DNA of 64,000 nucleotides from Bifidobacterium catenulatum subsp. kashiwanohense JCM 15439 = DSM 21854 (GTDB lineage Bacteria; Actinomycetota; Actinomycetes; Actinomycetales; Bifidobacteriaceae). The notes beneath the pieces were generated by a model. It was given only the letters and a program-made list of their open reading frames with translations, was not told the origin of the DNA and ran no database searches. This document shows positions 1 to 64,000 of the stretch, in pieces. The DNA is taken from NCBI RefSeq assembly GCF_001042615.1, contig NZ_AP012327.1:1736001-1800000 (forward strand), read 5' to 3'. Positions within the stretch are counted from its first letter, which is position 1. Each line of letters begins with the position of its first letter. The position numbers and the translations under genes were made by a program.

Positions 1-572
1 AGGCCACACAAGCCGATGGCGAGCACTGGAATGCAGGCGAGGAACCCCAAAGAGATGGATGGGCTGATGCGGAAGGAGAAGATCCACGCCACAATCACCA
101 TGATCGGAGCACGCACACCCATGCGGATGATCATCGAATACGCGTTCTGCAGGTTGGTCACATCAGTGGTCAGTCGTGTGATGATCGAACCGGTGGAGAA
201 ACGGTCGATATTGGTGAAGCTGTAGCCTTGCACCTTCTCAAACTGATCGTGACGCAGATTCTTCGCGAATCCGGCACCTGCGATAGCCGAGAACTTTCCA
301 GCCAAAAAGCCGGATGTCAGCGAAACTACCGAGCAAATCAGCAGAATCAAGCCGAATTTCAAAATCGCCGGCATGCTGCCACCGCTGATGCCCTCATCAA
401 TCAGCGATGCCATGACAGTCGGAATAAGGATTTCCAGCACGCTTTCCACGGCTACGAATGCCGGGGAAAGCAGACTGGCTTTTTTGTATTCGCGCAGGGA
501 TTTGCCCAGTGTGCGAATGACGTGCTGCTTTGGTTTCGGCGCTGCGGACGCCGTCGCGTTTGCCGTTGTCAC
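1..572 (-). CDS. ABC exporter, permease N-terminal part (cut by window edge)
   Basis: Minus-strand reading from a GTG at 572 gives the N-terminal transmembrane domain of a multidrug-type (LmrA/BmrA-like) ABC half-transporter: a basic start, then hydrophobic segments, then the ABC-membrane signature around SFTNIDRFSTGSIITRLTTD, which precedes the nucleotide-binding domain in this family. The ATP-binding domain lies beyond the left edge. An AAGGA-type ribosome site precedes the GTG. It follows the marR gene on the same strand after a gap of about 38 bp, so the two are probably one operon controlled by the MarR protein. In this family the partner half-transporter usually comes next, outside this window. 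Substrate is not predictable from this part. Confidence 0.8.
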   Translation of the reverse strand, partial: MTTANATASAAPKPKQHVIRTLGKSLREYKKASLLSPAFVAVESVLEILIPTVMASLIDEGISGGSMPAILKFGLILLICSVVSLTSGFLAGKFSAIAGAGFAKNLRHDQFEKVQGYSFTNIDRFSTGSIITRLTTDVTNLQNAYSMIIRMGVRAPIMVIVAWIFSFRISPSISLGFLACIPVLAIGLCG

Positions 573-610
573 TACTTGTCCTTTCCTTTTATTTTTACCT
601 ATGACGTGTG

Positions 611-1324
611 TTACTTGCGATTGCGCGCAATCGCCATTTCCTGCGATATCCGCAGTACGTGCGAGACGTACTCATCACGAGCATCGCGATTATTCGAGGC
701 ATAGTCATCGCATGTTTTTTGCGGAACCTGCGATTCTTGCGGAACTTGCGATTTGCTTGCGTCCTGTTCCTGTATTTCCAAACTTGGATATCGACTTTCG
801 TCTCCGATCAAACCTGTTTTCACCAGATTCGTCTGCATGATGTCGAGCACGTGCATGAATTGGCGGATCTGATCGTCTTCAAGGCCTTCCAGCAGGATTC
901 GTTCCATGTTTTTCGCATTGTCGCGCAAGACTTCGGCGATATGCCTTGATTTGTCCGTCAACACGATTTTTTTCAGTCGTGCGTCGCGTTTCACCGGTTC
1001 GCGCGCGATCAGGCCCTTCTGCTCCATCAGCCCCAGCACCCGGCATGATGTGGATCGGGTCACGCCGAAGCGTTGCTCGATGTCTTGAGGAAAGATTTCC
1101 TCGTTGTCATGCCGTGCGAGATACACGATGACGTCAACGTTGCCGTTACTGATGTCTTCCGCCGCTTCAGGGCGGGTGACGCGCAGATACCGGTTGACCA
1201 CGTTGTGCAGCGAGCGAATGGCCACGCTGGGGGGCTTTGCCAAGCCGCTTTCCCAGACTTCGAAGAGTCGCGAGCCATTCGGTTCCTTGTATTGTTCGTT
1301 CGTCACTTCTGTCACAGCGTACAT
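611..1324 (-). CDS. MarR-family transcriptional regulator
   Basis: A 237-residue protein starting MYAVTEVTNEQ. The central part is a winged helix (PQDIEQRFGVTRSTSCRVLG as recognition region, then the wing with basic KRDARLKK), typical of MarR dimers. The open frame extends upstream to 1462, but the ATG at 1324 puts the operator-like palindromes just ahead of the start, so I prefer it. Unusual for the family is a C-terminal tail of about 60 residues that contains a repeated SQVPQ and is rich in charged residues. It heads an apparent operon with the ABC exporter at 1-572 and is probably its autoregulated repressor, released by a toxic small molecule (inference). Confidence 0.85.
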   Translation of the reverse strand: MYAVTEVTNEQYKEPNGSRLFEVWESGLAKPPSVAIRSLHNVVNRYLRVTRPEAAEDISNGNVDVIVYLARHDNEEIFPQDIEQRFGVTRSTSCRVLGLMEQKGLIAREPVKRDARLKKIVLTDKSRHIAEVLRDNAKNMERILLEGLEDDQIRQFMHVLDIMQTNLVKTGLIGDESRYPSLEIQEQDASKSQVPQESQVPQKTCDDYASNNRDARDEYVSHVLRISQEMAIARNRK

Positions 1325-1333
1325 AGTAAACCG

Positions 1334-1360
1334 TTGTATATGCAACTGTTGCACATGCAA
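1334..1360. promoter_or_regulatory. Tandem MarR-type operators
   Basis: Two 12-bp palindromes, TTGTATATGCAA (1334-1345) and TTGCACATGCAA (1349-1360), sit 10-36 bp ahead of the marR start codon with centres 15 bp apart. TTGCAN2TGCAA-like inverted repeats are classic MarR sites. Binding here would block transcription of marR and the exporter. Confidence 0.6.
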
Positions 1361-1443
1361 CAATCGGCGTGTCGCACGTATCCGCTTGCCCTGAAAATCG
1401 TCATAAAGCAACAACCCCAGAGCAACCTTCCAACAATGCAAAG

Positions 1444-1495
1444 GCCGGGAAATCAGGTCCACACCGGTTCAGAGCAACGGACCAGATTCCCCGGC
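1444..1495 (-). terminator. Hairpin terminator after the first GH3 gene
   Basis: Arms 1444-1460 and 1479-1495 form a 17-bp stem with two mismatches and an 18-nt loop. It lies just 3' of the GH3 stop and before marR, both on the minus strand. There is no strong T-tract, so termination is inferred from position and stem strength. Confidence 0.45.
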
Positions 1496-1517
1496 TTAAG
1501 CCTTGAATCCCGCGAAA

Positions 1518-3764
1518 CTACTTGGTGAGTTCAGCATATTCGGCAAGCATGTATTCGAAGACCTGCTTGCCATCGGCACCCATCAGCACCGACATGCTGT
1601 TGATTGGCATGGAATCGAGGAACAGACGGGTCATGTCATTGTCGGGCACGATCGGCATGCGGCCGGCTTCACCTTCGGCACGCAGCTTCTCGAGCACCTG
1701 GGAGCCGAGCGGATCCTTACGCCATTCCATGAAGTTGGACCACTCGGTGAGCGGCTGGGTCTTGCCGTCGCCATCGAGCTCCACTACCGCGGAACCGGCG
1801 ATGTCACGGCTGGACGTGCCGACTTCGATGGCGTATTCGCCGCTCTCCACGTGCCAGTCGTTGAACTTCTCAGACCAGTAGGCGAAGGCGCGATCGTCAA
1901 GATCGAAGGAGACTTCGGCGGATTCGCCGGCTTTGAGGAACACCTTCTTGAAGCCTTTGAGCTCGTGCTTCGGGCGGGCCACGTCAGCCTTGCCAGGAGC
2001 CACGTACACCTGCACGGTTTCGGCGGCGTCAACGTTCGAGGTGTTCTTGACCACTGCGCTGACGGTTGCGGTGCAGGCACCGGTCTTGACGGCCTTCACG
2101 TCGCTCACTTCGAACGTGGCGTAGCTCAAGCCGAAGCCGAACGGGTAGTCGACGGCCTTGTTGTAGGTGTCGTAATAGCGGTAGCCCACAAACACGCCTT
2201 CGCCATAATCGACATGCCCCTCTTCACCCGGCCAGTTGATGGTGCTCGGATCGTCGTTGATGTCGAAGGGAATGGTCTGCGCAAGCTTGCCGGACGGGCT
2301 CACCTTGCCGAACAGCACGTCGGCGAGCGCCGGACCGCCGGACTGTCCGAGCAGCCAGGATTCGAGGATGCCCTTGGCGTTCTTGGCCCATGGTGCCACG
2401 GTGACGACGGAGCCGTTGGAGAGTACGACCACAACGTTCTTGTTTTCGGCTGCGACAGCTTCGAGCAGTGCGATCTGCTTGGCCGGCATGTCGAGGGTCT
2501 CACGGTCGAAGCCTTCGGATTCGGCCGCTTCAGGGAGCCCTAGGAACATGAGCACCACGTCGGCGCCCTTGGCAGCTTCGACGGCTTCGGTTTCGAGTGT
2601 TGGATCGGCCGGTTCGAGGTCGAGGGTGAATCCTGGGGCGAACTTGGCATCCACGCCGCGTTCGGCGAGGGCGTCAAGGAAGCTGGTCATCTTGGTTGGG
2701 GTGATGTGCGAGGAGCCGCCGCCCTGGTAGCGCGGGGTGCGTGCGAATTCGCCGATGACGGTGACCTTGGCATCGCCAGCGACTGGCAGAATGGCATCAT
2801 CGTTCTTGAGGAGCACCATGGATTCGACGGCGGCCTGATGTGCGACCTCATCGTGGGCTTCGATGTCGAAACGATAGTTTTCGACGCTCATGGCTGCGCG
2901 GGTCTTGTTGACCAAGTCGATCATGCCTTGCGCCATACGGTCAAGCCATGCCGGCTGGATGCGGCCGTCGCGTGCGGCGTAGACGATCTGGTCGTCGGTG
3001 TAGCTTGGCGGCATTTCGAGGTTGAGGCCCGCATTGAGGGAGGCCACGCGGTCGTGGTCGGCGCCCCAGTCGCTCATAACGATACCTTGGAAGCCCCATT
3101 CGTCGCGCAGCACGTCGGTGAGCAGCCAGCGATCCTGGGCGGCATGCACGCCGTTGATGCAGTTGTATGCGCACATGATGGTCCACGGCTGGGCTTCCTT
3201 GACGATGTGTTCGAATGCCGGGAAGTAGATTTCGCGCAGCGCACGCTGGGAGATGTTGGCGCTGACGCGCAGACGGTCGGTCTCCTGGTTGTTGGCGGCG
3301 AAATGTTTGAGCGAAGTGCCCACGCCCTTAGACTGCACGCCTGCGACGATGCCAATGGCCTCATGGCCCGCCAGATACGGGTCTTCGGACCAGTATTCGA
3401 AGCAGCGGCCGCCAAGCGGGTTGCGCTTGATGTTCACGCCGGGACCGAGGATTACGGCAACCTTCTCCTGAATGCATTCTTCGGCCATGGCTTCGCCGAC
3501 CTTGTGAATGAGCTCCGGATTCCACGAGCTGGACAGGCCCGCAGCAGGAGGGAAGCAGGTGGCGGGCACGGAGTCGTTCAGATCGACTTCGCCGGTGGTA
3601 GCCGAGTTGGACTTGCGCAGGCCGTGGGGACCGTCGGTAATCATATAGCCGGGAATGCCCTTGGCTTCAACTCCCTGCAGATGCCAAGCGTCGCCGCCGG
3701 AAGTCAGGGATGCCTTCTCCTCAAGCGTCAGGTCATTGACGGAAGGATAGGTTTTTTCGCTCAT
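1518..3764 (-). CDS. Beta-glucosidase, glycoside hydrolase family 3
   Basis: A 748-residue cytoplasmic GH3 enzyme without signal peptide, expected to release glucose from the non-reducing end of beta-glucosides. The N-terminal TIM-barrel starts with NDLTLEEKASLTSGGDAWH and carries the nucleophile Asp in GIVMSDWGAD (about residue 230). The alpha/beta sandwich follows (SMVLLKNDDAILPV onward), then the C-terminal fibronectin III-like domain (VYVAPGKADVARPKHELKGF). Length is normal for the family. It is divergent from the TetR gene at 4019, with three palindromic operator candidates between them, so it is probably repressed by that TetR. Exact linkage preference (beta-1,2, -1,3, -1,4 or -1,6) cannot be read from sequence. 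Confidence 0.92.
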   Translation of the reverse strand: MSEKTYPSVNDLTLEEKASLTSGGDAWHLQGVEAKGIPGYMITDGPHGLRKSNSATTGEVDLNDSVPATCFPPAAGLSSSWNPELIHKVGEAMAEECIQEKVAVILGPGVNIKRNPLGGRCFEYWSEDPYLAGHEAIGIVAGVQSKGVGTSLKHFAANNQETDRLRVSANISQRALREIYFPAFEHIVKEAQPWTIMCAYNCINGVHAAQDRWLLTDVLRDEWGFQGIVMSDWGADHDRVASLNAGLNLEMPPSYTDDQIVYAARDGRIQPAWLDRMAQGMIDLVNKTRAAMSVENYRFDIEAHDEVAHQAAVESMVLLKNDDAILPVAGDAKVTVIGEFARTPRYQGGGSSHITPTKMTSFLDALAERGVDAKFAPGFTLDLEPADPTLETEAVEAAKGADVVLMFLGLPEAAESEGFDRETLDMPAKQIALLEAVAAENKNVVVVLSNGSVVTVAPWAKNAKGILESWLLGQSGGPALADVLFGKVSPSGKLAQTIPFDINDDPSTINWPGEEGHVDYGEGVFVGYRYYDTYNKAVDYPFGFGLSYATFEVSDVKAVKTGACTATVSAVVKNTSNVDAAETVQVYVAPGKADVARPKHELKGFKKVFLKAGESAEVSFDLDDRAFAYWSEKFNDWHVESGEYAIEVGTSSRDIAGSAVVELDGDGKTQPLTEWSNFMEWRKDPLGSQVLEKLRAEGEAGRMPIVPDNDMTRLFLDSMPINSMSVLMGADGKQVFEYMLAEYAELTK

Positions 3765-3800
3765 GCGTTCCTCTTTCGCATCGTTCTCTTGAGTTCGTAT

Positions 3801-3857
3801 CGGTTAACCGGCTTGTGGAATCTCAACCCCGAAATCTTTACTAACCGGTCGGTAAGT
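3801..3857. promoter_or_regulatory. TetR operator candidates ahead of the GH3 gene
   Basis: CGGTTAACCG (3801-3810) is a perfect palindrome. ACTAACCGGTCGGTAAGT (3840-3857) is a near-perfect 18-bp palindrome sharing the AACCG core. Both lie 37-93 bp upstream of the GH3 start codon, the expected place for a repressor site. Confidence 0.55.
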
Positions 3858-3904
3858 ACTTTATCAAAAACAACATCGCAACACACCAATCATCTTTGAA
3901 AAAT

Positions 3905-3929
3905 CAGTTAACCGACCGTAAAGTAACTG
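3905..3929. promoter_or_regulatory. TetR operator candidate on the tetR side
   Basis: A 25-bp inverted repeat with outer arms CAGTTA and TAACTG containing AACCGACCG, the same core as the site at 3840. It lies about 90 bp ahead of the tetR start, consistent with autoregulation. Confidence 0.5.
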
Positions 3930-4018
3930 CAGTATTTACAACCTGAGAGAAATGGCGATTCATAAGCATTGCAGCGCACATGAATCGACATCAATGAAAG
4001 GCAAGAAAGGGAATCATC

Positions 4019-4597
4019 ATGGCCAACGAAGAAGTCGACCGAAGAGCGGAGATTCTCAATGCGGCCGTCGAACTGTTTGGAACGCTCGGCTATTACGGCA
4101 CTTCCCTGCAGAAAATCGCCGATCGCGTAGGACTCACCAAGGCTGGCGTGCTGCATTATGTCGGCAGTAAGGAAGGACTGCTCACAGCCGCGCTGGACGA
4201 AGTCTACGATTCCGAAACGGAAGACATTCTTACCGACATAGTACGTGAGCCACGCCCGTTGATCGCCGACATGTGGCGCAGAATCGTGGCGGTGAACGCA
4301 CGCAGACCGATTCAGGTGCACATGTTTTCCACGTTGAGCGCCGAAGCGATCGACCCGAACCACCCCGCACACGAGTATTTCGCCAAACGCGAGCTGCATA
4401 ATGCCGATACGGCACTCAACATCCGTTGGCAAGTGCCCGAAGGTGTCGATACGCGTCGACTGCTTAATGCGGGATTCGCTATGATGGACGGCGTGCAGCT
4501 GCGTTGGCTGCGCACGCCCGGCCAGGATCTGAACTCCATGTGGGCGGAATGCGAAGATGCCCTGTTCCCCCTGCCCATGTGGGAGGGCTACCGCTGA
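4019..4597 (+). CDS. TetR-family repressor, probable regulator of the divergent GH3 gene
   Basis: A 192-residue TetR protein. The N-terminal helix-turn-helix is EVDRRAEILNAAVELFGTLG followed by TSLQKIADRVGLTKAGVLHY. The C-terminal ligand domain ends MDGVQLRWLRTPGQDLNSMW, a signature shared with the other TetR proteins of this window (BetI-type C-terminal domain). The ATG at 4019 has a good ribosome site (AAGAAAGGG). Divergent orientation and shared palindromes point to control of the GH3 gene at 1518. The ligand is probably a sugar released by or fed to that enzyme (inference). Confidence 0.88.
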   Translation: MANEEVDRRAEILNAAVELFGTLGYYGTSLQKIADRVGLTKAGVLHYVGSKEGLLTAALDEVYDSETEDILTDIVREPRPLIADMWRRIVAVNARRPIQVHMFSTLSAEAIDPNHPAHEYFAKRELHNADTALNIRWQVPEGVDTRRLLNAGFAMMDGVQLRWLRTPGQDLNSMWAECEDALFPLPMWEGYR

Positions 4598-4647
4598 CCC
4601 CCCTATCCTGAAACAAATACTTGTCCACTCATACAAGTCCAGATTCC

Positions 4648-4873
4648 TCCAGCCACTGGAGAAATCATCCCGCCAGAAGCCCTTCCAACAGGCAAAAACC
4701 TCCAGTCACTGGAACAATCACCCCGCCAAGAACGTCATCAGCATCCCAAAACCTCCAGTGACTGGAAGAATCCAGACTCCAAAACCCACCCTAACTGACC
4801 AGTTTCTTCCATTCACTGGAAGAAACACCCCGCTTAGAACCTCACCAGCGTCCCAAAACCTCCAGCCACTGGA
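4648..4873. repeat. Five-copy 53-bp array of the palindrome TCCAGTCACTGGA (array 1)
   Basis: The 13-bp palindrome TCCAGYCACTGGA starts at 4648, 4701, 4754, 4808 and 4861, that is every 53-54 bp. Each core is flanked by CT on the left and GAA on the right, giving an imperfect palindrome of about 20 bp. Linkers are partly conserved (AATCACCCCGCC just after the core, CATCCCAAAACC just before the next one), so this is a degenerate tandem repeat rather than a set of unrelated spacers. It fills the gap between tetR (stop 4597) and glycerate kinase (start 4939). A second array with the same period is at 21124-21349. Confidence 0.85.
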
Positions 4874-4938
4874 AGAAATGGTCACGTCTGGAGGCAGCTG
4901 TTGTAGCCTAAACTTGGGAAGACGTAAAGGAGGCATGT

Positions 4939-6141
4939 ATGCGGATCTTGCTGGCACCGGACTCGTTCAAAGAGGCCGCTTCGGCTGAAGCAATCGCGCA
5001 GGCGATGGCTCGCGGCGTTATGTATGGTAACCCGCAGGCAGAATGCCGGCTTTTACCGCTTTCCGACGGCGGAGAGGGATTGACGCAAGCGTTGGTTCAC
5101 GCCACCGGTGGCACATTACGCGATGTCGAGACGGTTGATGCGATCGGCCGCCCGATTACCGCACAATATGGCTTTCTTGGCAATAACCACGCTTCTTGTA
5201 CTCTCCGTACCGCCGTGGTCGAATTGGCTTCAGCAAGCGGACTTGAGCGGGTCTCCCCCGCCGACCGCAATGCGCTGACCGCTTCCACATTCGGCACTGG
5301 CTTGCTGATTAGTGCGGCGATTGATGCCGGCGCGGATCGCATCGTGCTTGGATTGGGCGGTAGCGCCACCACGGATGGCGGTACCGGATTGGCACGCGCG
5401 CTTGGGTTTCGTTTTCTCGATTCGACAGACCACGCTATTCCGCTTGGCGGCGGCGTTCTCGCTGATTTGGCGAAGATTGACGATTCGGAAGTCCCCGATT
5501 CCGTGAAGAACATTCCAATTATTCTTGCCTGCGATGTCACCAATCCGTTGACTGGCTCCGAAGGCGCCGCCCATGTATTCGCCCCGCAGAAAGGCGCGAC
5601 CACAACACAGGTCGAACGCCTCGATCAAGGGCTTGCGAATCTCGCACACGCGATCATGCAATACAATGGCCGCGATATTGAGCGCATTCCCGGTACAGGC
5701 GCCGCGGGCGGTACCGGCGGCGGGATGCTCGGCCTGTTCAATACAACAGTGCGGCCGGGAATCGAACTTGTGCTCGATCTTGCGCATGGTCGAGAAGCAT
5801 GCGCATGGGCCGACGTCATCATCACCGGCGAAGGTTCCATCGACAGTCAGACACCGTACGGCAAAGTGCCGAGTGGCATTGCGAAACTGGCGCAATCGCA
5901 AGGAAAACCAACTATTGCCATTGGCGGAACGGTAACCCGCGATCCACACACCATCGAAGCGTTGAACGAGACCGGCATCGTCGCAACGTTCGGCATTGCG
6001 CCCTGGCCGGCGGATCTTGCGACGCTGATCGCCAACACGGAACGCAATGTCGAGATTACGTGTGCCGCAATCGCCGGCACACTGCGCGTTGCTTCGGCTA
6101 CTGCAGTAACTGCAGCTACTGCACCTTGCGAATCAGCATGA
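4939..6141 (+). CDS. glxK: Glycerate kinase, GarK/GlxK family
   Basis: A 400-residue protein opening with MRILLAPDSFKEAASAEAIA, the invariant start of type I glycerate kinases. It continues with PLSDGGEGLTQALVHATGG, LGLGGSATTDGGTGLARALG and PGTGAAGGTGGGMLG, the glycine-rich substrate/ATP loops. It phosphorylates D-glycerate with ATP and feeds lower glycolysis. A strong AAAGGAGG ribosome site stands 7 bp before the ATG. It lies downstream of tetR and repeat array 1 on the same strand. Its 3' end overlaps by about 25 bp the tail of a decayed MFS gene on the other strand. The last 20 residues (alanine/threonine-rich) are probably not conserved. Confidence 0.9.
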   Translation: MRILLAPDSFKEAASAEAIAQAMARGVMYGNPQAECRLLPLSDGGEGLTQALVHATGGTLRDVETVDAIGRPITAQYGFLGNNHASCTLRTAVVELASASGLERVSPADRNALTASTFGTGLLISAAIDAGADRIVLGLGGSATTDGGTGLARALGFRFLDSTDHAIPLGGGVLADLAKIDDSEVPDSVKNIPIILACDVTNPLTGSEGAAHVFAPQKGATTTQVERLDQGLANLAHAIMQYNGRDIERIPGTGAAGGTGGGMLGLFNTTVRPGIELVLDLAHGREACAWADVIITGEGSIDSQTPYGKVPSGIAKLAQSQGKPTIAIGGTVTRDPHTIEALNETGIVATFGIAPWPADLATLIANTERNVEITCAAIAGTLRVASATAVTAATAPCESA

Positions 6142-6375
6142 TGAACACCGTGCCCAGTAGCACCGCAACCACAGCGATCGGGAACAAAGCCGTATAACCG
6201 CCAGTGGCAAGCACAATCGCGCCGGCAAGCTGCTGTATGGCGTTCATCACCGCGGAACAGTCGGCTTCATTGACGATGGCAGCTAGTTCAACGTATGCGT
6301 CTGATCAGGCACCAACATGAATCCGGAAGCGTCCATAAACAGTGCGTATGCCACGGCGATGACCCATTCATGTGA
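6116..6375 (-). pseudogene. Decayed MFS transporter C-terminus
   Basis: Minus-strand translation ending at a TAG (6116-6118) gives ALFMDASGFMLVPDQT, then a stop and frame change, then VNEADCSAVMNAIQQLAGAI followed by a hydrophobic helix and ..FIMLIRKVQ. This matches the last transmembrane segments of DHA2-type drug MFS transporters, where the family motif resembles HGTAVMNTLRQVAGAI. Everything upstream of this tail is missing. It overlaps the 3' end of glycerate kinase. Confidence 0.6.
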
Positions 6376-6410
6376 GCCGCCCACGATCGGCATTTCGTAG
6401 TCGGCTCACA
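6371..6410 (-). terminator. Hairpin after the second GH3 gene
   Basis: TGTGAGCCG (6371-6379) pairs perfectly with CGGCTCACA (6402-6410). It lies 55 bp beyond the GH3 stop on the minus strand. There is no clear T-tract. Confidence 0.4.
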
Positions 6411-6465
6411 TCAGATTAGCGTGTCGATTATTGGGCTCTGCGACACGGCTTATTTCGTTTCGCTC

Positions 6466-8808
6466 TTACGCGACGGTGAAGGTGGTACGCTTCAAGTGTT
6501 CGCGACGGCTGGAATGGCCGATAAGCACTTCGAACTCGCCCGGTTCGACGATTCGGTTGGCTTCAGAATCGACGATGGTGCAATCGGAAACCGGAATGTC
6601 GAAGGCAACAATCTTGCTTTCGCCTGGTTCGAGTTTCACACGCTGGAATGCCTTGAGTTCACGATCAGTCCAGCTGTAGGAAGTCACGATGTCGCCGATG
6701 TAGAGCTGCACTACTTCCATGCCCTTGCGATCGCCCGTATTGGTGAGGGTGATTTCGGCATGCACGGTGTCGGTTTCGGTGAATATGCCGGATTCCGGAA
6801 CGTTGGTGATGGTCGGATCTCCGTATTCGAACGTGGTGTAGCTCAGACCCTCGCCGAATGCGAATGCCGGATTCTGCGTAAGGTCGGCGTAACGGTTGCC
6901 GTGCTGTCCGCGAATCTGGTTGTAATAGACCGGCAGCTGGCCTGCATGACGTGGGAAGGTGATCGGCAGGCGTCCGCTCGGCTCGGTTTCGCCGAGGATG
7001 ATTTCGGCGATGGCCTGGCCGCCCTTCATGCCCGGGCTTGGAGCCCACAGCAGAGCCGAAGTGCCTTCGGCCGGTGTTTCGTCAACAATCACACCGTTGG
7101 TACCGATCACGGATGCCGGCAGTACCTGCGGCTTGGAGCTGACGAGCACCACCACGAACGGCTTGCCGGTTTCGCGAGCCACGTTCGACAGCGCGTCGAT
7201 CAGTGCATTCTGGCCGCCGAGCAGTTCAAGCGTAGCGGTGGAGCAGCCTTCACCAATGGCTTGAATCACATCACCCACCACAGCCACGATCAGGTCGCTT
7301 TGGCGAGCGTTTTCCACGGCTTCATCGAGCAGTGCGCGGTCGAGCTTGGCGGAAACGCCGATCTTCGGGCGAGGCTGGCCATCCGGGTAGAACTCGCCTT
7401 CCGGATCAGGCACCAAATCCACGATATTGGCACCGCGGGAGTACACGACCTCGCAGCCTTCCGGAGAGAGCTGCTTGAAGCCATCAAGCACGGTGGTGAT
7501 CATCTCGCGCGGGTGGCCGTCAGGCATCCAGTTGATCTGACCGGAGCTGCCCGCCCAGTCGCCCAGCTGGGTCTGGGCGTCATCGGCGAGCGGACCAACG
7601 ACCGCGATACGCTTCGCACCGGCCACGTTGAACGGCAGTGAACCGTCGTTCTTCAGCAATGCCACGGCTTCGCGAGCCACTTCAAGGTTGAGCTGCTGAT
7701 GCTCTTCGGAACCGATCACTGCATCAATACGCTTCTGGTCGGGCAAGCGTGGATCTTCGAACAGTCCAAGACGGAACTTCAGTGCGAGAATACGAGCCAC
7801 GGCGGCATCGATCAACGATTCGTCAAGCAGACCGGTCTTCACGGCTTCGATCGCACCCTCGTAGAACTTTGGCGTGGTCATCACCAAGTCGTTGCCGGAC
7901 TTGACCGCATCGGCAGCAGCCTGCACATAGTCAGGCTTGACCTTCTGCTCCCACACGGAACGGCCGACGTTGTCCCAGTCGGTGATGAGCGTGCCCTGAT
8001 AGTTCCAAGCGCCACGCAGTTTGTCGGAAAGCAGCCACTTGTTGAAGGTGACCGGCACGCCTTCGATGGATTCGTAGCCGAGCATGAAGGTGCCACAGCC
8101 TTCCTTGGCTACGCGTTCGAATGGCGGCAGGAACCAAGATTCCAGCTTGCGGTGGCTCAGGTCGGCTTCGGAAGCGTCACGCCCTCCCTGTGTTTCGGAA
8201 TAGCCTGCGAAATGCTTGGCGCATGCGAGGATCGCATCTTTGGCGAGCGGCTCGCCCGCCTTGGCTCCACCTTGATAGCCCTTGACAATGGACGATGCCA
8301 TTTCGCCAATCAGGTACGGATCTTCGCCAAAGGTTTCGTCCACGCGGCCCCAACGGGTGTCTCGCGCGATGCACAGCACCGGGGAGAACGTCCAATGCAC
8401 GCCGGTGGTTGACACTTCCTCGGCGGTGGCACGGCCTGCGGCCTGTACCTTTTCGGAATCCCATGTGGTTGCCATGCCTAGCTGTTCCGGGAAAATGGTG
8501 GCTCCCGGCCAGAAGGAATAGCCGTGAATGCAGTCGTCGCCGATCACCAGCGGAATGCCGAGACGGGTTTTGGCGTTCACCGTTTCCACGGCTTTCGGCA
8601 GATCGGACGGCGAGGTGTGCAGAATGGAACCAACGTGCTTGTTGACGATCAGATCGTCCAAATCGCCGCTTCGCGCGTCAAGCTGCATCATCTGTCCGAC
8701 TTTTTCCTCAAGGGTCATGCGACCAAGCAGATCGTCGATGCGTTCCTCAGTGGGAAGTTCCGGATTTTTATAGGGCAGATTTACCGTATTTTCAGTGGTT
8801 TCGGCCAT
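6466..8808 (-). CDS. Beta-glucosidase, glycoside hydrolase family 3 (second)
   Basis: A 780-residue GH3 enzyme of the BglX-like branch, starting MAETTENTVNLPYKNPELPT and then RIDDLLGRMTLEEKVGQMMQ. The catalytic nucleophile is Asp in TLITDWDNVG. The C-terminal fibronectin III-like domain is VVQLYIGDIVTSYSWTDREL. No signal peptide, so cytoplasmic. The frame stays open to 8895, but the ATG at 8808 matches where GH3 proteins begin. The 19-bp palindrome at 8844-8862 just upstream is nearly identical to one upstream of the MFS transporter at 16329, so the two genes are probably co-regulated. The expected substrates are gluco-oligosaccharides such as gentiobiose or laminaribiose (inference). Confidence 0.9.
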   Translation of the reverse strand: MAETTENTVNLPYKNPELPTEERIDDLLGRMTLEEKVGQMMQLDARSGDLDDLIVNKHVGSILHTSPSDLPKAVETVNAKTRLGIPLVIGDDCIHGYSFWPGATIFPEQLGMATTWDSEKVQAAGRATAEEVSTTGVHWTFSPVLCIARDTRWGRVDETFGEDPYLIGEMASSIVKGYQGGAKAGEPLAKDAILACAKHFAGYSETQGGRDASEADLSHRKLESWFLPPFERVAKEGCGTFMLGYESIEGVPVTFNKWLLSDKLRGAWNYQGTLITDWDNVGRSVWEQKVKPDYVQAAADAVKSGNDLVMTTPKFYEGAIEAVKTGLLDESLIDAAVARILALKFRLGLFEDPRLPDQKRIDAVIGSEEHQQLNLEVAREAVALLKNDGSLPFNVAGAKRIAVVGPLADDAQTQLGDWAGSSGQINWMPDGHPREMITTVLDGFKQLSPEGCEVVYSRGANIVDLVPDPEGEFYPDGQPRPKIGVSAKLDRALLDEAVENARQSDLIVAVVGDVIQAIGEGCSTATLELLGGQNALIDALSNVARETGKPFVVVLVSSKPQVLPASVIGTNGVIVDETPAEGTSALLWAPSPGMKGGQAIAEIILGETEPSGRLPITFPRHAGQLPVYYNQIRGQHGNRYADLTQNPAFAFGEGLSYTTFEYGDPTITNVPESGIFTETDTVHAEITLTNTGDRKGMEVVQLYIGDIVTSYSWTDRELKAFQRVKLEPGESKIVAFDIPVSDCTIVDSEANRIVEPGEFEVLIGHSSRREHLKRTTFTVA

Positions 8809-8843
8809 GGATTGCTCACTTTCTTCATTGAAGCGACTTCCTT

Positions 8844-8862
8844 TAATTACCAATTGGTAGTT
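8844..8862. promoter_or_regulatory. TetR operator candidate TACCAATTGGTA
   Basis: The 19-mer contains the perfect palindrome TACCAATTGGTA (8848-8859). Read on the minus strand it is AACTACCAATTGGTAATTA, differing at two positions from the site at 17739-17757 ahead of the MFS transporter. It lies 36 bp upstream of the GH3 start. Confidence 0.6.
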
Positions 8863-8909
8863 TAGTATATCATATACACATCCGCAACTCGACATAACCC
8901 CGTCAACGC

Positions 8910-8942
8910 AAAAGGCGAGAGACCATCAGACCCTCACCTTTT
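8910..8942 (-). terminator. Hairpin terminator after truncated tetR
   Basis: AAAAGGCGAG (8910-8919) pairs with CTCACCTTTT (8933-8942) with one mismatch, so both strands carry a T-run. It sits 40 bp past the stop of the truncated TetR gene. Confidence 0.55.
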
Positions 8943-8982
8943 CGCACGCGCATGCAATGCCAATCTCAACAAGTATTCAAAA

Positions 8983-9306
8983 TCAACGATATGCATCCCA
9001 CAACGGAGATGGAAACAGCATGTTTTCCATCTGAGCCCACTCTTTGCATAAATCAACTTCAGGCTCGCGCAACCACCATAATTGCACACCATCCATGATT
9101 TCCATGGCCTTACGCACCACCGGTCGCATACTCGACTTCCATGAACCCAATTGCGGAGGAACCAGCCAAGGATATTGCGAATAGTTCTCCCAAATATCGT
9201 CCATACGAGCCGTGAATTCATCATGCAACGGATGTTCAGGATTCAACGATTCCGCAGAAAGCACGGTAAACCTTGAAACAGACACCCCCAAGTACGCCAA
9301 AACCAA
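8983..9306 (-). pseudogene. Truncated TetR regulator (C-terminal domain only)
   Basis: The 107-residue reading (LSAESLNPEHPLHDEFTARM to MLFPSPLWDAYR) is closely similar to the last half of the intact TetR at 12192 (LAAESLNPDHPLHDEFMGRM to LLFPAPLWDACR). Similarity stops at about position 9272, and the first 15 or so residues of the open frame are unrelated. The DNA-binding domain is absent. The junction coincides with the start of the AT-rich cassette, so the 5' half was probably lost when that DNA entered. It cannot act as a repressor. Confidence 0.75.
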
Positions 9307-9401
9307 GCGTCACTATATGTGGACGCAGCAATGAACAATTCCCCTATGACAACTAGCATGGGGAGACATTATTTGTAAAGCATAAAAGAAGGTCCATTCA
9401 A

Positions 9402-10640
9402 ATGGAGAAGCCGAACGATATTAAAAGAGACTCCATATCAGTGAATTACTTTTTGAATACTGCTGCGTACAGCGGTCTCTTCTCCCTTCTTTCGGTTATT
9501 CTCACCGGCCAAGTTTCTGCGGCGTCATCGCTATATGTTGGGCTGGCGCTCGGAATTTTATCTCTTTTTTCTAGAGGCAGTACTGTTTTTATAGGTAGCC
9601 TGATTGAGCGTTTCTCAACGGTATCCCTCACCGAGACCGGTTTCGGATTCATGGTTTTTTCACTTTTGCTGCTACAACCGGCAATGGGTGGTTTTATCGG
9701 CTTCCTTTTTGCGGATTTGGCTTTGCTGGGACTCGGTCTTTCATTGGTTAATTTTGCCCTACGAGGGCATATCATCGCTACAGTAAAGGATAAAAAAATT
9801 CAGGCTTCTTTGTTTGCTTTAGTGACCATGGCAGCCAATCTTGGATCCGCGATTGGACCTCTGGGTTCGAATTACATATATAAGGCTTTCGGACAAACGC
9901 TCTTTATTGCAATCATCGTCGGACTCTATGCTTTTTCTGCTTTACTAGCTCCAATAGCGCTGACTCATCATGTCTTCATACGCAATGAGAAAAGCGGCGA
10001 GGAAAACACTTCCTCCATCGTGAAGACCATTACAGACTCGCTGAAAAGTCCCGGTACGGTTCTTGCCATCCTGGCGGTGTTCGTGGGCAGTATCATGAAT
10101 GGTCAGCTTTTTGCCGGAATGGCATTGGAATTCCACTCGTTATCCGATAGTCCAGTCATAAGAGGATTGTTCTATTCCATTGATGCCATATCGGTCATAG
10201 CACTGCAAATGCCGGTAAGTAAGATCATCTCGCGCAATATGACCAAAGAACATAATGCCACCTCATTCATAGTCAAAAGCCTGGGGATTTATGGAATTTC
10301 CTTCGCACTATTCGCCTGCGGAGTCTCGTCGTACTGGTGGATATGCATCATTTCCTTGGTTGTGTTCTCCATTGCAGAATGCATCTATGCGCCATTAATC
10401 AATATTGCTCTGGTAGAGGCACAGCCAGATAAGCCTTTGGTGGACATTCTGAACTATCGGCTGATAATTGCAGCCATTGGTGAATCGGCAGGCTCATTCC
10501 TTGGCGGTTGGATCGTTCCGGCACTACGTCCTGCAGGATTGACGGCTTGGTATTGGTGTGCACTGGCGTTAGTGGGAATAATGCCTGCAGTCGTCACTAA
10601 TCAAATTAGAAAACGTGGACAAAGAATCATTCGTCATTGA
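9402..10640 (+). CDS. MFS transporter of the AT-rich cassette
   Basis: A 412-residue membrane protein with about 12 hydrophobic segments, beginning MEKPNDIKRDSISVNYFLNT. The SLIERFSTVSLTETG loop after the second helix corresponds to the MFS loop 2-3, and the pattern of paired helices with a central charged loop (RNEKSGEENTSSIVKTITDS) fits the MFS fold. A ribosome site AAGAAGG precedes the ATG. Codon use and base composition are visibly more AT-rich than in neighbouring genes. It is followed after 39 bp by the ATP-grasp gene, so the two form an operon. It probably exports the product of that enzyme (inference). Confidence 0.75.
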   Translation: MEKPNDIKRDSISVNYFLNTAAYSGLFSLLSVILTGQVSAASSLYVGLALGILSLFSRGSTVFIGSLIERFSTVSLTETGFGFMVFSLLLLQPAMGGFIGFLFADLALLGLGLSLVNFALRGHIIATVKDKKIQASLFALVTMAANLGSAIGPLGSNYIYKAFGQTLFIAIIVGLYAFSALLAPIALTHHVFIRNEKSGEENTSSIVKTITDSLKSPGTVLAILAVFVGSIMNGQLFAGMALEFHSLSDSPVIRGLFYSIDAISVIALQMPVSKIISRNMTKEHNATSFIVKSLGIYGISFALFACGVSSYWWICIISLVVFSIAECIYAPLINIALVEAQPDKPLVDILNYRLIIAAIGESAGSFLGGWIVPALRPAGLTAWYWCALALVGIMPAVVTNQIRKRGQRIIRH

Positions 10641-10679
10641 AAGAAAAAGTCTTGGTGAGTACACCGGAAGGGGAATGAC

Positions 10680-11867
10680 ATGAAAGTATTATTGCTGCAA
10701 CAGCCCAAATCTTTCTCAAATTATCCTAAATGGATTGAGGAAATCCAAGAACGTTTCGATTGTTTAGAAGTTATGGTCTTCACCTCGAACGATCGAGCCG
10801 CACACCATAGTTGGCCGAGCTCCGTCATCAAGGAAATCGAGGTTTCCGATTATTCCTCTGATAGCGCTACCGCAAAATTCTTTGATATTGTCAGGAAATT
10901 TAAACCAGATAGGATAGTTTCCAGCTCAGAGGAAGACGTACTGAGGGTTGCAGAGGCGAGAAGTTTATTTGGAATTCCCGGTTTACAGCATGAACTGGCG
11001 TTAAGCTGTCGAGATAAAGTCACGATGAAACAATCGGCCCTTGATGCCGGATTAAAGATTATTCCCTATACCACCTGCCAAGGCTTTGGAGATATTATTT
11101 CGGCGTTCGATCGTTGGGAGACGGTTGTTCTCAAACCTCGATGGGGCGCAGGGTCTGCAGGCATTACGATATTGCATTCGAAAGATGACCTGCCCGCTTT
11201 AGCTACCAAGCCGGAATTCATACGAAACGTGCATTCAAACCAGTATTACTTAGAGGAATATTGTTCCGGTTCCGTCTACCATGTGGATGTAGTCTATATC
11301 AATTCCGGTTCGATTCTGATCTCACCATCACGGTATCTTGTCCCGCCACTGGATTTCGAGAAACAAAACACCGGTTCCGTGATGTTGGATGAGAACGGTG
11401 CCGACTATTCCGAGCTGCTCCGACTGACAAAGCAATTAATTGCATCTTTCAACGATCAGACGATTCCGAATGTGATGCATATCGAATTCTATAAGAATGA
11501 AACCGGTGATTTCGTATTCGGGGAAATGGCGGCACGCAGAGGAGGCGGTCTCATCAAGCAGGAGCTGGCAGCCGCCTATGGCATAGACCAAAGCAAGGCC
11601 AACTTCCTATTGGAACTTGGTCTTGTCGATGCGGATGCGAATATTACGCGATCATCTCAGTATGGCATACTGCTGGAAACCGCTGGATTGAACTGGCCAA
11701 AGGAAAAAGAAATCCCGGATTGGGCGGTTTTGGAATCTGTGGGCAAGAAAAAAGGTATCGCTCATAACTCTGTTGATTCTGACAGGAAATTTCTTATTTC
11801 CGGCAAGAATGAATCTGAGATTATTCAACGTTCTAATTATCTTATAAATAGTCAATATAATGAGTAA
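10680..11867 (+). CDS. ATP-grasp ligase of the AT-rich cassette
   Basis: A 395-residue ATP-grasp enzyme. The N-terminal domain begins MKVLLLQQPKSFSNYPKWIE, the ATP-binding strand is TVVLKPRWGAGSAGITIL (about residues 155-172), and the metal-binding segment is HIEFYKNETGDFVFGEMAAR followed by RGGG (about 261-285). This resembles carboxylate-amine ligases of the BacD/carbamoyl-phosphate synthase-like group that join amino acids into dipeptides or modify carboxylates. A GGAAGGGG ribosome site precedes the ATG. Pairing with an MFS gene suggests synthesis and export of a small peptide-like metabolite. The substrate is unknown. Confidence 0.75.
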   Translation: MKVLLLQQPKSFSNYPKWIEEIQERFDCLEVMVFTSNDRAAHHSWPSSVIKEIEVSDYSSDSATAKFFDIVRKFKPDRIVSSSEEDVLRVAEARSLFGIPGLQHELALSCRDKVTMKQSALDAGLKIIPYTTCQGFGDIISAFDRWETVVLKPRWGAGSAGITILHSKDDLPALATKPEFIRNVHSNQYYLEEYCSGSVYHVDVVYINSGSILISPSRYLVPPLDFEKQNTGSVMLDENGADYSELLRLTKQLIASFNDQTIPNVMHIEFYKNETGDFVFGEMAARRGGGLIKQELAAAYGIDQSKANFLLELGLVDADANITRSSQYGILLETAGLNWPKEKEIPDWAVLESVGKKKGIAHNSVDSDRKFLISGKNESEIIQRSNYLINSQYNE

Positions 11868-12040
11868 AATTAACTTTTTACAGAGGGACAATTGTAACTA
11901 ATTCTGCAGCAGGTTCTATATATGACGAATTATTATGTAGAATTGGTAATTCTACTGAATCTAGACTCTTCCGTAAAATAATGATACTAGTATCGCTAGG
12001 GATGTTGGGAGCCAGCATTGGCGTCTATACGGGAAGCGCA
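11864..12040 (+). pseudogene. Possible MFS transporter fragment
   Basis: The frame beginning right after the ATP-grasp stop reads VTNSAAGSIYDELLCRIGNS, then ESRLFRKIMILVSLGMLGASIG. This resembles the middle of drug-type MFS proteins, where SGTDxALLYDSL is followed by a short loop and the next helix. There is no start or full domain, and after about 12040 the reading becomes unrelated serine/threonine-rich sequence. I read it as a remnant of a third cassette gene. Similarity is judged by eye only. Confidence 0.35.
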
Positions 12041-12191
12041 GCAGGTAGTCTGACTGCATCAAAATGGTCGACATCTCAAGAAACCAGCATGTCTCTTTCA
12101 GCAAACTTTTCAGGCACTACCACAATAGAAGATAAGCAAAATGAGGGTGGCCGTCAGGTCACCCCCGAACGTATGCGGAACACACATAAAA

Positions 12192-12827
12192 TCAGCGGCA
12201 TGCATCCCAGAGGGGCGCGGGAAACAGCAGATTCTCCATTTCGGACCATTCCTCACACAAGTCCACTTCCGGTTCGCGCAGCCACCACAGCTGAATGCCA
12301 TCCATGATTTCCATGGCTTTGCGCACCACTGGCCGCATGCTGCCGGCCCATGCGCCCAATTGCGGCGGAACCACCCACGGGTATTTCGAGTAGTGTTCCC
12401 AGATGTCCTCCATGCGTCCCATGAATTCGTCATGCAATGGGTGATCCGGGTTCAGGGATTCCGCCGCCAGCACGGTGAACAGCTGCACCATCATGCGGCG
12501 GCGCGAGTTGTGTTTCACCAGGTAGCGCAGATACGCGGGAAAATGCGGCGCAGACGGGTCGCTGCCCGGCATGCCCGAAGAGAAGAAGTCCTCCGGCGTG
12601 CCGGTCTGCCCGTAATATTCGTCATATACCAGCGCCAGCATTTTGTCTTTGTTGTCGACGTATCGCAACACGCCTTGTTTGGAGATGCCGACCCTGTCGG
12701 CCACGTCCTGGATAGAAATGCCATTGAACCCACGCTCACTGATCAGCTGAACCGCAGCATCCAGCACTTCCTCACGCCGCTCCTGCGGTGATTTTCGGAT
12801 ACGTTTCGAAGTCTCTTCCTCTGCCAT
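12192..12827 (-). CDS. TetR-family repressor next to GH5/GH30 genes
   Basis: A 211-residue TetR protein: basic start MAEEETSKRIRKSPQERREE, helix-turn-helix GFNGISIQDVADRVGISKQG, and a C-terminal ligand domain with MEIMDGIQLWWLREPEVDLC. It is the intact paralogue of the truncated copy at 8983. A short GGGTG/CACCC hairpin at 12145-12164 follows its stop. It lies on the same strand as the GH5 gene (12875) and GH30 gene (14620), which are its likely targets, but I did not find a convincing shared operator. Confidence 0.87.
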   Translation of the reverse strand: MAEEETSKRIRKSPQERREEVLDAAVQLISERGFNGISIQDVADRVGISKQGVLRYVDNKDKMLALVYDEYYGQTGTPEDFFSSGMPGSDPSAPHFPAYLRYLVKHNSRRRMMVQLFTVLAAESLNPDHPLHDEFMGRMEDIWEHYSKYPWVVPPQLGAWAGSMRPVVRKAMEIMDGIQLWWLREPEVDLCEEWSEMENLLFPAPLWDACR

Positions 12828-12874
12828 GATTCCGAGTCTAATGCACCTTGCGTCGATTGCCGTTGATTGACTGC

Positions 12875-14074
12875 CTATGGCACGTCATCGTGAGAGGTAT
12901 CCGCCCGAATCCATCCATGACGCCATACGCGAGTCAGATCCCACGCCTCAAGATTGCCGCCGTTGCGAGGATCCCGCGGCGGTTTCCCTTCGCCACTACC
13001 CGGTTTCGCGGAGCGCGCAAGCTGGTAGCTCCAATAGATCTGCCCCGCCGACACGTCCCATGCCGCGCGTTGCAATCGTGACACTTGGCGGTATGCAGCC
13101 GATCGGTTTTGGCTGTGTAGGGCCCACCGATTCTCCACGCACCACTCGCCCACCAGCACGGGAATACGACGGGCCGCCGAACGGATGGCGATGCTACTCG
13201 CGCCCACCAGCATCCGGTACAGCCATGGCAGTCGCCGCGATCGCAGGTACAGCCGGCGTGCCGGTCCCGAAAACAGCTGATCCTCCATCGCTATGAGATA
13301 CTGATGGGTGTCGAGCATGACGTTGCACATGCCAGCACGACGAAACCAACCGCCCCAGCGGAGTAGTCGGAAACCGTCATGGAATACGATCACGGTTTCC
13401 GGACGTAGCACGGCGCGCAACCGGGCGTAAGCGTCGCGGTAGAAGCGCTTCAGAAACCGCAGTGAGACATACGCGCTACCGGAAGCCTCCTGAGAGTCTT
13501 TCGCCGTGTTCGACGTGCTATGGAACACTGACCAGCTCACTGGTTCGTTGAGTACTTCGATGCTGTGCAGGGCCGGTTCGTCGCGGTATCGGCGAGCCAA
13601 TCGCTCCAGCACGTTCAGCGTGTACTCCACCAAGTCCGTATTCTGTGCCCATTTGCACACACCCGTCAGACCGCCGTTGTCGAAACCGTTCTGCGATTCG
13701 GGAACGGTATGCAGGTCAATCATAATCTTCAATCCCGTCTCCCGCGCCCAACGGAACGCGCGGTCGAGGTACGTAATGCAGCCCGGATGCCCGGGCCAGT
13801 CGCCGAAGATGAAATACGGTATGGGAATGCGTACGAGGTTGATTCCGTGACCGACGATAATACGGAAATCCTCCAGGGTGACGTAGGTTTCGCGGTGCCG
13901 GCGCAGTTCCTCGGCTAGATTCCGTTCGGACCAGAGGGATACGTGCGTGCGGTGCATCCAGATTTCATCGTCTTCGGCGCTGCGGGTGAACGGTTTCGGA
14001 TCCATCCATTTCTCCAGCACCAGCCAGTTGCCGAGGTTCACGCCGTCGATTCGCTCGTCGATGCCTAGCACCAT
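12875..14074 (-). CDS. GH5 beta-glucanase (exo-beta-1,3-glucanase-like)
   Basis: A 399-residue glycoside hydrolase family 5 protein. DGVNLGNWLVLEKWMDP near the start is the hallmark of the exo-beta-1,3/1,6-glucanase branch (yeast Exg1-like). Further landmarks are VRIPIPYFIFGDW, the acid/base Glu in IEVLNEPVS (about residue 180), DTHQYL, and the nucleophile Glu in VLVGEWCVENRW (about 320). No signal peptide. The frame stays open to 14158, but I start at the ATG 14074, giving MVLGIDERIDGVNLGNW. A start at 14158 would add 28 basic residues. It probably trims short beta-1,3- or beta-1,6-gluco-oligosaccharides inside the cell. Confidence 0.85.
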   Translation of the reverse strand: MVLGIDERIDGVNLGNWLVLEKWMDPKPFTRSAEDDEIWMHRTHVSLWSERNLAEELRRHRETYVTLEDFRIIVGHGINLVRIPIPYFIFGDWPGHPGCITYLDRAFRWARETGLKIMIDLHTVPESQNGFDNGGLTGVCKWAQNTDLVEYTLNVLERLARRYRDEPALHSIEVLNEPVSWSVFHSTSNTAKDSQEASGSAYVSLRFLKRFYRDAYARLRAVLRPETVIVFHDGFRLLRWGGWFRRAGMCNVMLDTHQYLIAMEDQLFSGPARRLYLRSRRLPWLYRMLVGASSIAIRSAARRIPVLVGEWCVENRWALHSQNRSAAYRQVSRLQRAAWDVSAGQIYWSYQLARSAKPGSGEGKPPRDPRNGGNLEAWDLTRVWRHGWIRADTSHDDVP

Positions 14075-14162
14075 GCGTCTCACCGCCCTTACGTTCGGGG
14101 GTTGCCCGACTTTTCGCTTCCGCCCATCACAACCCATGGCAAAACCCATTCGGCCCAATGGG

Positions 14163-14237
14163 CCAAGGAACCGCGCGTCATTCGCAACGTTCCTTGGTCC
14201 ATTGTATGTGCCCCGCGAGCGGCCACGCGGCCGCTCG
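14163..14237. promoter_or_regulatory. Two strong hairpins upstream of GH5
   Basis: CCAAGGAAC (14163-14171) pairs with GTTCCTTGG (14189-14197). CGAGCGGCC (14216-14224) pairs with GGCCGCTCG (14229-14237) around a 4-nt loop. Both lie between the GH43 remnant and the GH5 start, on the 5' side of GH5. The second may be the old terminator of the upstream gene and the first an operator or leader stem. Assignment is uncertain. Confidence 0.35.
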
Positions 14238-14296
14238 GAATCGGATCACGGCCGGATCAGGGTCGTTGAATGATCGTGGTGGCCGGCCGGGCGGGA

Positions 14297-14425
14297 TCAG
14301 TCGACGGGCTTCGTCTCATCCGCCTCGTAGTCGAAGAAGTCGAAGTCGGCAGTCTTCTCGTGCAGCGAAGCGTCGGTAACGACAATACCAACCATCGTGC
14401 CAGTGAATTCGCCAGCAAGCAAAGA
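14297..14425 (-). pseudogene. C-terminal remnant of a GH43 glycosidase
   Basis: The minus-strand frame ends AGEFTGTMVGIVVTDASLHE then KTADFDFFDYEADETKPVD and stop. GEFTG...GxxxxD...ADFDYFEY is the characteristic end of family 43 beta-xylosidase-type proteins (C-terminal beta-sandwich). Only about 40 residues survive; upstream sequence in all frames is unrelated. It marks deletion of a former glycosidase gene between GH5 and GH30. Confidence 0.55.
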
Positions 14426-14619
14426 CACCGCAAAAGCAAAAAGGCGTTTGCCTGCGGCGACCGGTAACCGATCACCATAGGCAAACGCCCCGCAACACAA
14501 CACCGGCTTGCGAAGATGGCAGGAAGAGAAAGGAAACCCGCCATCCGGCATTCAACAAACCGTTGCCACAACCAAGCCGACGCGTTACGCACACATTCGC
14601 ATCAGCCAGGCAGCTCCCG

Positions 14620-15963
14620 TCAGTCCAGCACAAACGTGTTGAACGAACGCGGAGCAAGCGTCACCTTGATACCGCGATCGGCATTGCAAGGATCGGCAAA
14701 TTCAAACGGACGCTCCTCTTCGAGAGCGTTCTGGGCCACCACCACAATGGTGCCATCCGGATTACGGAACGCAATAGCCATCGAATTGAAATGACCCGTA
14801 GTGCCAAGCACATGCGCACCCGGCTTGACGAAATGCGAGAAATGACGCATCACATAATATTCCGGATTACGGCGAACCTCATGCGTATCCGCAGTAATGG
14901 TGAACAGTGAATTCTGCCACCACCCCCACGTAGAATCCTGATCGTCAAGAATCATATTCCAATAAGTGTAAGCAGTCGCGCCATTACGCAAATAATGGTT
15001 GATCAAGTGGAAAATATACTCCGCATATTCCCACGTATTATCACCCATACCGCATTCGGATTCAGACTGAATCAGCTCGATTTCAGGCCAGGATTCATGC
15101 GTACGCGCAATACAGTTCTGGCCGGCCCACTGGTAAGCGATGCCCCTGATGTACTTGCGAGCGCCATCGTCGAACAGAATATTGTCGACAAAACGGTTGT
15201 AATTATTCAGCTTCATGCCGTAGCCGCCGGTCCACGCCATATCTTCCGGACCATTCAGCGTACCCAGCCAAATATCGGTGTCAAGACCAGCTTCGTCAAA
15301 AGCAGGTCCAAGATAATCGCGGATGAACACCTTGAGCGCTTCGGCATCCCACAATGCACTCGGGAACTTCTGATCGGCAAACACCTCATTCTGCACATGC
15401 AGCTGATTCACGGTAATGCCATGCTCGGCATAAGCTTGAATGTACTTGACGAAATACTTCGCATATGCCTTAAGATTCTCAGGAGTCTGCACCAAACGAC
15501 CATAGTTATAAGCCTTCGGACGCTTCATCCATGTCGGCGGGCTCCACGGGCTGGAGAACAGTTGCATGTTCGGCTGCCATTCCTGCGCGCGGTGGATGTA
15601 TGGGATCAGGGTCTGCTCATCATGCTCGACGGAGAAATGCTCCATCTCATAATCGCCGTCGGTCTCGTTATAGCTATACCAATGATCGGCGAAATCATTG
15701 GCACCGACCGGCGCACGATTGAAGGTGAAGTTCATCTCATCCGGGCTGAACAGTTCCTTGATGATCTGGTCACGTTCCTCTTCAGTAACCGTCTGCAGAG
15801 GAAGCCAGCCAAGCTCGTTGAAGCAGCCGCCGAAGCCACGCAATGCCTGATATTCATTGCCATCAAGCTGCAGATCGGAAGCGGAAGTGGCATGCGTGGA
15901 TTCAATTTCGGATGATTTGTCGGCAAGCTTGTTGTCTTGCGTTGTCGCGATCCAAGTAGTCAT
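14620..15963 (-). CDS. GH30 glycosidase (beta-1,6-glucanase/glucosylceramidase type)
   Basis: A 447-residue glycoside hydrolase family 30 enzyme. YQALRGFGGCFNELGWLPL is the typical GH30 entry, LFSSPWSPPTWMK the substrate-loop motif, VNQLHVQNEVFADQKFPS carries the acid/base Glu (about residue 195) and IELIQSESECGMGDNTW the nucleophile Glu (about 295). The C-terminal beta-domain ends RSFNTFVLD. No signal peptide, ATG preceded by AAGGAC. Members act on beta-1,6-glucan, beta-glucosides or beta-xylan; the GH3, GH5 and MFS neighbours favour beta-gluco-oligosaccharides. The 365 bp upstream is AT-rich and holds a candidate regulatory repeat (TTTAGT-TATCGATA-TTTAGT at 16045-16063). Confidence 0.87.
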   Translation of the reverse strand: MTTWIATTQDNKLADKSSEIESTHATSASDLQLDGNEYQALRGFGGCFNELGWLPLQTVTEEERDQIIKELFSPDEMNFTFNRAPVGANDFADHWYSYNETDGDYEMEHFSVEHDEQTLIPYIHRAQEWQPNMQLFSSPWSPPTWMKRPKAYNYGRLVQTPENLKAYAKYFVKYIQAYAEHGITVNQLHVQNEVFADQKFPSALWDAEALKVFIRDYLGPAFDEAGLDTDIWLGTLNGPEDMAWTGGYGMKLNNYNRFVDNILFDDGARKYIRGIAYQWAGQNCIARTHESWPEIELIQSESECGMGDNTWEYAEYIFHLINHYLRNGATAYTYWNMILDDQDSTWGWWQNSLFTITADTHEVRRNPEYYVMRHFSHFVKPGAHVLGTTGHFNSMAIAFRNPDGTIVVVAQNALEEERPFEFADPCNADRGIKVTLAPRSFNTFVLD

Positions 15964-16116
15964 GGAAAGTCCTTAGTATTGTCGTTGATTCTTTGGATTT
16001 ATATTTATTCGTTTTTTGAGTTGTTTTTATCTGATTATTGGGATTTAGTTATCGATATTTAGTTTTTGAGATTGAATTATCGGCAACGCAATTTCATTTC
16101 AGTAAGTGCAAAAACC

Positions 16117-16206
16117 GCAGGATGCCACGATAATCTATTCGCGACACGCTCCAGGCCGCTCTAGCCAAGTCTTTACGGTCTTAAACAGATTATCGCGGCA
16201 TCCTGC
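16117..16206. repeat. Long inverted repeat between GH30 and the MFS gene
   Basis: Arms of 20 bp (16117-16136 and 16187-16206) with a single mismatch enclose 50 bp. It is followed at 16208-16227 by a second stem, CGTAACG/CGTTACG. Neither has a T-tract. The element could be a terminator/attenuator after the MFS gene or a small mobile remnant; no target duplication is visible. Confidence 0.5.
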
Positions 16207-16328
16207 TCGTAACGCTATGACGTTACGTTTGCACTGTTATTTAGTTTTGCATTGTTGTTCAGTTTTGGAAAAACTTCCTATTCCCTCTCCCCCTCTCCCC
16301 TCTCGAAATTGAAGGGAGGGGGGTGGGG

Positions 16329-17654
16329 TTACTTGACCTTCTTGATGGCCATGATGAAGAAGCAGCCGATGATGGCCAAGGCGATGGCGGTCGGGAAGGC
16401 GAAGTTGTAGCCGAGGGACACCACGATGGTGGACATGATGACCGGGCCGCACATCTGACCAAGGGTGGTGCCCATGTTCAGAATGCCCAGATCCTTGCCA
16501 GCCTCTTCCTTGTTCGGCAGCACATCAACGAGCAGAGCCTGATCGACCGCGGAGTAGACAGCGTAGCCGAGGCCAGCGATGCCAGCGAACAGGTACATGC
16601 CCAGGGTGGACGGGATCAGCCACGGCATGGCGATACCGATAGCGAAGAGCACGGAAGCCACGACAACCGGAACCTTACGACGGCCGATGAGATCGGAAAC
16701 CGGGCCGGAGATGAAGGAGCCGACCAGAGACATGACCATCATGATCATGGAAACGACAGACACGGTGACAGCGGATTCCTTGACGGACTGACCAATGTAG
16801 TTCTGGATGATGTAGAGCTGATAGACGTTGATCATCTGGTAGCTCATGATCATGCAGAAACGGCCGGCGAAAGCCTTGTAGAAGTCGTGGGCGCCAGCGA
16901 ACTTCGGCGGACGGAAGGATACGAGGACATCCTTGAAGGAGCCCTCTTCCTTCGGCAGGAAGTCAGCGGACTGTTCCTTCGGCAGGATGATCACGGCGAC
17001 GATGCCGCCGAGGAACATGAGCACGCCTGCGACAGCGAAGCCGGCAGTCAAGTTTTCGATGAAGAATGCGCCGATCATGGTACCGATCGGAGCACCGATG
17101 GTGGAGCCTGCACCATAGAAGGCGGACATGGTGCCACGAATGCCGGATGGCACACGGTCAGACAGCACGGCGACCAGCGGGGCGATCATGCAGTTGAGGC
17201 CGAACATGCAGGCGCAGTAGAAGATGGTGAGCAGCACCGCGTTGTGTGTGGTGCCGGTCAGGAACAGGGTGACGCCACCAAGCACCGCACCGAAAACGAT
17301 CCACGGAGTACGACGACCGAACCTGGAGCGGGAACGATCGGAGAAGTTGCCGAACATCAGGTTGGCAACCAGGGATGCCACCGCGGTGAACGCATTGACG
17401 ATGCCAACGAGAGCATCCGGATCGGCGCCTTCGATGGTCTTGTAGTGCATCGGCAGAAGCACGGCGGAGACGATGCCGAGACCCGACATCCACAACACGC
17501 CGAACAGCAGGAAGCCTGCGCCGAAACGGATGGTGTTGACCCTACTCAGTGGCTTGCCGGTTTCAGGAGACAGCTGCGGATCCTTGTCTGCAGCGGCGAT
17601 GTTGGCGTTATAACGCACCAAACGCTCCTCTTTGCTTGCGATTGCTTCACTCAT
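16329..17654 (-). CDS. MFS oligosaccharide transporter
   Basis: A 441-residue protein with about 12 transmembrane helices. The loop between helices 2 and 3, NFSDRSRSRFGRRTPWIVFG, is typical of sugar MFS/GPH-type symporters that take up glucosides and sucrose-like sugars. An AAGGAGAGGG ribosome site precedes the ATG. It is divergent from the TetR gene at 18011; a 19-bp palindrome (17739-17757) lies between. It is the only intact sugar transporter in the glycosidase region and probably feeds the GH3, GH30 and GH5 enzymes (inference). Confidence 0.87.
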   Translation of the reverse strand: MSEAIASKEERLVRYNANIAAADKDPQLSPETGKPLSRVNTIRFGAGFLLFGVLWMSGLGIVSAVLLPMHYKTIEGADPDALVGIVNAFTAVASLVANLMFGNFSDRSRSRFGRRTPWIVFGAVLGGVTLFLTGTTHNAVLLTIFYCACMFGLNCMIAPLVAVLSDRVPSGIRGTMSAFYGAGSTIGAPIGTMIGAFFIENLTAGFAVAGVLMFLGGIVAVIILPKEQSADFLPKEEGSFKDVLVSFRPPKFAGAHDFYKAFAGRFCMIMSYQMINVYQLYIIQNYIGQSVKESAVTVSVVSMIMMVMSLVGSFISGPVSDLIGRRKVPVVVASVLFAIGIAMPWLIPSTLGMYLFAGIAGLGYAVYSAVDQALLVDVLPNKEEAGKDLGILNMGTTLGQMCGPVIMSTIVVSLGYNFAFPTAIALAIIGCFFIMAIKKVK

Positions 17655-17738
17655 GAAACCCTCTCCTTCGATTCATGTTTCAGTAGTGTTTTCTGTAATA
17701 TTCCTGTTTTCCGATAGGGCTTCTCTGCCCAGCCAGCT

Positions 17739-17757
17739 AACTACCATTTGGTAACTA
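17739..17757. promoter_or_regulatory. TetR operator candidate TACCATTTGGTA
   Basis: AACTACCATTTGGTAACTA forms the centre of a 24-bp imperfect palindrome (GCTA ends at both sides), 85 bp upstream of the MFS start. It matches the site ahead of the second GH3 at 17 of 19 positions. Confidence 0.65.
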
Positions 17758-17887
17758 GCCGGTTTTCATCATAGATGCCCTTTCGGAAGAACGCAAGTCA
17801 GACGCGAATTTTTCCGACGGCAGCGCTTTTCAAATAGCAATCCACAACGATTCGTCCCATACAGCAACTTTAGTTTTTATTACTTAG

Positions 17888-17901
17888 TAACTGTTTAGTT
17901 A
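17888..17901. promoter_or_regulatory. Second candidate site near tetR
   Basis: TAACTGTTTAGTTA carries the half-sites TAACT and AGTTA, as in the outer part of the 17739 operator. It lies 110 bp before the tetR start and may serve autoregulation. Confidence 0.35.
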
Positions 17902-18010
17902 AAGCATATTACAATCTCTTGTATCTGTCATTTTCCGGCGTGTCCCAACGTTTCCAACACACTTCCTCTCCCCCCTCTTGTAACTTAATAAGCACAAGAA
18001 AGGAGAACGC

Positions 18011-18637
18011 ATGCGTCGTCGTACCGAAAGCAAAACCAAGAAACGAATGAGCGCAGAAGACCGCAAGGAAGCGATTCTCGAAACCACGGTCTCTTTCATC
18101 TCACAATTCGGATTCTGGGGATTTACCATTCGCGACGTGGCACAAGCTCAGAACATCACCGAAGCAGGCCTCCTTTACTACTTCAAATCCAAAGAACAAC
18201 TCCTTGAAGCGACACTCAAATACGCCGATCGCACTAACCAAATCGCCATTGCAGAGCATCTTGGCGTCGAAGGCGTGACCGGTGAAGTCTTGCAGGACGG
18301 CATCGCATACCATTGCGATCTCGGACTCAAGGCCATCTCCACGGGAACCGTGGAAACCAACGCAGGCCGACCCGAAATGGTTCGCCTCTACACCCTGCTC
18401 GAAAGCGAGGCCCTAAGCAAAGACCATCCGGTGCACGAGTATTTCGAACAGCGCGAAATCAATCTGCTGAAGGAATACACGTTCGCAGCCAAACGAGATG
18501 GCGTTGCCAATCCGGAACGCACCGCACTGCAAGTGCTATCCGCCATGGAAGGCTTGCAATTGCGGTGGCTCAACGGATCTCACGATATCGATTTCGTTGG
18601 AGAATGGAAGGCCCTGATCGGTCTTCTCATTCCCTAA
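18011..18637 (+). CDS. TetR-family repressor, probable regulator of the MFS and second GH3 genes
   Basis: A 208-residue TetR protein: basic start MRRRTESKTKKRMSAEDRKE, helix-turn-helix GFWGFTIRDVAQAQNITEAG then LLYYFKSKEQLL, and the C-terminal domain with SAMEGLQLRWLNGSHDIDFV. An AAGGAGAA ribosome site lies 6 bp upstream. It is divergent from the MFS transporter. The shared 19-bp palindrome ahead of MFS and of GH3 (8808) suggests both belong to its regulon, which then spans 9 kb with other TetR genes in between. Confidence 0.88.
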   Translation: MRRRTESKTKKRMSAEDRKEAILETTVSFISQFGFWGFTIRDVAQAQNITEAGLLYYFKSKEQLLEATLKYADRTNQIAIAEHLGVEGVTGEVLQDGIAYHCDLGLKAISTGTVETNAGRPEMVRLYTLLESEALSKDHPVHEYFEQREINLLKEYTFAAKRDGVANPERTALQVLSAMEGLQLRWLNGSHDIDFVGEWKALIGLLIP

Positions 18638-18639
18638 AC

Positions 18640-18678
18640 GTTCTCTTCTCGAGTTCTCTTCTCGAGTTCTCTTATCGC
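18640..18678. repeat. Three tandem 13-bp repeats
   Basis: GTTCTCTTCTCGA occurs twice head to tail (18640-18652, 18653-18665), then GTTCTCTTATCGC (18666-18678). They fill the gap between the convergent tetR and GH42 stops. No T-rich terminator was seen beside them. Confidence 0.7.
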
Positions 18679-18683
18679 AGATT

Positions 18684-20810
18684 TCAGCCGGCGATCACCG
18701 CAACATTCCAGCGGCCGATCGTCAACAGATCACCCTGCTTGACGGCTGCACCTTCCTTCAGTACGACTTCAGCATTTGCAACCTCATCAACACTGCCGTC
18801 GGTGGCGATGACGACCGGAGCGACCACTACTTCACCCTCAATCGGGCTTGCAACAGTAACTTCGTCGGCGGAATAGTTGAGCAGATACGTCACGTTCTCG
18901 CCGCGGGCATTCACACCCTGGCGAACCGCGACCTGTCCCGCGAGCGCGGTTCCAGCGCCCTCGACGCCGGCATGCTCCACGGCCTCTCGCATAACCGCAC
19001 GAATGGAATCGGCGTCAAGCAGTGTGGCGACCCACTCGGCATCGCCCTTGCCGAATGCGTGACGGGTGACTGCGGCGTAATCCTTCCAAGCGTAGTGTCT
19101 ATAGGATGCGAGCACCTCAGTATCGGCGTCGGCGTTCAACAGTTCGATCAGCGACTGAGCATCAGTGGACGCGGTTTCGGCGAGCGCACCTGCGAATTCC
19201 ACGGAAACGTGGCCGCTTGGGCGGGTGAACTGGTTGTACGTCATGCCGAACACGTCGGTGAGATTGTGCGGCGCGCGGTCGTGCCATACGGTCACCTCGT
19301 CGTCGGTCACGAAGGAGCGCATGGTGGAGACGAGGTGTCCGCCGTTGGAGACGAATTCACGCAGGCGATCGGTCGTTTCCTGCGGAGCACAGTACAGCGC
19401 CGGGGTCACAATCATCTCGTATGAGGCCAAACGCTCGGCGGGAGCGTCGGAGGGGATGAAATCGCATTCCACGTTGAGCTCGAACAGCGCGTCGTAGACA
19501 TTGCGCACCACGTCGTTGTATTTGAGGGTGCCGCCGAATGGGAAGCCGGCTTCGATGAGGAACCAGTCGAGCGCGGTCAGCGATTCGTTGCTGACCATGA
19601 TGGCTACTTTGTTGTGCTTCTTCAGGTGGACGAGCCGCTCCCCCACTTCCGGTTTGGCGATCTCGCGACCGAATACGCCGGCTTCGCGGTACGTGGGGTT
19701 CGGTTCGAGGTCGTGGCTCAGCAGGCCCTTCCAATATGTTTCAAAGGAATTATGGATGGAGTGCCAGTGCCAGTATTCCACCATGTCGGCGCCGGAAGCG
19801 AGGTGGGAGTAGGCCTGCAGGCGCAGCTGGCCGGGGAATGGCACCCAGCCGTGCTGGCCTTGGGCCTCGGTTTCGAGCACCAGGTAGTTCTGGCCGTTCT
19901 TGGTGGAGCGGGTCATGTCGCCGCCGAAGGCGATCTCCTTGCCGGTCAGGTCGTCTTCGGTCGGGTGGTAGATGTCCACGCCGGTGATGTCCACTGCGGT
20001 CGCGGCCTTGAAGTGGTCGACGGCCGGCTGCACGCCGTAGGAGTATCCGCGCCATTCGAAATCGAAGTTGTGGGTGATGAACTGGTCGTCATGCGCGTAT
20101 TCGCGCACGATGTCGGCCTGCCACTGCAGGAAGGCGCGCACCTGATCACGGCGGAACTTGTCGAATTCGCCGCCCAGGGACTCGTTGATGGTGGCGGTCA
20201 CGTCCGGGAAGTCCTCCCAGGAGTCGATGCGGTTGGACCAGTAGTCGAGGCCGAAGTGGTGGTTGAGCTCGTTCAGATCGCCGTGGAACTTCTCGCGCAG
20301 ATACTTGACGAACAGACGCTGCATGTCGTTGGACACGGAATCGTAGTACTTGGTTTCATTATCGACCTGGTAGCCGATCACCGCCGGATGGTCGGCAACG
20401 TGGGAGATCAGCTTGCGGATCACGCGCTCACCGTAGAAACGGTAGGTAGCGTTGACGATGTCCATGATCTGGCGGGCGCCGTACTTGCCTTCGCCGTTCG
20501 GGGTGACCGCGAGCACGCTCGGATCGATCTTGACGAGCCAGCTCGGCACCGCGTAGGTTGGAGTGCCGACGATGACGTCGATACCGACACGCTGTGCCGC
20601 GTCGAGAGCACGATCCACATAGGTGAAGTCGAACGCACCCGGCTGCGGTTCGCAGGTACTCCATGTGGATTCGGCAATACGGATAACGTTCAGTCCCGAC
20701 TCCTTCATCATCCTCATGTCTTCATCGACACGGTCGATGCCTTTCATCATGAGGTATTCGTCGTAATATGCGGCACCGAAAAGAATGTGATCTGCCTCGT
20801 AACGACCCAT
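18684..20810 (-). CDS. Beta-galactosidase, glycoside hydrolase family 42
   Basis: A 708-residue GH42 enzyme. The start DHILFGAAYYDEYLMMKGID and GLNVIRIAESTWSTCEPQPG are typical. The acid/base Glu is in VIGYQVDNETKYYD (about residue 153) and the nucleophile Glu in NYLVLETEAQGQHGW (about 312). The trimer domain and C-terminal beta domain (VTVASPIEGEVVVAP) follow. It hydrolyses terminal beta-galactosides, typically short beta-1,3/1,4/1,6-galactosides in bifidobacteria; no signal peptide. Two copies of a 16-bp TetR-like site lie upstream (20931, 21010), matching one ahead of the tetR at 21406, so that TetR is the likely repressor. Confidence 0.93.
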   Translation of the reverse strand: MGRYEADHILFGAAYYDEYLMMKGIDRVDEDMRMMKESGLNVIRIAESTWSTCEPQPGAFDFTYVDRALDAAQRVGIDVIVGTPTYAVPSWLVKIDPSVLAVTPNGEGKYGARQIMDIVNATYRFYGERVIRKLISHVADHPAVIGYQVDNETKYYDSVSNDMQRLFVKYLREKFHGDLNELNHHFGLDYWSNRIDSWEDFPDVTATINESLGGEFDKFRRDQVRAFLQWQADIVREYAHDDQFITHNFDFEWRGYSYGVQPAVDHFKAATAVDITGVDIYHPTEDDLTGKEIAFGGDMTRSTKNGQNYLVLETEAQGQHGWVPFPGQLRLQAYSHLASGADMVEYWHWHSIHNSFETYWKGLLSHDLEPNPTYREAGVFGREIAKPEVGERLVHLKKHNKVAIMVSNESLTALDWFLIEAGFPFGGTLKYNDVVRNVYDALFELNVECDFIPSDAPAERLASYEMIVTPALYCAPQETTDRLREFVSNGGHLVSTMRSFVTDDEVTVWHDRAPHNLTDVFGMTYNQFTRPSGHVSVEFAGALAETASTDAQSLIELLNADADTEVLASYRHYAWKDYAAVTRHAFGKGDAEWVATLLDADSIRAVMREAVEHAGVEGAGTALAGQVAVRQGVNARGENVTYLLNYSADEVTVASPIEGEVVVAPVVIATDGSVDEVANAEVVLKEGAAVKQGDLLTIGRWNVAVIAG

Positions 20811-20930
20811 GGATCTCCCATCGTCTTCATTGACTTGTTACTGGTTACTACTTATTTCTGCTGTTTCTGCATCTAAAGCTGTTCTATATTGCCTGCGATA
20901 TCTCCGGGATACATCCTTAGAACATCCGTA

Positions 20931-20946
20931 TCTAACAGCCATTAGA
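20931..20946. promoter_or_regulatory. TetR operator candidate A upstream of GH42
   Basis: TCTAACAGCCATTAGA, an inverted repeat with arms TCTAA and TTAGA, 121 bp ahead of the GH42 start. Confidence 0.55.
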
Positions 20947-21009
20947 TATAAGAAATCTAAATCTTCTCGATTCAGTTGTCAAGAAACGCAAAATTTCAGG
21001 CGTGTCTTA

Positions 21010-21025
21010 CCTAACAACCATTAGA
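21010..21025. promoter_or_regulatory. TetR operator candidate B upstream of GH42
   Basis: CCTAACAACCATTAGA, same motif as site A, 79 bp further upstream; both are followed by TATAA. Confidence 0.55.
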
Positions 21026-21123
21026 TATAACATTTTCCCATGTTCTAAAGCTCAACTAATCGTAATAAAAAACCAATCAATCACCGCAATCCATACAAAA
21101 CGCTATCCCAGCGGGCAAATTCC

Positions 21124-21349
21124 TCCAGCCGCTGGAGCAATTTTCCCGCGAACACGCCTCCTAAACGTCCCGATCCCTCCAGTCACTGGAGGAATCCTCT
21201 CTCCCAAAGCCTCCCCAGCGACCCAAAACATCCAGTCACTGGAGGAAACAGGACAATCAACAGCGTTTCAGCAGACAAATCCCTCCAGTCACTGGAAGAA
21301 TCACCCCGCTCACAGACCCCTTAGCGTCCTGATTCTTCCAGCGAGTGGA
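21124..21349. repeat. Five-copy 53-bp array of the palindrome TCCAGTCACTGGA (array 2)
   Basis: Cores begin at 21124, 21178, 21231, 21284 and 21337, again every 53-54 bp, with the same flanks (CT left, GAA right) and related linkers (one reads AGAATCACCCCGCT as in array 1). It lies just beyond the stop of the tetR at 21406 and before GH42. On the + strand the motif has the same orientation as in array 1, but the adjacent tetR is on the opposite strand. Confidence 0.85.
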
Positions 21350-21405
21350 AGAATTGGGACGCGAAGGGCTATAGAAACACAGCCCGCAAGAGAGTTGCAC
21401 ATGGC

Positions 21406-22035
21406 TTAGCGGTAGCTGTCCCAGACAGGTGAGGGGAAGATCATCTTTTCGAAGGCGAGCCATTCATCGTAGAAATCGATGGGCGGCTTACGCGTCCAAC
21501 GCAGTTGAATGCCGTCCATCGCTTCCAAGCTTTGACGCACAATCGCACGCATATTCTCCCAACCACCGATTTCAGGCGGCAATTTCCATGTGTACTGGGA
21601 ATAGTGTTCCCACACGTATTTCGGACGATTCTCGAAATAGTCGTGCAACGGATGGCCCTCGCTGAAAGACTCGGTTTCCAGCACCATGTATAGCTGCAGC
21701 AAGCTACGTCGACTCTCATTGTAACGTACCAAAAAACGCAGGTATGCAGGGAACAGCATGCCTTCCGGATCGCTGCCCGGCAATCCGGATTTTGCAAAAT
21801 CAGCCGGAGTGCCTTCCTGATCATAATTGTCGGTGACTAGTAGCGACAACAACCGTTCCTTATTGCCGATGTAATGCAGCAGTCCAGGCTGGCTCATGCC
21901 GATCGCATCAGCAATGTCTTTCAATGACGTTCCGTAATATCCCTTTTCCCCGATAAGACGGCTCGCCGCAGTGATGATTTCCTTCTTACGTTCCTCAGGT
22001 GATTTACGAACACGTTTCTTCCCCTCATTACCCAT
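21406..22035 (-). CDS. TetR-family repressor, probable regulator of GH42
   Basis: A 209-residue TetR protein: MGNEGKKRVRKSPEERKKEI, helix-turn-helix GYYGTSLKDIADAIGMSQPG then LLHYIGNKERLL, and C-terminal LEAMDGIQLRWTRKPPIDFY. No good ribosome site is visible before the ATG. A copy of the GH42-type operator (22052-22067) lies only 17 bp upstream, so the promoter is very close and the message may be nearly leaderless. It is on the same strand as GH42, separated from it by repeat array 2 and sites A and B. Confidence 0.87.
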   Translation of the reverse strand: MGNEGKKRVRKSPEERKKEIITAASRLIGEKGYYGTSLKDIADAIGMSQPGLLHYIGNKERLLSLLVTDNYDQEGTPADFAKSGLPGSDPEGMLFPAYLRFLVRYNESRRSLLQLYMVLETESFSEGHPLHDYFENRPKYVWEHYSQYTWKLPPEIGGWENMRAIVRQSLEAMDGIQLRWTRKPPIDFYDEWLAFEKMIFPSPVWDSYR

Positions 22036-22051
22036 AAGGAACAGTGTACTA

Positions 22052-22067
22052 TCTACCGTTCATTAGA
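22052..22067. promoter_or_regulatory. TetR operator candidate C (autoregulation)
   Basis: TCTACCGTTCATTAGA matches sites A and B in both arms (TCTAMC, CATTAGA) and sits 17 bp ahead of the tetR start. Confidence 0.5.
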
Positions 22068-22214
22068 CAGGCAAAATCGTATCGGACCGTTGCATTTCCA
22101 CTCGCCACACAAAGACGAGCCGATCTTCAATAGACCAGCTCGAAATTACATTCAAAACCACTTCGAGATCACATTCAGTCAGCCTCGACCAACCAAAATA
22201 TTCGAAAAGCAGTT

Positions 22215-23486
22215 TTACTTCTGGAACACGTCAGGGTGTTTCGGATCACCCGGTTCGTCGGCGAGGACACCCTCGAGCCCGAGGAACTCCTGCCAGAATT
22301 CCAGCGAATTGCCGTACGGAGCTGCCTGATGGCCGCGCGCCTGCAGGTTCGCCTTCGCCTCGAACACATCCTCCTCGCGGATGCCATCGAAATACGATTC
22401 GAGACGCTCACGGTTCGTCGGATCATAGAACAGCGATCCGATGATTTCCGTCAGTCGTTCCGCACGCGCTACCGGCAGCGAATCCCAGTGACGGAATTCA
22501 ATGAAGTTCTTCAGACGGACATCGTTGAAATGCGTGGAAATCACATGATTGATTTCGTATGCGTTGAGTTCTCGATCAGGATACACGTCGTTCGCATTCT
22601 CATAGAATGCAGGATGATGCAAATCAGTTCCAGGAGTTTCCAACGCTTCCGGAGTGTGCGTCAGATCAGCGAACATCATCGGCGTGCTCAACACGTCGAC
22701 CGCATAATCTTCCCAACCGAAGCGAGGATCAAACAATCCCGGAATAACGTTCGTGCGCTGCAAATCCAAATAATCCCACATGCGTTGGCGCAGCAGCGGA
22801 TACGGATTCTCCTGTCCCTCGAAATACGGGGTGTTACGGAAGAACCATGCGAGAATCGGGCCAACCACCGTACCCAAACGCAGTTTGGAAATCGCGTCCT
22901 GTTCGGAAACATAGTCGATGCTGACCTGCGTCGAAGCGGAGCAACGCATCATGCACGGACCGAACTGGCCGACGCGCCCCAAATACGCGGTCATCGCCTT
23001 GTAACGGTCCTTCGGATTGACGGGAATGTCGGCATAGCCGGACTTCGGCTGATACCCGTAATTAACCAAGCGGAAGCCGAGATCGTCAAGCACGGGATCG
23101 ACTTCGCGGCGGAACGCACCGTAAATCGTGCACAGATCTTCCGGCTTGTGCAGAATGCCCAGCGAGCATTCCAGCTGACCGCCCGGCTCAAGCGACACGG
23201 AAATACCTTCGCGACCAAGACCAACAAGCCTGCCATTCTCCCAGTATTCCTTGCTTTCGTCGTAATACGGGCGAATGCGGTTCAGCAACGCCTCGATGCC
23301 GTTCTCCTCGTAATAGTTCACGGCGGTATCATCGCTGTTATGCACCGGCAGATGCTCGATTTCCACACCGAAACCACCGGTTCCGCGCTCTTGGCAGCCT
23401 GATTCGAAGAATTTGACCAGACTTTCCACATGCTTCGGATTCGGCTCGGTAAGCAGGTGCGCATAAGAAATTCGTGGCGTTGTCAT
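22215..23486 (-). CDS. gshA: Glutamate-cysteine ligase, GCS2 family
   Basis: A 423-residue ligase. GGFGVEIEHLPVH is the ATP/metal-binding start of the GCS2 family, followed by LVGLGREGISVSLEPGGQLE and MRCSASTQVSIDY, all conserved in glutamate-cysteine ligases of the plant/EgtA type. It joins glutamate and cysteine to gamma-glutamylcysteine with ATP. No gshB or other thiol-synthesis gene is adjacent, so whether glutathione or only gamma-glutamylcysteine is made is open. I chose the ATG at 23486 (MTTPRISYAHLL, AGGA upstream) over in-frame starts as far as 23582. Confidence 0.85.
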   Translation of the reverse strand: MTTPRISYAHLLTEPNPKHVESLVKFFESGCQERGTGGFGVEIEHLPVHNSDDTAVNYYEENGIEALLNRIRPYYDESKEYWENGRLVGLGREGISVSLEPGGQLECSLGILHKPEDLCTIYGAFRREVDPVLDDLGFRLVNYGYQPKSGYADIPVNPKDRYKAMTAYLGRVGQFGPCMMRCSASTQVSIDYVSEQDAISKLRLGTVVGPILAWFFRNTPYFEGQENPYPLLRQRMWDYLDLQRTNVIPGLFDPRFGWEDYAVDVLSTPMMFADLTHTPEALETPGTDLHHPAFYENANDVYPDRELNAYEINHVISTHFNDVRLKNFIEFRHWDSLPVARAERLTEIIGSLFYDPTNRERLESYFDGIREEDVFEAKANLQARGHQAAPYGNSLEFWQEFLGLEGVLADEPGDPKHPDVFQK

Positions 23487-23690
23487 GTTGGCAATCCTAT
23501 CGAAACTCATTGATGAGCACGGCGCGATCGCTATACGAAAAACTGATAGCCAACTCTTGCGTATATCGAACCGAATACACATTTTCGGTTAAAACAGACA
23601 TGCTCTGCAAAGCCGACCAATAATAATTAACAGATATTAGTAAGGTCAGAAGCAATTACCGTTATTTGAAGAATTGTTTGTATAAATCGA

Positions 23691-23734
23691 ATAAAAATAC
23701 CGACGCTGAAGATGTCGTCAGCGTCGGTATTTTG
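23691..23734 (-). terminator. Intrinsic terminator after the large activase gene
   Basis: ATACCGACGCTGA (23697-23709) pairs perfectly with TCAGCGTCGGTAT (23718-23730) around an 8-nt loop, with T-rich flanks on both strands. It lies 41 bp past the stop at 23775 on the minus strand. Confidence 0.85.
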
Positions 23735-23774
23735 GCCAATTCCAGTCAGTGCTTATTGATTTATCCGCCTATGA

Positions 23775-26700
23775 TCAGGCAACTTTTTCGCTTTGCGCCG
23801 TCTCACTCTGTTGCGCGGCCTTGTGGGCCTTCTTGGCGGCTGCGATCATCAGTTTGATGCGGTTGAGCTGGTTCGCTTCGGATGCGCCCGGATCGTAGTC
23901 GATAGACACGATGTTGGCTTCCGGATGCAGGCGGCGAATCTTGCCGAACATACCTCGGCCGGTCACGTGGTTCGGCAGGCAGGCGAACGGCTGCGCACAA
24001 ATCACGTTCGGGCAGCCGGATTCGATGAGCTCAAGGATTTCCGCAGTTAGCAGCCAGCCTTCACCAGCCTGCACGCCCACGGAAGTGACCTCGTCGGCCT
24101 TCTTCACGAGTTCCGGCATCGGCAGGTCCTGGGAGAACTTGCCGTGTGCCGAATCGATCGCCTTGCGTACAGGAGCGTTGTACAAGTCAAGCGCCTTGCG
24201 CATCAGCGCGTAGCCAAGCTTGTTGCCGCCCATGCCGAGGTAATGCTCGTTCCAGTCGGAAATGTACGGGCGGGTGGTCATGAATTCCATGATGCCCGGC
24301 ACCACAGCCTCGCAATTCTGCGATTCGATCACGTCGACCACATGGTTGTTGGCGTCCGGCTGGTACTTAACGAGAATCTCACCCACCACGCCGACGCGCA
24401 CCTTGCGCGGTTCGTCCTTCAACGGCAGTGCGTCGAACGATTTGACGATTTCTTTGACGAGCGTCGAATATGGCAGGTACCCCTTGCCGATGAACTTACG
24501 TGCCGTCTTCGAGCGACCGTGGTTCTCGAGCGTTTCACGCACGATGGTGTTCCATGTCTTATACAGCTGATTCGCGCTGCCCGGCGTCACCTCGTACGGG
24601 CGCACGCGGTACAGGCATTTCATCAGCAGGTCGCCGATGATGAGCGCCTTGATGACGCGATGAAGCAATGCCGGCGTCGCTTTGAAGCCCGGATTGTCTT
24701 CAATGCCTTGCGTGGAAATGGCGATCACTGGAATTTGCGGATAACCAGCATCAATCAGCGCCTTGCGAATCAGACCGAAATAGTTTGTGGCTCGGCACAT
24801 GCCGCCGGTCTGCGTGATGGCGAGCGCGGTGTGCTCCGGATCGTATTTGCCGTCCAGAATCGCGTCCACGAGCTGGCCGATAACCATGATGGCCGGGTAG
24901 CAGGCGTCGTTGTTGACGTATTTGAGGCCGGTTTCCACGTTTTCGCGGCTGGCGTGTTCGAGAATGTCGAACTTGTAGCCGCCGGAGCGGATCACGGATT
25001 CCACTAGGGAGAAGTGAATCGGGCTCATCTGCGGAGCCACGATGGTGTAGTCCTTCATGTCTTTGCCGAATGGCACGCGGTTGGCGTATTTCGACATGGT
25101 GGCGGAATTGTGTGCAGACTTCTTCGCTTCGCCGACGCCGTTTTCCGCGGCACGCTTGGATGCGGCTTTAACGGCTTCGGTGAGTTTCGGATTGGCTTTC
25201 ATCACGGTGTCAAGCATGACTTGACGGCCCGGAGTCGGCGCTTCGGCTCCAGTTTTGCGGAATTCGCCTTGCTTGTTGGACACGCTGTCTCGCTTGTCGG
25301 GCATGGCTGTGCCGATTTCACGCTGTTTGTTGCGTTCACGCTCTTCGACGGCTGCCTTGAGTGAACGAAGGCGGATTTTCGCCGCGCCCAGGTTGGAGAC
25401 TTCGTCGATTTTCAGCATGGTGTACACATCGGCCTTGTCCGCCAGGATCTCCGACACCTGATCGGTGGTGATGGCGTCAAGACCGCAGCCGAAGGAGTTG
25501 AGCTGCACGAGTTCGAGGCCGGGGTACGAAGCGACGAAATTGGCCGCCGCGTACAGACGGGAATGGTAGGCCCACTGATTGGTGACGCGCAATGGCATTT
25601 TGGTGACCTTGCGGTCTTCCACATGGCGGAAGCCGTTTGCGTTCTTCTTACGTGGATCGTCTTCATCGGCTGTGAGGAATTCGCTCGGGTTGAGCTTCTC
25701 ACCCGGCTGCAGTTCGCAGATCGAATCTTCGGACAATACCACCATACCGAGCGAGCATATGGTTTCCGGAATGCCATGGTTGACTTCCGGGTCGATATGG
25801 TATGGGCGGCCTGCGAGCACGATGCCTCGGCAGTCGTGTTCCTTCATGTAGGCGAGTGCCTTGAGGCCTTCCATTCGCACGTCGTGTTTGAAGACTTCGT
25901 TTTCGGCATATGCCGCTTTGACTGCAATTTCGGCTTCTTCACGGGTCACGTTGGCCCAGGCGAATTCTTCGACGATGCGGTCGACCATAAGTTCATGGTT
26001 GGCCATGTTGAAGTATGGGCGCATGTAGCGGATGCCTTCTTCGCGCAGTTCAGGCATGTTCGCGCCGATGACCACAGGATAGTTGGCTACCACCGGGCAA
26101 TTGTAGTGGTTGTCGGTGTTGGGTACCAAGTTCTCTTCGTAGCTGACGCACGGGTAGAAGATGTTTTTCACACCCTTGTTCAGCAACCATTTGATGTGTC
26201 CGTGCACAAGTTTGGCCGGATAGCAAATGTTTTCGGATGCGATTGATTCGATGCCAGTTTCGAACAGTTCGTGCGAGCTTCGTCCGGAAATCATCACTTT
26301 GAAGCCGAGCGAGGTGAGCAGTGTGAACCAGAACGGATAGTTCTCGTACATGTTGAGTACGCGCGGAATGCCGATTTCACCGCGGGTTGCTTTCTTGTCG
26401 GTGAGTCTGCGGTAGGCGAAGCAACGCTTGTACTTGTAATCGTAGAGGTTCGGTCGATCGGAACGCTTCTTTTTCGCGTCTCCGCCTCGTTCGCAGCGGT
26501 TGCCGGTCACGTAACGGGATCCGTCTTGGAAGGTGGTGATGGTGAGCTTGCAGTGGTTTTGACACAGCTTGCACACGTCTCGTTCGGAGGTCATCGATAG
26601 GTTGTCGAGTTCTTCGCCGCTCAAAATGTTCGATGCGGTATGACGTACGTCTGCAATCACCGCTTCTTTGGTATCGGTGGTATCGACGTCTTCGTCTTCC

Positions 26701-27695
26701 GCTTCGTCGGCATAGTGCATGCGTGCGGTCAGTGCGGCACCATATGCGCCCATGAGTCCTGCGATGTTCGGTCGGGTCACTTCACGTTCCGTGAGCAGTT
26801 CGAATGCACGGAGTACAGCGTCGTTGAGGAACGTGCCGCCCTGCACTACCACGGTGTCACCAAGTTCGCCGGAATCACGCAGTTTGATCACCTTGTAGAG
26901 GGCATTGCGCACCACGGAATAGCACAGGCCTGCGGCGATATCTTCGATGGACGCGCCTTCCTTTTGCGCCTGCTTCACGGACGAGTTCATGAACACGGTG
27001 CACCGGGATCCCAAATCAACCGGATGGGTGGAGTTAAGCGCCGCTTGGGTGAATTCCTGAATGGTCAGGCCCATGGAAATGGCGAACGTTTGTAGGAACG
27101 ATCCGCAGCCGGACGAGCATGCTTCGTTCACTGCGATGGAGTCGATCACACCATCGTTGATGGCGAGATATTTCATGTCTTGGCCGCCGATATCGATGAC
27201 GGCGGTGACTCCCGGGCTTACCATTTCGGCACCGCGATAGTGAGCCATGGTTTCCACTACACCTTCGTCAAGGTGCAGGCCGGTGGTGATGAGGCCTTCG
27301 CCGTAGCCGGTCGCACAGGATCGTGCGATCCATGCGCCTTCGGGTAGTTCGGCTTGGATTTTTTTAACGATCTGCACGGCTGCCGTCAACGGACTGCCTT
27401 CGTTGGTCGCATAAGAGGACCATACAATTTCTCGATCATCGTTCACCAATGTCGCTTTGATGGTGGTGGAACCGGCGTCGATGCCCAGGAAGTGCGGTCC
27501 TTGGGCTCCTTCGAGCGTGCCTTGATGGATATGCTCGCGATGGTGTCGTTCGTTGAATGCGGTGTGATCCGCTTCGGTAGCGAACAGCGGAGGCATGGTC
27601 GGAGTGTTGGACGGCAGGTTTTCCAGTTCGTCCAGTCGCGCCAGCAGGTCGGCGCAGGTTCGTGCTTCGTAATGCTTAGTCAAGGTCGTCACCAT
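23775..27695 (-). CDS. Large acyl-CoA dehydratase activase-related protein
   Basis: About 1306 residues. The N-terminal BadF/HgdC-type ATPase domain contains PHFLGIDAGSTTIKATLVND and VNEACSSGCGSFLQTFAISM, where a Cys normally holds the intersubunit 4Fe-4S cluster. A Cys-rich segment (DVCKLCQNHCKLTI) begins the DUF2229 part, and a 2-hydroxyacyl-CoA dehydratase-like region follows (YVNNDACYPAIMVIGQLVDA; TGGMCRATNYFGL). Such giant activase proteins occur in anaerobes, with unknown physiological substrate. Elsewhere an extra BadF domain precedes this on one chain; here it is a separate frame (27676-28533) that overlaps by 20 bp. I start at the ATG 27695; the frame is open to 27755. Confidence 0.8.
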   Translation of the reverse strand: MVTTLTKHYEARTCADLLARLDELENLPSNTPTMPPLFATEADHTAFNERHHREHIHQGTLEGAQGPHFLGIDAGSTTIKATLVNDDREIVWSSYATNEGSPLTAAVQIVKKIQAELPEGAWIARSCATGYGEGLITTGLHLDEGVVETMAHYRGAEMVSPGVTAVIDIGGQDMKYLAINDGVIDSIAVNEACSSGCGSFLQTFAISMGLTIQEFTQAALNSTHPVDLGSRCTVFMNSSVKQAQKEGASIEDIAAGLCYSVVRNALYKVIKLRDSGELGDTVVVQGGTFLNDAVLRAFELLTEREVTRPNIAGLMGAYGAALTARMHYADEAEDEDVDTTDTKEAVIADVRHTASNILSGEELDNLSMTSERDVCKLCQNHCKLTITTFQDGSRYVTGNRCERGGDAKKKRSDRPNLYDYKYKRCFAYRRLTDKKATRGEIGIPRVLNMYENYPFWFTLLTSLGFKVMISGRSSHELFETGIESIASENICYPAKLVHGHIKWLLNKGVKNIFYPCVSYEENLVPNTDNHYNCPVVANYPVVIGANMPELREEGIRYMRPYFNMANHELMVDRIVEEFAWANVTREEAEIAVKAAYAENEVFKHDVRMEGLKALAYMKEHDCRGIVLAGRPYHIDPEVNHGIPETICSLGMVVLSEDSICELQPGEKLNPSEFLTADEDDPRKKNANGFRHVEDRKVTKMPLRVTNQWAYHSRLYAAANFVASYPGLELVQLNSFGCGLDAITTDQVSEILADKADVYTMLKIDEVSNLGAAKIRLRSLKAAVEERERNKQREIGTAMPDKRDSVSNKQGEFRKTGAEAPTPGRQVMLDTVMKANPKLTEAVKAASKRAAENGVGEAKKSAHNSATMSKYANRVPFGKDMKDYTIVAPQMSPIHFSLVESVIRSGGYKFDILEHASRENVETGLKYVNNDACYPAIMVIGQLVDAILDGKYDPEHTALAITQTGGMCRATNYFGLIRKALIDAGYPQIPVIAISTQGIEDNPGFKATPALLHRVIKALIIGDLLMKCLYRVRPYEVTPGSANQLYKTWNTIVRETLENHGRSKTARKFIGKGYLPYSTLVKEIVKSFDALPLKDEPRKVRVGVVGEILVKYQPDANNHVVDVIESQNCEAVVPGIMEFMTTRPYISDWNEHYLGMGGNKLGYALMRKALDLYNAPVRKAIDSAHGKFSQDLPMPELVKKADEVTSVGVQAGEGWLLTAEILELIESGCPNVICAQPFACLPNHVTGRGMFGKIRRLHPEANIVSIDYDPGASEANQLNRIKLMIAAAKKAHKAAQQSETAQSEKVA

Positions 27696-28533
27696 CCTGA
27701 TCAGCCTGCAATGCGGCACCGTATGCCACATACAGGTGAGCATCGGTCGGAACAATGAATTCGTCCACTTTGCCGTCGAGCGCCCGCTTGAACGCGGCTC
27801 GCAACTCGGACATGAAGAACAACGGACCCCCCAGGAAGATCACGGTTCCGTGAATCGGGCGTCCGGAGGCAAGGCCTGCAATGGTTTGAGTGGCCACTGC
27901 GGTGAAGATCGATGCGGCCAGATCCGGTTTGGCCGCGCCATCGTTGATAAGCGGCTGCAAATCGGTTTTGGCGAACACGCCGCAACGTGATGCGATCGGA
28001 TACAAGGTTTCGTATTGCGCGGCCATTTCGTTCAGGCCAGCGGCGTCGGTGTCGAGCAGTGTTGCCATCTGGTCGATGAATGCGCCGGTACCGCCTGCGC
28101 AGGAACCGTTCATGCGCTGTTCCGGAGTCGGCTTGAGATAGGTGATTTTTGCGTCTTCACCACCAAGCTCGATGATCACGTCAGCCTGCGGATATTCCTT
28201 GTCAATGGCTTCGGTTTCGGCGATGACCTCCTGAACGAAGGGCACGTCGAGGCTGTCTGCAAGAGCAAGACCGCCTGAACCGGTAATGGCCAGACGAATC
28301 GGCTCATCGCCTCGGCCAAGCTTTTCCAATTCTTTGTGGATGTCGGCCAGTAGTCCGGCCACGGTGGCGCGCACATTCGCGTGGTGACGCCGATAATCGG
28401 AGAACAGCGCGTCCGCGAGCGCGTCGGACTGATCGAGCACCACCGCCTTCACAGTAGTGGAACCGATATCAAGACCTACACGCAACGGCTTTGTACCGTG
28501 CGTTTCGGTCCCGGCTTCTGCTGCTTCAACCAT
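27676..28533 (-). CDS. BadF/BadG/HgdC-type ATPase (activase N-terminal part)
   Basis: A 285-residue ASKHA-fold ATPase: LRVGLDIGSTTVKAVVLDQS (phosphate loop), VIIELGGEDAKITYL, RMNGSCAGGTGAFIDQMATL (cluster-ligand Cys), ASRCGVFAKTDLQPLINDGA, and HLYVAYGAALQADQDGDDLD at the end. It activates dehydratases by ATP-driven electron transfer in characterised relatives. Its end coincides with the beginning of the giant activase in another frame. Two readings are possible: translational coupling of two genes, or a frameshift that splits one longer protein. Confidence 0.8.
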   Translation of the reverse strand: MVEAAEAGTETHGTKPLRVGLDIGSTTVKAVVLDQSDALADALFSDYRRHHANVRATVAGLLADIHKELEKLGRGDEPIRLAITGSGGLALADSLDVPFVQEVIAETEAIDKEYPQADVIIELGGEDAKITYLKPTPEQRMNGSCAGGTGAFIDQMATLLDTDAAGLNEMAAQYETLYPIASRCGVFAKTDLQPLINDGAAKPDLAASIFTAVATQTIAGLASGRPIHGTVIFLGGPLFFMSELRAAFKRALDGKVDEFIVPTDAHLYVAYGAALQADQDGDDLD

Positions 28534-28780
28534 GTATCAACCTCTATCGTTCTATCCGCCGGGCTGCATTCCATGGCAGGCATGGAAGCCCCTACCCCGG
28601 TTATCCAATCATGTAATCGTAGTCTGTGCCCACGCCTAAGCGCTTCGCGAATGCTCGCAATCAGCATAAAAGGGACGAAACAGTGCATAAACTAGACAAC
28701 CAATCCAGTCAATTTGCCTAATTATGCATCCGGACACTCGATGAATGTCGAAATCGCAAACCCAGCCAAACATTTCCATA

Positions 28781-29494
28781 TCAGGATGCGCCGCCTTCCC
28801 CTGCAGAGCGGTCTTTGCCATATATTTCGGGAATGAATCGTGTTTGATCATGTAATTTCGGCCAAATCACCACTCGCCCGTTTTCCAGTGATTTCGGCAC
28901 GTCGATGATGCGTTGGTTGCTGCTTCCGCGGAATTGCAGCAGGGAATCATGTAATTCTTTGATATAACGACCGTCCACTAGAATGTCGATCAGTTCGAGC
29001 AGTTCGCGCTTGTCGGGGCTTTCGCCTTCGCGCATGAGTTCTTCCCACGTGTAGCCGGTCCAGCACCAAATATCTTTGGTATTACCGAACCGTTCGCGGA
29101 TTTTTCGCGCGAGAGGCAACAGCACGCCCGTGTTGAGCAATGGTTCGCCTCCGAGGAAGGTGATGCCTTGCACATACGATTGGCTTAAGTCATCCATGAT
29201 TTGCGCTTCGAGCTTGTCGTTGTATTCGTGTCCAGCTTGGAAATCCCAGATTGATGTGTTGTAGCATTCCTCGCAATGGAACGGGCAGCCGGACACGTAC
29301 AGCGAGCATCGGATGCCTTCTCCGTCGGTCATGAGGAACCGTTTGTAGTCGGCGATCATATTGCGGCTCATGCGATTGGTCCATTGCCCTGCTTTGGGAT
29401 TGTTGGAACGAGTTGTGGGGATGAAAGGCCCGCGATTGGTTTCGTCCGCCGCAAAGTCACGACGTTGAATTGCTGGATTCGCGCTGCTGATCAT
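28781..29494 (-). CDS. nrdG: Anaerobic ribonucleotide reductase activating protein
   Basis: A 237-residue radical-SAM activase. The cluster motif is SLYVSGCPFHCEECYNTSIW (CxxxCxxC), followed by GITFLGGEPLL. It uses S-adenosylmethionine to put the glycyl radical on NrdD under anaerobiosis. A good ribosome site (AAGGGACA) supports the ATG at 29494; the frame is open further to 29587. It lies 134 bp downstream of nrdD on the same strand, with a strong hairpin between. The N-terminal extension of about 45 residues ahead of the SAM domain is longer than in E. coli NrdG. Confidence 0.93.
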   Translation of the reverse strand: MISSANPAIQRRDFAADETNRGPFIPTTRSNNPKAGQWTNRMSRNMIADYKRFLMTDGEGIRCSLYVSGCPFHCEECYNTSIWDFQAGHEYNDKLEAQIMDDLSQSYVQGITFLGGEPLLNTGVLLPLARKIRERFGNTKDIWCWTGYTWEELMREGESPDKRELLELIDILVDGRYIKELHDSLLQFRGSSNQRIIDVPKSLENGRVVIWPKLHDQTRFIPEIYGKDRSAGEGGAS

Positions 29495-29565
29495 ACGTTG
29501 TCCCTTCACGTTTTGCCGTTGAGTCGCGTTTTTGCGATTGCTGCTTGCCTCATGATTGTCACAGA

Positions 29566-29597
29566 ATGAAAGAGGGTGGAAATCCACCCTCTTTCAT
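29566..29597. terminator. Perfect hairpin between nrdD and nrdG
   Basis: ATGAAAGAGGGTGGA (29566-29580) pairs with TCCACCCTCTTTCAT (29583-29597): 15 bp, 2-nt gap. A-rich sequence precedes it and no long T-run follows on the minus strand. It may stabilise the nrdD message or attenuate reading into nrdG. Confidence 0.6.
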
Positions 29598-29628
29598 ATT
29601 TCGTTTATGTTTGCTGCCAATGCGGCCC

Positions 29629-32028
29629 TTACTTGGCTTCCTCGAACCATTCACGTTCGGAACCGTCGCTCAAGGTGACATGACCGGTTTCGCCGCTCAT
29701 ATGCTTGACGCGGTGCGCGATCTCCTCGTGACGTCCGTGCACCATCGGGCGCTGCACCGGGTTGCCCAAGTAGCCGCAGGTGCGCTTGGTCACGTTGCAG
29801 TGGTCCGGATCGGAGTTGCCGCACTCCGGGCACTTGAAGCCTTCCTCAGTGGGCTCGAAGTCGCCTTGGAATCCGCAATCGTAGCAGCGGTCGATCGGCG
29901 TGTTCGTGCCCAGGTAGCCGATGCCGATGTTGTAGGCGTAATCCCACACCGCTTCGAGTGCCTTGGGATTGGACTGCAGGCACGGGAACTCGCAGTAGTT
30001 GATGAAGCCGCCGGATGCGTAGTACGGGAAGTCCTTCTCGTAGTTGAGCTTTTCCATTGGGGTTGGCTGCAGCCAGACCGGGTAGTGGAAGGAGTTAGTG
30101 TAGAAGTCGTGGTCGGTCACGCCTTCCACGTCGCCGAACTTCTCGCGATCCATACGGTTGAAGCGATCGGTAAGGGATTCGGCCGGCGTGGAGTACACGG
30201 AATAGTGGTAGCCTTCCGCATCGCTCCATTCCTTGCACAGCTCGTTCATGCGCTTGACGATGGACAGTGCAAATTCCTTGCCTTGCGGATCCCAGCCGTG
30301 GTCGCGCATCCAGTTCTTGCCGTAGAACACGCTGGTCGCCTCATACAGGCCAATGTAGCCCAGGGAAACGGTGGCACGTTCGTTGCGGAACAGCTGGTCG
30401 ACGCTGTCGTTGGCGCCGAGACGACCGAAGGCTCCGAAACGGAACAGGGTCGGCGCATTGACCGGCGCGGCCTGCTTGCAACGCATGATACGGAATTGCA
30501 ATGCCTGATGAGCCACGGCCATACGCTCGTCGAAGATCTTCCAGAAGCGATCCTTGTCGCCGTGGGATTCCAGTGCGATACGCGGAACGTTCACGGTAAC
30601 GACGCCAAGGTTCATGCGTCCGTCTTCCACATCCTTGCCGGTCGCCGGATCAATCCAACCCTGCAAGAAGGAACGGCAGCCCATCGGGGCTTTGAAAGAG
30701 CCGGTGATCTTCACGATGTTCTCGTAGAAGATCACGTCCGGATACATGCGCTTGGTGGCGCATTCAAGGGCGAGCTGCTTCAGATCGTAGTTCGGATCAC
30801 CCGGATCGGCGTTCACACCATGCTTGATGGTGAACACGAGCTTCGGGAAAATGGCGGTGTGGTGTTCGGAACCAAGGCCGCGGATACGGTTCAGGAAGAT
30901 GGCACGCTGAATCTCGCGGGCGAACCAGTCGGTACCCAAACCGAAGCCAACGGTCACGAACGGGGTCTGGCCGTTCGACACACGATTGGAGTTGATCTGG
31001 TATTCCATGGTCTGCATGGCGTCGTAGATGGCCTTGCGGGTCTGGATTTTCGCCCACACCTCACGCAGCTGCTGCAAACGGCTGGCATCCTTGTTGAACG
31101 GCTCGTCCATCGGCAGGGCCGGACGGTCCTTTTCGAAATGCAGACGCTTCGGTTCGACATCCTTGGCCAAGCGCACCTGACGTTCGGCGATTTCGATCGG
31201 CAAGTCGTCAGGCATGATCTCATGGGCCTGCTCAAGGAACTTGTCGTAATCCTTGCGCGCGTATTCGACGAAGTGCTCGTCGGCACGGTTGGCGGTCTGG
31301 CCGCCGTATTGGCTGGAAGCCACGTCCTTCATGATCTGGGTGATCTGCGTGGCGGCGATGGAAATGCTGTTCGGCGATCCCATCGGCGCGTTGCCGAGGG
31401 TGAAGCCGTTGGCGAGCATATCCCAATAGTTCGGCAGAGAGCAGTTGGATTGTGCGGTGAACGGCGAGTAATCGGCGTCATGGAAGTGGATGTCACCCTT
31501 CATATGGGCGTTGGAGACCGCATCCGGCAGCATGGAGAAGGCGGACGCCTTGGACACCGCGCCCGCCAGCAGATCGCGCTGGGTGGAGTAGACGTTGGAA
31601 TCCTTGTTGGCGTTCTCGCGCACCAGAGCCTCGTCACGGTTCACCAGACGCTTGACGGCTTCGTTGATGTCGGTGGCCTTGGCACGTTCGATGTCTTTGT
31701 TCAGACGGTAGTTGGTGTACGTGCGCGCCACATCATACAGGTGATCTTCGATCAGGCCGTGTTCAACGAGATTCTGGATGTCTTCGATCTTGGCGGGACC
31801 GTTGTAACGATCCTTGATTTCGGCTTCGACCTGATTGGCGATGTCACGGATCAGCTGTTCCTCCTGCGGCCCAATCTTCTTATCAAGGTCAGCGAAGGCT
31901 GACTTCACCGCGCTGATGATGTTGATCGGATCGAAGTCGACCACACGACCGTCGCGCTTCTCGACGAGCACCTTACCGGTTCCCGTTTTAACGGTTGCGG
32001 AGACGGCATTCAGAGCCTGCGTTTCCAT
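29629..32028 (-). CDS. nrdD: Anaerobic ribonucleoside-triphosphate reductase
   Basis: A 799-residue class III ribonucleotide reductase. The N-terminal ATP-cone begins VEKRDGRVVDFDPINIISAV. The catalytic barrel contains SNAHMKGDIHFHDADYSPFT and NIGIGYLGTNTPIDRCYDCG. The C-terminal zinc ribbon (CYDCG...CPECG) is followed by the glycyl-radical loop RTCGYLGNP. It reduces NTPs to dNTPs without oxygen and is activated by NrdG. Length is normal. The 324 bp to the divergent xseA contains ACTATATATTCC (32162-32173), at best a weak NrdR-box-like sequence. Confidence 0.95.
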   Translation of the reverse strand: METQALNAVSATVKTGTGKVLVEKRDGRVVDFDPINIISAVKSAFADLDKKIGPQEEQLIRDIANQVEAEIKDRYNGPAKIEDIQNLVEHGLIEDHLYDVARTYTNYRLNKDIERAKATDINEAVKRLVNRDEALVRENANKDSNVYSTQRDLLAGAVSKASAFSMLPDAVSNAHMKGDIHFHDADYSPFTAQSNCSLPNYWDMLANGFTLGNAPMGSPNSISIAATQITQIMKDVASSQYGGQTANRADEHFVEYARKDYDKFLEQAHEIMPDDLPIEIAERQVRLAKDVEPKRLHFEKDRPALPMDEPFNKDASRLQQLREVWAKIQTRKAIYDAMQTMEYQINSNRVSNGQTPFVTVGFGLGTDWFAREIQRAIFLNRIRGLGSEHHTAIFPKLVFTIKHGVNADPGDPNYDLKQLALECATKRMYPDVIFYENIVKITGSFKAPMGCRSFLQGWIDPATGKDVEDGRMNLGVVTVNVPRIALESHGDKDRFWKIFDERMAVAHQALQFRIMRCKQAAPVNAPTLFRFGAFGRLGANDSVDQLFRNERATVSLGYIGLYEATSVFYGKNWMRDHGWDPQGKEFALSIVKRMNELCKEWSDAEGYHYSVYSTPAESLTDRFNRMDREKFGDVEGVTDHDFYTNSFHYPVWLQPTPMEKLNYEKDFPYYASGGFINYCEFPCLQSNPKALEAVWDYAYNIGIGYLGTNTPIDRCYDCGFQGDFEPTEEGFKCPECGNSDPDHCNVTKRTCGYLGNPVQRPMVHGRHEEIAHRVKHMSGETGHVTLSDGSEREWFEEAK

Positions 32029-32352
32029 TCATCATCCTTTCCGGGTCGGACCCCATCCGACCAGGTTTTCATGCTTTGTTTCGCATGTCATATGTTTTCT
32101 ACGTCCATAGACTCTACGCCATAGCCATCACTAAATGTAGTAGCGGCACGCCGACGGTAAGACTATATATTCCATTTTTGGCTTGATTCCGCCATTCCTT
32201 AACCTGTGTGACAAAGGTAACGATTTTGCCACGGAGTGTCGCCCGAGTGTCGATTTGACGCAGGCACCGAAGAGGGACTATACAAGGCGGGGTACCCTCA
32301 CACGATTCGAACATGTGTTTCATTTGTCCGCAAGATGATGGAATCTTGAACC

Positions 32353-33633
32353 ATGACTTGGAACCAGGATTACACACCCCCGGCAGCGCAATCGAACAGC
32401 AAACCGCTGCCGCGACTGGCCGGCGAAACCACCGCTGACAACCCCTGGCCGGTAAGTCTGCTCAGCGAGAAATTCCATATGGCCGTTGAACGGTGGCCAT
32501 CGGTTTGGGTGGCCGGGCAGATCACGCAGATCAACACCAGACGCCAAGGCAGTGCCTACATCACGTTGCGCGATGATTATCAGGACATTGCGTTGGAGGT
32601 CAACGGTTTCGGACAGTTCGCCGCAGCAGCCACTCCTTTCGTGCAGGGCGATCGTGTCATCATCCATGGCAAACCGAATCTGTGGATGAAACGCACCTCC
32701 CTGTCTTTACGCGGTGACGCCATCATCGCCGCAGGCGCGGGCGGCAGCCTGAAAGCCATGATCGACGAATTACGCAAGAAGCTTAAAGGCGAAGGACTGT
32801 TCGACGCCGACCGCAAGCAGCCACTACCAGAGTTTCCGCATTGCATCGGTCTGATTTGCGCCCCGCAGGCCCGTGCCGAAGGCGACGTCATCACCAATGT
32901 GAGATTGCGTTGGCCTGTCGTTGACTTCAAAGTAACGCACGTGCATGTGCAAGGCGAGCAGTGCCCTTCCGATGTGATCAAGGCGATCGCGCAGATGGAT
33001 GCCGATCCCGACGTCGATGTAATCATCGTAGCCCGTGGCGGCGGCGCTTTCGAAGATCTGATCGGATTTTCCGACGAAGGTGTGGTACGTGCCGCGGCAG
33101 CCGCTCATACGCCTCTGATTTCCGCGATCGGTCATGAAGATGATTGGACATTGCTTGATTTGGTCGCCGATTTGCGTGCATCCACGCCAACGGATGCGGC
33201 AAAGAAAGTCGTGCCAGACGTTCGTGAGCAGATGCAACTCATCAATGTGAACATCGAACGCATGCGCATGCGCATCGACGCCACCGTCAACAATGAAACA
33301 AGACTGATCGAAGGCTATGCGAACCGTCCAAGCCTCACGCAGCCGCTCACCATGCTGGAACCGCATCAACGTCTCATCGACGACGCAAGAACCCGCATGA
33401 GAATCGGCCTGACACGTATTCTTGACGATGCAAGTCTCACCATCGAAAAAGCGCACGCCTCACTGACTGCGCTCAGCCCGCAATCCACCCTCAACCGAGG
33501 CTATGCCGTGGTGCAGGGAGCGGACGGTCATGTAATCGACGATGCGAACGTCGTGAACACCGGCGACCAGCTCACCATGACATTGAAGCACGGCGTGATC
33601 GTGTCCGAAGTCACCACCGTAACGAAGGAGTAG
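32353..33633 (+). CDS. xseA: Exodeoxyribonuclease VII large subunit
   Basis: A 426-residue subunit. The OB-fold domain (KFHMAVERWPSVWVAGQITQ) is followed by the catalytic core with FPHCIGLICAPQARAEGDVI, DVDVIIVARGGGAFEDLIGF and PLISAIGHEDDWTLLDLVAD, and a C-terminal coiled-coil region ending with STLNRGYAVVQGADG. With XseB it degrades single-stranded DNA to acid-soluble oligonucleotides. xseB begins 2 bp after its stop. The ribosome site before the ATG is weak. Confidence 0.95.
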   Translation: MTWNQDYTPPAAQSNSKPLPRLAGETTADNPWPVSLLSEKFHMAVERWPSVWVAGQITQINTRRQGSAYITLRDDYQDIALEVNGFGQFAAAATPFVQGDRVIIHGKPNLWMKRTSLSLRGDAIIAAGAGGSLKAMIDELRKKLKGEGLFDADRKQPLPEFPHCIGLICAPQARAEGDVITNVRLRWPVVDFKVTHVHVQGEQCPSDVIKAIAQMDADPDVDVIIVARGGGAFEDLIGFSDEGVVRAAAAAHTPLISAIGHEDDWTLLDLVADLRASTPTDAAKKVVPDVREQMQLINVNIERMRMRIDATVNNETRLIEGYANRPSLTQPLTMLEPHQRLIDDARTRMRIGLTRILDDASLTIEKAHASLTALSPQSTLNRGYAVVQGADGHVIDDANVVNTGDQLTMTLKHGVIVSEVTTVTKE

Positions 33634-33635
33634 CA

Positions 33636-33920
33636 ATGACCAACGAAACCACCCCCGCATCCAGCCTGACCGACAAGGAACGCGAAGCCATCGCACAAAT
33701 GCCTTATGAAGAGGCTCGAGATCAGCTCATTCAGGCCGTGCAGGCACTTGAAGCCGGCGGACTTAACCTTGACCAATCCATGCGTCAGTGGGAGCTTGGC
33801 GAAGCCCTCGCCAAGCGCGCCCAAAGCCTGCTCGGTGAAGTGCGCGCCAAACTTGACGCAGCCCAGGCGGAACAGGCCACTGCGGCCAATACCGCTGGAA
33901 CGCAAGACAATCTGGCCTGA
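33636..33920 (+). CDS. xseB: Exodeoxyribonuclease VII small subunit
   Basis: A 94-residue helical protein containing MPYEEARDQLIQAVQALEAG and LDQSMRQWELGEALAKRAQS, the XseB signature. An AAGGAG ribosome site lies inside the end of xseA. It forms the coiled-coil collar around XseA. The Thr/Ala-rich tail is not conserved in the family. Confidence 0.95.
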   Translation: MTNETTPASSLTDKEREAIAQMPYEEARDQLIQAVQALEAGGLNLDQSMRQWELGEALAKRAQSLLGEVRAKLDAAQAEQATAANTAGTQDNLA

Positions 33921-33953
33921 GCATCCCAAAAATACCGTCAATATAGCATTTTC

Positions 33954-34003
33954 ATGACTGTGCGCCACACGTTTTTACGAGGCGTTATGTGGCGTACAGT
34001 CAT
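33954..34003. terminator. Hairpin after xseAB
   Basis: Arms 33954-33969 and 33988-34003 form a 16-bp stem (one G-T wobble) with an 18-nt loop, 34 bp past the xseB stop and before the tRNA. T-tract weak. Confidence 0.5.
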
Positions 34004-34072
34004 ACCGAAATTCCGGATTTCTTCATTTCGATACCACACTCGTCCGGATGGTGTGTAGAATGATGATTCGTT

Positions 34073-34145
34073 GCCTCAGTAGCTCAGTGGATAGAGCACT
34101 TCTCTCCTAAAGAAGGTGTCGTAGGTTCGATTCCTATCTGGGGCA
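34073..34145 (+). tRNA. tRNA-Arg (anticodon CCU)
   Basis: A 73-nt cloverleaf: acceptor GCCTCAG/CTGGGGC, D-arm AGCTCAGTGGATAGAGC, anticodon arm CTTCT-CTCCTAA-AGAAG with anticodon CCT, T-arm GTAGGTTCGATTCCTAT, discriminator A. CCA is not encoded. Reads AGG codons. Confidence 0.95.
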
Positions 34146-34196
34146 CTTTATTTTATGCGGATACGCAGCCGATACGTAGTTGTGCCAACACTCTTC

Positions 34197-35294
34197 TCAC
34201 ACGTCGAATTGCACGGTTGCCAGCAACGCCTTGTGATCACTTCCATCGATTTTCAACGATTTGACCCGACCGGCCAACATGCCGGAATCCAATACGATAT
34301 GGTCAATGCCCGCGAATGTTGGCACATAATCGATATTCGCAGGCCACGTGAACACCAATCCCCCAGCCGCCTGCTTGGCCGCATCCGTAAACCGCGCTCC
34401 CAAGAAATTGCGGAACGGCGTATGATCGTCGGTCGCATTGAAATCACCCATGAACACGTACCTGCGAGACGTATCGTATCGAAGCCGTCCAAGCTCATCC
34501 AACGAACGCTTCCACTGCTGCCAATACCCATCGGTCGGAGATGTGGTATGCACCGAAACGAAACGAATCTGCGTCTGACCATCATTAAACGAAACCGTGG
34601 CCCCTGGCATGAATGACGCGCTCGAATCAACATCATCATCAGCCGGGGCGACAAGCGGACTTGCCGACCACAAACCATTGCCATACACGCCGTCTGAACT
34701 TGCCACCTGCGCATACGGCAGCAAATCGCCAATACCAGCCTTGTTCAACTCGTCCACGAAAGCATCGGTCGTTTCTTGCAATGCCAACACTTCCACGCGC
34801 TCGCTACGCACCACATCAACGATTTCCTGCGCGTCGGCACGACCCTTAAACACATTGCACGTCATCAAACGGGCGTAATCATCCTGCGTATTGGCGGACG
34901 CTCCCGAAACCGCCGAGATCGCAGCACGCGGAAGCTTCGTCTCATTGTAGAAAAACGGATACTGCCACCATACTTGCAAAGCGATCGCTGCAATCGCAAG
35001 CAATACCGACATTGCTCGTTTCGAGACAATACCGCAAACCAACGCGATTACTGCAAGAATCGCAAACCAAGGCACCAACGAAACGATAATGGGAACATAC
35101 GGCCACGCTTGAATCTCAGCAGGCAGTATGTGCGAAACCGTACCCAGCAAAGCCGCGATCGACAGAATACCAGCCAGAAAACCGCATATGACATTACGCA
35201 CGCGATGCGACTTAGCTTTCTTCAACGTGCGAATAGGCTTAACAGCCTTCGCCTGCGCTATACGCGGTTTCGCTGGCGCACCCGACCGTGCCAT
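34197..35294 (-). CDS. Membrane-anchored endonuclease/exonuclease/phosphatase family protein
   Basis: A 365-residue protein. A basic N-terminus (about 30 residues) is followed by three hydrophobic segments (around residues 33-55, 64-85 and 93-110), then an extracytoplasmic EEP catalytic domain: RLMTCNVFKGRADAQEIVDV, EVLALQETTD, YVFMGDFNATDDHTPFRNFL, GIDHIVLDS, GSDHKALLATV. The Asp-Asn, Glu, and Asp-His catalytic set is present. Relatives cleave phosphodiesters in nucleic acids, lipids or inositol phosphates; substrate not predictable. GGAGGAAG ribosome site. Monocistronic by orientation. Confidence 0.8.
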   Translation of the reverse strand: MARSGAPAKPRIAQAKAVKPIRTLKKAKSHRVRNVICGFLAGILSIAALLGTVSHILPAEIQAWPYVPIIVSLVPWFAILAVIALVCGIVSKRAMSVLLAIAAIALQVWWQYPFFYNETKLPRAAISAVSGASANTQDDYARLMTCNVFKGRADAQEIVDVVRSERVEVLALQETTDAFVDELNKAGIGDLLPYAQVASSDGVYGNGLWSASPLVAPADDDVDSSASFMPGATVSFNDGQTQIRFVSVHTTSPTDGYWQQWKRSLDELGRLRYDTSRRYVFMGDFNATDDHTPFRNFLGARFTDAAKQAAGGLVFTWPANIDYVPTFAGIDHIVLDSGMLAGRVKSLKIDGSDHKALLATVQFDV

Positions 35295-35584
35295 ACTTCC
35301 TCCAATATGGGCATTGCATTCAAACAGTCGTCAAGGCCAAGCCCATGGACGAACGCCATCGATGATAATGCGTTTTTGGTAGCACCGTGCCCATGAGCGC
35401 TCTCTCGTAACAGCATCTCCAAATCCGACGGCATTGCCAACCTATCAGCACATGTTCATCGGCATCATCACCATTGCCGTACAGCAAGAATACCCCTCAA
35501 CACATGCCAAGCATCTAAATAATCCTTCAAAACTCAATCTAACATATGATGGCAATTACAGGGATGCATTAGAAAGGGGATTTA

Positions 35585-36259
35585 ATGCTGGAACTTGACC
35601 ACGTGGGGTTTTCGTATGGGAAACGTCTGATTTTAGACAATGCGAGTGTATTATTCAAAGAAGGTTCGACAACGGCAATAATGGGACCTTCCGGCTCAGG
35701 AAAGACCACTTTGCTGCGTTTGATGGACGGTTCTTTACAACCAGACACTGGCTCCGTCACCATTGATGGCGCAAATGTCAATTCCATTGATCGAAAAAAT
35801 CTTCTCGGATCTTTATGCATGCGCATATTTCAGGATTACAGGCTCATTCCATATCTTGACGTGCGAGAAAACATCATGTTAGCGTTTGAAGCGGCGCATA
35901 AGAACCTCGGACAAACCAAGATTAAGGAAACTTCCCACGCTGAAAACAACACAATCGATAACTTGCTTGAAGAAGTGCATTTAGCAGGCTATGCAAACCA
36001 TTTGGCTGGTCAATTGTCAGGAGGAGAGCAGCAACGTGTGGCCATCGCACGCGCGATCGCCATGAAACCACGTGTGATTCTCGCGGATGAACCCACCGGC
36101 GCGCTTGATGAGGAAAATACGCAGGCAATTGCAACATTGCTTTCAGATATTGCCCACAAAGAGCGATCCATTGTCATAATCGCAACGCATGACGCTACGG
36201 TCGCGCAGCACAGTGACCGCATTGTGCGCATTCAGGACCACAAGTTGGTGGAGCAATGA
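35585..36259 (+). CDS. ABC transporter ATP-binding protein (FtsX-coupled)
   Basis: A 224-residue ATPase of the LolD/MacB type: Walker [19 protein letters not shown], signature [20 protein letters not shown], Walker [15 protein letters not shown]-loop [14 protein letters not shown]. An AGAAAGGGGA ribosome site precedes it. Its stop overlaps the start of the permease gene (ATGA), so the two are translationally coupled. Probably an energy-coupling subunit for a mechanotransmission-type exporter. Confidence 0.92.
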
Positions 36260-38628
36260 ATGGCATGCCTTACCACAGCACTGGAATCACGAGGCACGTT
36301 ACCTCTGGATATTTGAGATTCCATCCGATGCTCACCATCTCACTCTTTGTGGTGGCATTATTGTCGGCGATGCTACCCGTGGCGGCCTTGAACAGCTTGA
36401 ATCTATACGTACAGGCCACCAAAGAAGGCGCAGCAGGTCAATCCGGAGGGTACACGTACCAAATTTCAGGAGGCAGCAACGATGTAGCCGAAGAACTCAG
36501 GCAACAAGTCCAAAACGGTAAGGCCATCGGCGTCAAATCCACACAAGGATCAGTAGGCCTCACCTCCGCCAGCGGCTCTTCACGAAACACCATCGCAGAC
36601 ATAACTTTCCTAACAGGCCCCTCACGATATGGCACGCTCATCGAAGGGCATCAGCCGTCGCAAAAAAGCGAAATCTCCCTGTCTCGGGCCGCAGCTGAAC
36701 AAATTGACGCCCAGCTGGGAGATATAGTCACCGTGCAATGTGACGATTCCGCATTATCAGGCGACTATAAGCTCATTGGCATCACCGTCGATGCTGCGAA
36801 CACCAACACCGTGTACGCAACAGCAGTGTCTTCCAAAGACAATCTCCAAAACATACAAATGTGGCTCACCGACGATGACGCTACTGTAAATCAGGGAGAA
36901 GTCGCAAAAGAGAGCGCAACCAACAATGTCAATATCGGATACATCAAATCGACAATACGAAATGCCGAAGAAACAGTTCGTACTCGCGATCTGCCAGGAT
37001 GCCAATGGTACGGAATAGTTCTGTTCCTTTGCTTGCTGTGCGTACATATCGCAGTAATGACAGCATTCTTCCGAGCAGGTCAGTGTTCCGGAGATGCTGT
37101 GGTAGAAGCTCTGGTAGCTTGCGGATTCCCCCTCACCACCAGCAGATGGACAGTGTTTCGAGGATTGCTTATTTGCATAATACCCGGAGCCGCAATCGGC
37201 ATCGCAGCCGGATATGCGGTATTCGGTCTTAGTTACAGGACCATAGGCAACATATTCGCCCAATATTGGGAATGGCAACCATCAGCAACTTCCCTGCTGT
37301 CCATCTTTTTTGTCGCAGCGATTTTGCTGTGCTCGCTATGCTTGACATGGTTGGTTTTGTTCTTCCGCATGTCCTTTAAGCATGACATCACAACCAGAAA
37401 CGCATTATGGTACATCATTCCTTCCTCGGCCGTTCTGCTGCTTTCTTGTGTGGCGATAGAACGTTATCATGCAGCCGCATGGCCGTTTGGCGGATCAGTG
37501 GGATCGGTCATGGGGGCTTGTGCTCTGGGACCTCTGCTCCTTTCACTACCTTGGCTTTTCCGCACGCCAGCACAATGCAGTGCGGTAGAACGTACACGAA
37601 GTTTGTCTGCCCCAATATGTGCATTGGCGCTCCTGCTCTTGGGAGTCAGCTCATTATTCAGCGGGCAAATGATGATAGCGACAGGCAATTCGGATAATGG
37701 GCTGTTCATCGCCGATTATTTGACTCAGGATGACTTGAACTATCTTGCCGGCAAATATCCCAAGACTCTAGATAAAGCCGTCGTACTCACGGCACCGGAT
37801 GAATCCCGGCATCTGGTCCGCGCCGCGACTTCCCATGCTTACGATTGCGTCATTCAACATGGTTCCGACGATGCGGATTGCTACTCAGATTCCGATAATG
37901 AAACCACTGTCATGCTTGTTGATAGCAACTCATCTTTAGCCGGTAAAACCAACGACGTTCATATTGCCGAAGGCGGTAACGCTGGTATCATTCTCATTGA
38001 TCCCGCAACCCAAAAAATAACTCAGGCAGCACAAGTTCCCACCGAGGGCACCGATTCGCTGCTCAATGATTACACCATGCCCGGCGTGGTTCTTGGAATC
38101 GACTCACCGCAGGCAAAGACGCTTGGCCTTGCACCGAGCAACCGGCATACTCTCGTTATTACTGATTTCCCGTCAATCGCTTCCGGCGTTCGCGATTCGA
38201 TTCGATCTGACATCATTAACCGTTGCGGGTATGCATTCATTACCGAACACGACACCACCTCTTACCGCTCCTACATGGCACGCGCCATTGCCATGCCGGC
38301 TTTGGCTACGATTATCAGCGGCCTGACATTCGCCGCATTGGCTATATCAACCCGTCAATCGCAGTCAGCGTTACGCTGGACGCTTCAAGAATTCGGTGCA
38401 TCACGATTCCAGCTCATGCGTTTGTTCAGACCCTTAGGAATAACCATGTCGTTGGGATCAACCATAGCCGTATTCTTGGGGTGGCTGGGCTCGCATCCTT
38501 GGATTATTGCGCCCGCGAACGAATTCGGCACCACAGGCTGGTGGTGGCTCATACCGTTACCCGTCATTTTTGTTGAAACGGCATTGTTCTGTTGGTGGTT
38601 TTCGCTGACTGAGCGCCGCAATCAGTGA
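36256..38628 (+). CDS. FtsX-like ABC permease
   Basis: A 790-residue membrane protein with one helix near residues 27-45, a large extracytoplasmic domain (roughly 50-250), a block of helices (about 255-480), a second external domain (about 490-660) and three final helices, the layout of FtsX/MacB-type permeases of double-repeat form. Substrate unknown; such two-gene units in Gram-positive bacteria often handle lipids or antimicrobial peptides. No regulator is adjacent. The external domains are poorly recognisable. Confidence 0.8.
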   Translation: MNGMPYHSTGITRHVTSGYLRFHPMLTISLFVVALLSAMLPVAALNSLNLYVQATKEGAAGQSGGYTYQISGGSNDVAEELRQQVQNGKAIGVKSTQGSVGLTSASGSSRNTIADITFLTGPSRYGTLIEGHQPSQKSEISLSRAAAEQIDAQLGDIVTVQCDDSALSGDYKLIGITVDAANTNTVYATAVSSKDNLQNIQMWLTDDDATVNQGEVAKESATNNVNIGYIKSTIRNAEETVRTRDLPGCQWYGIVLFLCLLCVHIAVMTAFFRAGQCSGDAVVEALVACGFPLTTSRWTVFRGLLICIIPGAAIGIAAGYAVFGLSYRTIGNIFAQYWEWQPSATSLLSIFFVAAILLCSLCLTWLVLFFRMSFKHDITTRNALWYIIPSSAVLLLSCVAIERYHAAAWPFGGSVGSVMGACALGPLLLSLPWLFRTPAQCSAVERTRSLSAPICALALLLLGVSSLFSGQMMIATGNSDNGLFIADYLTQDDLNYLAGKYPKTLDKAVVLTAPDESRHLVRAATSHAYDCVIQHGSDDADCYSDSDNETTVMLVDSNSSLAGKTNDVHIAEGGNAGIILIDPATQKITQAAQVPTEGTDSLLNDYTMPGVVLGIDSPQAKTLGLAPSNRHTLVITDFPSIASGVRDSIRSDIINRCGYAFITEHDTTSYRSYMARAIAMPALATIISGLTFAALAISTRQSQSALRWTLQEFGASRFQLMRLFRPLGITMSLGSTIAVFLGWLGSHPWIIAPANEFGTTGWWWLIPLPVIFVETALFCWWFSLTERRNQ

Positions 38629-38676
38629 TCGCCGGATTCACCTTCGCGCATAATTGGACTTGCACGAATCGAATAA

Positions 38677-38712
38677 TGAAAAATCCCGAGGAGCGGCGCT
38701 CGACTCGGGATT
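38677..38712 (-). terminator. Terminator of the orphan 5S rRNA
   Basis: AATCCCGAG (38682-38690) pairs with CTCGGGATT (38704-38712), with an inner GAGC/GCTC stem and T5 following on the minus strand. It lies 16 bp past the 5S 3' end. It may also stop the convergent permease transcript. Confidence 0.8.
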
Positions 38713-38727
38713 CAAAAAAGTTTAAGT

Positions 38728-38841
38728 GCGGCGACGTGCTACTCTCCCACACCCTCTCGAGTGCAGTACCATCGCCGTGCTAGGCCTTAGCTTCCGGGTT
38801 CGGAATGGAACCGGGCGTCTCACCTAGGCTCTGATCACCGC
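38728..38841 (-). rRNA. rrf: Orphan 5S rRNA
   Basis: About 114 nt almost identical to the 5S of the operon at 51678, including ACACCCTCTCGAGTGCAGTA and GCTTCCGGGTTCGGAA on the + strand; helix I closes as GCGGTG with CGCCGC. There is no 23S or 16S within 12 kb. It has its own terminator, and a promoter must lie in the 440 bp to the aminotransferase. Ends are estimated to within 2 nt. Confidence 0.9.
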
Positions 38842-39202
38842 AAGATGAAATAATACGCGCACATGCCTCAATCACCAAATCACGGCGTGTCGCAACACAT
38901 TTGGCCACATCAGCCGCACCATGCTTTTGGCGCTTACCTCAGGTTCAGAACGAGCTCCAGGAGCCACGCCGACGATGAGCATGTGTACAGTTATTCGAAC
39001 CAATATCAAGCACGCCGAGTCGCATGGCATGCGAATGCAGACCGACCATGATCCGACAGCATAGTTACTGAAGTGTTTAACATGTTGCGCGACATACCAT
39101 TGACAACCTTTGTATTTTTCTTATCTCAAGTCAGGAAGAAAAGGGTGCTTACCCCTCTTATAGGGCGGAAACAACGATTGCAATAAACAGAAAAAACATA
39201 TA
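38842..39202. other. Gene-free region upstream of the orphan 5S
   Basis: No plausible coding frame. On the minus strand TTGTCA (complement of 39099-39104) is a possible -35 element for the 5S, but the spacing to a good -10 is unclear. On the + strand TTGACA at 39099-39104 is followed 16 bp later by TATCTC. The sequence has no clear resemblance to the 3' end of the 23S gene. Confidence 0.35.
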
Positions 39203-39243
39203 CAAAAAACGGTTCCACACGATGTTTCCATCGCACGGAACCG
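39203..39243 (-). terminator. Intrinsic terminator of the aminotransferase gene
   Basis: Long stem between 39210 and 39243 (CGGTTCC/GGAACCG outside, GATG/CATC inside) with T6 on the minus strand, 43 bp past the stop. Confidence 0.9.
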
Positions 39244-39285
39244 TCTTCACCGCAAAAACAACAGTCTCAACAAGCCATGCAGGAA

Positions 39286-40491
39286 TCAGCCACGAAGCTT
39301 GCTAACAAAATCGCCAAGCCGCTTCAAACCCTCACGCAACGCCTCGCGCGAGGCCGCATACGACAGTCGCACATGCGTGTCAGCGGTCGCCTCACCGAAA
39401 TCACGGCCCGGAGTCAGCGCGATATGCGCTTCCTTCAGCGCACGCTCACAGAACGTCCACGCATCCAAGCCAGTGCTGGAAATGTTGAAGTACGCGTAGA
39501 ACGCACCGTTCGGTTCAACTTCCAACGGCAGTCCAATTTCAGCCAGACCGTCTACCACGATGCGGCGGCGTTCCAGTAGTTCCTGACGGCGTTCCTCGCA
39601 CACGGCCAACGTTTCCGAAGCGAAGCACGCGAGCGCCGCATGCTGGGTGGGCGTATGCGCGCACAGGAAGAAGTTGGTGGCGAGGTCATCCATGGCTTCG
39701 AGCGCGTATTCAGGCACGACCATCCAACCGAGGCGCCAGCCGGTCATGCCGAAGAACTTGGAGAAGCTGGAGCAGACGATGGCGTCCGGATCGCAGGCGA
39801 GCACGGATTTCACGTCAGAACCGTCCGGTTCGCGGTCGGCCAGGTCAAGGTAAGTTTCGTCGACGATGCGCCATGCGCCGCGTTCTTTCGCCAGGTCGCA
39901 CACGGATTTCAGGGTGTCGAAGGCGATGGTGGTACCGGTCGGGTTCGACGGCGAGGTGATCATCACCGCTTTGGTGCGATCCGACCAGTATTCGCGGCAC
40001 AGTTCCGGCGTGAGATGGAATCGGGTGGCTGCGTTCGTCGGCACGTCCACGACTTTGCCGCCGAACGCGCGGACCAGTTCGCGATTGCACGGATACGACG
40101 GGTCGGCGATCAGCACCTCGTCACCCTCGTTCACCGTCAATGCGGCGGCAAGCAGCAGTGCCGTGGAACCTCCGGCCGTGATTGCAATACGTTTCGGATC
40201 GACGTCCACATGGTGACGTTCCTTGTAGAAATCGGAAATCGCCTGACGTAATTCCGGCAAGCCCATTGCAGCGGTATATGGCAATGGACGGCCATCATAC
40301 TGTTCGCGCATTGCATCACGCACTGCGGGTGGAGCACCGAAATCCGGCTCCCCCAAGCTCAACTTGACCACATCGGTGCCTGCAGCGATCATCTCGTCGG
40401 CCATCGCACCAAACACCATGGCACGGAACGGATTAGCAATCTGGGCGCGGTGCGACATCTGCGGCAGCGCGCTGTTCTCAGCATTTCCCAT
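39286..40491 (-). CDS. Class I/II PLP-dependent aminotransferase
   Basis: A 401-residue fold-type I aminotransferase: KLSLGEPDFGAPPAVRDAMR, YTAAMGLPELRQAISDFY, ITSPSNPTGTTI, RIVDETYLDL, and the PLP-lysine motif SSFSKFFGMTGWRLGWMV. Aspartate or aromatic aminotransferases have this layout; the amino-acid preference cannot be fixed. Monocistronic, with its own terminator. Confidence 0.88.
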   Translation of the reverse strand: MGNAENSALPQMSHRAQIANPFRAMVFGAMADEMIAAGTDVVKLSLGEPDFGAPPAVRDAMREQYDGRPLPYTAAMGLPELRQAISDFYKERHHVDVDPKRIAITAGGSTALLLAAALTVNEGDEVLIADPSYPCNRELVRAFGGKVVDVPTNAATRFHLTPELCREYWSDRTKAVMITSPSNPTGTTIAFDTLKSVCDLAKERGAWRIVDETYLDLADREPDGSDVKSVLACDPDAIVCSSFSKFFGMTGWRLGWMVVPEYALEAMDDLATNFFLCAHTPTQHAALACFASETLAVCEERRQELLERRRIVVDGLAEIGLPLEVEPNGAFYAYFNISSTGLDAWTFCERALKEAHIALTPGRDFGEATADTHVRLSYAASREALREGLKRLGDFVSKLRG

Positions 40492-40622
40492 AGTTCGTTT
40501 GTATTCTTCAGACGCGACAAATCACGAACACCGTCTCACTGCCATTACGCCTCGTTTCGAAAACAGAAAATCACATGTCACGTAAAGCTGGGATCACAAG
40601 CATCATGCGCCAGCGGTAAGAG

Positions 40623-41096
40623 TCACACTCCGACGATTTCGCAGTACAGTCTCTCCAACCGTTCCTCACGCACTTTTTTGGCGAGCTCACATTCCCACAC
40701 CACAATCACTTTCCAGCCCATCGCTTCAAGTTCGGCATGCTGTCTGACATCTCGTTCATGGTTGCGCAGCAGTTTCGCACTCCAGAATTCCACATTCGAT
40801 TTCGGTACACGTGTGGCTTTCGGGCAGTTTTCATGCATATGCCAGAAACATCCGTTGATGAACACCATCGTGCGGTATTTCGGCAACACCACATCGGGAT
40901 GCCCTAGATACCGCTTGTCGTTTTTGCGGAATCGTAGGCCTTTCGAAAAAAGAAAACTGCGTACCATCATTTCGATGGATGTGTCTTTGCCTCGGATATG
41001 CGACATGATGTAGCTTCTCGTGCCACGCTCATATTTCTCTATTTGTGCGGATTTCCGAGGTTTTCCGGTCTTCTTAACGTGTTCCTGCGCTGCCAC
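40623..41096 (-). CDS. vsr: Very short patch repair endonuclease
   Basis: A 157-residue Vsr protein: RGTRSYIMSHIRGKDTSIEM, GLRFRKNDKRYLGHPDVVLP, KYRTMVFINGCFWHMHENCP, NVEFWSAKLLRNHERDVRQH, GWKVIVVWECEL. It nicks at T:G mismatches created by deamination of 5-methylcytosine. The start is a GTG at 41096 with a weak ribosome site. No cytosine methyltransferase lies beside it or elsewhere in the window, which is unusual. Confidence 0.9.
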   Translation of the reverse strand: MAAQEHVKKTGKPRKSAQIEKYERGTRSYIMSHIRGKDTSIEMMVRSFLFSKGLRFRKNDKRYLGHPDVVLPKYRTMVFINGCFWHMHENCPKATRVPKSNVEFWSAKLLRNHERDVRQHAELEAMGWKVIVVWECELAKKVREERLERLYCEIVGV

Positions 41097-41280
41097 AGCA
41101 CACCATTATGGCAAGATCTGGCAAAATACGGCAAATCGGAAAAACATCCGGACAAATGCGATGCAAGTGGGATACGGATCAACGCGCGTTGCGATCACGC
41201 ATGGCGTACGCTGGAACTTGCAACGCAGCAATATAAATGAATAACACTATTCAGACAGTTTACGAAAGATGGGGTTTGAT

Positions 41281-42285
41281 ATGGCTCGTATTCGTGTCGC
41301 GATTCTCGGCGCAGGCCGGATCGCACAACATATGGCTGACACGTTGGTGAAAATGGCCGCGGACAGCCGTTATGCGGATTTGGTTGAACCGTATGCTGTC
41401 GCCGCACGAGATGCGGGACGTGCGGCTGATTTCGCCACGAAATACGGCTTTCCGGTTTCATACGGTTCATATGAGGAACTTGTGACCGATCCGAACGTGG
41501 ACTTGGTGTACATCGCCACGCCGCACAATCTGCATGCGGAACAGGTGATATTGTGCATGAAAGCCGGCAAGGGTGTGCTGGTGGAGAAAGCGTTCGGCGC
41601 GAATGCGGCACAGACCCGTGAGATGTTAGCCGTTGCAAAAGAAACCGGCATGCTGTGCGCGGAAGCGATTTGGACGCGATACATGCCATCTCGCGCCATT
41701 ATCGATGAGATTCTCGCCTCCGGTGCGATTGGCGAAATACAGGCGATCGATGCGAACCTGTGTTATCCCACCACAGCGAAGGCGCGAATCACTGATCCCG
41801 CGCTTGCCGGTGGCGCATTGTTGGATGTTGGCGTATATCCAATCAATTTCATCGACATGATCATGCATAATGCGCCGATCGCTCGCATTGAATCGTCGAT
41901 GCGAGCGTACAAAACCGGTGTGGATGCGCATAATTCCATGACGTTCTATTACGAGAACGGTGTAATGGCGACCGCGCAAAGTTCGATTCTATGCCATAGC
42001 GACCGCATGGGATCCGTGTGGGGAACCGATGGTTATATGGTGTGCCAGAACATTAATAATGTTGAGGCGATTGACGTGTATGACGGCAATCATACGATTG
42101 TTGCACATTACGATGTTCCCGCGCAGCTCACCGGCTATGAGTACGAGGTGGCGGCCGCCGCACAGGCCGTAATCGACGGTCGCACCGAATGCGAGGAAAT
42201 GCCCCACGCCGACACCCTGCGCATTATGGAACTCATGGATTCGCTGCGCCGCGACTGGAACCTCACCTACCCCTTCGAACGTTGA
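41281..42285 (+). CDS. Gfo/Idh/MocA-family oxidoreductase
   Basis: About 334 residues. The Rossmann motif RVAILGAGRIAQHMADTL is followed by DLVYIATPHNLHAEQVILCM and the catalytic GVLVEKAFGANAAQTREML (EKxx motif), then the C-terminal beta-sheet domain GALLDVGVYPINFIDMIM. Relatives oxidise or reduce sugars, inositols or dihydrodiols with NAD(P). An upstream in-frame ATG at 41269 is possible; I prefer 41281 because GATGGGG stands at ribosome-site distance. Monocistronic by context. Confidence 0.87.
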   Translation: MARIRVAILGAGRIAQHMADTLVKMAADSRYADLVEPYAVAARDAGRAADFATKYGFPVSYGSYEELVTDPNVDLVYIATPHNLHAEQVILCMKAGKGVLVEKAFGANAAQTREMLAVAKETGMLCAEAIWTRYMPSRAIIDEILASGAIGEIQAIDANLCYPTTAKARITDPALAGGALLDVGVYPINFIDMIMHNAPIARIESSMRAYKTGVDAHNSMTFYYENGVMATAQSSILCHSDRMGSVWGTDGYMVCQNINNVEAIDVYDGNHTIVAHYDVPAQLTGYEYEVAAAAQAVIDGRTECEEMPHADTLRIMELMDSLRRDWNLTYPFER

Positions 42286-42399
42286 GCTCCAATATTAGTT
42301 TCAGCGTCGGTGAATTGCGATTCCGCTCAAACAGCCGACGCTGGAACATTCATCGGCAGCACATATAATTTCTCCTTGCACTGGTTGAGGAGGAGCATT

Positions 42400-44461
42400 A
42401 TGGGATTGCTGAGCAAGTTCATGAACGCACTTGGTGGAGAACCGTCTGTCTCCAAACCGGCGACTCAGCCCGTCCTCAGGACCGCTCAGCAAAACGTTCC
42501 CAAGCCCACGCAACAGCAGACGACGCAACGCAAGTCCACCGCACAATCACGTCAAGCGCAACAGCCTACGCAGCCATCCCAATCATCACAATTGGCGCGA
42601 TCGTCATACCGCGCGCAAACACAAACCACAGCTCGCAATACTTCCGTCACAACGAATCGTTCGCGAGCGCAATCTCATGCCAATTCACAACCGGCGCAGA
42701 AGCTTATGCCGCAACCGTTGCTTCCCGCCGATCAGATTGAGCGGACGCGGAATATCATCGGTAAAATCGAAAAGCATGATTTAAGCGACGAGCAGATCAG
42801 TGCCATCGCCGGAGCTGGTCACAATACGCTGGTGCTTGCAGGTGCGGGAACCGGCAAAACCACTACTATCGTCGGCTATATCGCATGGTTGCTCGCCACG
42901 AAGCGCGCCGCCCCTGAAGAAATTCTCGTACTGTCGTTCACCAAGGCGTCCGCGGGCGACATGTCGCAACGTATCATGGCAAGCACCGGCAAAACGATCC
43001 GCGCATGCACGTTCCACAGTCTCGGCTTGGAAATCTGCCGCGCGGCCACCATCGCCAACCGTCCCATCATCGACGGGCACACGTCGAACACGGTGGTCCG
43101 CAACACATTCGAGCAACTGCTTTCGAAAAACATCGGCTACCGTCTGCTGGCATTCAAACTCATGTCGAAGGAACTGCTCGGCAAATACGGCAAAGCCGCG
43201 AAAAGCGAGGATTTCCAGCTGCCGACGGATGATTACGGCTTCAACCAGTACAAGCAGAATCTCATCGAAAACGCGCAGACCATCATCCAGCATATGCGTC
43301 AGAACAGCATCGGTATCGACGGTATGCGCGAGCTCAACGAACGCAGCGGCGGCAAAAACGTCGGCCGCAATCGCGAGATGTTGCAACTCATCGAGCCCCT
43401 CTACAACGCGTACATCAGCAATTTCCGCACGACGCATGGCATTGATTTTCCTGGCATGATCACCGACGCCATCCGCTGCATACAGCGCGGCGCCTACCGT
43501 CATCCATACAAGTACGTGCTCATCGACGAATACCAGGACATGTCGCGACCGCGCTACGAACTGATCCGCGCATTGCGGCGAGCAGAGCGATTTCACGCTG
43601 TTCTGCGTGGGCGACGACTGGCAGTCAATCTACCGTTTCGCCGGCAGCGACATTCATCTCATCCTTGATTTCGCCGAAATTTGGCACACTTGGGGCCCAA
43701 CGCGCATGTTCCAGATCACCACCACGCGACGATTCCGACAGAGTCTCATCGACGCGAGCGGCGCGTTCGTCATGCAGGACAAAAGCCTGTATGTCAAGCA
43801 TTTGCACAATCCATCCGATAAGAAGGATTATTCGTTGAAGGCGCTTGGCGGCGCCACGCAGGAGGAGCGCTTCGACGCGATCATCGAGCAGTTACGCAAG
43901 CTGCCGAAAACCGCGTCAGTACTTATGCTGGGACGTTACAAAAGCGATCTGAATCTGCTGTCACGCAACGATCGCGACGGATTGTTCCAGATTGACGAGC
44001 ACACTGGTGGCATTGTGTTCCTTGAGAAGCCAAAGATGGATATCGAGTTCATGACCGCGCATAAATCCAAGGGTCTACAACGCGACTTCGTTTTTCTGCT
44101 GTGCTGTTCCGGCGGTTTGAAAGGCTTCCCAAGTACGATTCCCGAAGAGCCGCTGCTCGGTCTGCTGCTGCCGGAAGTGGAACGGATGCCGCATGCGGAG
44201 GAACGTCGACTGTTCTACGTGGCGATGACCCGATGCAAGAAGAAACTGTTCTTCATCGTGGATCAGACCCGCCCGTCGCGATTCATGTATGAACTGCATA
44301 GCAAGATCTGTCCGAACATTTTCCGAGGAGTCAAGCTTCCTCCGCAATGCCCGAATTGCGGCGAAGCCTTGCGATTGCGGCATGCCGGCTCCGACCCGTC
44401 GCGCAAGTTCTACGGTTGCACCGGTTTTCCAAATTGCCGGTTCACGCAGCAGTGCAAGTAG
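42400..44461 (+). pseudogene. UvrD/Rep-type DNA helicase, split by a +1 frameshift
   Basis: The start is ATG 42400 after GAGGAGGAGC. A low-complexity Gln/Pro/Ser-rich stretch of about 90 residues precedes the helicase: NTLVLAGAGTGKTTTIVGYI (Walker A), LVLSFTKASAGDMSQRI, YKYVLIDEYQDMSRPRYELI (Walker B). At 43577-43578 one extra G shifts the frame; it resumes as FCVGDDWQSIYRFAGSDIHL in another frame (from about 43580) and runs to 44461 through MTAHKSKGLQRDFVFLLCCS and RRLFYVAMTRCKKKLF. The end is a zinc ribbon of the topoisomerase type (CPNCGEAL...CTGFPNC). Removing one base restores the full motif series, so it is a recent mutation or a sequencing error. Confidence 0.85.
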
Positions 44462-44635
44462 GAGTGACGACAATTCCAGCGAAATCATGCCCCTCTTTCG
44501 AAATACGCCATGTTTTATGGCCATGTGGTCGTTTTCGCCAACCCGATACCCCCTGTCGTTTTTGTCCTAGTTTCGCACCCCTCTTCCTTGAGACGCGTTG
44601 TATCCTGGATCTGATTCACCAATCAGGAGAAAGCC

Positions 44636-44852
44636 ATGACAGTAGTTGACCAGCCCCGCCAGCGATCCTCGCATCATCGGCACCGTTGTGTTGACATCAT
44701 TCATCTGCCATTTACTGAACGGCACTCCCCACCTGACCGAGCATCACGAGATGCGTTGGCTGGTCCCTTCCGAAATATCCTCTTTGGATTGGGCGCTCGC
44801 CGACCGGGAAACAGTGCGATTGCTTTCCACAATGAATCTCGCCAGAAAATAG
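44636..44852 (+). pseudogene. Decayed Nudix hydrolase
   Basis: An ATG with a good ribosome site (AGGAGAAAG) gives MTVVDQP, then a frame change gives SFICHLLNGTPHLTEHHEMR and WLVPSEISSLDWALADRETV. The latter is the usual C-terminal part of MutT/ADP-ribose pyrophosphatase-like Nudix proteins (HxxxRWxxxxEL..LDWAPAD). The Nudix box is missing, so most of the gene is deleted. Confidence 0.5.
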
Positions 44853-44949
44853 CATCAACGAACACCATGGACGGACACTACGATTCCCCACTCATCGATG
44901 CGCTGCTTTCCGGTTTCATATTATCTGTCGTTCGCACGATCGCGTGAGA

Positions 44950-45300
44950 AGAGTCTGTCACGCGGCAAAAACGCGACTTATCAAAATCAGACGCATTCAC
45001 ACAGACCATAATCAACTACACATGTTCATATGAACACTAGAGCAACACGAATTTCCAAAATAAAAAGAACACGCTCAATGTTATATTTTTCCATTTCTTT
45101 TACCCCATGGCAGATCGCCTACATTGCAACGAATTAGCGCACACAACCACAGATATAGCTTATTTTCAGCGATTTCAACGCCCATCAATCGTGATATCGT
45201 TATTCATGGACAGAAAAACTATCCACTACACATGTTCGCTTTTCATCTAAAGAGAACACAAAAACAAACATTACTCATGTTCACAGATACAAGGTAAAAG
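44950..45300. promoter_or_regulatory. AT-rich leader with repeated TACACATGTTC elements
   Basis: About 350 bp without a gene, distinctly AT-rich. CTACACATGTTC occurs at 45016-45027 and 45226-45237; the first copy leads into a perfect 14-bp palindrome, TGTTCATATGAACA (45023-45036). A third partial copy, CTCATGTTC, is at 45276-45284. These look like binding sites for a dimeric regulator of the gene starting at 45310. Confidence 0.45.
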
Positions 45301-45309
45301 GACAAAGCC

Positions 45310-45732
45310 ATGGCCGATAAGAAACCCATCATCACCGTAGATCTCAACATGTTCAGCCAAGACGCCGAGGCGAAGACCACCGCAGCCAATAAAGTCGCCA
45401 AGAGCCTCGGCATCAGCGACGAGGCACTCGCCAAAGTCGAAGACTTCAAACAAGCGCTTACCGAGCATAACGCCTGGGATCTGCCGTTCATGGGCTACGT
45501 GAACGAGGACGGCTACGGCTACGCCTACGTACCGGACGCGGCCATCACCATGAATCCCTATTGGGACGCGCATAAGGAATTCATGAATCTGCCCGAAGAC
45601 GTGCAGACCGCCTTCGCCATCCGCATGCTATTCACGCATCGTCCGGTCGATCGCTACGGCGCGGATATGTTCCTGCACTACCACCGTGGCTTCCAAGTGA
45701 ACTTCATCGGCTCCGGCGCCAACAAGTACTGA
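45310..45732 (+). CDS. Conserved-looking protein of unknown function
   Basis: A 140-residue soluble acidic protein, MADKKPIITVDLNMFSQDAE onward, with no signal peptide, membrane segment or recognised domain. The middle is aromatic-rich (GYVNEDGYGYAYVPDAAITM) and the end reads DMFLHYHRGFQVNFIGSGAN. Codon use is typical of highly expressed genes here (AAG, ATC, GGC, CTC), and a long AT-rich leader precedes it, suggesting strong, regulated expression. The ribosome site is weak (GGACAAAG). No neighbour suggests a role. Confidence 0.7.
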   Translation: MADKKPIITVDLNMFSQDAEAKTTAANKVAKSLGISDEALAKVEDFKQALTEHNAWDLPFMGYVNEDGYGYAYVPDAAITMNPYWDAHKEFMNLPEDVQTAFAIRMLFTHRPVDRYGADMFLHYHRGFQVNFIGSGANKY

Positions 45733-45793
45733 TCGGGATCGCCCGAATAGTTCTCGCGCACAAAACCATTCCGAAACAGACAACCCAAACGAC

Positions 45794-45836
45794 AAGGTGG
45801 TTTGCACATATATCGAACATATGCGCAAACCACCTT
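45794..45836. terminator. Bidirectional hairpin between convergent genes
   Basis: AAGGTGGTTTGC (45794-45805) pairs perfectly with GCAAACCACCTT (45825-45836); the stem continues inside with CATAT/ATATG after one mismatch. It lies between the stops at 45732 (+) and 45864 (-). Confidence 0.65.
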
Positions 45837-45863
45837 CATCGACTCATTTCGCGCCGCTACAGC

Positions 45864-46313
45864 TTACTGACCGCCTGCATAGGCACCCGCATCAAGACCG
45901 TCGACATCCAGACCATCTGAACCAGGACCAAATTCCCGTCCACCCGGTCCTCCGAGGAACTCACGAGCGGACATGCCATTCTCCTTCCGGGACGCATCCA
46001 CAGCCTCCTGCAGCACCTGACGCACCTCGAAACCGTTAACCACGTTCTTCAGTGCCACCACGCCGTTGCCAGACGACTGGTCACGCGTATCCAGCACAAG
46101 CGTGCTCATACCGAAGATACGCTGCAGGAACGTACGCTCCACACTGATGTCAACGATACGAAACAGCTTGATCAGGTTGAATCTCTCATTCAAGATACCG
46201 GTTTTGACGCTCAATTCCCGATCGGTAAGCGTGTATACGGTGAATGTGAATGGCGTACGGCACCAATTACGCTTACGCTGCCGCCACAGGACATTGCCAC
46301 TTGCAACCTTCAT
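45864..46313 (-). CDS. Bacterial PH-domain (bPH2-like) protein
   Basis: A 149-residue protein. TFTVYTLTDRELSVKTGILN then FNLIKLFRIVDISVERTFLQ and RIFGMSTLVLDTRD follow the pattern of bacterial PH domains (DUF304/YdbT type): tolerated start strand, RI.DI core and a final strand pair. A short Gly/Asp-rich tail (GGPGGREFGPGSDGLDVDGL) is unusual. Typical members are membrane-linked, but no helix is present here, so this one is cytoplasmic or peripheral. Function unknown. Confidence 0.65.
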   Translation of the reverse strand: MKVASGNVLWRQRKRNWCRTPFTFTVYTLTDRELSVKTGILNERFNLIKLFRIVDISVERTFLQRIFGMSTLVLDTRDQSSGNGVVALKNVVNGFEVRQVLQEAVDASRKENGMSAREFLGGPGGREFGPGSDGLDVDGLDAGAYAGGQ

Positions 46314-46659
46314 AGGTAATTCTCTTTCTTACCTGACCATAACGGGCCTTTATGGACCGCCTAAGTCCACGGAATACGCCGCGACTACGTGACGTATGCA
46401 ACAACAATCGCAATTCTACCGGCCAGGACACCCAACTTATCTCGAATCACGGAGACAGCGGCAACGGCACGAATCGCAATCACGACCAAGAGCTCATAAT
46501 AAGCGCAGAAGTGTTTCACAGAATGTTTCATGCATCGAAACTGGAACTTTCGACACAAGCGCCATATCATGCTATAGGCTTGGGCGTCAGTAGCGAACCG
46601 ATAAGACATATTCAACCAGCAACACCGCCTCACCTAGATGCGCAATGGAAAGGCATGCA
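46314..46659. other. Gene-free stretch between divergent genes
   Basis: About 345 bp with only short overlapping frames lacking ribosome sites. It holds the promoters of the PH-domain gene and of the gene at 46660. I see no clear palindrome or repeat. Confidence 0.4.
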
Positions 46660-47961
46660 ATGGATTCTGGACAGGGCAGCTTCAATCGCAGGCAGGATGC
46701 CGACGATCTCACCGATTACGTCAACAACGGATGGCTCAGTTCCAACGAATTCGACGGACCGACCTTCCTGTGGAACCACATGATACGCGAAGCCAGTCGA
46801 GAAGGCTCCGACCAACGTAACGATGTGCCGGTCGCCAATCTTTCCGACGCGGACACGGTCATCAATATGCCTATGCAATGGTATTTCGACGCTCTCGCAT
46901 CCATGGTGCCTACCGCGGAACGCACTGACACTGGCGTGGAAATCCCACGCATCGACATGCCGACGTTTTCACTGGATTCGCAGGCATTGTCCGGTGTGGA
47001 CGCGGTGGTCGGCAATGCAGTGGCCAGCACACGTTGGCTTGATGCGGTCGGCAACCTCGCCAAGGCCGTGGAAATGACCGCACGGTTCGTCGGCAATGTA
47101 GCCGACCGCGACAACGAGGGTTTCGACTATCTGAAGGATCTGATTCAGACCGTGCGCGTATACATGGATGCGGTGGCATGCAATGCGGACCCCATGACCG
47201 GCGAGCAGGCGCTGAATATCATCACACAGGTGGCTTGCAATGAGGATTTTCGACTCAACGCCATGCAGATGGTGGAACTGCTTTCCTGCGGATTGTCGTT
47301 CGCACAGTGGGATGATACTCGCATGTTCGCTTACGATGCGTTGAATAAGGGCATTGCCACGATGAGTGATTTCGCCTCGTCTGCTTCGATGTTGTCAAAC
47401 TCGGCAGATGATTCCAACAGCCGCGACATACAAACTGATTCGCAGCCTGTTGCGCAAGCGAAAACCGATTTGAGTTTGTTTGAAGACGATGATTCCTTAT
47501 CCGCAGAAGATTTGAATAATCTCGCGATGCTTGATCCTGCTTTGCTTTCGGAAAAGGAGATTGCGCAGGCCGCGCAGAATCAATTCGATCATGCCGTACA
47601 GTTTTTGCGGCATGACTTGCTGCGGATTAGCGGTGACATTGATGAGGCTGATCGTTTCCTACGTGACAATCATACTTCCGAACCGCTCGCCGATGCATAT
47701 GCGGCGCGATTGATCGCTTCGGAACGGTGGCAGGATCTACTCAATTTTGTCGATCTGGTATTGCGAGACAAACCTAATCAGGTCACGATGATGTTCCCCG
47801 AAGAAGTGGTTCCCTACGAGTGGGAGACGATTCGAGAGGCCGCTTTGGAAGCACTAGGACGTCGCGACGAATTGATTGCGATGTATCAGGAACGTTTAGA
47901 TGACACATATGACCCCAACACCGCACTCAATCATCTGAAACTTCAGGCATGGCAAGACTAA
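46660..47961 (+). CDS. Acidic protein of unknown function
   Basis: A 433-residue soluble acidic protein. The start at ATG 46660 (MDSGQGSFNRRQDADDL) has AAAGG at ribosome-site distance; an ATG at 46645 lacks one. The first half is helical with repeated Asp/Met (TVINMPMQWYFDALASMVPT). A linker of about 60 residues rich in Ser/Asp (SASMLSNSADDSNSRDIQTD) leads to a C-terminal part resembling helical repeats (YAARLIASERWQDLLNFVDL, EAALEALGRRDELIAMYQER), perhaps TPR-like. No catalytic motif is seen. Confidence 0.65.
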   Translation: MDSGQGSFNRRQDADDLTDYVNNGWLSSNEFDGPTFLWNHMIREASREGSDQRNDVPVANLSDADTVINMPMQWYFDALASMVPTAERTDTGVEIPRIDMPTFSLDSQALSGVDAVVGNAVASTRWLDAVGNLAKAVEMTARFVGNVADRDNEGFDYLKDLIQTVRVYMDAVACNADPMTGEQALNIITQVACNEDFRLNAMQMVELLSCGLSFAQWDDTRMFAYDALNKGIATMSDFASSASMLSNSADDSNSRDIQTDSQPVAQAKTDLSLFEDDDSLSAEDLNNLAMLDPALLSEKEIAQAAQNQFDHAVQFLRHDLLRISGDIDEADRFLRDNHTSEPLADAYAARLIASERWQDLLNFVDLVLRDKPNQVTMMFPEEVVPYEWETIREAALEALGRRDELIAMYQERLDDTYDPNTALNHLKLQAWQD

Positions 47962-48284
47962 GAGCTAAGAGCCAACAAGGCTGAGAGATAAGGCAAAGAA
48001 ACTCACCTCAGCCCTCAGCCATACGCATCCTACGTTCAGCCGATATGCCGGTTCATCATGTTGTATTCCGGCTGGACAACGGTCAACGGATGCAATCCCC
48101 GTTCGGATGATGCGCTGAGCGCATTCCAAACGTGCCGCGCTCCATTCCTCACTCACACTGTAGGCAAAAACGTATCGCATCAACAAGTGTGCGATTGTAC
48201 TCCACGGCGACCGGGCACAATCGCACACCTGCTTTTTCATATTGTCTCCAATATTGCCTCCATGCTGCGTATTTCATATCGGAG
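47962..48284. terminator. Intergenic hairpins between the 46660 gene and GH38
   Basis: GGCTGAG (47980-47986) can pair with CTCAGCC downstream (about 48007-48013). A perfect 12-bp stem GTGTGCGATTGT (48187-48198)/ACAATCGCACAC (48217-48228) follows, then CTGCTTTTTC on the + strand. The second is a plausible terminator for either convergent gene. No credible coding frame. Confidence 0.45.
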
Positions 48285-51200
48285 TCAGTAGTGCGAGATA
48301 CGCAGCGTGGCCAACTGGAACGGGGCGAGATGAATATGGGCGCCTTGGGCAAGCATCGGTTCGCGGGATTCGAGACAAATCGGCAAATCCTCGGGCAATC
48401 CGTCGCCTTCCATAACATCGGTTTCTCTTATCAGGCCACCACCAATCGCTTCCGTCAGATGCAGCATGGCTTCGGCATGGCCTCCCGCGGCCTCATACAG
48501 TCGTATTACAAGATCTCCCGAACCATCATCAGCCAATTTCACCCAATCGATGATTGGCATGCCAGACACGGTTTCCAAAGATACTAAAGGATCGAATACA
48601 GGAACATTGCCAATTATCGGCGCATTAAGCTCCGCTGCTGCGTGAAGGGTACGGGCCAGACTCGCGTCGAGTATGACGGACCATTGAAAATCATGCGGTC
48701 CGATATCCTCTTTTGGATCCGGAAACGCCGGTGAGGATAGTAACGACAGTCGGAACATCGTACCGTTCACACGACCGGTAGATCCATTCGTGGCGATGGA
48801 CGTCACATCGGAACCATATATGGAACCGTTGGCAATCGCTACGGAATAACCCGGCTCGTTGAAACGTACAAAACGACGCGTGCAGCTTTCGTATTTCGCT
48901 TCGTCAGAAGGAGTGTTGCGATGTATCGGCCGCTCAATCAGACCATATTGGCAATCGTACTGCGCGATGGACGCAACAACAGACAACGGAAAACCGACTT
49001 TGAGGAAACGCTCCCGCTCATGCCAGTCGACGTGAGCGGCAAAATCAAGCTGTTTGGCTTCACTACGCAACGTTATCGTAGTGTCGATACGGCTCTGACC
49101 AAATTTGGTGCGCACAACCACATAGGCCTCGTCATCCCCTGTTTCCGCGGAAATGATGCAGCCACTCGCCAAGATTTCATAACGAAGAAACGCATCACGC
49201 TCAATCTCCCAAGCATCCCAAACGGACGGCTCGTCTTTCAGCAATTCGTAAGAGCCAAGCCTCATGCCATCGGGGACGAGCTCACGGCCAGCCTGAACAT
49301 CCTTCAAAGATGAAACGGTGCCGTCAGGCTCGATGACGGTCTCGACAAGACCATTGGACAGGATGACACCTCCTGTAGCGGTATGGGTCAACGAAACTTG
49401 CGTACCAGCCACAGGTTCGGCGGGAACCGCCCTCCATGCGTTGCCATCGACCCGATATTCTGCGATTCGCGCACGTTCCAGCACAGGAGCGTCCGGTCTG
49501 GCGCAACGCAGTACCGCACATGCCGAATCAGCAATCATTTCAAGTCGTTTGATATCACGCGCATAATCCGCACGGGCTTCACGATGCACCCATGCGATTG
49601 CGGAGCCGGGAAGGATGTCATGGAACTGGTTGAGCAGCAGCGTTTTCCAAATATCGTCAAGTTCGTCGGTTGGATACGTGTAGGATGAGTCGGCAATGGC
49701 CGCGGCGGCGCACAAATACTCCACCGCCCGTAGCCACGTTTCCTCGTTACGACATCCGCGCTTCATCTCTTGCTGGGAGGTAAGCGTACCTCGATGCAGC
49801 TCCAGATAAAGCTCACCATGCCATATTGGACTTTCTTCACCTGCCTCGTCTACAATCTGCTTGCGTATCATATCGAAAAGTTCGTCAGGCCCACTGGTTT
49901 CGACTTTAGGTAAACCCTCAAGATCATGAAAGCGTTTCAGACGGCCCAGCATCTCACGCGTGGGACCGCCGCCGCCATCACCATAACCGAACAACATAAG
50001 GGCGCAATCGGAAAGATCCTTATCACGGAAATTGTGTTCCGTATACATAAGTTCTTCCGCAGTTACACAAGCCGAATAAGTATCAGAAGGCGGAAAATGC
50101 GTAAGGATACGCGTACCGTCGATGCCCTCCCATTGGAAGGAGTGGTGTGGAAACTCAGTGGTATCGTTCCATGAAATTTTCTGCGTAAGAAACCAGTCAT
50201 ATCCGGCCCTTCGCGCGATCTGAGGCCATGCACCCGTATAACCGAAACTATCTGGCAACCAGATGCCATGTGGTTCAGCTCCCAGATGTTCACGGAAATA
50301 CCGTTTGCCATAGGCAATCTGGCGAATCAATGATTCTCCGGCTGGGAGATTGCCATCAGACTCAACCCACATGCCGCCCACGGGAATGAACCGTCCCTGT
50401 TTAATACGTTGCAGCATGCGGACGAATAGGTCCGGATGGTCCTGTTCAAGCCAGGCGTACTGTTGCGCCGAACTCATCGCGTATGTGAAATCAGGATACT
50501 TATCCATCAATGCGAGCACATTCGATACGGTGCGTGCCACTTTGCGGCGGGTCTCACGCACCGGCCACAACCATGCGGAATCGATATGAGCATGTCCGAC
50601 CGCACTGACATGCAAAGCGGAAGCGTTAGCCGGCTTAGACAGCACTTCAGACAACGCTTCACGTGCTTCGACAACGGTATCCGAATGCTGTTCATCAAAG
50701 ATATTCAAAGAACGTTGCAAAGCCTTGGCTAGCTGGTAATAGCGTGTGGATTCCTTATCCGGCAAAGTTTTCATCAATCCTTGGATAGCATCTAAATCCA
50801 AGTGGTATTCTTCGAAGCGTTCATCGTATTCGGTTAGTTCAGCGGCTCGGAATACATATTGCATCTCAGGTTTTCCAGTGGCATGATCCCCCAGCCCGGT
50901 TTCATCGAAAGTGGTGATACCGAGTATCAGCGGATTGCAGGCCGCTTCAACATACACGGTGAACATGCCATCGTTCCCGATTGCCATATGACACGTTCCA
51001 TCAGCATCAATGAACGGCACCCAGCGATTGCGTGGATGCAATGCTTTGAGAACCGTGCCATCCGACCGATAGACCATGCCTTCAACATGTCCACCTACCG
51101 AATGATCAAGCCAACCTAAATCAATAGACAGTTCCAAGGGCTTGCTTTTCGGATATCCCATTGGCAGTTTTCCTCTCAGCCGAAACCAAGTGGTACCCCA

Positions 51201-51413
51201 AGTGGTTCCCCATACGGAACCTACAGCGAACGGTCGGAATGGCACATCGCCTTTGGATTCATGTACGAAAAACTCTGTCGCAGGCATAGGCTCTCCGGGA
51301 ATGTCAAAGGCTTCAATGGAGAGAGGCTCTATGGTGCGATGAATATGTGGGCGGACGCGTTGCCGAATAACTCGTTCACATCGTGCAAGCTGCTGATCGA
51401 TGTTCAGGAACAT
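48285..51413 (-). CDS. Alpha-mannosidase, glycoside hydrolase family 38
   Basis: A 1042-residue GH38 enzyme. SAVGHAHIDSAWLWPVRETR holds the zinc His/Asp, and the nucleophile Asp is in GIWLPDSFGYTGAWPQIARR. TQKISWNDTTEFPHHSFQWE, LYLELHRGTLTSQQEMKRGC and LLNQFHDILPGSAI are further family landmarks, followed by the long beta-domain region. No signal peptide. I begin at ATG 51413 (MFLNIDQQLARCERV), which matches the family start; upstream in-frame ATGs exist. It hydrolyses alpha-mannosides from N-glycan or mannan fragments inside the cell. The promoter side holds repeats of ACGGTWT (about 51428-51463), maybe a regulator site. No ROK or other N-glycan genes are beside it. Confidence 0.93.
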   Translation of the reverse strand: MFLNIDQQLARCERVIRQRVRPHIHRTIEPLSIEAFDIPGEPMPATEFFVHESKGDVPFRPFAVGSVWGTTWGTTWFRLRGKLPMGYPKSKPLELSIDLGWLDHSVGGHVEGMVYRSDGTVLKALHPRNRWVPFIDADGTCHMAIGNDGMFTVYVEAACNPLILGITTFDETGLGDHATGKPEMQYVFRAAELTEYDERFEEYHLDLDAIQGLMKTLPDKESTRYYQLAKALQRSLNIFDEQHSDTVVEAREALSEVLSKPANASALHVSAVGHAHIDSAWLWPVRETRRKVARTVSNVLALMDKYPDFTYAMSSAQQYAWLEQDHPDLFVRMLQRIKQGRFIPVGGMWVESDGNLPAGESLIRQIAYGKRYFREHLGAEPHGIWLPDSFGYTGAWPQIARRAGYDWFLTQKISWNDTTEFPHHSFQWEGIDGTRILTHFPPSDTYSACVTAEELMYTEHNFRDKDLSDCALMLFGYGDGGGGPTREMLGRLKRFHDLEGLPKVETSGPDELFDMIRKQIVDEAGEESPIWHGELYLELHRGTLTSQQEMKRGCRNEETWLRAVEYLCAAAAIADSSYTYPTDELDDIWKTLLLNQFHDILPGSAIAWVHREARADYARDIKRLEMIADSACAVLRCARPDAPVLERARIAEYRVDGNAWRAVPAEPVAGTQVSLTHTATGGVILSNGLVETVIEPDGTVSSLKDVQAGRELVPDGMRLGSYELLKDEPSVWDAWEIERDAFLRYEILASGCIISAETGDDEAYVVVRTKFGQSRIDTTITLRSEAKQLDFAAHVDWHERERFLKVGFPLSVVASIAQYDCQYGLIERPIHRNTPSDEAKYESCTRRFVRFNEPGYSVAIANGSIYGSDVTSIATNGSTGRVNGTMFRLSLLSSPAFPDPKEDIGPHDFQWSVILDASLARTLHAAAELNAPIIGNVPVFDPLVSLETVSGMPIIDWVKLADDGSGDLVIRLYEAAGGHAEAMLHLTEAIGGGLIRETDVMEGDGLPEDLPICLESREPMLAQGAHIHLAPFQLATLRISHY

Positions 51414-51621
51414 CGTTACCATCCTTACCGATTCCGTTCCACAAACCGTATTCAGCAAACCGTATCATATACCGTGTCAAAAGCACGTTCCAAAAAAATA
51501 TCTGTTCACCAGAAGTCTTTGTGGAATAACAAAAATTCCCTTTGGAAGCCCAAAACAGACTGAGCCGACCGGGAACAGGAAAAGCCTCCCGCACGCTGCG
51601 GGAAACGGACACCGGAAGAAA

Positions 51622-51665
51622 ACAAAAAAAAAGGGGTTCCGGAGCCGAAGCTCGACGGGAACCCC
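51622..51665 (-). terminator. Terminator of the rRNA operon
   Basis: GGGGTTCC (51633-51640) pairs with GGAACCCC (51658-51665), inner GAGC-CGAA-GCTC, then nine T on the minus strand. It lies 12 bp past the 5S. Confidence 0.92.
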
Positions 51666-51677
51666 CTCAAGTTGAAT

Positions 51678-51792
51678 GCGGCGGCGCGCTACTCTCCCAC
51701 ACCCTCTCGAGTGCAGTACCATCGCCGCAGCCAGGCCTTAGCTTCCGGGTTCGGAAAGGGACCGGGCGTCTCACCTGGGCCATGACCACCGC
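51678..51792 (-). rRNA. rrf: 5S rRNA of the rRNA operon
   Basis: About 115 nt, helix I GCGGTG/CGCCGC, differing from the orphan copy mainly in the region around 51727-51732 and in the 3' part of helix I. It is the last gene of the operon. Ends within 2 nt. Confidence 0.93.
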
Positions 51793-52009
51793 AAAACCAC
51801 TCTGAACGGCCGACCACACGGATCGGCCGGCAAACGGAACCGACCACGATTCCGATCGTGGCGGTCCGGGAACCGGACAACGGACGCGAAGCAAATCAAA
51901 CGCCTTACCGATCATCGTCATTGTGACCACAGGAAACAGCATTCCCCGCCATCCAACGAGAAGAACCACCACAGGACGAGACCCAACCCACCAGACATGG
52001 ATCGGAAAG

Positions 52010-57075
<5,066 letters not shown>

Positions 57076-57706
57076 ACCTTTCATGAAGAGAACCAACATG
57101 TGACTCTCAAAAACAAGAAAATCGACATCCGTTTATAAGGAAAACGGACTGTCCGCAAAAACCCCGTCCCGTTTGACCGGCCTCCCGGCACCCACACGCG
57201 AACAACACGCGCGGGCCGTAAGACGGACTGGCAATCATTGACTATAAAGAAGTAGTACAAATACGCTCTTGAGTTCTCAAACCACCACCGCACCAGCAAG
57301 CCGCCCCAATCTCCAGAAGCGAGGCCGCCGTGCCGAGCAGCGAGAAGTAAACTTACACGAACCCGCCGATCCACGCAACCCGAACCCTCACGGACACCCC
57401 GCGAACCATTGGAAAACAACGCATCCACCGGCGTGTCGAAAACACGGGAAAACGGGCGGCGAACGCCACCGCACGGCACAAGACCATCGGAAAAACCCAC
57501 CGCAAACCAACACCCAGGCGTGTCGCAACCGCAGTGAGTAAATGCGCACGGCTAAAGAACAAATACAAGACGACCAGCAGTCAAAACATCCAGCGGGAAA
57601 ACAACACGATTACGCTTGGCACACATTCAGCAGCGTCAATTCGCCCATCCAGCTTGCGTTATGCCATCCAGATTGCGTCTTGCCTCACATTTGCGAGACA
57701 CTCCGC
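57076..57706 (-). promoter_or_regulatory. rRNA leader and promoter region
   Basis: About 630 bp without a gene. Features on the minus strand: the TTTGAGAACT element (57272-57292 region) shared with the spacer, and TATAGT (57241-57246) as a possible -10 close to the 16S. A -35 at standard spacing is not obvious. The distal part, beyond 57300, is GC-rich and shows nothing else recognisable. Confidence 0.45.
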
Positions 57707-59269
57707 CTACCAACGCTTGCCGCACCGTTTACCGCCATTGCCTGGTCTTCCGGCTGCGCTCCAAGGCCCGCGACCCTCGGCATGCAGCACACCAAGATGA
57801 TGCTTCATGGCGACCAGCATGATATGCGTATCTTCCAAGCCAAGATGCCGTTCGCTTTGGGAAGCGTCCAACGCACCCTGACGTTTGGCATACGCATCCA
57901 ACGTGTTATTGCCATACGGATGCTCATCATCGGGAATCGACCCCTCATCCCAACGACGGCTCATCGGCAACGTGTCGATGATCGTAATATTGCCAGCACG
58001 ATAGCTTTCCGCATATCCGGCAACATTCAACATGAAAAAGCTGTGCTCAAACCGGGCGTTGTGTGCAACGTACGGCTGCTGTTCAAGCCGTTGCAGCAAT
58101 CCGACCTGTGCTTCGGGCCATTCGTCAAACAAACGAAAGTCCATGCCGGCACGATCGCGCACATCAATACCGGTAAGGTCGAGAATCAGAGGATTGCCGA
58201 GCAGTGCGTTCTGCGCAGGAACTCCGAAGGAAAGACGCGCCTGGCCGTACGCGTCGCCAGCCTCGTAATAGCCCTGTTCGTAGCAGTAGCCCGAGGGCTC
58301 GCCGGCCGGACGTGGCGAGATCATATTCATGAATTCAAACCCGGCGTCGATGATGTACACGCGAGCCGGATCCGTACCTGTGGTTTCAATATCAATGCCC
58401 ATCACCGTGTCGAGGTCACGTCCAGGGAGGTAGGCGTCACGCCAATCCGACTTTTTGTAATCCGCCAAACGTCGAGACTGCGCGTCCTCCGCCGAGTCAG
58501 CGGAACTTCCAAAAGAGCCAAAAGAAGCGCCTGAACCCTTGCCAGTAGAGTCAAGGGCCCCATAATCGAACACGCGCGAACCTCCTGGACTCGTCACCCC
58601 GCTCAAGTTCGCGCGCGACATGGCGTAATCGCTGGCACGCTTCTGTTCACGTTCTGCGGCACGACGTTCGGCACGGCCATTGACGATCTGTGCGGTGCGA
58701 TCCTGAATATTGTCGAGGTTCACACGGTTGTCCGTTCCGGCAACAGGCTGCAGCACGGGAACCGTCACCCGTTCCCGGCGTTCTTCGGTAATAGTCCACA
58801 AGCCCATCGCAACGCCAATTCGACGCAACATGGCGATTTCGTCGCACAACCGACGGTTCGCATATGCGAGTGCACGAGGCAAACGGTAAGAAGCGATCAA
58901 ACGGTCGAAATCCGTCATGAAAGCGGTGTTACATTGCGCGATGATGGATTCGAGACGGTCGCGTACCGCCAGATCCTTTTTCAGCAGATTATGCAGCTGC
59001 TGGGCGGATAATACCGAATCCTGTATGGAATCCGTTGTCTCCGGAGTCGGCAAAAGCGCGGTATCGGCGGCGTTCAATACGGCAATCAGGTCAATGCTTT
59101 GGCTTTGCGCGGCTCCAATGCCGTGTTCCAAGTCGAGGGATGCGACCCACTGCCAGTCGATAAGCTGGTTGTCGGCGTTTTTTGGCATCGATGCCGACCA
59201 TTGGTTGATGTCTTGCTTGGCTTCAGTAAGCCAGGAACGGCCCGTCTTTGCTTCGTTCATACTTTGCAT
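57707..59269 (-). CDS. DnaQ-fold 3'-5' exonuclease domain protein
   Basis: A 520-residue protein (517 if the second ATG at 59260 is used). The N-terminal 260 residues are helical and unrecognised. A Ser/Gly-rich linker (GKGSGASFGSFGSSADSAED) leads to a DEDDh exonuclease domain: TVMGIDIETTGTDPARVYII (Asp-Glu pair), QPYVAHNARFEHSFFMLNVA (second Asp position is unclear), TIIDTLPMSRRWD, GNNTLDAYAKRQGA and SERHLGLEDTHIMLVAM (His-Asp). It resembles epsilon-like or oligoribonuclease-like nucleases; the role may be DNA proofreading, repair or RNA turnover. The tail is basic (GNGGKRCGKRW). Confidence 0.75.
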   Translation of the reverse strand: MQSMNEAKTGRSWLTEAKQDINQWSASMPKNADNQLIDWQWVASLDLEHGIGAAQSQSIDLIAVLNAADTALLPTPETTDSIQDSVLSAQQLHNLLKKDLAVRDRLESIIAQCNTAFMTDFDRLIASYRLPRALAYANRRLCDEIAMLRRIGVAMGLWTITEERRERVTVPVLQPVAGTDNRVNLDNIQDRTAQIVNGRAERRAAEREQKRASDYAMSRANLSGVTSPGGSRVFDYGALDSTGKGSGASFGSFGSSADSAEDAQSRRLADYKKSDWRDAYLPGRDLDTVMGIDIETTGTDPARVYIIDAGFEFMNMISPRPAGEPSGYCYEQGYYEAGDAYGQARLSFGVPAQNALLGNPLILDLTGIDVRDRAGMDFRLFDEWPEAQVGLLQRLEQQPYVAHNARFEHSFFMLNVAGYAESYRAGNITIIDTLPMSRRWDEGSIPDDEHPYGNNTLDAYAKRQGALDASQSERHLGLEDTHIMLVAMKHHLGVLHAEGRGPWSAAGRPGNGGKRCGKRW

Positions 59270-59411
59270 GGTAGCCGAGAGGGGGCGCAGTACACGTCGA
59301 CGCCCATGAAAAACATACTGCTTCTCGGATGGCGCAATCTCCTTTTTTCAAGATTCGAAAGCGTATCTTAAATTCGTTTATTCCGCTAGATTCAATACAG
59401 GAAAGAAATTA

Positions 59412-59678
59412 ATGTTGCGAAAAACGATTATGTTCACAAAAAATACCATGCTTGACTGTGTCCATGCGCGTTGCGCACGTAGTACGACGTCACGTACGAA
59501 ATCGTTTCGCCATGATGATGACGCAGATGGTGCTGAAAATATCACGCGATATAACGCTGCGAAAAATAATCTTGCGAAATGCAAACATGGTTACTTACAT
59601 ACGTGCGTGTGCCGTGGGGAATGCGATGCGTGCGCGCATCGCACGGGATATACGAACGATGGCATGACGAAAGAATGA
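59412..59678 (+). CDS. Possible small Cys-rich protein
   Basis: An 88-residue frame with GGAAAG 7 bp before its ATG. The C-terminal third is Cys/His-rich (CKHGYLHTCVCRGECDACAH). It is the only plausible content of the 576-bp gap 59270-59845. Codon use is poor, the reading contains simple CG/ATG-rich stretches, and an overlapping frame is also open. I give it low confidence. Confidence 0.2.
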   Translation: MLRKTIMFTKNTMLDCVHARCARSTTSRTKSFRHDDDADGAENITRYNAAKNNLAKCKHGYLHTCVCRGECDACAHRTGYTNDGMTKE

Positions 59679-59687
59679 TGGTATGAC

Positions 59688-59717
59688 AAAAAAGGGAGAG
59701 GCTCGTAGGCCTCTCCC
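59688..59717 (-). terminator. Intrinsic terminator of def
   Basis: GGGAGAGGC (59694-59702) pairs with GCCTCTCCC (59709-59717), followed by T6 on the minus strand. Confidence 0.9.
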
Positions 59718-59830
59718 CCTGCTGGATATTCACGGATTTCCGCAACGATCGGATTCGTAACAACCGGATTCCGTGTTGATTGGATTCCGCAACGCCTTTG
59801 CCGCACATTATGCGCTTACAGCGGCACGTA

Positions 59831-59841
59831 CCCCCCCCCCC
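59831..59841. repeat. Run of eleven C between def and its terminator
   Basis: Eleven consecutive C (G on the def strand) begin 5 bp past the def stop codon. Long homopolymers are prone to slippage; here only the 3' untranslated region would change. Confidence 0.9.
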
Positions 59842-59845
59842 TGGT

Positions 59846-60502
59846 TTACAGCTCGAATCCGAGTTCAGCTGCGGCTTCGTTAGGAACCGGATCGTCGCAC
59901 CAGAAATCCTCAAGATTCTCGTTGGTGGCGAGGCTGCGGATTTCCGCCTTGTCGATATACAGTTCACCGCTTAAATGGTCGGTTTCGTGCTGGAAGATGC
60001 GGGCCGGCCAGCCGTGCAGATGCTCCTCGTGCTGTTTGCCGTCTTCATCTTGCCAGCGGGCTGTAATGTCGAGCCAGCGTTTGCGTACCGCCTGATAGCC
60101 GTCGAAACTCAGGCAGCCTTCGTAAAAGCTTCGGGTTTCGGTGCCGATCGGCTCATAGCTGGGGTTGATGATGACATGGAACGGGAATTCAGCCGCTTCA
60201 CGCGGATCATCGTCATCGTCGTCACGCACATGGTCTTCCACCACGGCGAGGGCCAGTCCAAGACCGATCTGGGTTGCGGCAAGGCCTACGCCCGGCGCTT
60301 CGATCATGGTGACGCGCATGGTCTCGATGAGTTTGTCGAGCGTTTTGCGGCTCAGCTGGCCTTCGTAGGCTGCGGTCTGCTGACGTAGTACCGGTTCGCC
60401 TGCCTGCACGATGGGGAGCAGTTGTTCCTTGCCGCCGGTTTTGATGAGTTTTTCAACCTCGCGGTTGAGTTCGAGGTTGACTTTCGAGTTGCGTCCAAAC
60501 AT
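59846..60502 (-). CDS. def: Peptide deformylase
   Basis: A 218-residue zinc/iron deformylase: APGVGLAATQIGLGLALAVV (motif GxGLAAxQ), FYEGCLSFDGYQAVRKRW (EGCLS), and HGWPARIFQHETDHLSGELY (QHExDH variant). It removes the formyl group from new proteins. AAGGAA precedes the ATG. It follows glmM on the same strand after about 60 bp, so they may share a message. Confidence 0.95.
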   Translation of the reverse strand: MFGRNSKVNLELNREVEKLIKTGGKEQLLPIVQAGEPVLRQQTAAYEGQLSRKTLDKLIETMRVTMIEAPGVGLAATQIGLGLALAVVEDHVRDDDDDDPREAAEFPFHVIINPSYEPIGTETRSFYEGCLSFDGYQAVRKRWLDITARWQDEDGKQHEEHLHGWPARIFQHETDHLSGELYIDKAEIRSLATNENLEDFWCDDPVPNEAAAELGFEL

Positions 60503-60565
60503 GGGTTTCCTTCGCGTATTGGTTCGGGATTTTGGATTGCCGAATGATGTGTATCGGCAGTTTGG

Positions 60566-61948
60566 TTACAGGGCAAGTTCTTCGGCTACGACTTTGGCGA
60601 GACGGTCGCAGACCTCGTCGGCCTGCTGTTGGGTTTCCGCTTCGGCCATGACGCGTACAAGCGGTTCGGTGCCGGATGGGCGCAATAGCACACGGCCGGT
60701 GTCGCCGAGCATTTTCTCTTCGTGTTCGACGGCCGCCTGCACTTTGGCATTGGTTTTGGCCGCGAGCTTGTCGACGTTCGGCACGTTGATGAGGGTTTGC
60801 GGCAGTTGCGGGAAGTCGGATGCGAGTTCTTTGAGGCTTTTGCCGGAGTTGACCACTTCGTTGCATAGGGTCAATGCGGTGAGGGTGCCGTCGCCGGTGG
60901 TGGCGAATTCGCGGTTGATCACGTGTCCGGACTGTTCGCCGCCGAGCGAATAGTCGCCGCGCAGCATTTCCTCAAGCACGTAACGGTCGCCCACGCCGGT
61001 TTGCACGGTTTTGATGCCCATGGAACGCAGGGCGAGTTTCAGGCCGAGGTTGCTCATCACAGTTACCACGAGGGTGTCATGGTTGAGCTTGCCCGCGTTC
61101 TTCTTGGCGCGTGCGAGAATGCCCATGATTTGATCGCCGTTGACCATGGTGCCGTCTTCGTCCACGGCGAGGCAACGGTCGGCGTCACCGTCGAAGGCCA
61201 CACCCAGATCGGCGCCGGAAGCCTTGACCATGGCCTGCAGCTGTTCGGGGTGTGTGGATCCGGCGTTCTTGTTGATGTTGTAGCCATCTGGCGAAGCGTT
61301 GATTACGATCACGTCTGCTCCGGCGCGGCGCAACGCTTCCGGCGCGACCACGGAGGTGGCGCCGTTGGCGCAGTCGGCCACGACTTTCAATCCTTTCAGC
61401 GGTGTCGGCTGGGACTTGTCGGGTCCGATGGGAGCGATGGTGGACACCAGATGGTCGATATACAGGTTGGTTGCGGTTGCCGTGTCGTGGCTGATGCGGC
61501 CCACGCCGGCACCGGTCGGGCGTTCCCAATCCTGGCCGAGCACGCTTTCGATTTCGTCTTCTTTGGTATCAGGCAGTTTGAAACCGCCACGTGCGAAGAA
61601 TTTGATGCCGTTGTCGGGCATGGGATTATGGGATGCGGAAATCACGGCACCCATTTCCACGTTCAGCACGGAAGTCAGGTATGCAACACCCGGAGTTGGA
61701 ATAATGCCCGCGTCGATCACGTCAAATCCGCCTGCGGACATGCCTGCGGACAGTGCCGCTGCAAGAAAATCGCCGGAAACGCGAGTATCGCGGCCGACCA
61801 GTGCACGGCGACGACCGTCGAATTCGCTTTTGTCTCCGTCATCGCCAAGCACGCGCACCGCAGCATCGCCCAAATCCAACGCAAGCTGTGCGGTCAAAGC
61901 CCTATTCGCCAATCCTCGAACACCGTCTGTTCCGAACATACGTGGCAT
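60566..61948 (-). CDS. glmM: Phosphoglucosamine mutase
   Basis: A 460-residue enzyme: MFGTDGVRGLANRALTAQLA, the phosphoserine loop GAVISASHNPMPDNGIKFFA, the metal loop GVAFDGDADRCLAVDEDG, and the substrate loop GGEQSGHVI, ending with RPSGTEPLVRVMAEA. It converts glucosamine-6-phosphate to glucosamine-1-phosphate for the cell wall. I use ATG 61948 (MPRMFGTDG); a TTG at 61957 is also in frame. Confidence 0.95.
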   Translation of the reverse strand: MPRMFGTDGVRGLANRALTAQLALDLGDAAVRVLGDDGDKSEFDGRRRALVGRDTRVSGDFLAAALSAGMSAGGFDVIDAGIIPTPGVAYLTSVLNVEMGAVISASHNPMPDNGIKFFARGGFKLPDTKEDEIESVLGQDWERPTGAGVGRISHDTATATNLYIDHLVSTIAPIGPDKSQPTPLKGLKVVADCANGATSVVAPEALRRAGADVIVINASPDGYNINKNAGSTHPEQLQAMVKASGADLGVAFDGDADRCLAVDEDGTMVNGDQIMGILARAKKNAGKLNHDTLVVTVMSNLGLKLALRSMGIKTVQTGVGDRYVLEEMLRGDYSLGGEQSGHVINREFATTGDGTLTALTLCNEVVNSGKSLKELASDFPQLPQTLINVPNVDKLAAKTNAKVQAAVEHEEKMLGDTGRVLLRPSGTEPLVRVMAEAETQQQADEVCDRLAKVVAEELAL

Positions 61949-62048
61949 GAGTCTCAAGTCCTCGCTATCTCAAGTTATATTGCCGTGCACCATCGTACTC
62001 AACGGGTTCACCATTCAACGAAATAGTCGACAGCATGTTGCGATACCT

Positions 62049-62094
62049 GCAAACCGCAGTATGTGATGTCAGGCAAACCGCAGTATGCAATGTC
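62049..62094. repeat. Direct repeat of 22 bp
   Basis: GCAAACCGCAGTATG..ATGTC occurs at 62049-62070 and again at 62073-62094, differing at two positions, period 24 bp. It lies about 100 bp upstream of glmM and could be part of its promoter or a replication slippage product. Confidence 0.7.
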
Positions 62095-62156
62095 GTGAGA
62101 TTTCCGCAATCTCAAGTTTCTTGCAATCTCACTCCCATCCTCCGATTCCGACCGAC

Positions 62157-62289
62157 TGGGCCATTATGGGCCCAAAAGATCCACTGTCCATAACCGTTAT
62201 GGGACTGGCTTTTGTTTGGGATGGCTTGTCTGGAAGCAAACAAGCCCGGACTGGCAGCGAGATAAGTCACGCCGTCGGTCCGGGCTTGT
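62157..62289 (-). promoter_or_regulatory. Alternative hairpin region between pepN and glmM
   Basis: Read along the minus strand: ACAAGCCCGGAC (62289-62278), GTCCGGGCTTGT (62251-62240) and ACAAGCC (62229-62223). The middle segment can pair with the first (12 bp) or with the third (7 bp), so two exclusive stems exist. Further on are the perfect palindrome CCATAACCGTTATGG (62188-62202) and a stem TGGGCC/GGCCCA (62157-62174). The first stem is a likely pepN terminator, although no T-run follows. Confidence 0.5.
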
Positions 62290-62373
62290 GATGCAATATC
62301 ACAGAGTGATATCAGATGCAGTTACCAAAAGTAGCTACCAAAAACAACTACTGCAGTGGTGTCAGGAACGGCA

Positions 62374-64000
62374 TCAGAGGGACGCGTTGAAATCGCGCAC
62401 CTTGAGCGTGCGATGCGACGATTCAACATTGCCGCGCACAATGCGCTGCAACGCGTTGTCGGCGTCCGCATGCGAAGCCAGCCAAGCATCACCGAGATCC
62501 ACCAGCGTGGCCGGATCGGCATAGCTCGGGTACAGGCCTTCCAGCAGAGCCTCAGCCATGTGGAAGGTCTTGTTCTTCCAAATCCAGTCAGCAACCTCGA
62601 AATACTTGGCCGCATACGGTTCAGCCAAGTCGGCACGTGGAGTGGATGCGAAGCCGCGGGCCACGGATTCCAACTGCATGTTGGTCAGCTCGTCGTTGTG
62701 CAAAGCCTCGTTCCAAGCCCATTCCTTGGCTTCCGCAATGCCTGCGACCGCACGTGCACCCAATGCGAACTCACGGTTCTCAGTGGTTTCGCGCTTGGCA
62801 AGTTCCGCGTCGATGTCGCTCTGGCCAATGGCGTTGATCGTGCTCAACGCGTTGATGATGGTCCAACGGAAATTATTGTCAATCTCCAAGCCGTCAAGCT
62901 TCACGGAACCATCGAGCAAACCCTTCGCATTCGCTTCGAACGCAGCATCGCCCGGCTCACCATAACCCAAGTAAGCGGTGATCAGCTGGAACTGCTCGTC
63001 GGAACCGGCTTCGGCAGCCTGAGCCAGCTTGAACAGTTCGGCAGCCACATGCTCCACCACTTCGGCACGGTCGGCCGGAGCGGTGTAATGCCATGCGGTG
63101 GTGCTGACCTGCGCCAAAGCGTAACGGAACGTGGTGGACTCATGTTCCGTAGCGAGCGCAGCCAAAGAGGTTTCGATGAACTGCTTTGCCGGCAATTCGC
63201 CGTCACGAGTCATATCCCAGAATGCAAGCCAAATCACGGAACGAGCCAGCGCATCGTCGAAACGATACAGGTTCTCCGCAGCGAACTTGAGGCTCTTCTC
63301 ATCGAAGCGCAGCTTCGTGTATGTCAAATCGTCGTCATTCACCAAAATCAGAGCCGGACGTGCCTTGCCGGCAGCCGCTTCGACAATCGTCAGTTCGCCG
63401 TCAACATCAAGTTCGAACTGGTCGGTACGCACGATCTTGCCGGTCTCCGGATCCTCATTGTAGAAGCCGACAGCCAGACGATGTGCACGCAGCACCGGAT
63501 GTTCAGCCGAAGCGGACTGGCGCAACGCAAGCTGCCGAATCGTACCATCCTCGTTTTCCTCAACTTCGGTAGCGATGGTGTTGATGCCGGACTGTTCAAG
63601 CCACTGGGCGCTCCACGCCTTGAGATCGCGACCGGACGTCAACTCGAGTTCAGCCAGCAGATCGGCGAGCGTAGCGTTGGAGTACGCATGCTTGTCCAAA
63701 TAGTTGTTGATGCCCTTGAAGAACTTCTCACGACCCACATAGAACACGAGCTGCTTCAGCACGGAAGCACCCTTGGCATAGGTGATGCCGTCGAAATTGA
63801 CATACGTGTCGTTCAGATCGTTGATCGGCGCGACGATCGGGTGGGTGGTGCTCAGCTGATCCTGGCGCAGTGCCCAGCTCTTCTCGCCGGAGCTGAACGT
63901 GGCCCAAGCGTCCTTCCATTCCGTGGCTTCGGCAGTGGCAAGGGTGGATGTGAACTCAGCGAAAGACTCGTTAAGCCACAGGTCGTTCCACCACTTCATG
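62374..64000 (-). CDS. pepN: Aminopeptidase N, C-terminal part (cut by window edge)
   Basis: About 541 residues of an M1 metallopeptidase. The reading enters at MKWWNDLWLNESFAEFTSTL, where the Glu of NESFAEF is the third zinc ligand; the HExxH helix lies just beyond the right edge. FDGITYAKGASVLKQLVFYV (with the conserved Tyr) and GRDLKAWSAQWLEQSGINTI follow, then the helical ERAP-like C-terminal domain. It removes N-terminal residues from peptides in the cytoplasm. The start is outside the window. Confidence 0.95.
   Translation of the reverse strand, partial: MKWWNDLWLNESFAEFTSTLATAEATEWKDAWATFSSGEKSWALRQDQLSTTHPIVAPINDLNDTYVNFDGITYAKGASVLKQLVFYVGREKFFKGINNYLDKHAYSNATLADLLAELELTSGRDLKAWSAQWLEQSGINTIATEVEENEDGTIRQLALRQSASAEHPVLRAHRLAVGFYNEDPETGKIVRTDQFELDVDGELTIVEAAAGKARPALILVNDDDLTYTKLRFDEKSLKFAAENLYRFDDALARSVIWLAFWDMTRDGELPAKQFIETSLAALATEHESTTFRYALAQVSTTAWHYTAPADRAEVVEHVAAELFKLAQAAEAGSDEQFQLITAYLGYGEPGDAAFEANAKGLLDGSVKLDGLEIDNNFRWTIINALSTINAIGQSDIDAELAKRETTENREFALGARAVAGIAEAKEWAWNEALHNDELTNMQLESVARGFASTPRADLAEPYAAKYFEVADWIWKNKTFHMAEALLEGLYPSYADPATLVDLGDAWLASHADADNALQRIVRGNVESSHRTLKVRDFNASL

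Follow-up and report, generated by a model that had tools for sequence, protein, structure and literature searches.

A compact cassette of a putative exporter gene and a predicted L-amino-acid-ligase-type gene, acquired and recently spread between Bifidobacterium species beside a TetR gene

What occupies the AT-rich DNA between two TetR genes of Bifidobacterium catenulatum subsp. kashiwanohense JCM 15439 = DSM 21854, how did it get there, and what might it do? The locus lies in the window, meaning here the whole 64,000-nucleotide stretch that was analyzed (positions 1,736,001 to 1,800,000 of NZ_AP012327.1), in a genome consisting of a single contig of 2,337,234 bp. A first-pass annotation had described an MFS gene and an ATP-grasp gene 39 bp apart, followed by an MFS-like fragment, and this layout was confirmed. 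The features of the locus are, in window coordinates:

6466..8895, minus strand: glycoside hydrolase family 3 beta-glucosidase-like gene, left neighbor (from sequence; adjoins the single TetR gene at empty sites)
8983..9271, minus strand: what is left of the resident TetR gene at its 3' end, codons ~113-211 (96.5% identity to the single TetR of empty-site genome G037)
9272..9401, no strand assigned: left cassette end plus leader (matches the G027 copy, at its other locus, from 9276 on)
9402..10640, plus strand: MFS transporter of 412 aa, probable exporter (PF07690, E 2e-17)
10680..11867, plus strand: predicted ATP-grasp enzyme of L-amino-acid-ligase type, 395 aa (PF13535, RizA match)
11894..12118, plus strand: N-terminal, decayed relic of a sugar-porter-type MFS gene (59% identity to a longer relic in G051, residues 1-76)
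12004..12191, no strand assigned: right end of the inserted DNA (~96% common with the alternative cassette of G040)
12192..12827, minus strand: intact TetR gene, a diverged allele beyond the cassette (PF00440)
12875..14158, minus strand: glycoside hydrolase (family 5-like) gene, right neighbor (from sequence; homologues adjoin TetR in G069 and G037)

Both open reading frames of the cassette (9402-10640 and 10680-11867) lie on the plus strand, and the MFS_1 domain of the first scored 63.6 bits against a curated cut-off of 33.4. On inspection of the sequence, a purine-rich stretch precedes the start of each gene, which makes a single MFS and ligase transcript plausible; a promoter and terminator scan returned signals no richer than in shuffled sequence. 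The downstream MFS-like fragment proved real, as these 225 bp align with residues 1-76 of a decayed sugar-porter-type MFS protein. The longer relic in G051 matched Sugar_tr with an E-value of 0.0009, under the curated cut-off, and intact relatives of ~470 aa are common in bifidobacteria. A third gene or precursor peptide in the 3' region was ruled out, since this stretch is the sugar-porter relic; likewise, no graspetide-type precursor peptide gene was found beside the ligase gene, where the relic is the sole small downstream frame. No transposase or integrase reading frame occurs between 9272 and 12191, and no tailoring enzymes adjoin any of the bifidobacterial cassettes.

No non-overlapping 2732-bp stretch of the 64 kb window is as poor in GC as the cassette (0.444), and among 27 long open reading frames (median GC3 0.623) its two genes rank lowest in GC3, at 0.465 and 0.467. 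The first-pass annotation had placed a drop in GC at 9272, where TetR homology ends. Homology indeed stops at 9271 and the AT-rich character of the cassette was borne out, but the drop begins upstream, at ~8.6 kb: GC is already 0.47 at 8600-8895 and 0.48 in the TetR remnant, with only a smaller extra step at 9272. The left border was therefore not placed by composition alone, and follows from homology, with TetR similarity ending at 9271 and the match to the G027 copy, at its other locus, beginning at 9276.

Uninterrupted versions of the TetR gene were found in five related genomes (G069, G037, G051, G027 and G045), in which a single full TetR comes immediately after the beta-glucosidase gene. 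The earlier suggestion that the cassette truncated a TetR gene thus holds for the resident copy, but an intact, diverged allele sits on the other side of the cassette, so that one full TetR remains; loss of the sole TetR was ruled out by this allele at 12192-12827. Remnant and intact TetR are 75.1% identical. The C-terminal part of the intact gene is 74.7% identical to its counterpart in G037 and 86.9% to that in G069, and its middle part is 95.0% identical to G069. The simplest reading would be that the incoming DNA carried both cassette and diverged TetR, with homology guiding the junction at its TetR end, whereas the other junction, within the resident TetR, formed with no homology. A further TetR paralogue (50% identical) is present at window 21409-22026, 9 kb downstream, and related TetR copies are numerous in the genus.

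Among 112 genomes, 12 had any match and six contained the ligase itself (84-100% identity), with one of these copies, in B. moukalabense (G051), broken. The compared genomes belong to the same genus as the window genome, and G019 to the same species; we take G001 to be B. adolescentis, G019 B. catenulatum, G060 B. pseudocatenulatum and G027 B. dentium. A single genome-contig scan returned only the B. moukalabense copy, and no relative was found on viral contigs scanned with an alignment of five ligases. A homologous MFS-ligase unit lies at another locus in G027 and G051, and the G027 protein is 83% identical to the cassette MFS.

Over the 2732 bp of the cassette, G001, G019 and G060 differ from the window at 9, 10 and 11 positions, respectively, against background divergences outside 4.9-14.5 kb of 12.3%, 2.9% and 6.0%. 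Divergence among these four genomes (window included) is 0.3-0.4% within the cassette, where it has its minimum. Divergence climbs to either side, with ~1.9% for TetR, 1.3-2.3% for the right glycosidase, 3.5-3.6% for the left glycosidase and 9-10% for a glycerate-kinase-like gene. Between G001 and G019, only 2 of 2919 bp differ, with a flanking identity of 88.9%, and the low-divergence tract against G001 extends to ~20 kb. Constraint was ruled out as the cause of this near-identity because dS is also tiny (0.008). Near-identity against diverged surroundings, with the minimum on the cassette, shows that it spread recently between species, and the pattern fits recent transfer by recombination in flanking homologous genes. 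Separately, imperfect 53-bp repeats round a CCTCCAGTCACTGGA palindrome occur in intergenic DNA at window 4646-4878, within a stretch absent from G001, G019 and G060, and similar sequence is found at ~21108-21357.

Horizontal acquisition of the cassette, as proposed in the first-pass annotation, is strongly supported by the sequence comparisons: empty sites, patchy occurrence, composition, the divergence minimum and the other-locus unit in two genomes all argue for it. Had the pair been native, all relatives might carry it in place with native composition; instead, most relatives are without the genes and the composition is foreign. An ancestral gene pair with many losses would accommodate the homologues of the MFS (42-45% identity) that stand alone in G037, G040 and G117, but we give this explanation almost no credence, given that G027 and G051 hold the pair at another locus, that the window site bears the trace of an insertion in its TetR remnant and that near-identity crosses species. 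These lone relatives (L065:5899-7137, L066:6010-7254 and L067:5823-7064) indicate that a ligase partner does not always accompany this transporter family.

With the G027 copy as reference, dN/dS came to 0.076 (ligase) and 0.134 (MFS), both at a dS of ~0.68, and such low values indicate that both genes have been kept for function by purifying selection. The G051 copy has a fragmented ligase gene and an MFS gene with many stops, which makes the ligase dispensable there and shows that the module can be lost. This broken copy, and the survival of the third gene only as a relic, would suit a non-functional leftover of a larger biosynthetic cluster that hitchhikes on selected neighboring sugar-use genes. 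That explanation appears very unlikely, however, as both MFS and ligase genes are intact in five genomes, dN/dS is 0.08-0.13 across a dS of ~0.7, and the divergence minimum falls on the cassette and not on the glycosidases.

A different cassette occupies the same site in G040, which is 94-97% identical to the window on both flanks. Between these flanks, G040 has another MFS gene (its product 17% identical to the window MFS), an intact ATP-grasp gene (34% to that of the window) and a shortened second ATP-grasp gene. Its TetR remnant is longer, reaching ~codon 72 and containing a stop, and the sugar-porter relic is also kept, beside the intact TetR of G040. Two histories would account for this: replacement of the first cassette in G040, or an earlier arrangement in which the two cassettes were adjacent, followed by the loss of different parts. 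The full second cassette (MFS and two ligases) is found at another locus in G053. The second ATP-grasp gene of G040 (L023:7848-8654) is without its middle part, and the full gene is present in G053 (L022:7259-8473).

The first-pass annotation had linked the ATP-grasp gene to dipeptide-antibiotic ligases and called for its comparison with BacD, RizA and CPS-like enzymes, with a grouping among housekeeping enzymes as the outcome that would speak against biosynthesis. The ATP-grasp domain passed the PF13535 cut-off (28.2 bits versus 27), and a single-sequence search returned RizA (PDB 4wd3) first, with an E-value of 7e-26, and BacD weakly. A profile of 15 relatives matched RizA at 4e-66, BL00235 at 1.7e-31 and BacD at 1.5e-27, placing the enzyme with the L-amino acid ligases. 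A chain annotated as phosphoribosylglycinamide synthetase also gave a good score with this profile (1e-29); D-Ala-D-Ala ligase (2e-14), PurK (4e-12) and carboxylases fell far below RizA, BL00235 and BacD. From the general pattern of the ATP-grasp fold, E269 and E282 are assigned by alignment as metal-site glutamates and R286 as the arginine that follows them; all three are invariant in the 15 relatives and align with the RizA motif. An identity as BacD itself was ruled out by an equivalog score of 28.5 bits against a cut-off of 850. No further match above threshold was found in the own genome, and structure prediction from the window sequence and two fragments gave no usable model (pLDDT 39). 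An unrooted tree united three ligases in one group with a split support of 100: that of the window, the first one of the second cassette and one from a Vibrio plasmid. By these sequence criteria, the enzyme is predicted to be of L-amino-acid-ligase type, with RizA as nearest solved relative and no close housekeeping relative found.

What such a pair might do follows from a proposed series of steps. The cassette would have come in next to a resident TetR gene, accompanied by a diverged TetR allele, so that of the resident gene the 3' part stayed behind, and would then have passed among gut Bifidobacterium species by recombination in flanking homologous genes. In an ATP-dependent step, the ATP-grasp enzyme would link amino acids to one another, or an amino acid to some other carboxylate; the short peptide so formed, most likely a dipeptide, would be exported by the MFS protein. 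Peptide bond formation, export direction, a shared transcript and the mechanism of insertion are all presumed in this scheme, and that the MFS exports the ligase product is suggested by the pairing of the genes, from which both direction and substrate are read. We consider synthesis and export of a short peptide by this module the best explanation and a reasonably probable one from sequence. The minimal exported-peptide pathway suggested earlier stands as plausible in view of the family to which the ligase belongs, the purifying selection on both genes and the recurrent company of MFS genes, but its likeness to bacilysin synthesis does not extend to a BacD enzyme or to an adjoining tailoring enzyme. 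An antibacterial or antibiotic role of the product is conjecture.

Two other functions were weighed. The ligase could couple a toxic gut amino acid or acid to an amino acid, with the MFS pumping out the conjugate; the masking of a toxic amino acid within a dipeptide has been proposed as a role of BacD-type ligases (PMC3684760), precursor-making genes are absent, and inter-species spread fits a resistance-like benefit. We regard such detoxification or self-protection as rather unlikely, since distant relatives are found in biosynthetic clusters and not as lone resistance genes. About equally improbable is a metabolic or nutritional role, in which a dipeptide made from ordinary amino acids would serve storage, stress or overflow and the MFS would balance its level: that the cassette stands alone, with no tailoring enzymes, suggests common amino acids as its substrates, and the substrate range of several known L-amino acid ligases includes proteinogenic ones (PMC6920838), but rapid spread between species and different cassettes at one site would be unusual for a housekeeping function. 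Returning to a peptide-making module, a more speculative extension, which we hold to be possible though doubtful, is that the TetR slot serves as an exchange site for minimal modules of this kind, one of which is sweeping gut bifidobacteria as its exported peptide acts on competitors or kin. On that extension, the alternating cassettes would, equally tentatively, be unrelated, one AT-rich with one ligase and the other GC-rich with two.

If the pair does make and export a peptide, it would be among the smallest self-contained peptide-making modules, carried by common human gut commensals and bearing the signature of very recent transfer between species. Consisting of two intact genes, it lends itself to expression in a laboratory strain, and the other ligase-exporter cassette that occupies this site in G040 provides a natural comparison.

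Eight plasmid loci with ligase relatives were read for their gene content. An MFS gene adjoins the matched ligase on Vibrio and Klebsiella plasmids, lies between two ligases on a Virgibacillus plasmid, is within ~5 kb of the ligase relative on Priestia and A. kunkeei plasmids and is several genes away on an S. xanthii plasmid; two of the eight loci (Leisingera and Streptomyces NBC_00637) have no MFS nearby. Across these eight loci, the proximity of ligase and MFS is a tendency, not a statistic. The transporters vary from case to case, which fits varied products and says nothing on direction. Most plasmid clusters also hold other biosynthetic genes (aminotransferases, PKS/NRPS, oxygenases), which the bifidobacterial cassettes are without. 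The 33-kb honeybee plasmid of Apilactobacillus kunkeei (L100:86-18306) carries an unusual natural-product cluster with polyketide-synthase-type genes, three ATP-grasp-like genes, an MFS, a thymidylate synthase and a nucleotide hydrolase. Priestia megaterium pBM700 (L101:3589-13852) has two ATP-grasp genes together with genes for an MFS, an acetyltransferase and an aminotransferase; it also has an additional DXP reductoisomerase that could serve as a self-resistant copy of the target.

Among characterized systems, RizA of the rhizocticin pathway (Bacillus subtilis NBRC 3134) resembles the cassette ligase in its metal-site motif and aligns along most of its length, although at low identity; unlike in the rhizocticin system, no phosphonate biosynthesis genes occur in the adjacent reading frames. 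BacD and BacE of bacilysin synthesis pair an alanine-anticapsin ligase with an MFS exporter, and BacD is within reach of the ligase profile, as given above; no anticapsin-making bacABC-like genes were seen at the cassette locus, where the neighbors are the MFS, the transporter relic, TetR and glycosidases. No paper tying such ligases to Bifidobacterium was found in the literature searched. By published description, HilD and HilE of the Hil operon (Pantoea, Pseudomonas) are likewise a PF13535 ligase and an MFS protein, proposed to synthesize and export a dipeptide antibiotic, but Hil operons also have dioxygenases and a dehydrogenase that the cassette is without (PMC3684760). Finally, the Vibrio tubiashii p251 cluster (ATP-grasp, MFS, ATP-grasp) also has GHMP kinase, aminotransferase, glutamate-cysteine-ligase-like and serine hydroxymethyltransferase genes, absent from the cassette, and its MFS, not orthologous to that of the cassette, lies directly beside the best plasmid match to the ligase (34%), a protein that groups in the tree with the bifidobacterial ligases A and B1.
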